A stretch of DNA of 64,000 bases, from contig OX422188.1 of NCBI GenBank assembly GCA_949130485.1, forward strand, positions 261,391 through 325,390, given 5' to 3'. This DNA comes from Agelas oroides. Lineage: Eukaryota > Porifera > Demospongiae > Agelasida > Agelasidae. The notes under the pieces were generated by a model. The model was not told the origin of the DNA and made no database searches. It saw only the letters and a program-made list of their open reading frames with translations. Of this stretch, positions 1-64,000 are shown piece by piece (the first letter of the stretch is position 1; every line of letters starts with the position of its first letter). Made by a program: the position numbers and the translations under genes.

Positions 1-416
1 CTTGTTTCTATACTTCTTGATGTTAATCTCAGTTACAGTTAGACCTAAGCCTAAGAAGAATATTTTTTTCAAGTGTAACTACAACCCCAGAACTTAAAAC
101 GGCATTGACAATTTAGTAGTGGTTCCAAGCATGTAATAATTATGTGTAACATTGCCAACTAGAATCTGATGAAGGCCAACCACTCTCCAAAGCTCCATAC
201 CAAACTTTTTCAAACCAATCTCCTGATTTTCTATCACATGACGACTGACCAGCTGCAGCACAGAAATACTAGACTGACAACTGACCATCATAGCATCACA
301 GTTTACTAAAGCTGTGAGTAGCCTTACCTATGTGGTGTTCATAAACCTTGCCTACTACCATGGGAAGAGACTGTGCCAGCCGTGCACATGGTCAACTCAC
401 GATTTCACTTGTGCAC

Positions 417-468
417 TAGTCTCGTTCCCAGACCAATGATCATGGTATTTGGTCTGGGAAAGAGACTA
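417..468. mobile_element. Minimal TAGTCTCG-family palindrome
   Basis: Two arms, 417-436 and 449-468 (tagtctcgttcccagacca and its near-complement), enclose a 12-bp centre. The ends match the TAGYCTCG..CCCAGRCC family. The flanking 9-mers cttgtgcac and cgtatgcac agree at seven positions, consistent with an old 9-bp target duplication. Confidence 0.55.
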
Positions 469-689
469 CGTATGCACATGCGTACAAAATTACAAAAATG
501 GCGTCCTTCGCAATGGACAGTAACCACAGAGTGTTGTGAATGGCTTTTATTGACCAGGGTGAATTTGAAGCTACAAAGACGCTGAGTAGTTGTAGAGCTC
601 CGCACTGTGATAAGCATCAGTTTTGTGCTAAAAGACGGTAAGTATACAAACCGTTTTCGAGATATCATTGTTGAACATAGTGGTCTGAA

Positions 690-926
690 CAAGAATACGA
701 AAAATGGCACTTTCACTACCGCACAGCTTTGCATTTAGCTGTCTTCCGCGAGGCTTTTGGGCAGCTATATGAGTCTTGCTGATCATAATGGCACTCAAAG
801 AGGAAGCCTGGGTGTTTAAATAAGCTTTTAGTGTATTTGTGGTGAAGTTATACGGCTTTTGCTTAAGTATTGCATATATTGCACGTCCGTGCCATCCCTA
901 CATAGAGAGTCTACCGACTCTCTGAT
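690..926 (+). repeat. Interspersed repeat, copy 1
   Basis: This segment, from caaaaTGGCACTTTCACTACCG-like sequence to gagagtctaccgactctct, recurs in inverted orientation at about 59893-60115. Shared landmarks are gcaagactcat, cttaagtattgcatata and the short palindrome agagtctaccgactct. No ORF is recognised. It is a dispersed repeat of unknown class. Confidence 0.6.
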
Positions 927-953
927 ACATGGTGACTGTTGCTCCTGTTGGTC

Positions 954-1535
954 ATTTACCCCTTTTACCCCGATGTGCGTGCGCAGAAATTCATCGCATG
1001 ATTACGAGAGAAACTATTAAAAATGGCAACTTTGTGTAGTGTTGATTCATTGCATTATATCTTGTAAAATAGCAGAGTTCAGGCAATGATAATTAGGCTT
1101 AACTTGGTTGAAAACAAACCTGCTTTAATCCGGATGCAGTCAGAAGACCTGCTAGTGAAGTCCGAATAAGCTACTGTGGTAGAAACACGGGTACCCACTA
1201 TGTACCTAAAAATGACCGATAATACACGGCAAAAGTTGGCTGACAGTTTCAGCGAAGGTACATTTCAACTGTCGCTGACACAATTAGATAGTACACTCTC
1301 GATAGATTAAGTAGCGTGTGGGATACAAGCTGACTGAGGCTAACTATGATCCAAAGGCAAATGTCAAACGCGACTTCAAGGGGAAGTCCTTCTAGGACAC
1401 TGCAGCTAATTGTGCTTCGATTGACTTCCTGTTACACGTAATAACTAACTCCAGGTCCAAAAATGAGCAGCAATTGCATAAATAGAGGAAGCTAATTGCG
1501 GGCGCATTTGACCACTGTCGGGTATAAAGGGTTAA
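954..1535. mobile_element. MITE inserted in the low copy of the tandem duplication
   Basis: The high copy runs straight from ttggtcat to ctaaaatgaaatg (near 3240), but the low copy has about 580 bp between the same landmarks. The insert ends are TTTACCCCTTTTACCCCGA and the near-inverted TCGGGTATAAAGGGTTAAAA, forming imperfect terminal inverted repeats. Comparison with the empty site shows it arrived after the duplication. No ORF is seen. Confidence 0.65.
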
Positions 1536-1595
1536 AATGAAATGCTGTGGTGTTACTACTCAATATGTGATAGTTTAAACCTTATGATTGCCTAC

Positions 1596-1820
1596 CATCA
1601 GTGTCATCGTTGATTGTGACAGTTGCTTCATCAGGTGACACTGTCACTCGACTGCCAAGCCTATTTCGATCATCAGGGTCAAGGGTCAAGCTGACTCTGA
1701 ACATTTCAGCATCCTCTGGGATACCATCATTCACAATGGACACATTGAAGGAGAGTCGACGCATATCATTACTGAATGGGCCCAGACGGAAGTTGGTGAG
1801 GGCACCATAGTCACTGGGAG
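1596..1820 (-). CDS. Calx-beta exon, domain 8 second half (last in window)
   Basis: Acceptor is atgtag above 1820; donor is G|GTAGGC below 1596. The 75 codons begin [19 protein letters not shown] and end TVTINDDTD. The phase-1 donor means more coding sequence follows, but I found no further exon between 1 and 1595, so the next one lies outside the window or is too divergent to see. Confidence 0.9.
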
Positions 1821-1836
1821 CTACATATGGATGAAA

Positions 1837-1880
<44 letters not shown>

Positions 1881-3546
1881 ATGTGTGTGTGACACAACTT
1901 GATTGGGGCCAGGCTATTGTTGGTGACTGAGTGCCAGAGAAGTGTATGGGTACACAATTAACTCTTTACCGACCAAAGACGCATCATAAATCAACTTTCC
2001 GTTAAACGACCAATGACGCGTATACGCATCATGGGTACTTTTGGAGTTTTCTTTGAGCGTAGTGATTTATTAGGGACTACCTATGCTATTAACCATATTC
2101 ATTGCACCCACCGGAAGCTAAACGTGAGATTGCAAATAGACAACGTACAAGCCGGAAGTTGAATGTTACGAGGCGCAAGACTCTATCGCAATCGACAGGG
2201 CCGAGTTTATCGCAACCAATCTCGAGAAGTACACAAGCTATGAAGATGAAATGAAAAGCAGCGTAGAGCTAAAAGAATGCTCTAACTTCCACGCAGATTT
2301 CAAACCAGACATAAATTGTACTGCCAAGTTTTAAGTACCGGAACAGATCGAAAGTCTCGACTTCCAGTGTGACAACTTCCGGTTTATTTCACAGGTTCTG
2401 CTTTAGTGACAAGCTTCAAAACTACAGCAAAGCTGGGCAAAGCCTAAGGTACTCTATTGCTTTCTACCAGAAGTTTGTAGCTGTTTTAGAATTGGAGATA
2501 TAAAACGGAATATGCAACACGTTCTCTGAACTGTTCTGCTCATAATTATTACGTAACATTGCAATCATGCATTATGGTTGGTAAAGGGTTAAACTCCACA
2601 CTCTTTGACAAACCTGCTGCTGTTGCTGATCCATCCATTGTGTTTACAAGCAAGTAAAATGATGTTTCAATTGGATCTGCTCCAGGAGGCACAGAGATAG
2701 CAACAGTCAGTGTGGCCACTCCATCATTTTCAAAGACAGTCACATTTGTCTGAACATATCCCACTCTGATAACTACAGTGAGAAAAATTACATCCACAGT
2801 TATAAATGTTTGGCATCAACTATGAATTTAATTCACAAATATCATATTGCTTTAAGTCACTTTAAGCACACTGTTTGTTCAATGCACCATAATTTGGCTT
2901 TAGGTGCGATCTAGCATTTGAAACGTGACCCAAAGGGAATCCTTTTAAGTATGTGACTCTAAACAAACCTACTCATTTTATATGCCCGTTTGTGCAAAGA
3001 AGAGAATGGCTATTCTACAGCCACTGTAGAACCTATGACACAAAATGCTGCCAATAATTTACATAAATGTGAAAGTTTAATGTCCCCAAAATTGCTCACA
3101 CAAAATACTGGTGACACCTTATCTACGATATATCTGTAAACATGCATACTAGTAGCATAAGTGATCAGCATGCATACAACAAGTACGTCACCATGTGTCA
3201 TCATTATTCTATAAATGGTGACAGTTGCTCCTGTTGGTCATCTAAAATGAAATGCTGTGGTGTTACTGCTCAATATGTGATAGTTTAAACCTTATGATTG
3301 CCTACCATCAGTGTCATCGTTGATTGTGACAGTTGCTTCATCAGGTGACACTGTCACACGACTGCCAAGCCTATTTCGATCATCAGGGTCAAGGGTCAAA
3401 GTGGCTCTGAACATTTCAGCATCCTCTGGGATACCATCGTTCACAATGGACACATTGAAGGAGAGTCGACGCATATCATTACTGAATGGGCCCAGACGGA
3501 AGTTGTTGAGGGCACCATAGTCACTGGGAGCTACATATGGATGAAA

Positions 3547-3586
<40 letters not shown>

Positions 3587-6500
3587 ACGTGTGTGTGTGT
3601 GCGTGTGCGCATGTGTGTGTGACACAACTTGATTGGGGCCAGGCTATTGTTGGTGACTGAGTGCCAGAGAAGTGTATGGGTACACAATTAACTCTTTACC
3701 GACCAAAGACGCGTCATAAATCAACTTTCCGCTAAACGACCAATGACGCGTATACGCATCATGGGTACATTTGGAGTTTTCTTCGAGTGTAGTGATTTAT
3801 TAGGGACTACCTATGCTATTAACCATATTCATTGCTCACCGGAAGCTAAACGTGGGATTGCAAATAGACAACGTACAAGCTGGAAGTTGAATGTTACAAG
3901 GCGCAAGACTCTATGACAATCGACAGGGCCGAGTTTATCGCAACCGATCTCGAGAAGTACACAAGCTATGAAGATGAAATGAAAAGCAGCGTAGAGCTAA
4001 AAGAATGCTCTAACTTCCACGCAGATTTCAAACCAGACATAAATTGTACTGCCAAGTTTTAAGTACCGGAACAGATCGAAAGTCTTGACTTCCGGTGTGA
4101 CAACTTGTGGTTATTTCACAGGTTCTGCTTTAGTGACAAGCTTCAAAACTACAGCAAAGCTGGGCAAAGCCTAAGGTACTCTATTGCTTTCTACCAGAAG
4201 TTTGTAGCTGTTTTAGAATTGGAGATATAAAACGGAATATGCAACACGTTCTCTGAACTGTTCCGCTCATAATTATTACGTAACATTGCAATCATGCATT
4301 ATGGTTGGTAAAGGGTTAAACTCCACACTCTTTGACAAACCTGCTGCTGTTGCCGATCCATCCATTGTGTTCACAAGCAAGTAAAATGATGTTTCAATTG
4401 GATCTGCTCCAGGAGGCACAGAGATAGCAACAGTCAGTGTGGCCACTCCATCATTTTCAAAGACAGTCACATTTGTCTCTACATATCCCACTCTGATAAC
4501 TGCAGAGAGAAAAATTACATCCACAGTTACTAATGTTTGCCATCAACTATGAATTTAATTCATGAATTTTGCTTCTAAGAAGTCACTTTTAGCACACTGT
4601 TTGTTCAATGTACCATAATATGTGTAACATTGGAACTCTGCATTAGCTAGTTGTTGTGTTTATTGTGTTTATAGTGTGCATATGTGAAGGGGTTAAGCAA
4701 TTGGTTTTTTCCGTCTGTCAGTTTGTCAGTCCAGTGAAAAATTTTTAAATCTGAATATAGACAGGGTTAAACGATTTCCAAAACTGACAGTAGCGTTGAC
4801 ATTGTAAGCAAACGTGACATATGTGCACCTCATAGGGAGCAAAGCGGTTCTACCCTCTGCTTTTCCAGCAGTTTCCTATTTAACGTTGTGATTGTCTGCC
4901 ATTTAATACGGTCAATACTTTGGATATGGTAGAGCCCGGGCATTCACGGACATGACATGTGTCCACAATACTTCGGACATGATGGAGTCTGGGCATTATT
5001 TGTACTGTTGTGCTGACTGGTAGCACAAGTCTCTGAGGGGCCCACCCTGGGGTCGTGAGTGACACACCCACTGAGTGTGTCACCCAGAATGCAAATTGTG
5101 CTTATGTCACACCCCTTCCCAACCCAAAACCAGCAGACATAACATGTACCAGCTCCCCTGAATCGAACACCAGACACCATGCAAACCATGCACTAAGCAG
5201 GATATGTGAAACCAAACATGATACCACTTCACTGAAAACTGTTAAACAACACCTCAGGGCTACTTTGTTCCACAATTATACCATAAAATAGCGTGGGGTA
5301 TGTTATTAAGCTGTAAATTGATGGTTAGTGCCCTTACCCAGACGGACCTTTTTGTTCTTTGTTAAATACTTGAGTTCCATGAGTTCGTCCAGTGCTCAGC
5401 AGGGGACGAGTGAAGCAGAGTCCATGGGTCGTTCTGTTCTAGCTTACCAGTTTTTCACAGGACTGCGTCCTGACAAAGATGAAGGTGGCTGGAACCGAAG
5501 GGGAATTGGAGCAGTTACTAATGAAAGCTCATTTTGAGGAGGCTAAGATCTGAGATCTTGTTGACCCCAAACCGAAAAGTGTTTCGAATATGTCCTCTAC
5601 AGGTCCAGCCTAGTAGACAAAGGCTGGCCACACCCCCCCTAGAGATAGAGGCCAATGCGTAGATAGGGGCCATAGCAGTGGTAGTCTAAGCAAACTCGGA
5701 GACAGAAGTCGGTGGCGCAAGTGGGCACTTTGCTAAACAGTGTCCCCAGCGAGGTAAACCAAGGAGTTGTGAAGCACCTGGGAGGAGTCTTGGGTCTGGG
5801 TGCAGTAGCACAGTGGCCCAGGTGGCATCACCTGATAACCAAGGAGAGAGTCATCAGAAGAGTATGCTACAGTGTCAGGAGGTCGAGTTGGACGATGCCT
5901 TGACCAAAGTGACATCCACAATGCATGGTATTGTGTCAGAATTCAGCTATTCTGTGTTGTACTTCAGTCTGCTAATATATGCCAAGTACTTGAGTTCCAT
6001 GAGTTCGTTCCTTATACATGGAAGGCCTCAGAATGAGGCTATATTATTGCGTTCAAGGTCAAAGTGACAAACATTGCCAGTCCGGAGCAGTACTAGCAGT
6101 GTGATCGTAACCAGCACTAGTTTATCAAAATTGCTCAGCATCGTGAGAGATGGATTCAAACAAGTAGAAATAGCTTGGCTCACGATGCTGAGCAATTTTG
6201 ATAAACTAGTGCTGGTTACGATCACATTGCTAGTACTGCGGGCTATACATCATAGCTTATTAAACAATTCAAAACAGTGCCAATTTTCCCACTTAATACT
6301 TACAGGCCAGACAAACTCAGCCAATTTTCAAGTTCTCCTACCTTTATTTAGTATGGAAAACCAGAGGCTGGTTTGCTACCTACATGCTATTGGGTTTTTA
6401 GAGAAAAAGCACCCGACAGCTGCAGTTTAACTGGTTCTAGTCAAGTTACTTTGTACCCTGCTGGTTACAAGACGCCACTAACAAGACTATACATACATAG

Positions 6501-7062
6501 TTCGTAAGTGATTGTGAACTTTGCCAAAGGCTGCCAATTGTGATGCTTTCACTTGAATAGAAAGTCAATGCCAACCTCAATTCTGACCTCTTTACCATGG
6601 ATTTTGATTGACTATATAAGGTAAAACTGGAAGCTTCCACTTAAGAATCTTTGCAGTGGTGAAATAGCTAATTGACAGTTAATTTGTGCCCTATCCGGCT
6701 TCCCATACAATTCCTGCTTTTGCTTCATTACTTCCTATGCTCTATGACTATACTATGTTACTATAGTAACACATACTAAGAACTGCTAGAACATTGGTTA
6801 ATGTGATATTAATGTAATATGCCTGCCTACCATCATTGTCTTCAAGGATAGTGACATCTGCTTCATCAGGTGACACTGTCACAAGCTCAGCTTGGTCAGC
6901 ACCTTCAAGGGTCAAGGTCGCTCTGAACATTTCAGAATCCTCTGGGATATCATCGTTCACAATGGACACATTGAAGGAGAGTCGACGCATATCATTACTG
7001 AATGGACCCAGACGGAAGTCAGTGAGGGCACCATAGTCACTGGGAGCTGCATATGGATGAAA

Positions 7063-7098
<36 letters not shown>

Positions 7099-8936
7099 TT
7101 AAGAGTCTTCCTGTTAAGGAGATTGGCAGGGAACGTGTCCATTGCACCATGAGTCAGTGAAAATGAGATACTTGATTTTATTTACTTATTCCTTTTGGGG
7201 TCTTGCATGTGTGTGATATAGCTGAATAATGTAATGTTAAGGTGGCGGGTAAGTCTTTCGGCGGAGGTTAACGAAAACATAAACTTGGGTTACAGTCAGG
7301 ACCAGGGTTACTCCTAGTTTCAGGGTTAGGGTTTGGTTTAGGGCAATCTTGCTTTGCCTAATTTTAAAAAGGGTTTTAGTAGCTCATTAATATATTCATG
7401 AACCCAAAATTGCTACTCGATGGACGCATCTACACGCTCACTGTAGGTAGCGTCCCAACCACCAATGTATCTCAAATCAATCTATGCCAGCTTTTGTTCA
7501 AAGCTACTCTCAAAGTCAGGCTAGACTCATGTTTGTCACTACTCTTGGAATGGACAACTTTGACTGCACCAAAATGAATGCACATTTCGAAAAATTCACA
7601 ACTTGTCTACGGGAGGGGCTCATTCACGAGTGGAAGCAAGCATTACTAGCCCCACCTCTCCCCCTTATGTCGCTAAACAACTCACGGCTCTGTTCCACAC
7701 ACAGCCGCCGTTCAGCTCCCTTGGCTGTCAGACTGTAGCACCAACGATAAATTGCGTATTCTAGTTAAAGCCCAGCCCAGCACTCGAAGCACCTGGCCAC
7801 GGTCACCAACTAGGCTAGGCATACGGCCGCGAGACCTGGGCCTACTCAACAAATACAGTCTTGGCCACTGTGGCCTTTCTGCTGCTTCTAGACACAAGCT
7901 TGCTTTCACAAGCAGGCATCACGCACTACTCACAGCTACTGACACTACAGCACTCTACTAAACTCCTTTTTTTTTTTTTTTTTTTTTTTTTTAAGTCGAT
8001 CTAAGCTTATCTTCAAAGTTCCGACCACCACATGAAGGGTACCGCCAGGCCACATCTTAACTAACTTAATTATAAACTGATTATTGGATGCCAATGCCGA
8101 CAGGAAATGGGGAAAATCCCCAATTTTACGGACAGTGAACGGTTTGAGACTCCCAAAACTGATTACACGCTAAAAGTTTAGCAAGACAAAGAAATCTATC
8201 AGCTTGGATTCCAGGTTTGTCAACCTTCAAAGTAACAGGGTTATCTGCCACCTTAAGCTCGTTACTATGGGAGTATCACAGTAGTAACTACATATTTGAC
8301 TGTTCTGCCGTTTCCAGTTCAGTTTTCTTTTTGCTGGTCATCAGGGGAGTTCCCAGTCTGATCTTTGCACAAACACAGGTTTTGGCTCCTTTAAACTCCC
8401 GACCTGTGGATGGCTACATATGTACAATGATGGAGTCCAGCTCAGTCTGGTAGTTGGGACATGCTGCATGTGGGCTTGGAACATGTAGGCTCACTACATG
8501 CGATCTTACACATGCTTCAGTCATCGGTCTTATGGTAGCTAGATGACTATAGACTGTCACAGCTATTTCACCTTTTAACTTGAATCTCTAAGAATCAAAT
8601 GAGTACTTGAACTATTGTTTTTGTTTACAGACCAGCAAAATGAAAGTAGTAGCAATGCCAGAAGTATACTTCTATGACTTATCTCTTAGGAAGGCAATGG
8701 ATGCTGCTAGATTCTTCTCTTTAGTTGATCTCTCTTCTTTCTTTTCTACATGTGACTGACCTTTTCTCATGATGTCATAGGTAGGCTACTGTTATGATTG
8801 TTAATTGGTTGGGTGGGATCACTGATTGTTATCTACAAGTTGTGTGACTTGGTTAATGTTGTTATGTGGACTCAGAGAGAGAGAGAGAGAGACAGAGAGT
8901 GTGTGTGTATGCATGTGTGTGTGTGCATGCGTGTAC

Positions 8937-8967
<31 letters not shown>

Positions 8968-11900
8968 GGGTACACACACAAACTTCAGACTCTGTGACAA
9001 ACCTGCTGCTGTTGCCGATCCATCCATTGTGTTTACAAGCAAGTAAAATGATGTTTCAATTGGATCTGTTCCAGGAGGCACAGAGATAGCAACAGTCAGC
9101 GTGGCCACTCCATCACTTTCAAGGACAGTCACATTTGTAACAAAACCCACCACGATCCCTACAGAAAGAGGAATATTATACCAAAACTGTGCTTACCACT
9201 CACCTAGTCATGCGCTAACATCAGTAATCTCAAGAGTATACCACATATCACATTATGTTACATTTCACAAACTGGCAGTTCTTCAGAAATATACGCTATT
9301 GTATCCTTCTACAATTTGTCCATTACCGTGGATATTCTACACTTGAACATTTCTTTTACAAGCAATTTTCTACGGTTAAACATTAATTTAAAAAGTTAAT
9401 ATGTAGCATCCATTATTGCCACAGTGAAGAAAACAGCTGGGTGGAGTGAAGGGAAGAATTTGCAGTGCCTGTGTCAGGTTTTGCTGTCAGCATGCTGCGT
9501 AGATTTGAACGAAGATATTCGTCATGTTCAAATGCCATCTAAATATTGAACCAGTGTTGTCATTCTAGAGTATCGGCATTAACCCTTTAACCACTGATGA
9601 TGCTTTTTGGCGTCGTCTGACTTTGGCCACATGTTATCAGTTGGCGCAATCCGTTTTGAAGATAGGTTCTGCGCTAGCAGAAAGGGTGGGACAGGGGGAG
9701 GTGGATGGGTGCACCCTCTGGGTGACAGTGTTGCAGCTGGCTGTAGAAAAGCCCTGGTCAATGCCGGGTGGGCCATTTGTCTGCTTTCTTGCACAAACGG
9801 GCGTAGAAAACGCTCTTTTCATCTTGTAGGGACTCGGCATTTTAGGCAACGTTTAGTCCGGAGGAGCGTTCTCTGGTCGGAGGGCCCAGACTATTGAATG
9901 TTCACTAATGAGTAGGTGTGGCTAAGGTCATGAACCCATAGAGAATGTGTTGATAAAGCTTTGACTCAAGTTTCCAGTGCTAGCTCCAAGCAGAAGTGGA
10001 AATATGGACCAAGGAAGGTATCCATAGCCTAATAAAGACTTCCAGTAAATAGCCTATGGTGGTTAAAGAGTTAAAGAGTCTTGTGTTGCTGAACCCTTGC
10101 TCGCAAACACTGCAGTCTGGTGTCACCATGACTCAACAACTCTTTACTCAAAATCAGCTGAGTGTTGTTCTGAAATACAGGCACTATTTTGAAGGTGTGC
10201 TTATTATTATTTGTTAGTAACTGGTCTTAGCAGTGTGCACTGTTTCTGTTCTCAAAGCCTTGACACAATTTTGTATGCTAGTGTAACGAGTTTGGCTGAA
10301 ACAACTATATTGATTACAAATACTCAACAAGGCCACAACCCAAATGACCATTTGGGGGGTAATAATGAAGCTAATATCCAACACATTAAAAATGCAGTAA
10401 CTAGAGCAGTGAACATTATTTTGCTCTCTATTTTGTGATTACAACTTGAAACTTGTTTACAGTAATTAGGTGGGTAATCAATGTGATATATACTATGTAT
10501 TGATGAAAATCACCTAGACAGTGTGTAAGTAATAGTTATATCCCTCCCTGGGGGGTGGTCGTTTTACACATTGGTGTCGGGCGTAGCCCGACACCAATGT
10601 GCAAGACCACACCCCAGGGAGGGATATAACTATTATATAACCTGTTACCTAGGCAACATCACCGTACAAGAGAGATATGGGCAACATTCTTAGATGTTGC
10701 CTGGGTAACGGGTTATAGTAAAATGTTACTGTGCTGATGTACTGGCACAGCTCTACTAAAACTAAGTGCTTATTAGTCTCATGCTCAGCCATCCATGTCC
10801 TCACAGGTGCACACATGGGGGTCTGGGTTTGAGACTTGGCACTCTTACTACAATTAACTTACTGAGGTCATTGTCTGTTATCAGCACTGTTGTTTGAGGT
10901 GGATCAACAATAACACGGTTTGGAGAAATAGTTGTCACTGAAGCTAGTACGAGTGTCAACCTGGCGGTGAAGGTTTCATTTAATTCTATAGATGAATCAT
11001 TTGTAATTGATATACTGAAGCACTGTCTTGGACGCTGGCTGGTGAAGGTGACCAGGGTCATTGAAACACTCGTGTAGTCATCAGGAGAGACTAAATATAT
11101 ATGGGTGTGTGTACATGTGTAGACAATTGTGTTTATGTGTGTTGCACGTGTGGTGTGTGAGAGTAGTATGTATGTGTGTATATAACAACATAACCATTAA
11201 TGCATGTTTGATAGTATGAAGCAAATGAATGAGTAAAAAGTAAAAAGGTAGTAGTCAGACTAATAATAGTTTTTGTGTTCAGTTGGCTTAAAACTAAAAT
11301 CATTACGTAGACACCACTTGACACCAAAATATGTATATGGAAGTTGGGAGAGTGGAGTTCATACACATGCTTTCAAACCTTCCCACTACAGTGATTAAAG
11401 CATTTAACTGCTGTTTGTATACCTGCACTGCCATCTTGCACTGCACTGCCATCTTGTATAGCATGTTTGATGGTATGAAGTGAATGTAGAAGAGAAAAGT
11501 GCAATGTTAGTAATAATAGTTTTGGTGCTTGAATCATTAATATTTTGAAGGTACACTCATGTAGACTAGCCTCGTTCCCAGGCCTCCCCCGTTTTCGTTC
11601 TTCGGTTTGCGTTCAGTATAATACACGGAGGCGGAAGAGCGTGAAAAACGGGGAAGGCCTGGGAACACCTGTCACATGAATGACGTTTGGTGGACGCGAG
11701 GTGGACGTAGGGGGGGAGGGGTCCACATTCAAATAACGTACTAGATTCATCATCGAGCGCTCCAACGACAGCCCGGACCCCAGACGTTCACGAGATCGAC
11801 AGTACTTGACCTCACAGGTGTTCCCAGGCCTTCCCCGTTTTTCGCGCTCTTCTGCCTCTGTGTATTATACTGAACGCAAACCGAAGAAACGAAAACGGGG

Positions 11901-14900
11901 GAGGCCTGGGAACGAGGCTACATGTAGACACCATTTGATACTAAAATATGTATGGGAAATGGGGAAGGTGCCACACATACAGAAGATTACATGTCCACAT
12001 GCTTGCAAAACTTCTCACTACAGAAATGTAACCATTTAACTGGTGTTTGCTATATCATACGTACCTGCACTGCCATCTTGTGTCTCAACAGTGAGGTTGA
12101 AGGTAACAGTACCAATGTCCTGTCGTGTTGGCACTGTAATGTTGACACAAAGTACCACCTGTCCATCTGCTTCCCCAACTGTGTATATGCGCCTCTCAAA
12201 TCCCACCATCACAGCTGTAAGAAGAACAGCATAAAGTTGAATGGTATCATAATATACATCTCAGTTTCACAAAACCTAGACACAGCTAAAGTGTCTGCGC
12301 ATCTTCAAGGTCTGTGGTATCATTTAATTTGTCTATGGTAGTATGTTACTGTGATAAATTTTTCAACACAGCTCTTAATCCTGAGAGGTGTTGATATATC
12401 TACTGAGACACCACAGGCATATAAGGACTATTATGTGCTATCTTTCTTTAATAAAACCTGACAGGATGGCAACTTCAAGGGGTGGTCATTCCCATAGGCG
12501 CCGTAGTCACAGCTGTGACCGGGGTCAAGAAGCAGTCAAGGGGTCAAGGGCTGTTTTTGGTGTCGGTCAAGCGGTCAAGGACAATTTTCAAACTCGGTAA
12601 CAGCGGTCAAGATGTTTACGTTTTGTGTGTGCGTATTGTACATAGTGTAGTCAAATGTGTGCGGTCAAACGGTCAAGGTCCCGTTTGCGGTGCGGTCAAG
12701 CGGTCAAGCAACAAAAACGATGGTCAAAATTTTTTGACCCCGGTCGCAGCTGTGACTACGCCTATGGGAGTGACCACCCCTTGAACTTTATGCCAGAAAT
12801 GCAAGTTATTTGTGGGTGGGAACCAGTGAGAAGCAAAAATATAATTACGTATAAACACATGCAAAACTGTAGGTTGCAAGGGCAGCTTGACTCATAGTAC
12901 TCACTACTTCTCTCTGTGTGAAGATGTTCTCACCAAGTTGAATTACCGTTTTTTTTCCAAATAAAACACACCATCCAATCTAGCCCAAGAAATTCAATTC
13001 TGGGAATTTATGGGTGGATCCAACTTAGAGGCAAGCTGCCACTAATTAATTTGGGGTTGATCCAATTTAGCGCAATACCAGGATGAAGCCTCTCAGTTGG
13101 CCCAGTCAGTTTATTTTGTGGCAACCCAAAGGGTGGTCCAGAACAATTTCCAGGAAAAAGAGCTATCCCATAAATGTTCTACCATAGATTGTAAACCTAC
13201 GTAACCGGGATATTAAATCCGGAACATAAGTCAGTATGCGGACATCCCTACACACCTATTCTACTTACCTTTGGCCCTCCGTCTGGGCATAATGCCTGCT
13301 GGGGCGTATCACGGCTGCGCCACCATTTTAACCCCCTTTTGCTAATATGCTTGGGGGTGTATGACAAGCCCCGCCCCAAGCTGCATGAGAGGTATACTGA
13401 GCGGGGGTTGTCACTGCCCAGACGTGATCACATTACCGGCCGTTAGGTTGAAACCAGTAATGGAGTAAAAGACAGGGATGTGGTGGGTGGGAGTTTGTTT
13501 CTTAGCACGTTCCCTCATCCCACGTTCTCCCGCTCGCGCGGCTGAATAACTGCACATGCGCCTTCTACTGTAGGCGTGGCCAACCACAAGGCACCCCCTC
13601 CTTTAATCTTGTTTAACTACATTAAACTCCAATTAAATCCGGAACATAAGTCAGTATGCGGACATCCCTACACACCTATTCTACTTACCTTTGGCCCTCC
13701 GTCTGGGCATAATGCCTGCTGGGGCGTATCACGGCTGCGCCACCATTTTAACCCCCTTTTGCTAATATGCTTGGGGGTGTATGACAAGCCCCGCCCCAAG
13801 CTGCATGAGAGGTATACTGAGCGGGGGTTGTCACTGCCCAGTGCGAAGGGACCACAGGTTCCTGAGACACCCCCAAGGTGACTAGGATAAATTATAGGGA
13901 ATGACAATCACTCATGTTGTATATAGATGAATGCACCTTATACACACCATTCCATGATCGTAACCATGACTATAATAACATAACCTAAGTGTTACTTGGA
14001 CTGTACAGACGTAACCATCTGACCTGACGAGGACCAGACATAGGCTGTCATGCTCGGTTGAAGGGGGGTCACAAAATTCTGGCTGTCAGAGAGGCCAGGT
14101 GGTGACCTGGCGTCCGGATGTACAACAAGAATGCTGCGCTGCTCCATCGCCCAAGGGTCTGTATGGTTGAATCCGGGAGCCCTGCTTGGGAGGCTGCAGT
14201 TGCCGCACCTATTCGAAAACTATGACCCGCGTACAACAATGGGTCCATCCCAATCGCAGTGAGTGCACTCCTCAATTCGGCTATGAACGTCTGCTTCACC
14301 AAGGGGTTCTTCTCCTGCAGGAGGAAGAATGGGCCTGCCGTCTGACCTCGCATCGCCATATACGCCACTATTGCTGTGACTGGGCATCGTTGGTTGTCTG
14401 TCTTGCCCACAAAGATATTGACCCCTTTCCCAAATTGATCGCATTTTGACACCCGGAGATGCACTCTCAGCATTTGAGGAGCACGAGCGTTGTCGACTGT
14501 GATGTCACCCCACAACAGACGACCTTGCTGATCTGCTTGAGCCTTCGATGATGGAAGGAGCTCGCCTAAACGGAAAAACCCCGCAAAGCACAGTGCTGAT
14601 ACTGCCCACAATCCCAGCCTCTCCTTGTGTTCTGTCGCTTCCCAGTGACCTCTTAACCGGTCTAATATGGCCGGAGTAATTGGTAGCCTGACCCGCTTTG
14701 ACGGTGAGCCCTTAGTGGACTGGATTCTCTGAATCCCAGCCTGTATGCGTCGCAGTATTGGAAGAGAGGAGCTGTCGCGTGGATCAGGAAAACCGAGACT
14801 GATGTGCATATTACGTGTCGCTGACATGTACGTCTTGATCGTCTGGTGAGCCAGCCCTCGTTTTGTCAGGAACACCGCATAATAGCACAGAAGCTTCTCG

Positions 14901-17900
14901 GACAGGGGAAAAGGGTTAAATATCATATACTGGGAACAAAATTCAACGAAGCGTTTCATTGCTGCTCTGTATGTGCGTTGAGTGGACTGGGCCAGGCCCT
15001 GTTCAAAGTAGAATTGAAGAGCTGAATCCAGGCTGGAGAGATCCAGTCTGCCTCCGTCGACAGTAGGAGGTTGGGGAGAGCTGCTGGTATTGCTGCTGCT
15101 GACTTGTCGGCTGTTGGTACCTTCAACAAGAAAGCAGACAGATTATTCCGCGATAAATCATCCGCCCTGCCATTGTCAATACCAGGTATGTGACTACACA
15201 GCAGCTTAAATTGCCCCCGCGCTTCATAGAAGAATAGGCATCTCAATAGATGCATGAGGTGTCTATCACGGGATGATCTAGAATTCATGACCGCCACTAC
15301 TGTTTGGTTGTCACAGTAACATGAGACGCAGGAGCCTTTCCAGTTGTGACCCCACACCACTGCAGCCATCACTATTGGGACCAGCTCTTTCACTGCTATA
15401 TGCAGGAGCTGCGCTTTGGCATCCCAGGGGTACTGAAACCATTGGTTTCCATACGAGGCCCCGCAGCCCCACAATCCTGAGGCGTCTGACGTGAACCCTA
15501 GGCCTGGATCTAACTTGGGACCCTGAATGAGTTCCACCCCATTCCACTGCTCTATGAAGCACCTCCACCAAGCTAGGTCTGCCCTAAACTCCCTATTCAA
15601 GCGAATATGATGGTGGGAGTGATGCAAGCCTGTCCTGCCTGTAGCTGACAGCAGGTCAATCATTCTGCGAAGGAACGTGCGGCCAGGGCGCACCACTTTG
15701 CAGGCATGGTTCAACAAACCGATCAACGACTCCAGCTCCCTCCGAGTGCATACCTTCCTGTCTCCCCACTCCTGGAGCACCGATGTGAGTCTTTGCAGCT
15801 TATCTGCTGGGAGTCTCAAAATGCGTGCATGAGAGTCCATTTCAATACCCAGAAATGTGAGGCACGTTGTTGGGCCTTCACGCTTATGAGCTACAAGGGG
15901 GACACCGAGTGTGGTGCATATTGACTCCAGTGTCGACAGGTCTTTCTGGCATTGGTCTGAGTCTGGGGGGCCAACGATGATGAAGTCATCCAAGTAGTGA
16001 TGAATGTGGCTCACCTCCTGCTCCCTGGCACACCACTCCAGGGCATCCGCCACCGCTGTAAAAATTTTGGGGGCTGACCGGAGCCCAAATGGCAGCATGC
16101 CATCACAGAATGTGTCCCCATGCCATCTCACTGCCAGGAGAGGGCGGTCATCCGGATGGACCGGTATGAGTCGATATGCTGACTCAATGTCAACCTTCGC
16201 CATTAGTGAACTGGGTCCCAAGGAAGCTACTATCGAGGCGACTGTGTCCACTGTGACATATGACAGTGAACAGTATCGTGGGTTGACCCCATCGTTGACA
16301 CTGCTTCCTGGAGGGTGTGACAAGTCGGTGATTAGCCTCCACTTTCCAGGGGAGTGGCCCTTGGGGATGACCCCAAACCTGTTGACATGCAGGCTGGGGG
16401 AAACTAATGGCCCAATAAGGTGACCTGCTGCCCTTTCTTTGGCCAGATAGTCCTCCACCACCGATGCTTGTTTTCCTGCTGAGGGCATGTTGTGATATGT
16501 CGACCTCAAGGGGCATGCCCGGTTGAACCCAATTCGAAATCCTTGGGTCAAACCGGTTATGATGTAATGTCGGAATTGGGCATCGGGGTGGTTAGCCAAT
16601 GCTGCTGTCCATGCTTCGATGTGCAGAGGTGTTGTTATTGGCTTTAGTGCACTTAGGACATTAGGCATCTGGGGTCTGCATGCATCCAGTGCCAGCAGGT
16701 CATTGATGTAAGTGTAGTGTGGGCTGTGCCTGCCTATCAAGTCTGTGAGGTGAGAATGAAGGAAGAGTGTAATCCCTGATCCTAACTCAGATGTGTGTGT
16801 GGGTGGGGGGGGGGTAGCCCCCCTCAATCACCCTGGTGATTAGGCTACCGCTAGTACCCTAAATCTGTTCTAAGCTTGAGCTACATGTGCCTGGTCACAC
16901 CCTAGTTGGGTGGAGCACATTCATGTGAGCTATCCTACCCTATCCTAGTTCATCCTTCGTGCATTCCTATGTGGGTTAGTTCTGTGTGTGTGTGGTCTAT
17001 AATGTTGAAATGACTTTCGATGATCATGGCTGTGTATAATGGAATCACATGGCATAACGCAGATGAGAAGTTTGGTTCTGTTTCTGTTTTTTCAAGGCCG
17101 CTTGCCAGCTACCAGCATCCGGTGTTCCTGGCGTTGCTGCCTCGGGGACCGGTCCCTGGCCTGGTGGGGGAGTCTCATGCGAGTAGGGGACTCTGTGCAG
17201 AAGCTTGCCGGGTGTGGCTGGCTGCAGATGGAGCAGATATGAAGGTACCTGCACCGCCGCAGAAAACATCGGTTCTCATTGAACTTCCTGCATGCCTCCT
17301 GGTGTGGTCCTGGCGGGTAGAACCTCGGTGGCGCCACACCCATTGCATACTCGGGTGGCCATGGCCCCCACAGCTGTTGGAATTCTGGGCAGCCTTCTGA
17401 GGTATGAAACTCACTCAGGCAGTGACGGCACCTGGCGATTGCTTTCGCATGTCCCACAAACGCCTCATTGTACAAGGCGGAGTCCTCCTGGGCCCAATCC
17501 AGGCTGTGTCGAGCTAACGCTTGACGTCGGTAGAGGCGGTCATAGGCCACCCAGGCTGACCCTTGGAAGTTTCGGGCCGCATGAACAATTCGGCGTAGGT
17601 ATGCGAATAGCTGAGGGGCCTTATCTGGAAACTTTTCTGCTATCACTGCTGCCATGAGTGCAAAGCACTCCGTCCAGGCCACAACATCTGTAATGGGAGC
17701 TCTGCGTGATGGCCTCCGAAGTGCCGGTGGGACATCCTGTATCTCCGGGATCCACGACTCCTGTAACATCTCATTCATCTCAACAAAATCCAGGGCTTGG
17801 ATTCTAGCCACCAGTTTTTTGGGGAGTCGAGCCGTCGGAGAGTAGCTGCTAGGGTTCAGTTGCAATGGGGTGTTAGATGGTGCTGGGTCTTGTGCTAGCC

Positions 17901-20900
17901 CAGACACTAGCTGAGCTAGACTCGTCGGGTTGTCTGCGTCAAAGCTTGGTAATCGCAGTGCCTCCAAGTTCTCCGGCAAGGTGCCTAATGGCAATGTTCC
18001 TGGATACAGGGAGGGTAAAGTAAGGGGGTGTGAGGTTTGAGGTGTGGCAGATACCATGAGGGGGCAGGGAGGAATGACAGCAATCATTACTGCTAATATG
18101 GTACTGCTCTTTGTGCAAGATGTGGCCGCTGGCCAGCTTCCCTGTCTGCAATCCAGACTTACGGCCGCTGGCCAGCTTCCCTGTCTTGCAGTTGCTCCCT
18201 GGGTTGTGGCCGCTGGCCAGCTTCCCCATCCCAATGTTGCACTCTCCTGGGTTAAGGCCGCTGGCCAGCTTCCCCATCCCAATGTTGCACTCTCCTGGGT
18301 TGAGGCCGCTGGCCAGCTATTTGCAGTTGCACTCTGGGTTGAGGCCGCTGGCCAGCCTCCCCATCCCGTTGTTGCACTGTGGGTTGCGGCCGCTGGCCAG
18401 CTTCCCATCCCACTGTTGCACTATCCTGGGTTGTGGCCGCTGGCCAGCTTCCTCCTTGCCACCGTTCCCTTTGTGGCCACTGTCCCCCCTTTTGCCTTCT
18501 GGTCAGGCGTACAGCTGAATCCTTCATCTGCCCGCCAAGCCTGTCCCGGCAGGGCTGCTTGCCGGTGCGGGGGGTTGCGGGGTAATAAGCGACCGTCCTG
18601 ACAAGGGGTGGGGTCGGGCGCGCGCCCTTTTGTCATCCGGGCAATTAGTGTCCCCTATGGCTATCCGGTGCGGTGGGCCATCAGCCATCGCGGTAGCTGT
18701 ACTTTATTGTCTTACGTCATGCTAACTCACCGCTGCTATTATCGCCGCTGTTAGCTGCGGAGGTCGAAGGCTGTACCCCAGGTCCGGAGGGGGGAGGGCG
18801 GGCCCATTGGGCAGCCAACCGTTGCAGCCATTGGCACTGCTCCTCGGAGAAAGGCGCGCTCGCATTGTCCTGGTTGTCTGTCGGCAGCGGGGAAGCCATC
18901 TTGCTGCACCTGGTTGTCGACAAATTATCTCTTTCCTGCTCGGTTCTTGCGTTTGTTTCTTAGCACGTTCCCTCGTCCCACGTTCTCCCGCTCGCGCGGC
19001 TGAATAACTGCACATGCGCCTTCTACTGTAGGCGTGGCCAACCACAAGGCACCCCCTCCTTTAATCTTGTTTAACTACATTAAACTCCAAGGAAACATTT
19101 CGTTTACGCATTAGATCATCGTTTCACCGGAAGTTACACTTCCTGTTTGAACGGTGGTACATGGTGGAAGTTAAGTTTACATGAGGCTTATCACAAATCC
19201 TCTCAAGCATCGTCTCAAATGGCAGCGCTAGCTGGCGGAGCCGTGATGAGGCTGAGGTCCAATCACAAACACTGATGCAGAAAGGTGAGCCTTGTGAATA
19301 AATCAAAGGAGCAGCTGTCCTTTGGCGGGTAGGCTCTATTTAGAAACTAAGCCGCCATAAAGTAATAAAAACTTGCTCAGTATGAAGTGTTAGGCTTCCC
19401 ACATTGTTTATATTACTGTCGCAATAGCCCCACTCAGGTTTCAAATTTGGCCTACAGGTTGCCTACAGAGAGGATGATGACAAATTATGCCGACTGCTTC
19501 CTTCAAAGAATTGCTGCACTAGCCATCTGCTTTGTATGCCTAGTTTGACAAGCTATTACAGTAGCTGCTCCACAACTGTCCCACATCCAGGAGTTCATCC
19601 ACTGTTTTGCTTGATGGGAACAATTTCTTCACAACAGTGGAAATTTGTACGCCAGAAAGACTCACATTATGGCTCCGAGCTGCCAGCAACAATCCTAACT
19701 ACATGTGTTTGGTTACTACCCAGTTGTTCATCTTACCATACTATGTCAGCTGCACCCACCATCGCAAGGAAATACTCAAACTTTGGACGAGGCTGTTTGT
19801 GTCCCATTGTCATACCACAAGGAATACTTTTCCCTTATGCAGATGAAAGCTATACTCCAACAGTTCATTACGCGAACCTTTCCAATGAATGCTCAACACC
19901 TGAAAGAATGCCCAGAGAGTTTTGTCGCAACTCAAAAATGCACCCATCATGACATACAATTGAATTTCATTTTTGCCTTCCGGGCGTTATCATAGTGATG
20001 TGGGTTGTTATTATTAACTTATATCTCATAAATGAATGAAGTAACAGTTGAAATAGTAGTGTCTTGCATTAAACCATGCCCTACTGAATGTTCAAAACCA
20101 CTATGGGGTCAATGTTAATACCTGGTAGTCATTTATAGGTACACAAACTTAGCACATTATTGTATGCAAAAATCATACAAAAAGACCGTATACCAACGAG
20201 CTTTTCACCAAAATTTTGAAATAAAACCGTCGTTGCAACGTAGCACACCCCCACCTTCACAGAACAAGCGTTTATAAGTTGAGATAACGCAAGTAGGTGC
20301 TGCTAGAGGGACACAAAGAAAGCGAAACACCAGTCTGGTCCAAAAATACAATTTTAACGCACACTTATTTAGCTTGCTCGGCAAAATTATACCTCCAAAC
20401 ACGCGTACAGAGTCCGTAGATCATACCTTGGTGCTCTACAGATCCTCTTGTACGTTTCAATGCTTGCTGTTCCCTTTGCCTGTGTCGAAGACTCAAACGA
20501 CGCGCAACACGCAATGAGGCCAAAACCGAAACGATGATTCAGTCAGGCGTTAACTACGGCATAATGCGGGATCACGTGAGATGTTTCCTATCCCGGTTAC
20601 GTAGGTTTACAATCTATGGTTCTACTTTGGTGCTTGTAAGACTTTTTGTTGCTGCAGCTGCTACTGACTACCAAGAACCTCATTTCCGGAGAACTGAAGC
20701 CAGGAACTCTTGCATCTCTGTGTGACCAAAAATTTTTCATGTTTGAATCCATTGTAACGCATGATCTAATCTAACGCAAGAAATTTATGGGTGGTTCTAG
20801 CCCGTTACTATGTGGTTGCTATGTAATAGAGTGCATTATATTTCAGATAAAGCCTTGTAGTTTGTATCCCGTGGGCATCAAGTACAGGTAACTTTATTTG

Positions 20901-23900
20901 CCTGGAGTTACGCAGAAATATACATATTTTTATGTGCATTCTCAACCGCTCAGCATTGCGATAACACTGAATGGGTCGACGACAGCGATGGCCAGTCCGA
21001 GAACAAGCCCCAACGGGCCAAAAGAGACGAAAATCAAACCGGTAACGCTCTGTGCTCATGGTGGCTACGAAGCTAGCTTTGAGGCTTGTTTCGTGGACAT
21101 AGGATGCCTTGAGAAACATAATTTGTCAACAGCGCTGTTGGAAAACAGCAGAAAGCATCACGGCATAGCCGTCAATTCTCATAAGGCTTCGCCACTCGGG
21201 CCCGTTTCCGGACTGGCTGTCGTCGCCCATCGCAGTGTTGAACGGTTTCAAAGTCGTAGCTACGACAAAAATGGTTGTTACTACAAGTAACTGAGTACTA
21301 CCTGTAAGCTAGCTAGACTACTAGTGCAACCTTCGAAAAACAGCTGCGTTCACAAATAAACACACCGCTGACATAGCAACACATTGAAGCGCATGCGCAA
21401 ATGGGCTAGAAGCCAGTTATTAACTGCACCCTCGGGCTTTAGTTGATATATAAGCAACACCGCCCTCGGGCAGTGTGCTTATATATCTACTAAAGCCCTC
21501 GTGAGCGGTTAATAACTATAACCTCTAACTTAACGCATGCCCACTCAAATTATTTAATTTGCATGCGTTTTATTATACGGTACCCCACAAACGTAAAAAA
21601 AAAAAAAAGAGTGAATGTTGTACACATGCATACATCTGATGTTGTGAATAATCTGAAAAATGCTCACAATTGACACAGATCTAGATGGAGTATATTATCA
21701 GCAAGAGTTTGTAACAGTAAGAGTGTGCAACTCCCATATGGTTTCTATACTCGTCATCTGGACAGTATGAACTCGTGGCACTAGTGCACTTCATTGTGAT
21801 GCTAGCACTTAGCTACCACTGCCAACTTATGACTTACACTTGGCCAGCAAACTCCAATATATTTCGCCATAGCCTCGTACCCAGGCTATTTCGCCATTGA
21901 GTGGAGGCGGTTGTGAGCAAAACCTATGGTAAGCGCTTACCTATGAGCAATGCACGCCACACATAGGATACTGCCAGTTATTTAAACTTAGCTTCATTTG
22001 GCCTTTGATAATAGGATTTATTCCCAGTAAACTAGGAGTATGCATGCGAATGATGCCTCGTGCCGTACCATGCGCCAGTGTGTCTATGCGCATTGTGCAT
22101 GTGGGTGGGGCGCGCAGAGCAGGTGTCAGAAATTGTGCGCTGCTGGTTTAGTGGGAGCCCAAAGAACAGTATAAAACAATGGATACGCTGTAGCACAGGT
22201 ACGCCATGCAGTATGCCTGTGGAGATGTGTGGATAAGGCCTTAAACTACCATGTTTAAAAGTTAGCGAATAAATGATATTCATCTCTGTGTGCAGGACCC
22301 CCTGGGAGACCCATGCAAGCTGAAGTGAGCAAAATTGAAATCCCATACTTCGCGTCTTTATTTTTTACCTGCTTGCAGACGCCCCCGTAGCCATCTACCC
22401 GCGTGCCCAAAGCGATAAATCGGCGGATAGACCTTTAGCTCCTTCGGCTCCCACGCTACATCTCTCTCCATGCTCAATGATGAGCAGCTGTTTCGTTAAA
22501 TTAGATCAGGAGTGATCCCCACGCTCTTAATGATCTCTCGTAATGTGAAGAGTGAGCATAATACCTGGCTTGTAAAGACTCTCCAATACGTGCTTTCTAC
22601 TTTTGAACTCCTTTCTTTTTCTCTTCTTGTTCCCTTGGTTCCTACGGTGGACTGACTTCTTTGCCTTTTTTCTCAGAGACGCCAAGCTGTCGGCTGCATT
22701 CGGCACTCGTTTCTGCACTTGACTCCACCAAATACGTACATTGCGAAGGCCCAGCCGTGCTGTCCTCCCCACCCTCCATCACCAAGAAATGTTGTCCCGA
22801 TGTCGTGTAATACACATATCAGTGACGCCTGAGTTCCTGAGCGTGAGCGCAAATTGACATTCTGAGCGTGACTTCAAACTGACATTTCCTAAGCGTGACT
22901 GACACATACGTACGTACATAGCACATCCCTAGAATAGATCCCTCATTCAGAGCCTCGTGCTAATGCGCTCGGCAATTATATTATTTTGTATACACATGTC
23001 CATACACATCCACATCGTAGCTGCAAACTATTTTACAGCAGCTTGTTAGCAGCTAACCATGAACCTTATCTCCTACGTGTAGCTGCAAACTAATTTTGTT
23101 AGCACCAGGGTTGTGTGTAACTGGGTGGAGGTTTGCTTTTTCTGCCAGTCTTGTTAGGTGTAAAGGAAGCAATGTCTGGAGGTCAGAAGGCAGGAGTATA
23201 ATGAATGTATGATCAACATAACTACCTTTGCTTATAATGACAATTTACTTTACACAAGAAGTAGTACCTTTTCTCAAATCCTATCACATATTATGGTATT
23301 CCCCTAAAAACAGTACATATCCAGCAGCTGCATTTGGATTTACATTGGTAGGTATGTGAGTTACATGCCCTCTTGCCCCCTTCAGCAGCTCAATAAACTC
23401 TTGGTGCAAGAGAGACAGTACTGTATTTATTTCAATAAAACACATGCAAATTAGATTCACCCATAAATTCCAGGAATTGAATTTCTTGCATTAGATCATG
23501 CGTTGCAATGGATTCAAATGTGAGAAGGTGCCCTAAGAGCAGGCGGAGTGTTGGGAGAAGCATGAGGGCCCAAGGGACACCCGACCATACTGCAAGGAGT
23601 AGCTGCTACCTAGCCTCCATATGCTTTCTCCCATCCCACCCCCAGACGAAGGTGGTATGGGGTGGAGTCTCACACACGGCCAACTTTCAAGCATTGTATT
23701 TCCTAGTAGCAAACCTGGATCAGGATTAAACTTACACATAGTGTTGTGAGAGCTTCCAAGTGTAAGTTCATAGTGTCGCTGTACCTGCTGGGCGCTGCAT
23801 ACGGCGGTAGAGATTACGTCTGCTTACAAGACAATAGTACAATTCCGATCCATCTTTGATTTACCACACAACTAGGGGCAACGTGGAGCTATAACACGAT

Positions 23901-26900
23901 CTTCACAGCGTATACACAGTACATTCAGCGCTATAACATAGTCGAGTTAGAAGCCAAAAGCTCAAGTTATACTGTAGATACAAAGAGTACAATATTGACA
24001 AAAAATGGCTTCACAGGCTCGAACGTAGATATGGTATAGAACACACTACGAAAGCGCAACCAGCGCTACGTAGCCCTTCCGGCTCTTTGCTATAACTTAC
24101 AAAATGTCCAATCTCCAAAGCTATCGTACTCTCCGAGATACAAACACTTATGCAAGTGGCCTAGTGACCGCTTTCAGCTGTGATCGATTTTCAATTTAGC
24201 ACACAACTAGGGGCAGAACGGCCAAGAGTTCCGTAAATTTCTCGACACGTTTTTTCCCACTTCGACTACGCAATACTCGTATAACTTAGGATTGAGCAAA
24301 AAGTCGTGATATTGTTCAGTGATCTGCTTGGAAATTCCTGGCAAGTTTGTGGGATCTGCCACGGCAACTAAATGACACCCATATTATTAGCTGTTGCGTA
24401 ATAATAGTTTACACAAGCTGTACTTTTAGTTGACTACTTGTAATTGCTAATCTGATTTTGTAAGTGGAATAAGATGTATGGGAAACCTGAGGCCTTAATG
24501 AACGGCCTGGGTACGAGGCTAAGGCTCTCCCCGCGCGCGCAATGGAAAGCTGGGCAGGGCCCGGGAACAAGGCTAGTCAGGTGGTATAATGCGAAACATA
24601 GAGAGGGGATGTGTGCATGCTTCCAGGAGAAGTATTATAAGGTATGTATTGCTAGGGCTGCTGAAATGAAGATGTGAAAAAGTGTTTGAGAGAGGTTACT
24701 ATTATATATTTTTCTTTCCACTTGGGGTGTAATTTTTAAGTATTGGAGGATTTTTCAAAGTTCCGTCTGGCCACTACAAAGGCTAAAGATAAACAACCAC
24801 ATGAACGATTGATTTTGGATAATAGCATCCAAAAGTTTATTTCCAGCTAAATTACACCATTTGTATACTCACTACATACCGTAGTCTAGGCAAAGCCTAA
24901 GGCTTTCCATTGCTCTTTACTAGAAGTCTGTAGCTGGTTTACAACTGGAGATATATAACACAGGATATGCAACATGTTGTCTAGACCGCTTCCCTCACAA
25001 TTATTACGGTCATTCATGTGGTATTGCAATGAATCACTACAGACAATAAAGAGTGAAAGACTGGTTTGCTAGGGCTAAACCCATGACCAAACAGTCTAAT
25101 TAACTTACAGCTAGAGTCATGTATTCTGACAGTCGCCACAGCAGGTGTAACATTCACTGATCCTGGTGGAAGCTGCAGGTCTGGCCGAAGGGACAAGGTT
25201 AACTGCATCTCTTCCACTCCCTCAGGAACATCATCCACAAATATAGGAAACGTGAAAGTTTGTGATCGTTGTGTATTATTAAACATCAGATTCAAGACAG
25301 AAAATTCTGTGACGTCAAATGCCACCTCATCAAATGTATAATAGACACCATCAATAATCTGTGGAAAGTCCTCATCCCCAGGTATAGGATTCCGCCCAGT
25401 GTCAATGGCTGAGTGTGATGCTGCATACGAAACGTACAAAAGAAGTACAGTAATAAACACTAGAGTTATCTTCAGGCCTCCACCTAGTTTGAGAATCTGC
25501 TAATGAGGGTACATAGAACACATTTACAACATTGAAGAATGCCATCTCTACCTGCAGAGCCATCCATAGAATCCACACGGAGAGTAAACATGATCTGAAG
25601 TGCAGGTACACCAGGCATTGGTAGTGGGGAACTGATACTGACATTGAGAGTAGCATTCCCATCAGTTTCGTTAACTTCAACCAGTGTGTCCACAAATCCA
25701 ACCACAACAACTATAAGGTGAGAAATAGAGATTATTTCTTGAGCATCATGTTGCGGCGGTGTTCTACAACATTCAATGAATGATATATTATCACAGGTAG
25801 TTGGGAAAAAGTTTAATGGTTTAATCACATCTTCTTCAGGTAACTTAATTACTACCATGACAGTTCAAGATCTATCGTTCATTGAATATATTATACCTTA
25901 TTACACGAGTTAGCGGCAATATGCATGCTAATGAGTGTAATAAAGTATTTACTAGAAAATGTAGAACATTGTGGGGGCGAGCCTGAGCAAGCTGATACAG
26001 GATATTATGTCACTGATGAGTGATGTAATACATCAAGTCAATTATCCTCCTACATGCACATCCATTTACCATTCACAGGGGGCTTTAAAATGGTTTTTGA
26101 TTTGCTTTAAATGTCGTATTAACTTTTCATGGCACACAGCAGGATTTGTCACTGTCTACTGTTACATGAGCGTAATAAGCCAAACCTGATGACGCATATG
26201 CCAACAAGTTGCAGCAATTTCTCCATCCTGGGCTACACATGCATGGACCAAGCTTTATACTGAAATCATGAGCTGGATTTCATGGCGTTTATGAGTGCCG
26301 TTTTAATATGCATGGCCCTGACCTGAAACCGACCTGCCAGGGCTGCTAACGTGGCTACACATGCATGGAATAAGCTTTACACCGACTAAACTACTCAGGT
26401 TTCTTACTGAGTAGTCAACAACCGTCCATATTAAATTTGCACCACCTGTGAGCGGCCTGCCGTCGCCGGTAGAAGCACAAACCAGTGCCACGTGTGCTTC
26501 AACTTCAGTCGTCTTCGCTCCGGGTCCATGACGCTGCACTCTGACAGCAGCCCTCCACTGGCCTTCACATGCTTTACGATATCGATCTTCGTGAAATATT
26601 TGAATGCGCTCATTTAAAATTTCTGGTAAGTGGTCTGTCCAAGCAAGCATATATATATATATATATATGCGCATAGATACACACATGCATGCGCAATGCA
26701 GTCTCGCTAGTGTGGGGCTCGCTCAGGCTCGCCCCAATTATCCATTACCACAACAGCGTCGTGACTCTTCTCATACAAATTACCGAGTAACTTGCCGTTC
26801 GAACACACTGGTTCTAATTAAAGCACATTGTGGTTGCTAGGATACCACGTAGCCCCAGCCTGTGCAATAACACCCGTGCAATATTGTGTGATATTGCACG

Positions 26901-28979
26901 GCACGGGAATAGGAAAATACTGTTGTAGAAATATCAACTGGCTGGATAATAATAATGTATTAATTAAGATGCTGCACATAACTGAACCTATGAATATTCC
27001 ACATGTTAGCTACATTTGTCAAGTCAACCCAATCCAGTGCTACCACAGAACAAACATGACACCACTAATCATATTCTGGAGGACCCATGAACGGAATGTT
27101 GCCTAGGGGTGCCACACAGAGCTAGCTAAATTCGGAACTCAACTCAACCATTCTGTTAATGTTCATACATGATATTATTGCTTTTCTCCGGTCATTGTTT
27201 TATTTCATGTTTTTGTCTACTTCATATTGTGCAGTTTTTGCCCTTGCCAAGCCCAAGTTTTATACTTTTTTATCTTGAGTTCTGGGGTTCGTCTTCTGTA
27301 TATACATGTATTTATTATCCAGTTGATATTTCTACAACAGTATTTTCCTATTCCCGTGCCGTGCAATATCACACGATATTGCATGGGTAGTTATTGCACG
27401 GGTAGTTATTGCACGGGCCCTGGGGCTATATACGCGTGATATCCTAGCAACCAGCGTGCGCTTTAATTAGAACCAGTGCGTTCGAACGGCGAGCTACTCG
27501 GGACTTTGCAAGAAGAGACACGACGCTGTTGTGGTAATGGATAATAAATACTTTATTACACTCGTTAGCGTGCATATCGCGGTTATTGCACTCATGGGCT
27601 GCATTTTCACTCGCCTTCGGCTCGTGAAAATACCACGCCCACTCGTGCAATAACTCACGATATTGCACGCTAACTCGTGTAATAAGGTATATATATTTCA
27701 CTCGAAATGAAGTTGGTTTCCCCCTCCATTAATTTGCATGAGGGGAGGGATTGCCTGACTTCCAGCCTGAATTACATGCCTTTAATGAGATTCATTGATC
27801 TCAATTTGGACATTAACGACATTCACAAGTATCCGAGGAGGGTTAATTGGATTTATAGCCCGGTTCTGTTCAGGTTTGAGTCCATGAAAGGCTTAGGGCA
27901 TACTCATAAATATTCAACATCATTTATCCATTCCTTTCAACTCCAAGCCAAGCTGCCAATGCTTCAACAGAAGGTTAATAATGAGGTTCATGAGAGTCAA
28001 CATACTCTAACCCTCCCATTGGACAGCTGACTGAACCCAGGGTTGTTCATAGGTAATGCTGAGGTCTAGTTAAAGCCAACTTATTAATATTCATAAGGCG
28101 GACAGAAACACTCCAGATTTTAGAGCTTGGTCAGGCTTTAATTAGATTCATAGGCTCAATTAGGGTTAGGGAGATTAGGGTTAATGAGATTAGGGTTAGG
28201 GATTTTAGGGTTAAGGCAAACTAGGGTTAGGGCTAGGGCTAGACTTAGGGTCTTAAGGTGGCGGGGGAGTCTTCGGCGGAGGTTAACGAAACATAAACTT
28301 GGGTTACAGTCAGGACCAGGGTTACTCCTAGTTTCAGGTTTAGGGTTCGCTTTAGGGCAATCTTGCTTTGCCTAATTTTAAAAAGGGGTTTAGTGGGTCA
28401 TTAATATATTCATGAACCCAAAATTGCCACTTGATGGACGCATCTACACACTCACTCTAGGTAGCGTCCTATCCACCAATGTATGTCAAATCAATCTATG
28501 CCAGCTTTTGTTCAGAGCTACTCTCAAAGTCAGGCTCGACTCATGTTTGTCACTACTCTTGGAATGGACAACTTTGACTGCACCAAAATGAATGCACATT
28601 TCAAAAAATTCACAGCTTGTCTACGGGAGGGGCTCATTCACGAGTGGAAGTAAGCATTACTAGCCCCACCTCTCCCCCTTATGTCGCTAAACAACTCACG
28701 GTTCTGTTCCACACACAAACACCGTTCAGCTTTCCTGTCAATGGCAACGTAGCACCAACGATATATTGCGCATTCTAGTTAAAGCCCAGCCCAGCACTCG
28801 AAGCACCAGGCCACGATCACCTACTAGGCTTGGCATACGATCGCAAGACCTGGGCCTGCCCAATGAGTACAGTCTTGGCCACTGTGGCCTTTCTGCTGCT
28901 TCTAGACACAAGCTTGCTTTCACAAGCAGGCACTTCACACTACTCACAGCTACTGACACTTCAGCACTCTACTAAACTC

Positions 28980-29011
<32 letters not shown>

Positions 29012-32000
29012 TCTAAGCTTATCTTCAAAGTTCCGACCACCACATGAAGGGTACTGCCAGGCCACATCTTAACTAACTTAATTATAAACTGATTATTGGA
29101 TGTCAATGCCGACAGGAAATGGGGAAAATCCCCAATTTTATGGACCGTGAGCGGATGAAGACTCCCAAAATGGACTGTGCGCTTAAAGTTTACAAAGACA
29201 AAGAATTCTATCAGCTTGGATTCCAGGTTTGTTGACCTTGAAAACACAGGGTTCCCTGCCACCTTAAGGTGGCGGGGGAAGTCACTTGGCGGAGGTTAAC
29301 GAAAACATAAACCTGGGTTACAGTCAGGACCAGTGTTACTCCTAGTTTCAGGGTTAGGGTTTGGTTTAGGGCAATCTTGCTTTCCCTAATTTTAAAAAAG
29401 GGTTTTAGTAGCTCATTAATATATTCATGAACCAAAATTGCCACTCAATGGACGCATCTACACGCTCATTGTAGGTAGCGTCCTAACCACCAATGCATCT
29501 CAAATCAGTCTGTGCCAGCTTTTGTTCAGAGCTACTCCCAAAGTCAGGCTAGACTCATGTTTGTCACTACTCTTGGAATGGACAACTTTGACTGCACCAA
29601 AATGAATGCACATTTCAAAAAATTCACAGCTTGTCTACGGGAGGGGCTCATTCACGAGTGCAAGCAAGCATTACTAGCCCCACCTCTCCCCCTTATGTCG
29701 CTAAACAACTCACGGCTCTGTTCCACACACAACCACCGTTCAGCTCCCTTGGGTACCAGAGTGTAGCACCAACGATAAATTGCGTATTCTAGTTAAAGCC
29801 CAGCCCAGCACTCGAAGCACCAGGCCACGATCACCTACTAGGCTTGGCATACGATCGCAAGACCTGGGCCTGCCCAATGAGTACAGTCTTGGCCACTGTG
29901 GCCTTTCTGCTGCTTCTAGACACAAGCTTGCTTTCACAAGCAGGCACTTCACACTACTCACAGCTACTGACACTTCAGCACTCTACTAAACTCCTTTTTT
30001 TGCTTTTTGTTTTTTTTAAGTCAATCTAAGCTTATCTTCAAAGTTCCGACCACCACATGAAGGGTACTGCCAGGCCACATCTTAACTAACTTAATTATAA
30101 ACTGATTATTGGATGTCAATGCCGACAGGAAATGGGGAAAATCCCCAATTTTACGGACCGTGAGCGGATGAAGACTCCCAAAACGGACTGTGTGCTTAAA
30201 GTTTACAAAGACAAAGAATTCTATCAGCTTGGATTCCAGGTTTGTTGACCTTGAAAACACAGGGTTCCCTGCCACCTTAAGAAAGCAAAAATAAGAAATC
30301 ACCAAATTTTTCATAACTCACCATCATCATCTTCAATCACTATTTCAAGTTGTTGAAAGCAGCCATTAGCCTCAGTACAAGTAAAAGTTGGGCTGTCAAT
30401 GGCTGGAGTGATAGACAGCTGGAATACCTCTTGGTTCTCTGGTGTATTATCTCCAATAACTTGGTAGGTAAATGGTCTGTTGGGTTCGAATCGTGTCAGT
30501 CTTATAAACACAATTGTAGCTCCACTGATTTCAAAATCTTCACCTCGTGTAGCACTTTGCCCAAATGGTGAGTTAAGAGTACCAAGTTCAACTCGAGCAG
30601 TAAAGTTTTGTTCAGATGCACGACTTTTATTAATGAGTGTATCAAAAAATCGAAACTCTTCAGTGTGGAAGATTCTTCGTTGTGTAAAACCAATTTCAAT
30701 AGCTGTAGATATGAGGGAAGAAAGGAAACAGCAATCAACACAGAAACCACCAATTATAGGTGTGGTAAGCTGCAGTTACACAAACACTGATGATATTTCA
30801 TAGCATGTATGCATGAACCTTAGTAGTTAAACACATCTCTGATGGTATTGAACTTTCTCCATGTTCAGCTCATGGCCAGGTAACAGAACTTATCGCATAG
30901 TATCTAATAATGCTCAGAGCATCTTGTCTCATGCTGAAAATAAAGGAATTTAAATGTTACGAGGTGAAAATAGAGGAAAGTGAAAAGGCCGGCATTCGCC
31001 GGGAGTTGAACCCAGGACACCTCTGGCTTGAGCCGCTAGTGCTCTGCCACTGAGCCACGACAGCTGGACAACCACCAATCCTCTATATGTATTGCACAGG
31101 TGGTACTGAATGCCTCAATCGTACACCTGGCAGGCACTCAGTATGTGCCGTCAGAACTCCATTGGGGGTCGACAGGAAAGTTCTCTCCATCAGGAGAGAA
31201 CCCATGGTGAATGGTTTTTCTCACTCTAATTGCTTAGAGCATCTTGCCTTTATTTCAGCGTGAGGCAAATGAATGAATGGATGAATCAACACTAGCAGGG
31301 GACTTTCCTTGCTCGCAGCATTTAAAAGTGTTTTGTGTGCACAGCACCCAGGATGGCTGGAGACTGGTGATAATAGGCATGTTTAAACTACTAGGCAATG
31401 CACTATTTTTATAGAAAATGAATGAGTCCAGAGGAAATCACATGAGTAAGCATAAGGCCAAGATAATAAAATTTCCGGTTTCTCAGACAATTTTGGGGTT
31501 CTCAACCATATGGGTGGGTGGCTATTTTTTAATTACCTCCAATGAATATTTTTAAACACCACGAGTGGCGATCGTTCTATTGTTTGGCTGTTCTTCAATA
31601 AACGGTGCGAGCTATTCGCTGTACGAATGTGGTACGTGCTGTATGTGCGGTTTCTTGGCGTAATGTCTCAATCTCTCGCTGACAATCCTTGTCTGATGCT
31701 TGTAGCTTGAACAGTAGGTGATCAAAACCCTGCCCACCAGTGTATAGTGTCTATTTTTCTCCAAAGATAGTATGTTGAAAGGCTTTGGCGCGTTTTATAT
31801 TGTATGTTTGTAACTGGAGAGAAGTAGCGTAGGCGCTCAATTCTCGACCACTTTTCTGTGCAACGTCACCAGGCCGAGACGGATTAAGACTGCAGCGTCG
31901 GATAAACGTGAGTGCGAAGGTCGCTCTTTTGACTGCAGGTTGGCATTTTTAAATGTCCCGGGAGTTTTTATACGCATATGCAAATTTGAGAATCTGGCAG

Positions 32001-35000
32001 CAACTTACCTCGCATAAGTCGACCACGTCCACGTATTGTCGGCCGTAACATAAATTCGCATTACACATTGTCGACCACACCTTCAAACAGTGAACTCCAA
32101 CCCGTCTGTATGGAGCCTATTCTCGTTCCTGGGCTTGGAATGAGACTACATGTAGCCCGGGGATTACAAGCATTGACATGCATATGTGCATTGCATGAAC
32201 ATCAAATGGCAAAAACGCATAATACATAAAAGTACTTAACAGAACATATTTTGCCACACAGCACAAATATACTCGCCATCTGATTTATCTAAACAGGTCG
32301 TATGCATCCACAGAGAACACTGCTCATTTGTGCATTGGAACCAATCACAGGTCACATCACCATCGTCGTTTACATCATCCTCATACAGTCCGAAACATGC
32401 TGCACACTCACTAGATGATATCTCACGTCCCTGAAGCCCTTGATCATCAGTGCTTTTTTTCTTTTTAGGGTTTCCTTGGTTGACAGAACGTTCACCAGCG
32501 CTTCGTTTCCTTCCAGTTCTACCAGCTTTTTTTGCAGCCTTTTCCTCTGCTATCCTTTGCCATTCAGCTGCTTTTGCTTCTCTTTCCTCCTGCTTTCGTT
32601 TCTTCTCTTCTTCTTTTTCTGCCTTTTTTGCCAATCTCTCTTGTTTTCTCTGCTCCTTGGCCTCAGCTTCTTCTCTTTTCTGACGCTCTTTTTCCTCCAG
32701 AAGAGTTTGAGATTCTACACTAGTTAAGACACGAGCACTTTTGACTTCTTTGTTCTTCCTTCCTTTCGTAGGGGTTGGATACACAAGAAACTCAGTAATT
32801 AGTGAGCGAGGAGTGGATGGAACAGAAGCTGGGGTGGATGGAGTGGACGGAGGAGGTAAATGACTTCCGGAGGAGCCTGGAATGGATGGAACAGAAGCTG
32901 GAGAGGACGGAGGAGGTAAACTAATTCCGGAGGAGCCTGGAGTGGATGGAACAGAAGCTGGAGAGGACGGAGGAGGTAAACTAATTCCGGAGGAGCCTGG
33001 AGTGGATGGAACAGAAGCTGGAGAGGACGGAGGAGGTAAACGACTTCCGGAGGAGCCTGGAGTGGATGGAACAGAAGCTGGGGTGGATGGAGTGGACGGA
33101 GGAGGTAAACGACTTCTGGAGGAGCCTGGAATGGATGGAACAGAAGCTGGAGAGGACGGAGGAAGAAACATGATTGAATACCAAACCACAAAAACATAGA
33201 ATTTCAGAAAGTAACATAAATGGAGGTACGTACTTGATATTCTGGCAGTGGATGAAACCAAAGCTGGAGTGGACGGAGGAGGTAAATCAAGTACTGAGAG
33301 TGGACGCAGGAGGAACGGAACTACAAGAGCTGCTAGGAGCTGATGAAGGAAGAGTGTCTAAGGCATCCAAAGGCGTAGCAGATGCAAACATGTCAGAAAA
33401 GCTTGGAACACAATCTGGATGGAATTCCTGTAGCCAAGCAACGTAGTTAGCATCTGTATAAATGTCATATCCATTATCAAACCTCTCTTCATACTGTGAG
33501 ATCATCTCAGGTGAAAATCTTGGTGTTGAAGAAGCACAATCTGGCTGGGTATTTGGATCAATTTTCTCTTGCAATGGGTCATCAAGCAGTGACTGCATTG
33601 AGTTCACATCCCTTGGCTCGGTTCTGCTGCTGGATGAACTTGGGTCTGACATGCTAGATGAGCTTGGAAATTTGCTCAAGATGGCACTGGGATTGAAGGG
33701 ATAGATCCCGGTACAGCGGAAGCCAGAGACAATATTATCAATTGACATGCCTTTAGACCATGCTTGGGAAAAGAGTTTCAAAAACTGGAACTTTGTGATA
33801 ACACGCCCAGGGTTTGAAAACAGAAAGTCACGGCAAACTTTAGACCAGTACGTTTTCAGTGGGCCAGTCAAGAGGTTGGCTGTCGGCTGTTGTGTGAGGG
33901 GGGAGGCAGAAAATGACAACATCATGCTGCGCTGCTGTTTGCACCAACTCCAACGTAAAATGAGAGGAGTGGCCATCCAGTAGTAAGACAATTGGTCTAC
34001 TTGATACAGCATGTCTGAGGAAGTGAGTTGAAAAACATGTGGCGAAGAGTTCCTGGTCCATCCAACCAGAATCAGACATTCCATAGAGTGTTGCAGGGAC
34101 TTCTCCTTCACTCAATGCATGATTGAAGTTCTTTCCAGAGAACACGACCATTGGTGGTAGTGCCTGTCCTGCTGCATTAGCACATCCAAGGATGGTTATA
34201 TGGGTTTTGTTTCCAGATGAACGTTGCCGAACTTTTTTTGTGCCCTTTTGTGCAAAAGTTTTTGGCATTTTGTGTTCAAGTGGCATACCAGACTCATCAC
34301 AATTATAAATTTGTGTAGGCTTGTCAATTACATCAGTTTTTTCTAGCGTCTCCCGCAAGAGATCAAAGTAACTTTTAAACACTTCATGGGTAGTCATTTC
34401 AGAGCGTACCTGTGGAAACGGATCACCCTTACGAAGGGATAATTGAGGCCATCTTGCCTGGAAATGGCACTACCACCCACAACCTTCAACTTTAACTCCT
34501 TTCTTTTTGGCAATAGCTTCAACGATTTTAAGTACCTCCCCCCTTGTCTTCCCATACCCCACAAGTTATTTCTCTTCTAGGTGGGTCAGGTATGGTTTGG
34601 GGCCAGATTTGGTGCCATGCACTACTCTACCTGTGATTCTGTCTTTCAGAGTAGTACGAAGAACGCCGAACTCCAAGCCACATGGTTTACGGTTTACTCC
34701 CTTCCTACCGCTCTTCACAGCATCTATTGCCGCCATTGAGTTGTCAGACCAAGAGCGTAGCTTTTTCGGGCGGTTGACAGTGGGGCGAGTCGCTACTTGC
34801 TGCGTGCAAGCGTTGAGCACCGTCATCTTCTCTTAGCAGGCTTCGCCATGTGTTTCAAGCTCGTTCACGTCAGTAAATTGCCGCGAATGTTCGCATACTC
34901 ATAGTGGTCGACAATTGGTATGTAAGTGGTTGACAATACGTGGGGGTTGAGAATTGAGAGCCTACGCTACTGCAAAACGTAGACATTACCTCTGAAAAAA

Positions 35001-38000
35001 AATTAACTGCAAACGAAAACTAGATGTGGGCAGGTCTGAGAAACCGGAGATTTAATTTAATTACTATCACCTAATGGGTGCAATTTAACCTCACAAAATG
35101 CTACTGTGCAGACACTGTTCACTCCAGTTCGCCCTACAATGCAAAAGTATGTCTAGTTTACACAGGCAATTGGAAGCAATGATGGTACTTCACATCCACT
35201 TCTACCTAGCACAACAAAACTGCCTATTATCACCACATCAAGAGTCACTTTACAGCTGCAAGAAAAAGAAACTTCTGAGCACTAAGGTAGAAACTCATTT
35301 TTAGACATATATCTTGTGTGGGCCAGGCAGCAGCACTTAGGGAGACAAGCACTGAGGTACTTGTCTTGCAATGTGGTAGTGATAAATGGCTGTAGCAATG
35401 TCGTGCACTGAGTCTTCATCAGGTGTAAGACACCTGACAAAGTAGTATTTCAATCCTGAGATGTGTATGTACAGCAAATGCATACACATTTTTCAATATA
35501 CGTAGCTTACGGTCACTTTGTCGAATCCTACACAGGGTAGTTTGTATCCTGTACACCACTGCATTAGAGATGTTGCCCACAACTTCCAGAGATACATTAA
35601 AAACTTCTCGCCCTTCATTGATTTCATCATCAAATACTTGGATTGATTGCATCAGCTGAGTTCGTGCTACTGGAACTTCCGTTACAATTACTGTATCGTT
35701 GAAATCATCCCCTGCATGGAAAGATATGCATAAATACATACACATTAATGAACTTTAACAGTGGCGGATTTAGGGGGGGTAAGGGGGGTGCAACTGCACC
35801 GCCCTTTGGCGGCTAGTAATGTATTTTGCGTACATAACTGCACGAGTCCATCAAATGATTATGCAGCAGTGGCATGCAGCAACAACAACCAGGCACAGTT
35901 ACACACTCACGTATCAGTTCCTTACTGATCTCCAGACGTTTGACTAGGCCTAGAGTTGCTTCGAGATATTCAGTTCGGACTTACAGCTATTTTAAACAAC
36001 TCACTAGCTAGTTACCAGTCAGTAGTTATGTACATACTAGGTAGGTAAACATTTTTGTACGATTGACCGGAAGTGGGCGGGGCAACCCAAAAATTTTCGG
36101 GTGCTCTGCCAGTAGCCGAATCCCTAGTCTCGTCCCCAGACCCCCCTTCAACCCTCCAAGAGGAAAGGGGGGTCTGGTGAATATAGTACAAAATTTTTGT
36201 ACCCCCCCCCCCCCCCCCCCCCCCCCCCCGCGGAATTTCGGCGGCACAATCTGATTGGCTGATTTGGCAATTATCTCACCTGTACTGGGCTTCCTTACCG
36301 CAAACTACTTAGCTTTACTCATCACACCTTTACAGACCTACTTAGCACACCTCCAATTTGCTGAAGCCCAGCAAGCGACTTCAAAGGCTTCACTTTTAGC
36401 GGAATCCATAGCAATGGCTAGCCCATGGTGTGAGGCTGTACTATATTCGCCAGCCTCTTTGGAGGAGGGTCTGGGAACGAGACTACCGAATCCCCCTTTC
36501 TAAATTTCTAAATCCGCCACTGTTTAATACATATAGCTATAGTTTAAAATGCACTCCAGGATGCTAGCATTTAGAGCTACAGCTCTTGTGATTGAGCTAA
36601 TGAGCTATTAGCTAATCATAACAAAATTCACCCTCAGGTTTACTTGACACTTCTGCTTTACCTGCTTTAGTGTGCTCGATGCATGCAGAATTTTATATTG
36701 GTATATGGAGTGTGCTTGTTGGCAAACTAGACTTTCATTCACAGAGTAAGTTCACCAGGAAACTAAAGAGTGTACTCATCATGTCCTGGGTTTATTCCAG
36801 TAGTCTCATGAAAGAGCACCCATGGACAGATCACCTTACAAGCCTGCCAAAGAGGGGACCAGGCGCTATTTTAAGTGTTCCACATTTAACCACAAAGAGC
36901 ACCCATGTATGCATATAGTGACTCATTGCCTGCAAATACACTGAAGTATTGGATGAACAATAATGTAATATGGAGTCGCTGTCCTTGGAAACTCAAGTTC
37001 TGATGGCACGAAACACTCTGAACAGCAAAATGCCAGTGTGAGCTTGGTGTAGCTGGTGAGCATGGCCCCATTAGCTGGCTACGACACAAAGCCATCCTTT
37101 GCTTCTAACCCCCCTTCATGGATCCAAGTAATGTCAATCTTCTCAGACGTAGTTAGGGCTGTTAACTACCTTCGTTAGGTGTAACATGAAGTTTTCTTAC
37201 CTCAGATATGCATATTGCTTGACGCTGTGTTTCTCAACACTCCACAAGTGTGGTCTGATTACCCACGCAAAGCTTACTCCAGGGTGGGTGCTCATTCAAG
37301 TAAACTTTGACCCTAAACAGGAAATTGGACCAAAGTAGGGGGTGGGCGCTCTTTTGCGAGACTACAGTATGCTTCCTTCCCTATTTCTATATGTTATTCT
37401 TTTAAAAAGAATTGATGAAACCTGAAGCAAAAAGGGCAGAAAGGCTGAGCCATTGAATTGAAATTGAAAGTGACAGAGATAGTCGCACTACTGACAGTGT
37501 TGAACAATTGTAGGTATGGTTAGTGGAAAGCAAGTCCATTGTGCAAGCAAGCTGCTCACATTCTTAATTATAGATGGTGCTGAATTCCATTTGTTGCCTA
37601 GAATTATACAGATCTTCATAAATTAATTTCGTACTAAACAAAGCTGAAGGGCAATCTGTACATTACCATCCTTTCCACTACAGTACAGGCATACTGTTTC
37701 TGTATACACTATTGTCATCTGCATACAAACCTGCTATGTGGAGATGGAACGTTTGCATGTACAAGGTAGTGTTATATACAAAGCCCAGGTGCACGCATTC
37801 ACGCTTCCCCACAATGTACTGCATTCTGCTAGTTACCATATAGCGGGAAATTTTCGCTGGTGCAAAATTTCGTGGAAATGCGTCCAGACTCTTCAGAAGA
37901 AATTTTTGCGGTTTTTATTTTTGCGAAACGAATGCGTCATGCACTGGCCCCACCCCTACAGTTGATGGCCACACCCCACATGCAAAGTGAAGAAACGACA

Positions 38001-41000
38001 TTGAACAACGAAGCGAAGAAGCGAGCATGTGTAACAATGCCCTAGTCTTCATTCTTCGTGGAGGCCTTCGCAATTACAAAAGGACTGCCACCGTGGGCGA
38101 GAAACTGGCTTGTTAAATAGAAGGATTCAGCACTGTCACTTCGGAGCGGAGTGTCCCTTACGGGTTTGTTGGCATTTTGTACAGTTATCAGGCTGATTCT
38201 TCTCTACAGCGACCATTTAGAGGGCAGAAAGACTGTAGAGAACCATCTCGTTCACACGGGGACAAGTTCATATCAACGAACCCAATAATGATGTCATCAA
38301 TTTCCATCTTAGTTCATTTTTTCGCAGTTTTTATTTTCATAGAAGCAGGTCTATCTGCGAAAATCATGAAAATTTGCACCCAGCGAAAATTTCCCGCTAT
38401 ATGGTAATTCCCAAAATGCAGCAAATGACCTGATGAGTGTTATTCTAAAAGGGCTTTGCTACACATTAGTCCACATAATTATCGTGTCCTCAGGATTGTG
38501 CAAGTGCTTGAACAATAGATACTGCAATGATAACTGCTTCCAGCTGCCTGGTCCAAGTTGAGTAGGCCGTTAGTCTGGGAGAGAAACGCTGAAATAGTAG
38601 GCATACGCAAGCACTCGCATGGCTTTCTCAACATCAATTCATTTCATTCATTACTATGTATTTTTTTCTTTCTGCTTGGGGTGTAATTCTTTAGAGGCTA
38701 ACTGCACCCCAAATGGAAAGAAAATGGTGACTTGAATGGGTGGTAACCACATCTCAAGTGGAAAGAATTGAATGCAGGTGGACAGCTTATAACAAACCAT
38801 TAAGCAAAGCCACTACAATGAAAGGCACTGAAGTGCCAAACCCTCGGCGCAGCAGTGCTGTGATTGTACTTGTGTGTTAACTAGAATCGATCACTGTCTC
38901 GTGAACAATAGTATCATGACATTTGCTCTCGAGTTGATATGGCAAGCCTTTCGATATAAATTCATTCCTAACTGTCTGTCCTGGAATCTGTTCTGACAGC
39001 TAGGCACTTGGGCCTAATATTAACACAGTGCAGTACATTGTGGTTATTCGACATCATGCATATGCAAAGTTTGCTCACGAGTTTCTGACGCTCTTTCACA
39101 TGCCTTGTGCAACTAATCTTTAGCTTTCCTAGCTAATTTCACACTATCTGATTCTACTGATCTCATACGTTTCATAGCTTTCTCTCGCAAATTACACTCT
39201 GCTTTTCATTTGGATCGAAAGACATGATCACAGCGTTCACATGTCTTCTGTCTTACAGGTACAGCAGCTTTACATTGTGGGCATACCTTTGTTGGAGGCA
39301 TACTTACTGCCAATGGCCAAGAACCAAACTTGCAATGAACGTCTCTCCCAAGAACAAAATGGCCACTAGCCATGTGGTCCAGATTCATACGCATGCGCAT
39401 TTATTGCGGAGTAAAAAATGGCCGATTTATCATGTAGCTGTACCAACAGGAAATGCTCTAGCTTCGCAACGAAGCATTTTCAGAAAAAATCGCTTAAAAT
39501 TTTCGACCTTCATCCGCCGTTGAGAAGGTTAGTATTGTTTGTGGCACAAATAATCACGTGAAAAGTGAGATGTTGAGTAACAGACACACAGACAGACAGA
39601 CACACAGACCAAGTACTGTAACCCTCGCTGCGCATGCGTGCCAAGGGTTAATTACACACTTCCAGGTGATGAGTAGCAAGAGTACAAACTTTGACTAAGA
39701 GAAAGAAATGAATCAGACCCAGGTGCACAATCTCTTTACCAAAACGTATAACCATTGCATGTAAACCAGCTAACTTTTATATATGGCTACAGCGCAGGGC
39801 CGTGTTCAATTTGACCGGCTGGGCAGAAGATTGACTGCTGTCTCTATCTGACACATCTGAGTTGTGTAGATGTAGTTTGTTAACAATGTACCTACCATTG
39901 CCTTTGTACAAGGCTCCAGAGTTGCAAGTCAGGATGACGTTTGTATGGTCACTGAAGTGTCAACACTTTTGATTGTAACTCAGGGCTTTGAGCAGGCTAT
40001 GATGCTCTATATTAGCGATTTGCTTCAATATTTTTTTAAAAGCTTCCGTCAGTTGCTAATAACCATTCTTAAGATGCCACTGGACGCTTCTTACAGTTTC
40101 CTGGGCAACTTAACTGCGTGTTACCTTGTGCGCAAGTTGGTTAATATTTGGACCACCATAACTTGTGAACTGTTTATATGTAGCTGATGATTTTTGCTGC
40201 ACAAAGACAGCTATGTGTGATGCTTGTGTGGTCCAAGTTTCATGTGCTAAGACTTTAGTATGCCTGTTTTAGTAGCATAAATGTATACATATATGAAGTC
40301 AGATAATTCTTAGTATCCCATACAACCTTGAATGGCGAATCGGGCCGATTCTGCTCATGAATAATTAATTAGGTCGGGTGACCATAATGGTGCAATTGAA
40401 ATCCATTAGCTTGTTTACACTTTCCCATGGCGGCAACCGGAATCAACAAGGGGGGCGTGTCCCTTTGATGTGGCCTGCGGCACTTTCATGTGGCTGGGCG
40501 GAACTTTGAAGAAATCCTCCAACATAAAATAAAATAAAAACACAGTAAAAAGATTTCTAGCTCGTTGAATGTGATGGTTGGCTATTTGTGTGTGCAAAGC
40601 TTGCCTGAGTGGACTTGAATGTTTGTGAGTGTGGTGGAAAGGCAGAGAGCCCTCCTGGAAGACGGGTGTCATCACACAGTTGTCTGGCAAAGGTACCGTA
40701 GAAAGCTGACTTTTCGGGTTTGTAGGCCACGCCCGATTTTATGCTAGTGGGAATATGTGTAACTTGGCTCCATTCTAGGGGCAATGACAGGGAGTAGGTT
40801 TGTGGGCATAACTCCCTGGCCTGGAGGTGAGCGGGAAAAAGCATACGTAGTTTTGTAGGGGGTGAGTTGAGCTTTCTGAAACTGGGCTCAGTGTTGGTTG
40901 GTTTGAGTTGAGGTGTGTCGAATTTTTCTTGAAAGCCAGTATAGCCAAAATTACTGCTTTTGAGGTCAAATGTGTGTTTTGGCCTGTAGACTGGAACTGA

Positions 41001-44000
41001 ACTTACTGAAGTGGTCCCAGGACAAATCTATACGAAAGTTTTTACTTGTTTTGTGTGTGTGTTGATGATGTGGTCAGACTGGGGGTGGAGCCTTGGAGAG
41101 GGTGCAAATTTTTATTTTAGCTGAGAGACTAAAATTTGAGTTTTTGGCATTATCAGGTAGAGAAAGCAGTTTGGTACAAACTTTTTGTGAATCTTGTGTA
41201 CACTTAGACATTACCCAACCATCCGTCCACATGGCTCGGAGATTTGTGATTCAAGGTTGTCCTACCTTAGAAAAAAATCGTATATGCCCAGGCAAGGGCG
41301 GATCCAGGATTTTCAAAAAGGGGGGCTGGTACATGGTGATGAAATGTGCCTAGGGAGGCCAATATCACCAGGGAGGGCTCTGGAAATGCTATTTTTGAGC
41401 TTGGACCCCTGTCAAAATGGCACTCGAACATTGAAAAGTGGTCCAGTTGAAACCGGACTAACCGGACCGGCTGCTACGGCCCTGGTGAATCCTATGTTTC
41501 GCATCTTGGGAGGCAATTTAGCAAGTATTCATTTGTTTATCCATACATATTTCACATTTATAAACTGTTTGTAGTGTACCTATTTGACAATAGTAAATAG
41601 GTATAAATTTCAACTTTCTTACTTGTAGCATTTTGTTCTCCGGGTGTGAGTCTGATTTGCAGGGGTATTTCCAGACTCCTCTCGATAATTTCAACAGTTA
41701 CAGTACATGGAGTGTTCGGTCGTGATACATCTGTGGGTTCTCCTTCATCTGCAGTGTAGTCATCTTCAGAAAATCCAATCACCACATCTGAAAATGAGAT
41801 GCATTGTAATCGTAAGCTATAATAGCACTTTAAAGCAACTTTGCAAATCATACATAATTTGAACTGGTCACATAAATGGAATCACAAGACATTTTGAAGC
41901 CTGACATGGTTCTTCAATTGAGCCTCAGTCTCAGAAACAGCATGTTGAGCAAAACTCATAAACAAAGCCAAGTGCCACTTTTTGGCAGAATCAATGTACC
42001 GGTATGTGCTTGATTTATGTCGGTGATCACACTGCGATTCAAGTAGCTGTAGCTACTTTTTGTGTTTTGACCTACTAGACCTTCCTCTTTCCCCTCATCA
42101 ACCTTCAGTAGCCATACTGGAACCAAGGCACCATTGGAAAGACAATACTTCATGGCAACTGAGATAACTGCTATGTTGCCAATGACATTGTTACAAGCTA
42201 CATATAGCCCTTCAGTGTGGTTGGTGCCATTTTCAATCAATAGCAGCTGAAGATTAGCAGTGTGTGGAAGTAGCTTAGTTCATAAGTGCAAACTAGCCAA
42301 CTAGTCTACCACTAGTCTCAGGTGGCACTGGTACAGCCAGGAGAAAAAATGGTGTTGTTTGAATTCCAATCTATGCGTACAAATTCTCTGCCACCATTCG
42401 GATGTGAGACCAGCCCACGAAATGTGGGCGGGGCTAACATGAGCGAAATTCACTGTTGCATGCTTGCAAATGATGGCAAACTTCAAAAAGAGGCCAGATC
42501 AAGTCTTTTAGCCAACACACATCACATTTCAGTGTCGAGAGTTTGGAAAAACTATTCCTGTGAGACCGTTATTTCAGGCAGCTTGGTTTTGCTTCAAGTG
42601 GCTTCACTAGTTGCAGTTGATTCACATGTACTCATCAACAGATGGCTGTACCAGACTAAAATAGCTGCCTATGGCCTTGCTAGCTGATGTAGCTGGAAGA
42701 CACAGTCAACCAGAATATTAAAATTTCTATTGTTTTCATAGCATTAAGAATCTGAATGTTTTTTTTTTTTTGTCTCATGTTATTTCTCAGTAGTGAAACC
42801 CCTACCCCACCTATGTACAAAGTTCTAGCTCCACCCTTGGTTATGGTGGCTACAGAAAAAAATCAGAGCATTTAATTTTCCCGAGGAAGCAAAATCCCCC
42901 TAGTGTAATGCATGGTATATGGGTGAGTATTTTGTGCAAACTATAGTATAATGTAGTATAGCACTACCGTAAGTTCTGGAAAATAGGCCCCCCCCCATTT
43001 TGCACACTACTTTGATGCAAAAGTGGGGAGGGGGCATTTGCTCGAATACTCATTCGTCTCGTGCATTCACCCTCCCGCCGCTCCTCACATATGCGCTCAA
43101 CAATCGTGACGACTGCCACGGCTTTCTGGAAGAACGGCAGCTTTGATGAACGTGTACTACAGGAAATCAGAGGCACTTGTGTTGATACTAAGCCAACAGG
43201 GATCGAAGCAAATTGCATCATCAGTGGTGACAGGGACGACCCCGCGTAAGTTCACGTTTCCAGTGCAAGCAACAAAAACCTTGGTGGTGGCTAGCGAACT
43301 AGGCTATAGCAATTTTGTGTGTACATGTTTACAAACACAATCGACAATGGAGCTAAACCAAAAGCTCACTAAAAGCATGCCCAGAAGACACTCGATATGG
43401 GGCGTTTATATGCGGGAAAAATAAGAACTTGGGGGTTAAAGAGGGGGGAGGGTGTTTGCTCGAAGGGGGCATATTTTCAGGAACTTACAGTATACACTTC
43501 TAGAAAACGATGACTGGGGTGCAGGTGGTAACTGCATCAGAAGTGCAAAGTATCGGGTGTAGGTGGTAGGGCATTTCGTCCTGCGCATAACAGGAGATCT
43601 AATAGAGCCACACACTTCCAGGTGGTGAGCAAGCAACAAGAGCACAAACTTTGACCATAAGAGAAAGGCCATAGGTATGAAGGGTGTGGTAAGCATGAGG
43701 TGCAGTATCCAGCCATTAACAGTAAGCATAGCCATGCATGTAGAGTGAAGTGAAGCTAACTTGGCTTTGTAATGTATGTGCAGTGTGTCTGTTGGAGTGG
43801 AAAAATGGAGGTTGTGGTAGTTGGGTGTTATAGGAAAGTGTGTCTTAAACGTTGACAGGTATGTACGGTTTGTTTTGTGGGGTGTGGGCTAAATAGGGTG
43901 GTTGGTATACATGTATGTGATTGGATGTATGAGTTGTAGTATATCAGTGTCCATCTTGGCATAAGGGTGTTGTGATAATCAGAAGCTCAAACTGTTTTCG

Positions 44001-47000
44001 TGGAACAAAGTGTATGAAGCCAGGATGTTTCTAAGTAAAGCTACTTGACTTGACAGTGTATGTCTAATTGTTATTGCATGGCCGTAGCAAGCGGTTGGGC
44101 TGGTCGGGTTTTGGCCCGAGCACTTTTTTTGCCGACTAAACATGCACATGCGCACTTTGAATACACGTGAAGTCGTACGTATAAGAACTAGTAAGCCGAG
44201 CCATCTCGGAAAACAGCTTCCCATCATCGTGCAAATTTCACCGACAAAAAGGTAACGTTGCGTTAGGATTTTCAGTTTACTCGAAATCCATACCTTACTT
44301 TGCAGTACGTACTGCCAGCAACAGAAAACTGGGCGGGAGCCTGGAAACAAGACTACTCATTCAATACTCAATGTGAGTCAGAATCCTGCTTGCATAAGTG
44401 ATCTCTGAGCAATTTTTTTGCTGCGGGGGCATGTCTGACAAGCCAACTTCTATGTTTGGCTATAGCGCTGCCTGTGCAGAAGATCGGCTATGCCAATCTA
44501 CCCTAGTGCTGGATAACTCCCGCTTGGGTGAATGACTCCCCAGGGAACAAGTGAAACCCAGGATCCAGTGACTTCCTATGTAATGTTCAATCTGAGCTGC
44601 CAACATACAGAAGAAAACAGTGATTGAATGCTCATGGACAAGCCCGGCTTAGCAACAAAAGTGTTCAACACAAACCCAGAAAGTGCTAACTCACTACTGT
44701 GGCACACAGCACCACATAAGCTGCACTAAGTTTGATGCCATATTTACCAGCTCAGTAAGCGAACAGTAGTGCCTGGTTCACACTTCACATACACACAAAC
44801 AAGCTATGTTAATCACATGAGTGGTCACGTGACGAGACCACACCCACCATTGTCAAAGTGAAGTGCCTTTTGTGTAGTTTGGTTCCCAGACCCTTCCTGC
44901 GCATGGGTGAGGCGAGGGAAGGGTCTGGTGAATAACTCGACCCCAACGCGGATCCACGGCTGCATTCCTGCCGTCAGTGTTGAGGGAAAACACGAATGGC
45001 AAGTAGGTGTGAGTCGTGAATAAAATTTCGTGTGAATGTGTAGTGTGGATATGTGGCTGTACATTCAAGTGTGGTACTAGCCTCATCCCCAGGCCCCGCC
45101 CAAAAATTGGGAAAAGGGCCTGGTCACACTTGCAAAAATTCCCATATGTGCTCTTCGTTTGGAGTAGAGGAATCACGTTTGTCCATTACCAATTACTAAA
45201 TTTTTGACACGTGAAAGTAGTAGACTCATTCCAAGACCATTTGAAAATGGGAACGAGGCTAGCAGACTTTTGATAAACCTCGAATTTCAGAAACTTAGAG
45301 CGTTACGGTTGCTAGGCTACTATTCTTGCCTCACAGGATTTGCCTGTAGTCGCTTCGTAGCAAGATCTGCTTATCTACTCTGTAATGCCATTGTCAACCG
45401 TAGCTGGCTACCACATGATCACATAAGGCACGTAATTATTACATAATATGCTGACTCAGCACATACAAGAAAGTTTGCAAGTGTGACCAGGCCCCTTTTC
45501 CCAATTTTTGGGCGGGGCCTGGGGACGAGGCTAGTGTGGTACGATAAACTTGTAAGTATTCGTGGCTTCGCAACTATCAATTATTAAACATTAATTCCGT
45601 GGATCCGCATTGGGGTTGAGTTATTCACCAGACCCTTCCTTCCCTCTCCTTTCTCATCCCGCCCATACAGGAAGGGTCTGGGAACCAAACTACGTTTTGT
45701 CAGTGTCGCTCAGTCATTGGGCCAGCGGTCCATTTTAATTTTAGTACTGGAAGTCCACAGAGTGTGGAATTTGGCTACTAATTATCATGGCGCTTACTTC
45801 TGTCTTTTCTACAGATCAGCTCTCTCCTGCAGGCACCAATTCAAGCCGGACTTGCGCCAGATTGTGTAGAAGAGACTTTGTACTTCATAAATATCTACTT
45901 TTCATAAGCGATATACGCGAACGCATACGAGCGGCATCTGTCGACCTACCCGCCGAGCGATCGCAATAGGCAGTACTACTCTTAAGGTTACAATTTGTTT
46001 CGCCCTATGCAGCCAGGCCAACCTATATATCGCCGGATAGCTCACAGAAAATGTTACAAAATATGCAAAAATCAGCCGTTTCTACTGGGTAGTTTTTGCG
46101 CTGTATAGACGCTCTTATTTGTAGGTAATTGCCACCTGTTTTTAGCCACGCGGGAGCTCAAATCAATGGAAATTTCGAGGCAAACAGAGACAGAGCAGCC
46201 CGTGTTGTGACTTGTGAACCAGCAAACTTCTGTCTAAGCATGTGCAAACTGCTGGATGGCTCAGAGAGCCTGCAGACAGGTTTGACTTCTGAGTGTTCTT
46301 GATGTGTTTGCATATACTTGGGATGCTATCCTGAGAGGCACTAAATTGGGATGTTCTGTGCATGAGTGTGGTAGTGAAAACATTTCTTCAGCAGATTTGG
46401 CTTCAGCATGACCATCAGAACAGCCAGTTTCTAAATGCCATACTAGTAAGGGTATATAGATAGTCTCTGAGCATCACAGTAGCAGGGCCAAGAGTTGTGA
46501 GACATCGTCAAGCACTTTTTGGCCGCATATTTTGTAGCATTTTCTGCGGGCTATCCAGCGATATATAGGTCGGCCTGGTTGCATGGGGAGTAGTACTGCC
46601 TATCGCGATCGTATGGCACGCCACACATAACAAAAATTATAAGTCGACTTCAACTTACCAAGTCGTTATATTGCGACTCCCAAGTCGTTATCATCTTTAC
46701 GTCATGGTATTTTAACACAGGAAAAAAAAAAGAAAAGAAGGGAAGAACCACAGAAAAAACAAAAACAAAGGAAGAACCACATTCCCTGGCCCTAACCCTA
46801 ACCCTAACCCTAACTGTAATACTAGGCCCTAACCATCCAGCTACAAGCCACTGCTGACGACTATAGTGCACTGAACTGTCTTTTACGCACCAACATCACT
46901 ACATGACTTTAACGCACCAACATTAATGCATTACAACATTACATGACGTAAAGATGACTTGGAAGTCGCAATAAAACGACTTGGTAAGTTGAAGTCGACT

Positions 47001-50000
47001 TCATAATTTTGTTATGTGTGGCGTGCTATACGATCGCTCGGCGGGTAGGTCGACAGATGCCGCTCGTACGCCAGTCGTTCGCGTATATCGCTTATGAAAA
47101 GTAGATATTTGTGAAGTACAAAGTCTCTTCTACACAATCTGGCGCAGGTCCGGCTTGAATCGGTGCCTGCAGGAGAGAGCTGGTCTGTAGAAAAGACAGG
47201 AAGTAAGCGCCATGATAATTAGTAGCCAAATTTCACACTCCGTAGACTTCTGGTACTAAAGTTAAAATCCAATGATCTGGACCGCTGGCCCAACGACTGC
47301 GCTATGCTCCGTTGAAATAAATCTGCCACCCGAGATTTGTAGCTTGTGGATGCAGTTGAGATGGCTCGAAAGAAGCACTGTTGCCAGCAGAAGCGATGTG
47401 AATGCACGGGATGTGCCGCATTGCAGCAAGCCAGTAGCTACGTGTGCATTTCGCTGAAGTGTCAAAGTGACTTGTAGCTCAGTGTGGCTGTGCTGTATCA
47501 GCAGTCTGCTATCAGAAAGTTGTAGCTAATAGACCTAGCTTGTGAACAATGTACCTACCTTAGTTATTATACAAGGCTCCAGAGCTGCAAGTCGGGATGG
47601 AGTTTGTGCAGTGTCAACACTTTTGATCATAACTCAGGTTAGCAGTGGTTTAAAAAAATCACTGGCTTGCAGCACTACAGCATGTCCCGTGGGTCCACAG
47701 TGCTTTTGATGGCAACGGCGCTTCTTTACAACGCTAACTGATGTCTCTCAAAAGGCTTTGTGTGGTGTTTTTAGCTCCTACACAACTCAGATATAGATAC
47801 CGCACAAATTGGCAGCTTGGCCATCTGCCCAGCCAGGCAACACCTATAGTAAAGGTAAGACACTTAATGTGAGTGTCTTCGAAGTTTAAAAAGCCCACGG
47901 GGGAGGGGCGAGAATGATGCGAGGAGGAGCCGAGGTTTCTATTGCGTCCGAGGTTCTATTGCATCATTCTCGTCCTGACCCCAAGGGACTGAGAAGCACT
48001 CGCAGTGGTGTCTTAGTTACTTAGAGAATGGACACAGAGATAGTTGTTAGCCCTTCACTGCTAAACGGAATCGACTCTGACAAGCCTGTTCCCTTGGATC
48101 TACAATTAGGTACGGAGGAATTGCTCGGAGTGCCTTGAATCCCACAGATTACTTGTCACAGCAAGATCTGCTCAATGATGAAGTGGATACATTACTAGCT
48201 GCCTCACAGAGTTACGAGAGTGGAGGAACAGCTAACTCGGACTACCAGATTGACGATCTGCTCCTAGCAGTGTCCCAGTGATTCGAAAGTGGTAGCTTGC
48301 CGTCCACAGATACAAGTTATGACGCACAGTGTGGATCTTCAAACCGCTTTGGATCTCCACAATCTGCAGGGAAGGTCGAGGCAGTGAAAAAGTCTTGAAT
48401 ATCGAAAAAGACACAGGCAAACACAGTATGGGGTGAGAACATCTGGCGCAAGTGGGCAACTTACCTTTTGAAATGTGTTTCCCAGGAGGGACGCAGTTGT
48501 GGTCACAAGCTTAACGTTGAAATTACAGAGCTAGATACTGCTGGAGTTTGCTTTTGGCTTCAGAGGTTTGTTCTAGAAGTCAGAAAGGGAAATGGTGAAC
48601 ATTATTGCCCAGATAGTCTGCACCAACTTTGCTGTGGTTTGCAACGAGCTCTGAGGAATGCTGATCGGGATATGAGATTAGTTCCAGTTTGCCCAGTTTC
48701 GCTGCGTTCTTGTGGTGAGCTGAAACGGTTGAATGGTACAGGCAACTACATCCACAAGAAGAAAGCAAATGTGATCACTGTTGAAATGGAAGAGATTTTG
48801 TGGGAAAAAGGCCTACTTAGGGATTGCTCGCCTCAGGTTTTGTCTGACACAGTGGTATACCTGATAGGCCTGTTTTTTTGCTCTGAGGAGTGGTGAAGAA
48901 CATAGGCAATTGCGCCACAATCCTTCACAGCTTCAGCTTGTGGAACCTCCAGCAGGCACACCATACCCTTCTCTATAAGGAAGATATGTCAAAGACAAAC
49001 CAAGCTGGATTGAAGCAGAGGAAGCTTATCCCCAAAGAAGTTATTCCTGCACGGTGCATGGTACGCCTATATAAGCTGTATAATACTCTTTGTCCACCTG
49101 ATCGCCCAGACGATGCATTCTACCTAGCCCCATTCGTACATCCTAAGGAAAATTGCTGGTTCAAGCGAACTCCGCTTGGTCACTGTAAACTAGCAATGGT
49201 TGTGGTGTCCCGACTTACGAAAAGTGCTGGTGTACCAGGGTACTTCACAAACCATTCACTACGAGTTACAGCTGCCACTTGGCTATATGATGCCCAAGTG
49301 GATGAGGCTACTATTATGGAGCGAACCAGTCATCGTTCCACAGATGGAGTTCGAGCGTACAAAAGAGCAAGTGAGAAGCTCAAGGAACTATCTTCTAATG
49401 TACCCAACCAGTGTGAGAAGAAGCCTAAAGTGGAGGATAGTCTCAAGCCTCACTTGGCTACTACAGAACCAGAGAACATGAAGCCTGTTCTGTGTCAACC
49501 AGGTCCTACTCCAAATGAAGACCATGCCATTTCTGGCCTGAACTTTGGAAATGCAACCAAACTTTACCATAAACTTCAACTTTGGACAGTGACTACCATA
49601 CTTATGTATGCTTTTTTGCATCTACAAGGTTTCTTGTGTGTATTGCCAGTAACCACAAGGTGTCTTACTAGGCCAATAAGTCTCTATTACTAGTAAGAGA
49701 CTTCTGAGCAAAAGTCTTAGGAAATTCATTACAGATTCAAGATCAAAGTATGTTTATCATACCATTCTCTAAACACTTAGAAGTTGGCTGGCTTTGTTTA
49801 TCATCCCGCCTCTACATGGCTTCAATAAGCTCCATGTGCAGTTTTAATACCCAGCTAGTGTATATCACAATACATGTGAAGAACACATTTAACCACTTGT
49901 TACTAGATACCGTATAGTGGGAAATTTTCGTATGGTGCAAAATTTCGCATATTTAGCATAAAACTCCAAGATGCGAAAATTTAAACTACGAAATTTTTTT

Positions 50001-51112
50001 CCATGTGAAATTTTGAAGATGTCAAAATTTTGATTCTAGCACGAGGAGCACAGAACAGTAAAAGAGATGGTGTTGTATCGATATTTGCAACCTCTGGACG
50101 CCCTAACCCCCAGCGTAGATAGAGAGCGCAAACAGATATCTTCTTTGGAACGTGGCCAACGATGGCCTCCCCTCTGACCACCGCTACAGCGAAAGGGTCA
50201 GCTCTGTTGCCATCTTCATGCTGGTGTGGAAATTCCTCACCGACAACAGTAGCCCAGATATCCTTGTAGACATGGTAGTCTCTCACCATTGCTTCAACCG
50301 AAAATGACGCCATAATTGCTGCAAAATGACACGTCTGTGAGGGGGTGTGGCAACATGCTACCGCTTGCGTGTGAAAATTAAAATACGAAAATTTCTTCTA
50401 AAGGCCAGTCAGTCATTTATGCGAAAATTTGCACCATCGAAAATTTCCCGCTATATGGTAACAGCTAACGTACTGTACCAACTCAGTGGCTGATTTCACC
50501 AGTTAGCACAACCTTTGTTGTCAGTAGGACCATGTCTTCATTTAACCCTCTGTCTTTCACCCTTGCTTACCACACCCTTCATACCCATGGCCTTTCTCTT
50601 AGTCAAAGTTTGTGCTCTAATGGCCTGCCACCTACACCCGATACTTTGCACTTGGGATGCAGTTACTACTTGCACCCAGTCACCGTTTTCTTTCCACTTG
50701 GGGTGCAGTTATGCTCAAAGAAAAACAAAAAAAAACTTCTGGATCTTACAAACTCTACTTCAATTTTAATGGACATAGTTAGTTTTAGGTGGGTGTAACA
50801 AATAATGAGAGAAGTCCTTAACAACCAGTAACTTCTGAAGAAAAAAAACTGCAATAGAAAGGCATATTTTCATGATGTGTACATATGTCATGATCATGCT
50901 CAGAAATGTAAATACATAACAAGTGTTGATCAGTAAGGAGTTATCACACTACAGCCACTCTGAGAGGTTCCATTATAGTAAAGGTACAATGCTGCATGCC
51001 ACACTAGGTTAAAGGATGGAAGGTGTTCAAAATTTGCACTGCAAGACTGTAGTTTTGCCTTACACTGGCCTCATCATATGCAGGAATACACACAGTAGCC
51101 GTATGAACTACT

Positions 51113-51143
<31 letters not shown>

Positions 51144-54100
51144 AACAACAACAAAATAGATATAGCATCCAGGACACTGCTAAACTACCCCAGCAGGTAC
51201 ATTATTAAACTTGTTGTTTGGGCTTCTCCAGCCTCATCCTAACCATCGCCAACTGCAGGCCACAATGCTGTAGTTTCTTGTGTGAAAAGAGTGTATTGCA
51301 TTTACAAATAGACGTAATCACTAGTCACACAGTTGTTTCCTTCTCTTGATGTCTTCCATGGCTCCCTGGGGCAGACCTTTCAAGACATAATCTAGGACAG
51401 TATCCACCATAAGTTACCAGCTTGACAGTTTTGTAGTATGTGTGATGTTATGACATATTTGGTGTGTATATCCCTGCACCTGAAAAAGCCCATTTAGGCT
51501 GAACTGTGGTTGTTCAGTATGAAGTTAGAACACCTTATATCTGTTAGCCTGATGTGGCATAATCCAAAGCAAAGACATTGTAGCTCTACACATTACTCAG
51601 GGCAATTAAGGCATGGGATTCAATTTTCATGTTATTGCAACGTAAAGCTCACGTGACTAACAGAAGTGGGCATAACCACAAAATGCGACCGAGATATTGT
51701 GGCTTTCTATATCATGCTCTGCAACTATCTTGTTGCCATATCATGGTGAATGAGTTCCACGGCTTGTAAGCTGTATGTAGGACACAAGCATGGTCTCGTT
51801 CAGCAGTTGAGCGCTTCAACTGAAAACCGTTTTCTTTCGAGGTGGAACAGAAGAATGCCAAACAAAACGATCGGACATGGCTCAAAGGATTGCTTACCAT
51901 CAAAGAATACCAAAACTTTCTGGAAGAAGGTAAGCTTGCTGTTGGTGGTGCTTCTGTAGTGTGCGTAGTGTCTCACCACTATCCAATATTTACGATTTTT
52001 GGCATCTTGCAGAAATACTGTAAGAGGCTACTGGTTCTTTCAGATACTTCCATGTACAGTACCTTCAGTTGAATTTGTATAGCAAGCTTGGTAGCGAGAA
52101 AACATCGTCTTCTGTTCCACCTTTGATGAAATAATTACTATAATTAATGTTAGTGGTAATTGATAGCCATGCCCACAAATGTGGTTTCCATGGTACCATG
52201 CATATAGCTTAGGGCTTCACATATACACAAATCAAGTTTCATCTCGTCTTTTAGATTCCATACACATTATTGATTTTTATAAATACCTGTGTATCTAGTG
52301 CAAAAATGACATGCCCCATGCCTTAGTTCGCCTGAGTAAACAAACTCTCATCAGATTGAATGTGGTATGCCTACAATAGGATCACGTTATGACATTACCA
52401 TAATGCCCCGAGCAAGCGTCAATTTCTGTGTAAGTGCCCACTGCCCAATCATGGGGTCTTCTGTGTAACTACCCATCCACCCTTTAAAATTCTTGCATAC
52501 ATCACATTGTGTGCTAATTCCTGTACGGTGAAAACATTAGCTGGCAGGCAGGGTTAGTTTTGTCACTGATTTCATGTGCATAGCAGCAATTACATTTTAA
52601 ATGCCACAACATCTTGCAATGTTTGCCCACAACAAATTGTTTGTTCCCTTGCATGTTCCAGCCATGCTAGGCCAATGAGGCTAGCACAAAAGAATATTGT
52701 TAACAAAGTGATGATGCTGGTTGATTCAGAACGTTTGCACAGCAACTTCAGATCCAGAAGTTCGGGGTGGGTGCTTGTCCATGCAAACGATCACACCTGA
52801 TTTTTTTTTTGCTAGAGCTGAGAGCTCTCATGGGTGCTTGCTTGAGGCAATACAGTGCATGTACCTGGTATGCATTACCGCAATTCATTAATTATAGTCA
52901 CATTAACAATTTATTAACTAAATACATGACCAGAAAGATGGTATAGCACAGTGAGTAAATGGACAAGCCTTACTTTCTGATTTTGCAGCAGAACACTTGC
53001 AATTAAGATGTGGCTTCTTTATTGAGCATGCTCGATAATATATTGTGCTATCTGCTATTAAGTTTGTACTTACTTGTCACATCTATAACTCTGATGTTTA
53101 ATATATCCCGAAAGAAAATGTTTCCAGCATTGTTGACAGCAGTTTGTGTTGCACTTGTCAATATGAGCCGCAGTATTAGGACTTCAGTTCCCTCAATTTT
53201 ATCATCAGCTACAGCATTAATGCCCACTTGAGACGTTCTTTGTGCTGAAGGAAACAGTCGGAGCTGAATATTGCTACCACATCCTGTATCAGTGAAGTCA
53301 CTTGGGTCTGTTGAAAGAGAATTTTACTGTCATTAGTATCGTTCAAAGCATTCCTGCGATATGTATAAGCACTGACACACAGTAACTGTTATATTTTTGT
53401 ATTTACTGTAGTTTGACTTGCTAGCTGGCCTGAACAAGAGCTCTAACTTTCTGATCACTGTTTTAAGGTAGGAAAACCTTGAATCACAAATCTCCAAGTC
53501 ATGTGGGCAGATGAATGGGTAATGTCTAAGTGTACACAAGATTCACAAAAAGTTTGCACCAAACTGCTTTCTCTACCTAATAATGCCCAAAAAACTCAAT
53601 TTTTAGTCCCTCAGCTAAAATAAAAATTTGCACCTTCTCCAAGCTCCACCCCCAGTCTGACCACACCATTAACACACACACAAAACCAGAGAAAAATTTA
53701 CATATGGATTTGTCCTGGGATCACTTCAATTCCAGTCTACAGGCCAAAACACACATTTGACCTCAAAAACAGCAATTTGGCTATGTTGGCTTTCAAGAAA
53801 AATTCAACACACCCCCACTCAAACCAACCAAAACTGAGCCCAGTGTTAGAAAGCTCAACTCACCCCCTACAAAACTAAGTATGCTTTTTCCCGCTCACCT
53901 CCAGGCCAGAGAGGTATGTCCACAAACCTACTCCCTGTCTTTGCCCCCAGAATGGAGCCAAGTTACACACATTCCCAATAGCATAAAAATGGGCGGGGCC
54001 TACAAGCCCGAAAAGTCAGTCTGTACAGTACCTTTGCCAGACAACTGCGTGATGACACATATCTTCAAGGATGGCTCTCAGCTTTTCCAGTACACTCACA

Positions 54101-56470: not shown

Positions 56471-56639
56471 ACTGGAGCATGCTACTATTAATATGACTCA
56501 GCTACTTCATTCCCCGCCTCCTTCACTCTGATCTGACTCAGCAATGTACAAATGGTTTAATTGGTGAGTAATTATCTCTAACTTATGGACAAAAGATGGC
56601 CTTTCAATGGTACAGATCCACAAATTTCCCAGGGATATA

Positions 56640-57199
56640 CCGTAGACTCTGGTTAATAAGCGCATGCGCTTATAAGTGTAAGCAGTAAGCAAATATGCGC
56701 CTAATAGAGGATATGCGCTTAATAAGGGATGCAATGAAAGCCACGCCCTACATGCGGGCATGAGGGCGCAGTAGATCGTTAGACATGTTCACGTGGCAAG
56801 TATAGACGTAACATCAGAAGGCTCCATCTTCCTTGAAGAGACCGTGATTCGCAGCCATCGTGTATTGAAGGAGATATGCGGGGTCTCTACGCGTCGTATG
56901 GGAGAAATTTTACTAGGCCTAGTAGTCCACTCGTAAGCCACAAAGGATGTGGCATGTGACTTTGTTAGCCAGAAGCGGGATAAACCTGTGTAGCTATTCC
57001 TTCTTTGACTTCAGGATGACCCTCGAGTGTGCTGGGTGTTTTTGATACCATGGTTTTCACTCGATCTCTCACCGCCATCGTGTACTCTATTTAATGCACA
57101 TGCGCTTAATAAATGATGCCGTGTACCAGGAAGGAAGCATGCGCCTAATAAATAATATGCGCCTAATAGCAAGGTGCGCCTAATAACCAGAGTTTACGG
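56640..57199. mobile_element. TA-flanked MITE (CCGTAGACTCTGGTTAATAAG)
   Basis: Ends CCGTAGACTCTGGTTAATAAG and inverse CCGTAAACTCTGGTTATTAGG, with TA at 56638-56639 and 57200-57201. Near both ends gcgcctaataa / gcgcttaataa motifs recur about six times. It lies just upstream of the candidate first exon. Confidence 0.8.
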
Positions 57200-57698
57200 T
57201 AGTAGTTTCTAATACTGTCCATTGGTAGGCGGGGTCACAGCAACTGCATATTTGTATTTTTCAGTGGCGTAGCCAGGCTGGGGCACACTAGGGCACGTGC
57301 CCTAGCAACTAGAGGCCGTGCCCCACCAATGTAGGCATGCATGCAAATTGTCGGCACTGATAGTATCGTTGTCGATCGCGAATCGGGCGCTAAACCATCA
57401 TGAAATCGAACGGCACAGTATCGCTATGTATATCTACAGAATTACGAGTCTCGTACGCTCACCGTATGCACGCAAGTTTGCCGTATAAGTGACATACACT
57501 GCACTACGATATGGCCTCAGAACCGACCTGGGAGGCTGTAAAAGTCTAAAAATTTTGTACAAATTAACGTAGTGTGCCCATGCTGTGCACTAGCATCGGC
57601 GATGTCCTGGCTACACCACTGGTCTTCTTGTTTGTGAAAAAGCAATGAACACAGACATCGAATGACAGGGAGAGCGATTCCAGGTTTATGGTTTGAGC

Positions 57699-58296
57699 TA
57701 GCCTCGTACCCAGGCCACGTGGGAGGAGGGAAAAGTGGCCTGGTATCCACTTAATAAACCTGGAATCGCTCCACGATTTCATGGGGTATCGTATACCATC
57801 GTTTACGAACCGTTAATCTTTACCGTATAGCTCCGAAGCATGTCCGTCTCGAGCTTATCCCGCGAACATGGCAGGTAAAGCGAGGACTTTGATAAAGCCC
57901 TCAATTCACTCTTTGTTGTATTGGAAAGGGAGATTTCACGTTGAAAGCAGAGCAGCTGGATGCGATCAAATGTATCTGCGATGGTAAAGACGTATTCCCG
58001 TGCTACGAGACTCTGCCGTCTGCAAGCACAGTGACAGTAGAACCGGCGGTGGTTGTAGCGTAGTCCTTGTCGTGTCACCCCTTGTGTCTCTGATAATGGA
58101 AGCCATCGCCGCGTAAACACAGCTGCCACACTGCAAGCCGCATATCTAGTTTGGTTATTTCTCCGCATAACAACCACGTGTAACTTGTCCATAATCGGAC
58201 TCGTTCGCGGAAGATTTCCGGAATCGTTCGCGCATGCGCTAACAGTGGATACCAGGCCACTTTTCCCTCCTCCCACGTAGCCTGGGTACGAGGCTA
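57699..58296. mobile_element. TAGCCTCGTACCCAGG MITE with 9-bp TSD
   Basis: Ends TAGCCTCGTACCCAGGCCAC and inverse; about 50-bp inverted repeats. ggtttgagc flanks it at 57690-57698 and 58297-58305, an exact 9-bp duplication. A 157-codon ORF inside (57803-58276, minus) has no recognisable domain. Confidence 0.9.
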
Positions 58297-59357
58297 GGTT
58301 TGAGCAGCATGCATATCCTAGGTTGGTGAATTCTACATTAGGGGACCCAAGGAAAAATCAAAGATTGAATAAACTTGACTCAAGTATGCTGAAATCCAAG
58401 AACCAAGTGACCTTGTTTGTGAACTAGTTACAATAGTTTCTATGACCTTTGTTCTTCCTAAAATATATAAAGCAAACAGAAGGTTATGTGCCAAAATATG
58501 GGATTTATAATTTATATGGGGGTTATATATGAACATATACTATAGTGCGTGGGCGGATCAAAGGTGCCGCATGGCGTCATATATGGCATATCCCCTGCTA
58601 ATGCGACTGCAGGGAGTATATTGCTGAGTCAGGGGTGCAATAAGCGGTTGAGCACAGAGAAACGGAAAATTTTTGTTTTTTGCAAAGGAAGGGGCAATTG
58701 TTCCCAGACCTCACTATAGGAGAGCCACTGCCAGCACTATAGAGCCCCTGCACTGTACTCAGTAAGTACTAGCACAGCGAAACTATTAAAAGCCAAAGCG
58801 TCACACAAATTTACCAGGTTTTCGTGCAGCGACACAGTGCTTACTTGGTGTGTTGAACCACGCACGGCTGGACAGATGCTACTGTTTCCCGGCAGCTAGC
58901 CACTACCCTGACGGATGCCGACGATTATTTTACTCGCCAGGTGGTTGATCCAGGGATAGCGCTAGGACCAGTTTGTATTCAATGAGTTGTTGCCACCACT
59001 GCCAGCTGAACTGTGAGGCTGGGTGTTCTACTGCCAGCTCGAACCATTGTTTCATGATCACCAGCTTCCGAGAGCGGCTGGGTAGCAAGCTAGTTGCCCA
59101 TCAGCATCATGGCCGAGCGCCAGCAGCATCTTAGTTTCAAGTCGACACGAGCGAAAGGCCCTTCATCATGGCTCAGACTCAGCCTTGACTGCAGAGATGT
59201 TTCAGGGGTCCTTTGGTGGCCTAAGCATACTTAAACTCATCCTTTTCCAGTCAAAAAGCAGCAGAAAATCACAACGACACTAGCTTCGTCGATTCAAAAT
59301 TCAAAAATACAATACCGGAAACGGAACCGCTTACGTAATCCACCCGCACAGTATAGT

Positions 59358-59548
59358 ATATATTATATGAACCATGGTAAGGTGGTGTATATCGCGAATC
59401 ATACTACCCTCGACCTCGGTCATTGGAAGTTTGCAGTTAGATATACCCATCACCTGCAGCTCAGGGAATATCTACTGCAAACTTCCTCTGACCTCGGTCT
59501 CAGGTAGTATATTCACCATATACACCTCCTTACCATGGTTTATATATA
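59358..59548. repeat. Foldback repeat
   Basis: Arms tatatgaaccatggtaagg... and ...ccttaccatggtttatata face each other; ctcgacctcggtcattgg pairs with the inner right arm. A decayed foldback element. Confidence 0.75.
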
Positions 59549-59892
59549 ACATACCTTTTAGTTTAACAGATAGCATATGCCTATTATCGCCACTCTCCAG
59601 TTCATCCAAGGTACTTCACACAGGAAACACTGAGTTATTTAAATGCTGTGACAATATCTAACAGCACAAAATTTTCCATCTGCTGGAAAGCTATTCCCCA
59701 TTTTTTGGTTCAAAGGTCAATGTGTGGCTGTGTAAACTTAGCAATATTGGGCGAATAAAAAAAAACATTCATCACCAAAGTGTAAGTGTGACTGTGTCAA
59801 TAACTATTCTGGACTAATGAATGTGCTTTAAAAATGTTTTTAAAAAATGTTGGCATACAAAGACTTGTGAAATACACATTCCTCGGTGCTTA

Positions 59893-60115
59893 TCAAAGAG
59901 TCGGTAGACTCTCTATGTAGGGATGGCATGGACATGCAATATATGCAATACTTAAGCAAAAGCCATATAACTTCACCACAAACACGCTAAAAGCTTATTT
60001 AAGTGCCCAGCCTTCCTCTTTGAGTGCCTTTATGATCAGCAAGACTCATGTAGTTGCCCAAAAGCCTCGCGGAAGACAGCTAAACACAAAACTGTGCAGT
60101 AGCGAAAGCGCCATT
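59893..60115 (-). repeat. Interspersed repeat, copy 2
   Basis: Inverted relative of 690-926 (agagtcggtagactctctatgtaggg ... aagcctcgcggaagacagctaaa). It is followed by a TTCG/TTTC microsatellite (60120-60178). Confidence 0.6.
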
Positions 60116-60217
60116 TTTCGTGTTCGTTCGTTCGTTCTTTCTTCCTTTCTTTCTTTCTTTCTTTTTTTTCTTTTCTTTCGTAACTGAGATTATGATCTAA
60201 AAAAATAAGGACGGAAA

Positions 60218-60474
60218 CAAGAAAATAAAAACATTAAAAATGTAAGAAGATGTGAGGGATTGCACACCAAAAAGTATGCAAACAAGGTAGGGATGAAATA
60301 AAAGTGAAGGCAGAGCCCTATATCCCTACATCTTTTTACACTATAGTGTGAAAAAGATGCACAGATAGGGCTTCGTATATTTTCCTTCACTTCTATTTCA
60401 TCCCTACTTTGTTTGCATACTTTTTGGTGTGCCATCCCTACATCTTCTTACATTTTAATGCTTTTATTTTCTTG
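60218..60474. repeat. Long hairpin element (257 bp)
   Basis: Arms of about 125 bp (caagaaaataaaa.cattaaaa ... ; gtatgcaaacaa; tagggatgaaata) pair almost fully around a centre at about 60346 (acactatagtgt). Confidence 0.85.
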
Positions 60475-60760
60475 TCCAATTAAGATCTGGTTCAACATAA
60501 ATGCATAAACATGGTGTCCAAACTTAGCACTTATACATTTTGTTGCTGCTAAAGCATGTACAGTACCCGATGAATACTTGTAAATGTGAGGAAAACAGTA
60601 CATTCCGTGTGCATGATACCAATACTTTCACCCTTCCATTCTCTCCGCTGTTACCTACAATCGAAACACCACTGTGAGCGTTACGTAGCAGGGAATCTTC
60701 AATCTGCCTGGAATGAGTGGAGAGCGCCGTCGCCTTCCGCATTCATTTCTCCTCGGTGAG

Positions 60761-61055
60761 TCAGAAAATGCCAGAGTAAGCTGCTGAATTCTCTAGATAG
60801 ATGCCCAACAGTGGTATTGTTATCAACGCTACGTATAACAACAGCCACGGCGAATCTGTCGGTCGACCAGGGCCACGGTTCACAGCTGGCGATGATCTCT
60901 TCGATTGCATCAAAGGATGTTCACCCCTGGGAGTCTCTACAGCGTAAGCTATAGGAGAGATTTCTGTGTTATCCGTGGAGTTGACATCGTTACAAATCGA
61001 TCCATCTCGCTTTTTCAGTAGCTGTTCAACTGCATTTGACACATGCAAAACCACT
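60761..61055 (-). CDS. Doubtful ORF with C-terminal hydrophobic segment
   Basis: A 97-codon minus-strand frame opens with GTG, not ATG, directly after an AG (possible 3' splice site at 61056). It reads VVLHVSNAVEQLLKKRDGS, a polar middle (VETPRGEHPLMQSKRSSP), then WLLLYVALITIPLLGIYLE, a likely transmembrane helix near the C-terminus. That would fit a terminal exon of a tail-anchored protein, but there is no supporting exon upstream. It could be chance. Confidence 0.3.
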
Positions 61056-63770
61056 CTATTTTATTCGAACGCGAAGGGAAATGTTTTTTTAACACATTCT
61101 AATTAATGCGGAACGGTCGCCAATACAATTATTTTTGGCCGTTCCATAAATTAGAGCGAATATGGTAACTCTCATGAGCGCCACTTCTGCATCCTTGCCG
61201 TTAAATTCCATGACTAAAGTAATGCCTTGAGAGCGTTACTAGCTTGGCATGTTGCTTCACGAGTTCGCAGCATTTCAGTATATGCTGTGCAGGTAGGGCA
61301 ATCTCACTGTACTACTGTAACACACTCTAGTTCCGGGTAGTGACGTCATTGCCCGGATAAATTTGACGTGTTTCCATTCCTTCTCTGTAGGTCTAATATC
61401 TATGATGGAAGAAGGGGTGAACTTTAAGGTGGCGGGATAGTCCCGTCCCGGTGGGCGCGTTTTATGAAATATGTCAACATGAAATTTCTATACAAGACTC
61501 CAGAGCTGCAAATCAGGATGACACACTGAAGCGTCAACACTTTTGGCCATAACTCAATTGTGTATTTTCAGAAATACAATTACCTTCATGTTAAGGAAGT
61601 TAGTTTGGCCATTATAAAGTTCTGTGTCACCATAGGGCCAATTCATTGATGGCAAATGTCTGGCCCGGTGCAGTTGCTGTGGATTAGCACTTGCGCCACA
61701 TTCCAACTGTAATATCAAACTTAAATAAGTCTACTTAGGCTTGTAGAGAAAAGTTAATTAAGTAGGCACACACAAGCACTCTTATGGCTTTTTTGTATTG
61801 GATCTTTTTTTTTTCTCTCCACTTGGGGTATAAAGTGTTGGAGGTTTTTTCAAAGTTTTGCCTAGCCACATGAAAGTGTTGCCAGCCCACTACAAAGGGC
61901 CATCAAAGGGACGCCTCCCCTGGTTGATTCTGGTTGCCACCATGGGAAATGCAAACAAGCAATGAATATTAATAGCAGCATCATGGTCACATGAGCATAA
62001 TTATTCATGAGTCAGAATTGGGTTGATCTACAATTTTAAGGTTGTCGATGACTAATGATTTTGTTAGTCATCACTTTTCATTGTGATGATTACACTTGGT
62101 GTACTGTGTAGACAGGTTCTGCGCCAACGAGAAGGGTGAGACAAGGTGGGTGGGTTTAGGCACGGGATGCTGTGCATACACATGGTGGCTATGTGGCTGG
62201 CTATAGGAAGGCCTTGGTCAGTACTGGGTAGACCAGTAACTGGCTCACTGCCTTTGAACAAATGGGCTTAGTAAATGCTACTCTCAGAGCTCCATATCTG
62301 AACGGGAGGCATTTTTAGTCTGAATGGGCATTGACTGGTCAAGTTGGTGTGGTTTAGAGTTCTAAATTGCACAAAATGGCTGAAGGAACCCTTGGATGAA
62401 GTTTTAAGTGTTAGACCCCAGTAAAAATGAACACAGGGTATTTTGAAAGGCTTCATAACCTAAAACTGGCCTCTGCAGAAAACTAACAGTGAGTTAATAA
62501 CTCAGACATACTAACTTCAGAATCAGCACTAAAGCTAACAGCGCAGACCAACAGCCAGAATAATGCTAACAAAACTAAGAAGTGTACATCTATATACCAC
62601 AGCCTTTAAACTCTGTAAATTGTATTGTATGAAGTATATATGACAACATTTTTGCATACTTCCATGACACAAATAATACATTTGGGGATGGCTTTAACCT
62701 ACCTGTGTTGGATTGGGGCAGGGTCTGGGAACAATGACCCATGGAAGCTACTATCACTACAGTGAAACTTTTCCTAATGGATATTATCAAAAGCAGACAT
62801 GTTGTTAAATTGGACAAAAATCTACAGTCTGGAGTAATTTTCTATTGGGTGCAATACTTTCCAGCTCTCCAAAATGCAGACACCTCCATATTCCACATAA
62901 TGGACATGTACACTAACAATACTTAACCACCTCCACCAGGCAGATGCTCATCTACCTCACCCACAAGACTGTCCACAACTACTGCTGGATATAATGACTA
63001 GACTGTTTCAGCATTATTAATTCTAGAAATAGCCTCTCGTTAATCTTTTTCCCAGTAGTGTACAAGTACATGTCATACAGCAAGAGAGAGTTCTGCTAAA
63101 TAGCTTTGTTGGCTGTAGCCTGAGTATGCATTGCCACACGTATCGGAATATAGCCTCATACCCAGGCTCCTCCCCAGAAAAATGGGGAGAGAACGTGGAA
63201 GATCTGATCACATGCCCGTGACGTATTATGTTTTGATAATCAAATTATTGCCCATGCAGTCCGTACTCAACGTTAAAGCACTGTATGGGCTTTGTTGAAG
63301 TTCTGGATGTCGCAGAGATGACAGATCAGCACTGGAAGGCTTGTAACCTACACCTCGTTCCACTCAAATGGCACTGGAGACTGTTGCTTTATTGACGTTC
63401 ACAGTGCTGGCTACTGCTCACTGCATGTCACTATGACACAGAACTCACAACTGTTCACAGAGGCCTTCCAATTGATGCCATAGTGAGCGATGGGTGACAC
63501 TGTGAACCTTCACAAGGCGATTGCCTTCCGAGCTGCTCGAACAGAACAATGTCGTAGCAGTATAGAACTTGGCGGTTCAGTAGAAGCTTTTAAATATTAT
63601 ACTGGTAACTTACCAGCTTGCTGGATAGCAGCAAACCAGCCTTCCAGTGCTGATCTGTCATCTCAGCAATATCCAGAACGCCCTTGCAGTGCTTAAATGC
63701 TGAGTATTGACTGCATGGCCAATAGTTACGGTGGCCAAGGGGTATAATGGGTTTCACGCGCGCTTTTCGA
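61056..63770. other. Stretch without recognised gene
   Basis: Contains a fragment of the 1-kb TTAA element end (TTAAGGTGGCGGG at about 61426), fragments of the CTTGGGGT and ACAACCTTGAAT repeats (61500-62045), a diverged relative of 9583-10070 (62060-62300), a TAGCCTCATACCCAGG end at 63153, and a long inverted pair 63297-63345 / 63633-63685. No exon is seen. Confidence 0.45.
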
Positions 63771-63774
63771 AATG

Positions 63775-64000
63775 ACCAAGGGAAAATTTCAACTGCAATT
63801 ACAACGTTCAACTTTCAACTGCGATTCAACTTTTCAACAGTGATTCGTTATTTCTGCTTGCAAAACTCAATCACCATTTTCAACGTTCAACTGCAATTTC
63901 AACACTCAACCGCGATTTGGTTTTTCAATGCTCAACCGCAATTTGTTTCAACGTTCATCTGCAATTCGACTTTTCAACGCTCAGCTGCGATTCCAACTTT
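63775..64000 (+). repeat. Degenerate minisatellite (TTCAAC ... CAACTGCGATT)
   Basis: About ten imperfect units of 18-28 bp based on ttcaacgttcaactgcaattt continue to the window edge. Confidence 0.8.

Follow-up and report, generated by a model that had tools for sequence, protein, structure and literature searches.

How a tyrosine-recombinase retrotransposon expresses reading frames that overlap and mostly lack an ATG is a question for which we found no explanation in the portions of the literature surveyed, and one that is raised in concrete form by a locus in the genome of the sponge Agelas oroides. The window analysed here is a stretch of 64,000 nucleotides (GCA_949130485.1, contig OX422188.1, positions 261,391 to 325,390 of the forward strand), and its minus strand carries, from 13213 to 19090, a complete Ngaro-type element of 5878 bp with the organization A1–ORFs–B1–A2–linker–B2. 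The element is real, structurally complete and a member of a recently transposing family. We think it probable that this complete and recently inserted element uses one leader exon, alternatively spliced to gag, reverse transcriptase/RNase H (RT/RH) and tyrosine recombinase (YR), and that it was inserted by a circle-and-recombinase route. That the whole Ngaro-type lineage makes all of its proteins by alternative phase-1 splicing from one coding leader, with only the intron-retaining RNA transposing, is a broader proposal towards which we lean slightly. The features of the element, all on the minus strand, are as follows.

18951 to 19090, minus strand: A1, the 5′ terminal repeat, 140 bp (repeat comparison)
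18731 to 18899, minus strand: predicted leader exon, an ATG, 56 codons plus one base, ending in a phase-1 donor G/GTGAGT (inferred)
18000 to 18730, minus strand: predicted intron 1, from the leader donor to the gag acceptor (inferred)
18163 to 18452, minus strand: minisatellite within predicted intron 1, 48-bp unit, 6.4 copies (tandem repeat)
17092 to 17999, minus strand: predicted gag exon with a Cys/His-rich C-terminal part (ORF and predicted acceptor)
14956 to 16742, minus strand: RT/RNase H coding part, from a predicted phase-1 acceptor to the stop (open frame from 16827)
14069 to 15120, minus strand: tyrosine recombinase coding part, from a predicted phase-1 acceptor to the stop (open frame from 15142)
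13633 to 13841, minus strand: B1, 209 bp, its end abutting A2 (repeat comparison)
13493 to 13632, minus strand: A2, 140 bp (repeat comparison)
13422 to 13492, minus strand: linker from A2 to B2, 71 bp (copy comparison)
13213 to 13421, minus strand: B2, the 3′ terminal repeat, 209 bp (repeat comparison)

The ends of the element are conserved (TTGGAG at 19090 and GGATTTAA at 13213), and the coordinates given in the first-pass annotation were exact. Repeat comparison also confirms its reading of the layout, A1–ORFs–B1–A2–B2 with split direct repeats: aligned base by base, A1 and A2 differ at the single position out of 140 that had been proposed (18951–19090 versus 13493–13632), and B1 and B2, described as identical, have no mismatch in 209 (13633–13841 versus 13213–13421). 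The 71-bp linker between A2 and B2, which that annotation did not mention, is found in three of the three copies that retain that region. RT and YR lie in one orientation, with YR last before the internal repeats. Repeats of comparable size in the same order occur in four of the six other family loci for which long stretches were read (L054, L055, L056 and L059) and were not found in L057 and L058; because repeats of that size recur in that order, chance is no candidate explanation for the layout. The five inverted repeat pairs that were found all lie inside the minisatellite.

Both the RT/RNase H and the recombinase frames are open, as previously claimed, and a Pfam search of the window ORFs returned RVT_1 and phage-integrase domains. 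The further claim that all catalytic residues are present stands for RT/RNase H and, with one slight qualification, for the recombinase. In alignments of 20 proteins each, RT residues D162, D229 and D230 and RNase H residues D397, E430, D455 and D505, which we take to be the catalytic acidic residues of these enzymes, are invariant; in YR, for which we assume residue roles by correspondence to Cre, R190 is nearly invariant and K232, H306, R309, W332 and Y340 are fully so. Residues 47–343 of YR match Cre (E = 1.1e-7), identifying a Cre-like tyrosine recombinase. The best structural matches of an AlphaFold model of the RT (mean pLDDT 85.4) are the RTs of foamy virus, cauliflower mosaic virus and Ty3, with E values of 5.9e-18 to 1.4e-16 and TM scores of 0.41–0.47 by query length; viral contigs searched with the RT yielded no relative.

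Taken as sequence features, these fit a Ngaro-like element and not a PAT-like or DIRS1-like one as those groups are defined by methyltransferase and repeats. The element has split direct repeats and the RT/RNase H and YR order of Ngaro-like elements, and lacks a methyltransferase and a target-site duplication. It departs from them in one trait that is not strictly defining: the ORFs of Ngaro elements are usually without overlaps in the portion of the source consulted (PMC3266345), whereas RT and YR overlap here by 184 bases. The Xenopus element DIRS-53_XT (PMC9210276) and the Ngaros of Cafeteria burkhardae (PMC8547959) are, in the passages covered, likewise A1–ORFs–B1–A2–B2 elements with gag, RT/RH and YR and no methyltransferase. 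Amphibian Ngaro-like elements are described in part of the surveyed text as carrying a hydrolase ORF, of which the window element has none, its YR lying about 230 bases from B1. PAT-like and DIRS1-like elements share the tyrosine recombinase and RT/RH, and PAT also the split direct repeats, but both carry a methyltransferase domain and DIRS1-like elements have inverted terminal repeats with an internal complementary region, neither of which the window element has (PMC4157794 and PMC3266345, in the sections seen). That it is instead a PAT-like element after loss of the methyltransferase, and no true Ngaro, strikes us as highly improbable. Such a lineage is reported in Caenorhabditis briggsae, and the structural features have been called homoplasious, in the part of PMC4157794 consulted. 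A Dam methyltransferase model matched none of the window ORFs at E values up to 10; elsewhere in the genome nine matching places were listed, four of them over the curated cut-off. Two of the nine were retrieved, L062 (over the cut-off) and L063 (under it); each encodes RT/RH carrying a Dam-like tail, and their RTs are 27–28% identical to that of the window. In an RT tree from which L047 was left out for its interrupted frame, and in which the outside rows are these two Dam-matching loci only, called DIRS-like from their ORFs, they split from the other 26 rows, window included, with 100/100 support. This separation within one genome, albeit of two rows only, speaks against a PAT-like origin.

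The genome (259 Mb in 141 contigs) was searched for copies, revealing a second one on contig C22 with RT and YR frames open, and decayed copies on C2; the whole B1–A2–B2 block is present at three places in the genome. The window copy, the C22 copy and C2b (the C2 copy at 10235196) were compared, and this comparison bears on the frame split in the gag minisatellite that the first-pass annotation regarded as a defect. The split exists, but we dropped the defect reading: the minisatellite is read in a different frame in the three copies, its frame being unconserved, and the ORFs that flank it are kept. The split is probably no defect, and an intron is the better reading of the sequence. Upstream of gag, the leader ORF of 56 codons ends at G/GTGAGT in phase 1, and gag opens with CCCTCCCTGTATCCAG/GA in the phase that matches this donor, with the minisatellite before this acceptor. 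The donor and acceptors are retained in all three copies. When the window copy is compared with C22, the leader ORF, gag exon and YR are free of indels, which are located instead in the repeats, the 5′ untranslated part, the gap between gag and RT, and the predicted intron together with its minisatellite; the sole indel counted in the RT region is placed upstream of the predicted RT acceptor because both RT frames agree after it. Over the leader, gag exon, RT and YR, 27 synonymous and 9 non-synonymous changes separate the same two copies (a rough rate ratio of 0.105), with 8 and 0 in YR alone; the lineage that connects them was therefore under selection for function.

Leader signals recur in other families. 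A phase-1 GTRAG leader donor is present in six of the seven loci with 5′ sequence, and none was found in L058. For the gag acceptor, the scan considered only YAG before a G; ranked by pyrimidine tract, the top site is at phase 1 in six of seven families, L058 being weak and L057 having its strongest tract at phase 0, on account of which a chance figure of (1/3)^7 was set aside. (L058 had been considered LTR-like from 664-bp direct repeats, a reading dropped because two stretches examined next to its sister copy lack those repeats.) The motif F-[ST]-x-x-Q-x-x-W is common to four leaders (window, L054, L055 and L056) and also stands at the start of the Ephydatia muelleri gene model P0241, in which a leader-like part is joined to gag and RT. 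In the gag search, the five matches, the query included, all carry E. muelleri gene names. By eye, the C-terminal part of gag reads as CCCH-like and CCHC-like; the gag exon has no Pfam match, and its fold model (mean pLDDT 44.2) is too poor for use. A search of the genome for a spliced retrocopy, using the 20-base predicted leader–gag junction with up to two mismatches, gave 0 matches.

RT and YR acceptors were surveyed at 23 loci, merged where near-identical into 14 families, by taking the best-scoring site within 120 bases before each conserved core under a simple score of our own. The best RT acceptor is at phase 1 in 14 of 14 families and the best YR acceptor in 11 of 14 (L054 and L044 are at phase 2, L057 at phase 0), counts that are not independent since the families are related. 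L049 is at phase 1 for RT only under the 120-base limit and with a poor score of −0.7. The first scoring, made without that limit on loci before merging, some of them not yet turned, gave phase 1 in 12 of 14 for RT and 13 of 16 for YR. Of 4118 null windows in RT coding sequence, 2281 have the RT phase and 1120 the YR phase. When the right phase is combined with a score of 4 or more, 7 of 14 families qualify for RT versus 237 of 4118 null windows, and 11 of 14 for YR versus 87 of 4118. Because the families are related and their YR acceptor sites are not all at one position, binomial figures derived from these counts overstate the evidence. The YR acceptor of the window is of a weak type, AAG. 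Relative to RT, the YR frame is offset identically in 13 of 14 families, and the overlap spans 112–214 bases in the 13 of 14 in which it is measurable. An in-frame ATG is absent before the YR core in 13 of 14 families and before the RT core in 9 of 14, counting L047, whose frame is interrupted, as having one. A programmed frameshift for YR was considered and rejected, a slippery heptamer being present in one of the 13 families whose overlap could be measured.

The surveys bear on two other accounts of expression. The element could be an ordinary Ngaro with a gag frameshift in the minisatellite and with RT and YR translated from internal starts or through frameshifting. In favour of this, the gag frame is indeed broken by the minisatellite, and in-frame ATGs lie upstream of the predicted gag acceptor in five of seven families, the window included; yet the varying minisatellite frame with both flanking ORFs kept, the near-absence of upstream ATGs and slippery heptamers for YR, and the agreement of leader donor and acceptor phases across families make this account unlikely. 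Alternatively, the leader intron might serve gag only, with a second splice joining RT to gag and YR made otherwise. In the E. muelleri models P0093 and P0241, gag continues into RT as a single chain, which favours that arrangement and is evidence against the shared-leader scheme, although gene models may join parts wrongly; the phase of the leader donor is matched not by gag alone but by RT acceptors in every family and by most YR acceptors, and we consider a gag-only leader rather doubtful. Splicing from the leader exon is favoured over both because phases agree, YR and RT are mostly ATG-less and the slippery heptamer is rare. Telling against it, besides the E. muelleri chains, are the ATGs ahead of the gag acceptor, the weak AAG site of the window YR and the failure of the junction search to find a spliced retrocopy. 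We therefore suggest that gag, RT and YR are probably all spliced from one leader exon.

Under this shared-leader model, transcription would start from A1, and the 56-codon leader with its phase-1 donor would be joined by alternative splicing to a phase-1 acceptor ahead of gag, RT/RH or YR, giving the three proteins a common N terminus. Unspliced RNA would be reverse-transcribed, so that introns are retained, and the minisatellite would be intron filling in the gag region. The cDNA would then close into a circle, guided by the internal B1–A2 junction, and the recombinase would insert it. Introns are retained in Penelope-like retroelements, which are unrelated and have unrelated integration enzymes, and in Rous sarcoma virus, also unrelated, Env shares its start codon with Gag through a coding leader on spliced products. 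The Arabidopsis Ty1/Copia element EVD (PMC8892269, in the part consulted), of an unrelated order, likewise uses spliced and unspliced RNAs of one retrotransposon for different proteins; splicing there gives a short gag RNA, whereas here a coding leader is predicted for three ORFs. The predicted shared leader exon and introns are not in the descriptions of the Xenopus and Cafeteria Ngaros compared (PMC9210276, PMC8547959; partial texts), and no description of such an exon in Ngaro or DIRS elements was met in the portions of literature surveyed, a set that excludes the original Ngaro papers. Shared leader-exon expression, the likely mode, would be a new variant in an element that is itself of a known Ngaro type. 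It makes a concrete prediction of three splice junctions, from 18731 to 17999, 16742 and 15120. If it is true, elements scored as gag-broken may be intact, and splicing would sort RNAs into messengers and genomes.

The proposed route of insertion can be followed at the repeats and at the insertion sites. Differences between the two repeats of a copy number 1 in 140 (A) and 0 in 209 (B) for the window, 0 in 141 and 0 in 209 for C22, and 3 in 209 in B and 2 in about 73 in the truncated A for C2b. The earlier claim of recent transposition is supported as far as recent insertion goes, "young" being a relative term where dating is without a clock. Of the differences that tell the copies apart, six substitution sites and one indel appear in both repeats of a copy; a further six sites vary in a single repeat. 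Such sharing within copies is what a replication model in which the repeats are copied each round would predict; gene conversion could homogenize repeats equally and give the same appearance.

The C22 copy lies within a short repeat. The search for this site scored 40 of 486 candidates and listed 40 matches over most of the joined query; 12 loci were excised and aligned, and 12 of 12 are empty, reading ATAATTT/GTAGTG. A different short repeat houses the window copy; of the 49 rows listed for it, 20 cover the site, and 8 of 8 aligned loci are empty with GTTTCC/TATCCC. Both insertions are exact, without target-site duplication and without deletion, and the empty sites directly support recombinase-type integration. 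Together, the base-exact empty sites of two nested insertions and the copy-by-copy homogenization of the repeats are clean sequence evidence for the proposed circle-and-recombinase route. The internal B1/A2 junction reads TTTAA/TTGGAG at 13633/13632, as would be expected of a circle closed between B2 and A1, the putative intermediate. In four other families, the element ends have TTAA on the B side and, on the A side, ATGGAG (two families), TTGGAG (one) or ATGCAG (one).

A genome-wide search of the Agelas oroides genome itself recovered at least 77 RT matches, indicating many families akin to the window element. Because the split repeats are complete and 99.6–100% identical in four of the six loci that were read at length (L054, L055, L056 and L059, each representing a related family), several families look, as judged from their sequences, to have been recently active in this genome.

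Among five families (these four and the window element, in which the linker occupies window 13422–13492), the linker between A2 and B2 ranges from 61 to 291 bp in length and begins in every case with a C-rich stretch, tcccaccca or similar, which may act as a priming or transcript-end signal. In L056, a tandem repeat with a unit of about 53 bp (positions 1868–2149) lies between the predicted leader donor and gag acceptor; it is unrelated to the window minisatellite and sits at the corresponding place.

Another family member, at L058, is flanked on both sides by 664-bp direct repeats (positions 390–1052 and 7031–7693; 99.5% identical), which were not found in two short stretches next to its sister copy. 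Beside the window element, and elsewhere in the window, lie the following features:

19091–19310 with 13183–13212, short repeat holding the nested element, its insertion site spanned by 20 of the matches listed
about 12993–13182, second short repeat, adjoining the element, with 17 rows among the matches listed
30991–31064, minus strand, tRNA-Glu (CTC), from ARAGORN and Rfam

At two further loci, L062 and L063, the elements are DIRS-like, their RT/RH being followed by a Dam-like tail; they share the genome with the Ngaro-type families.
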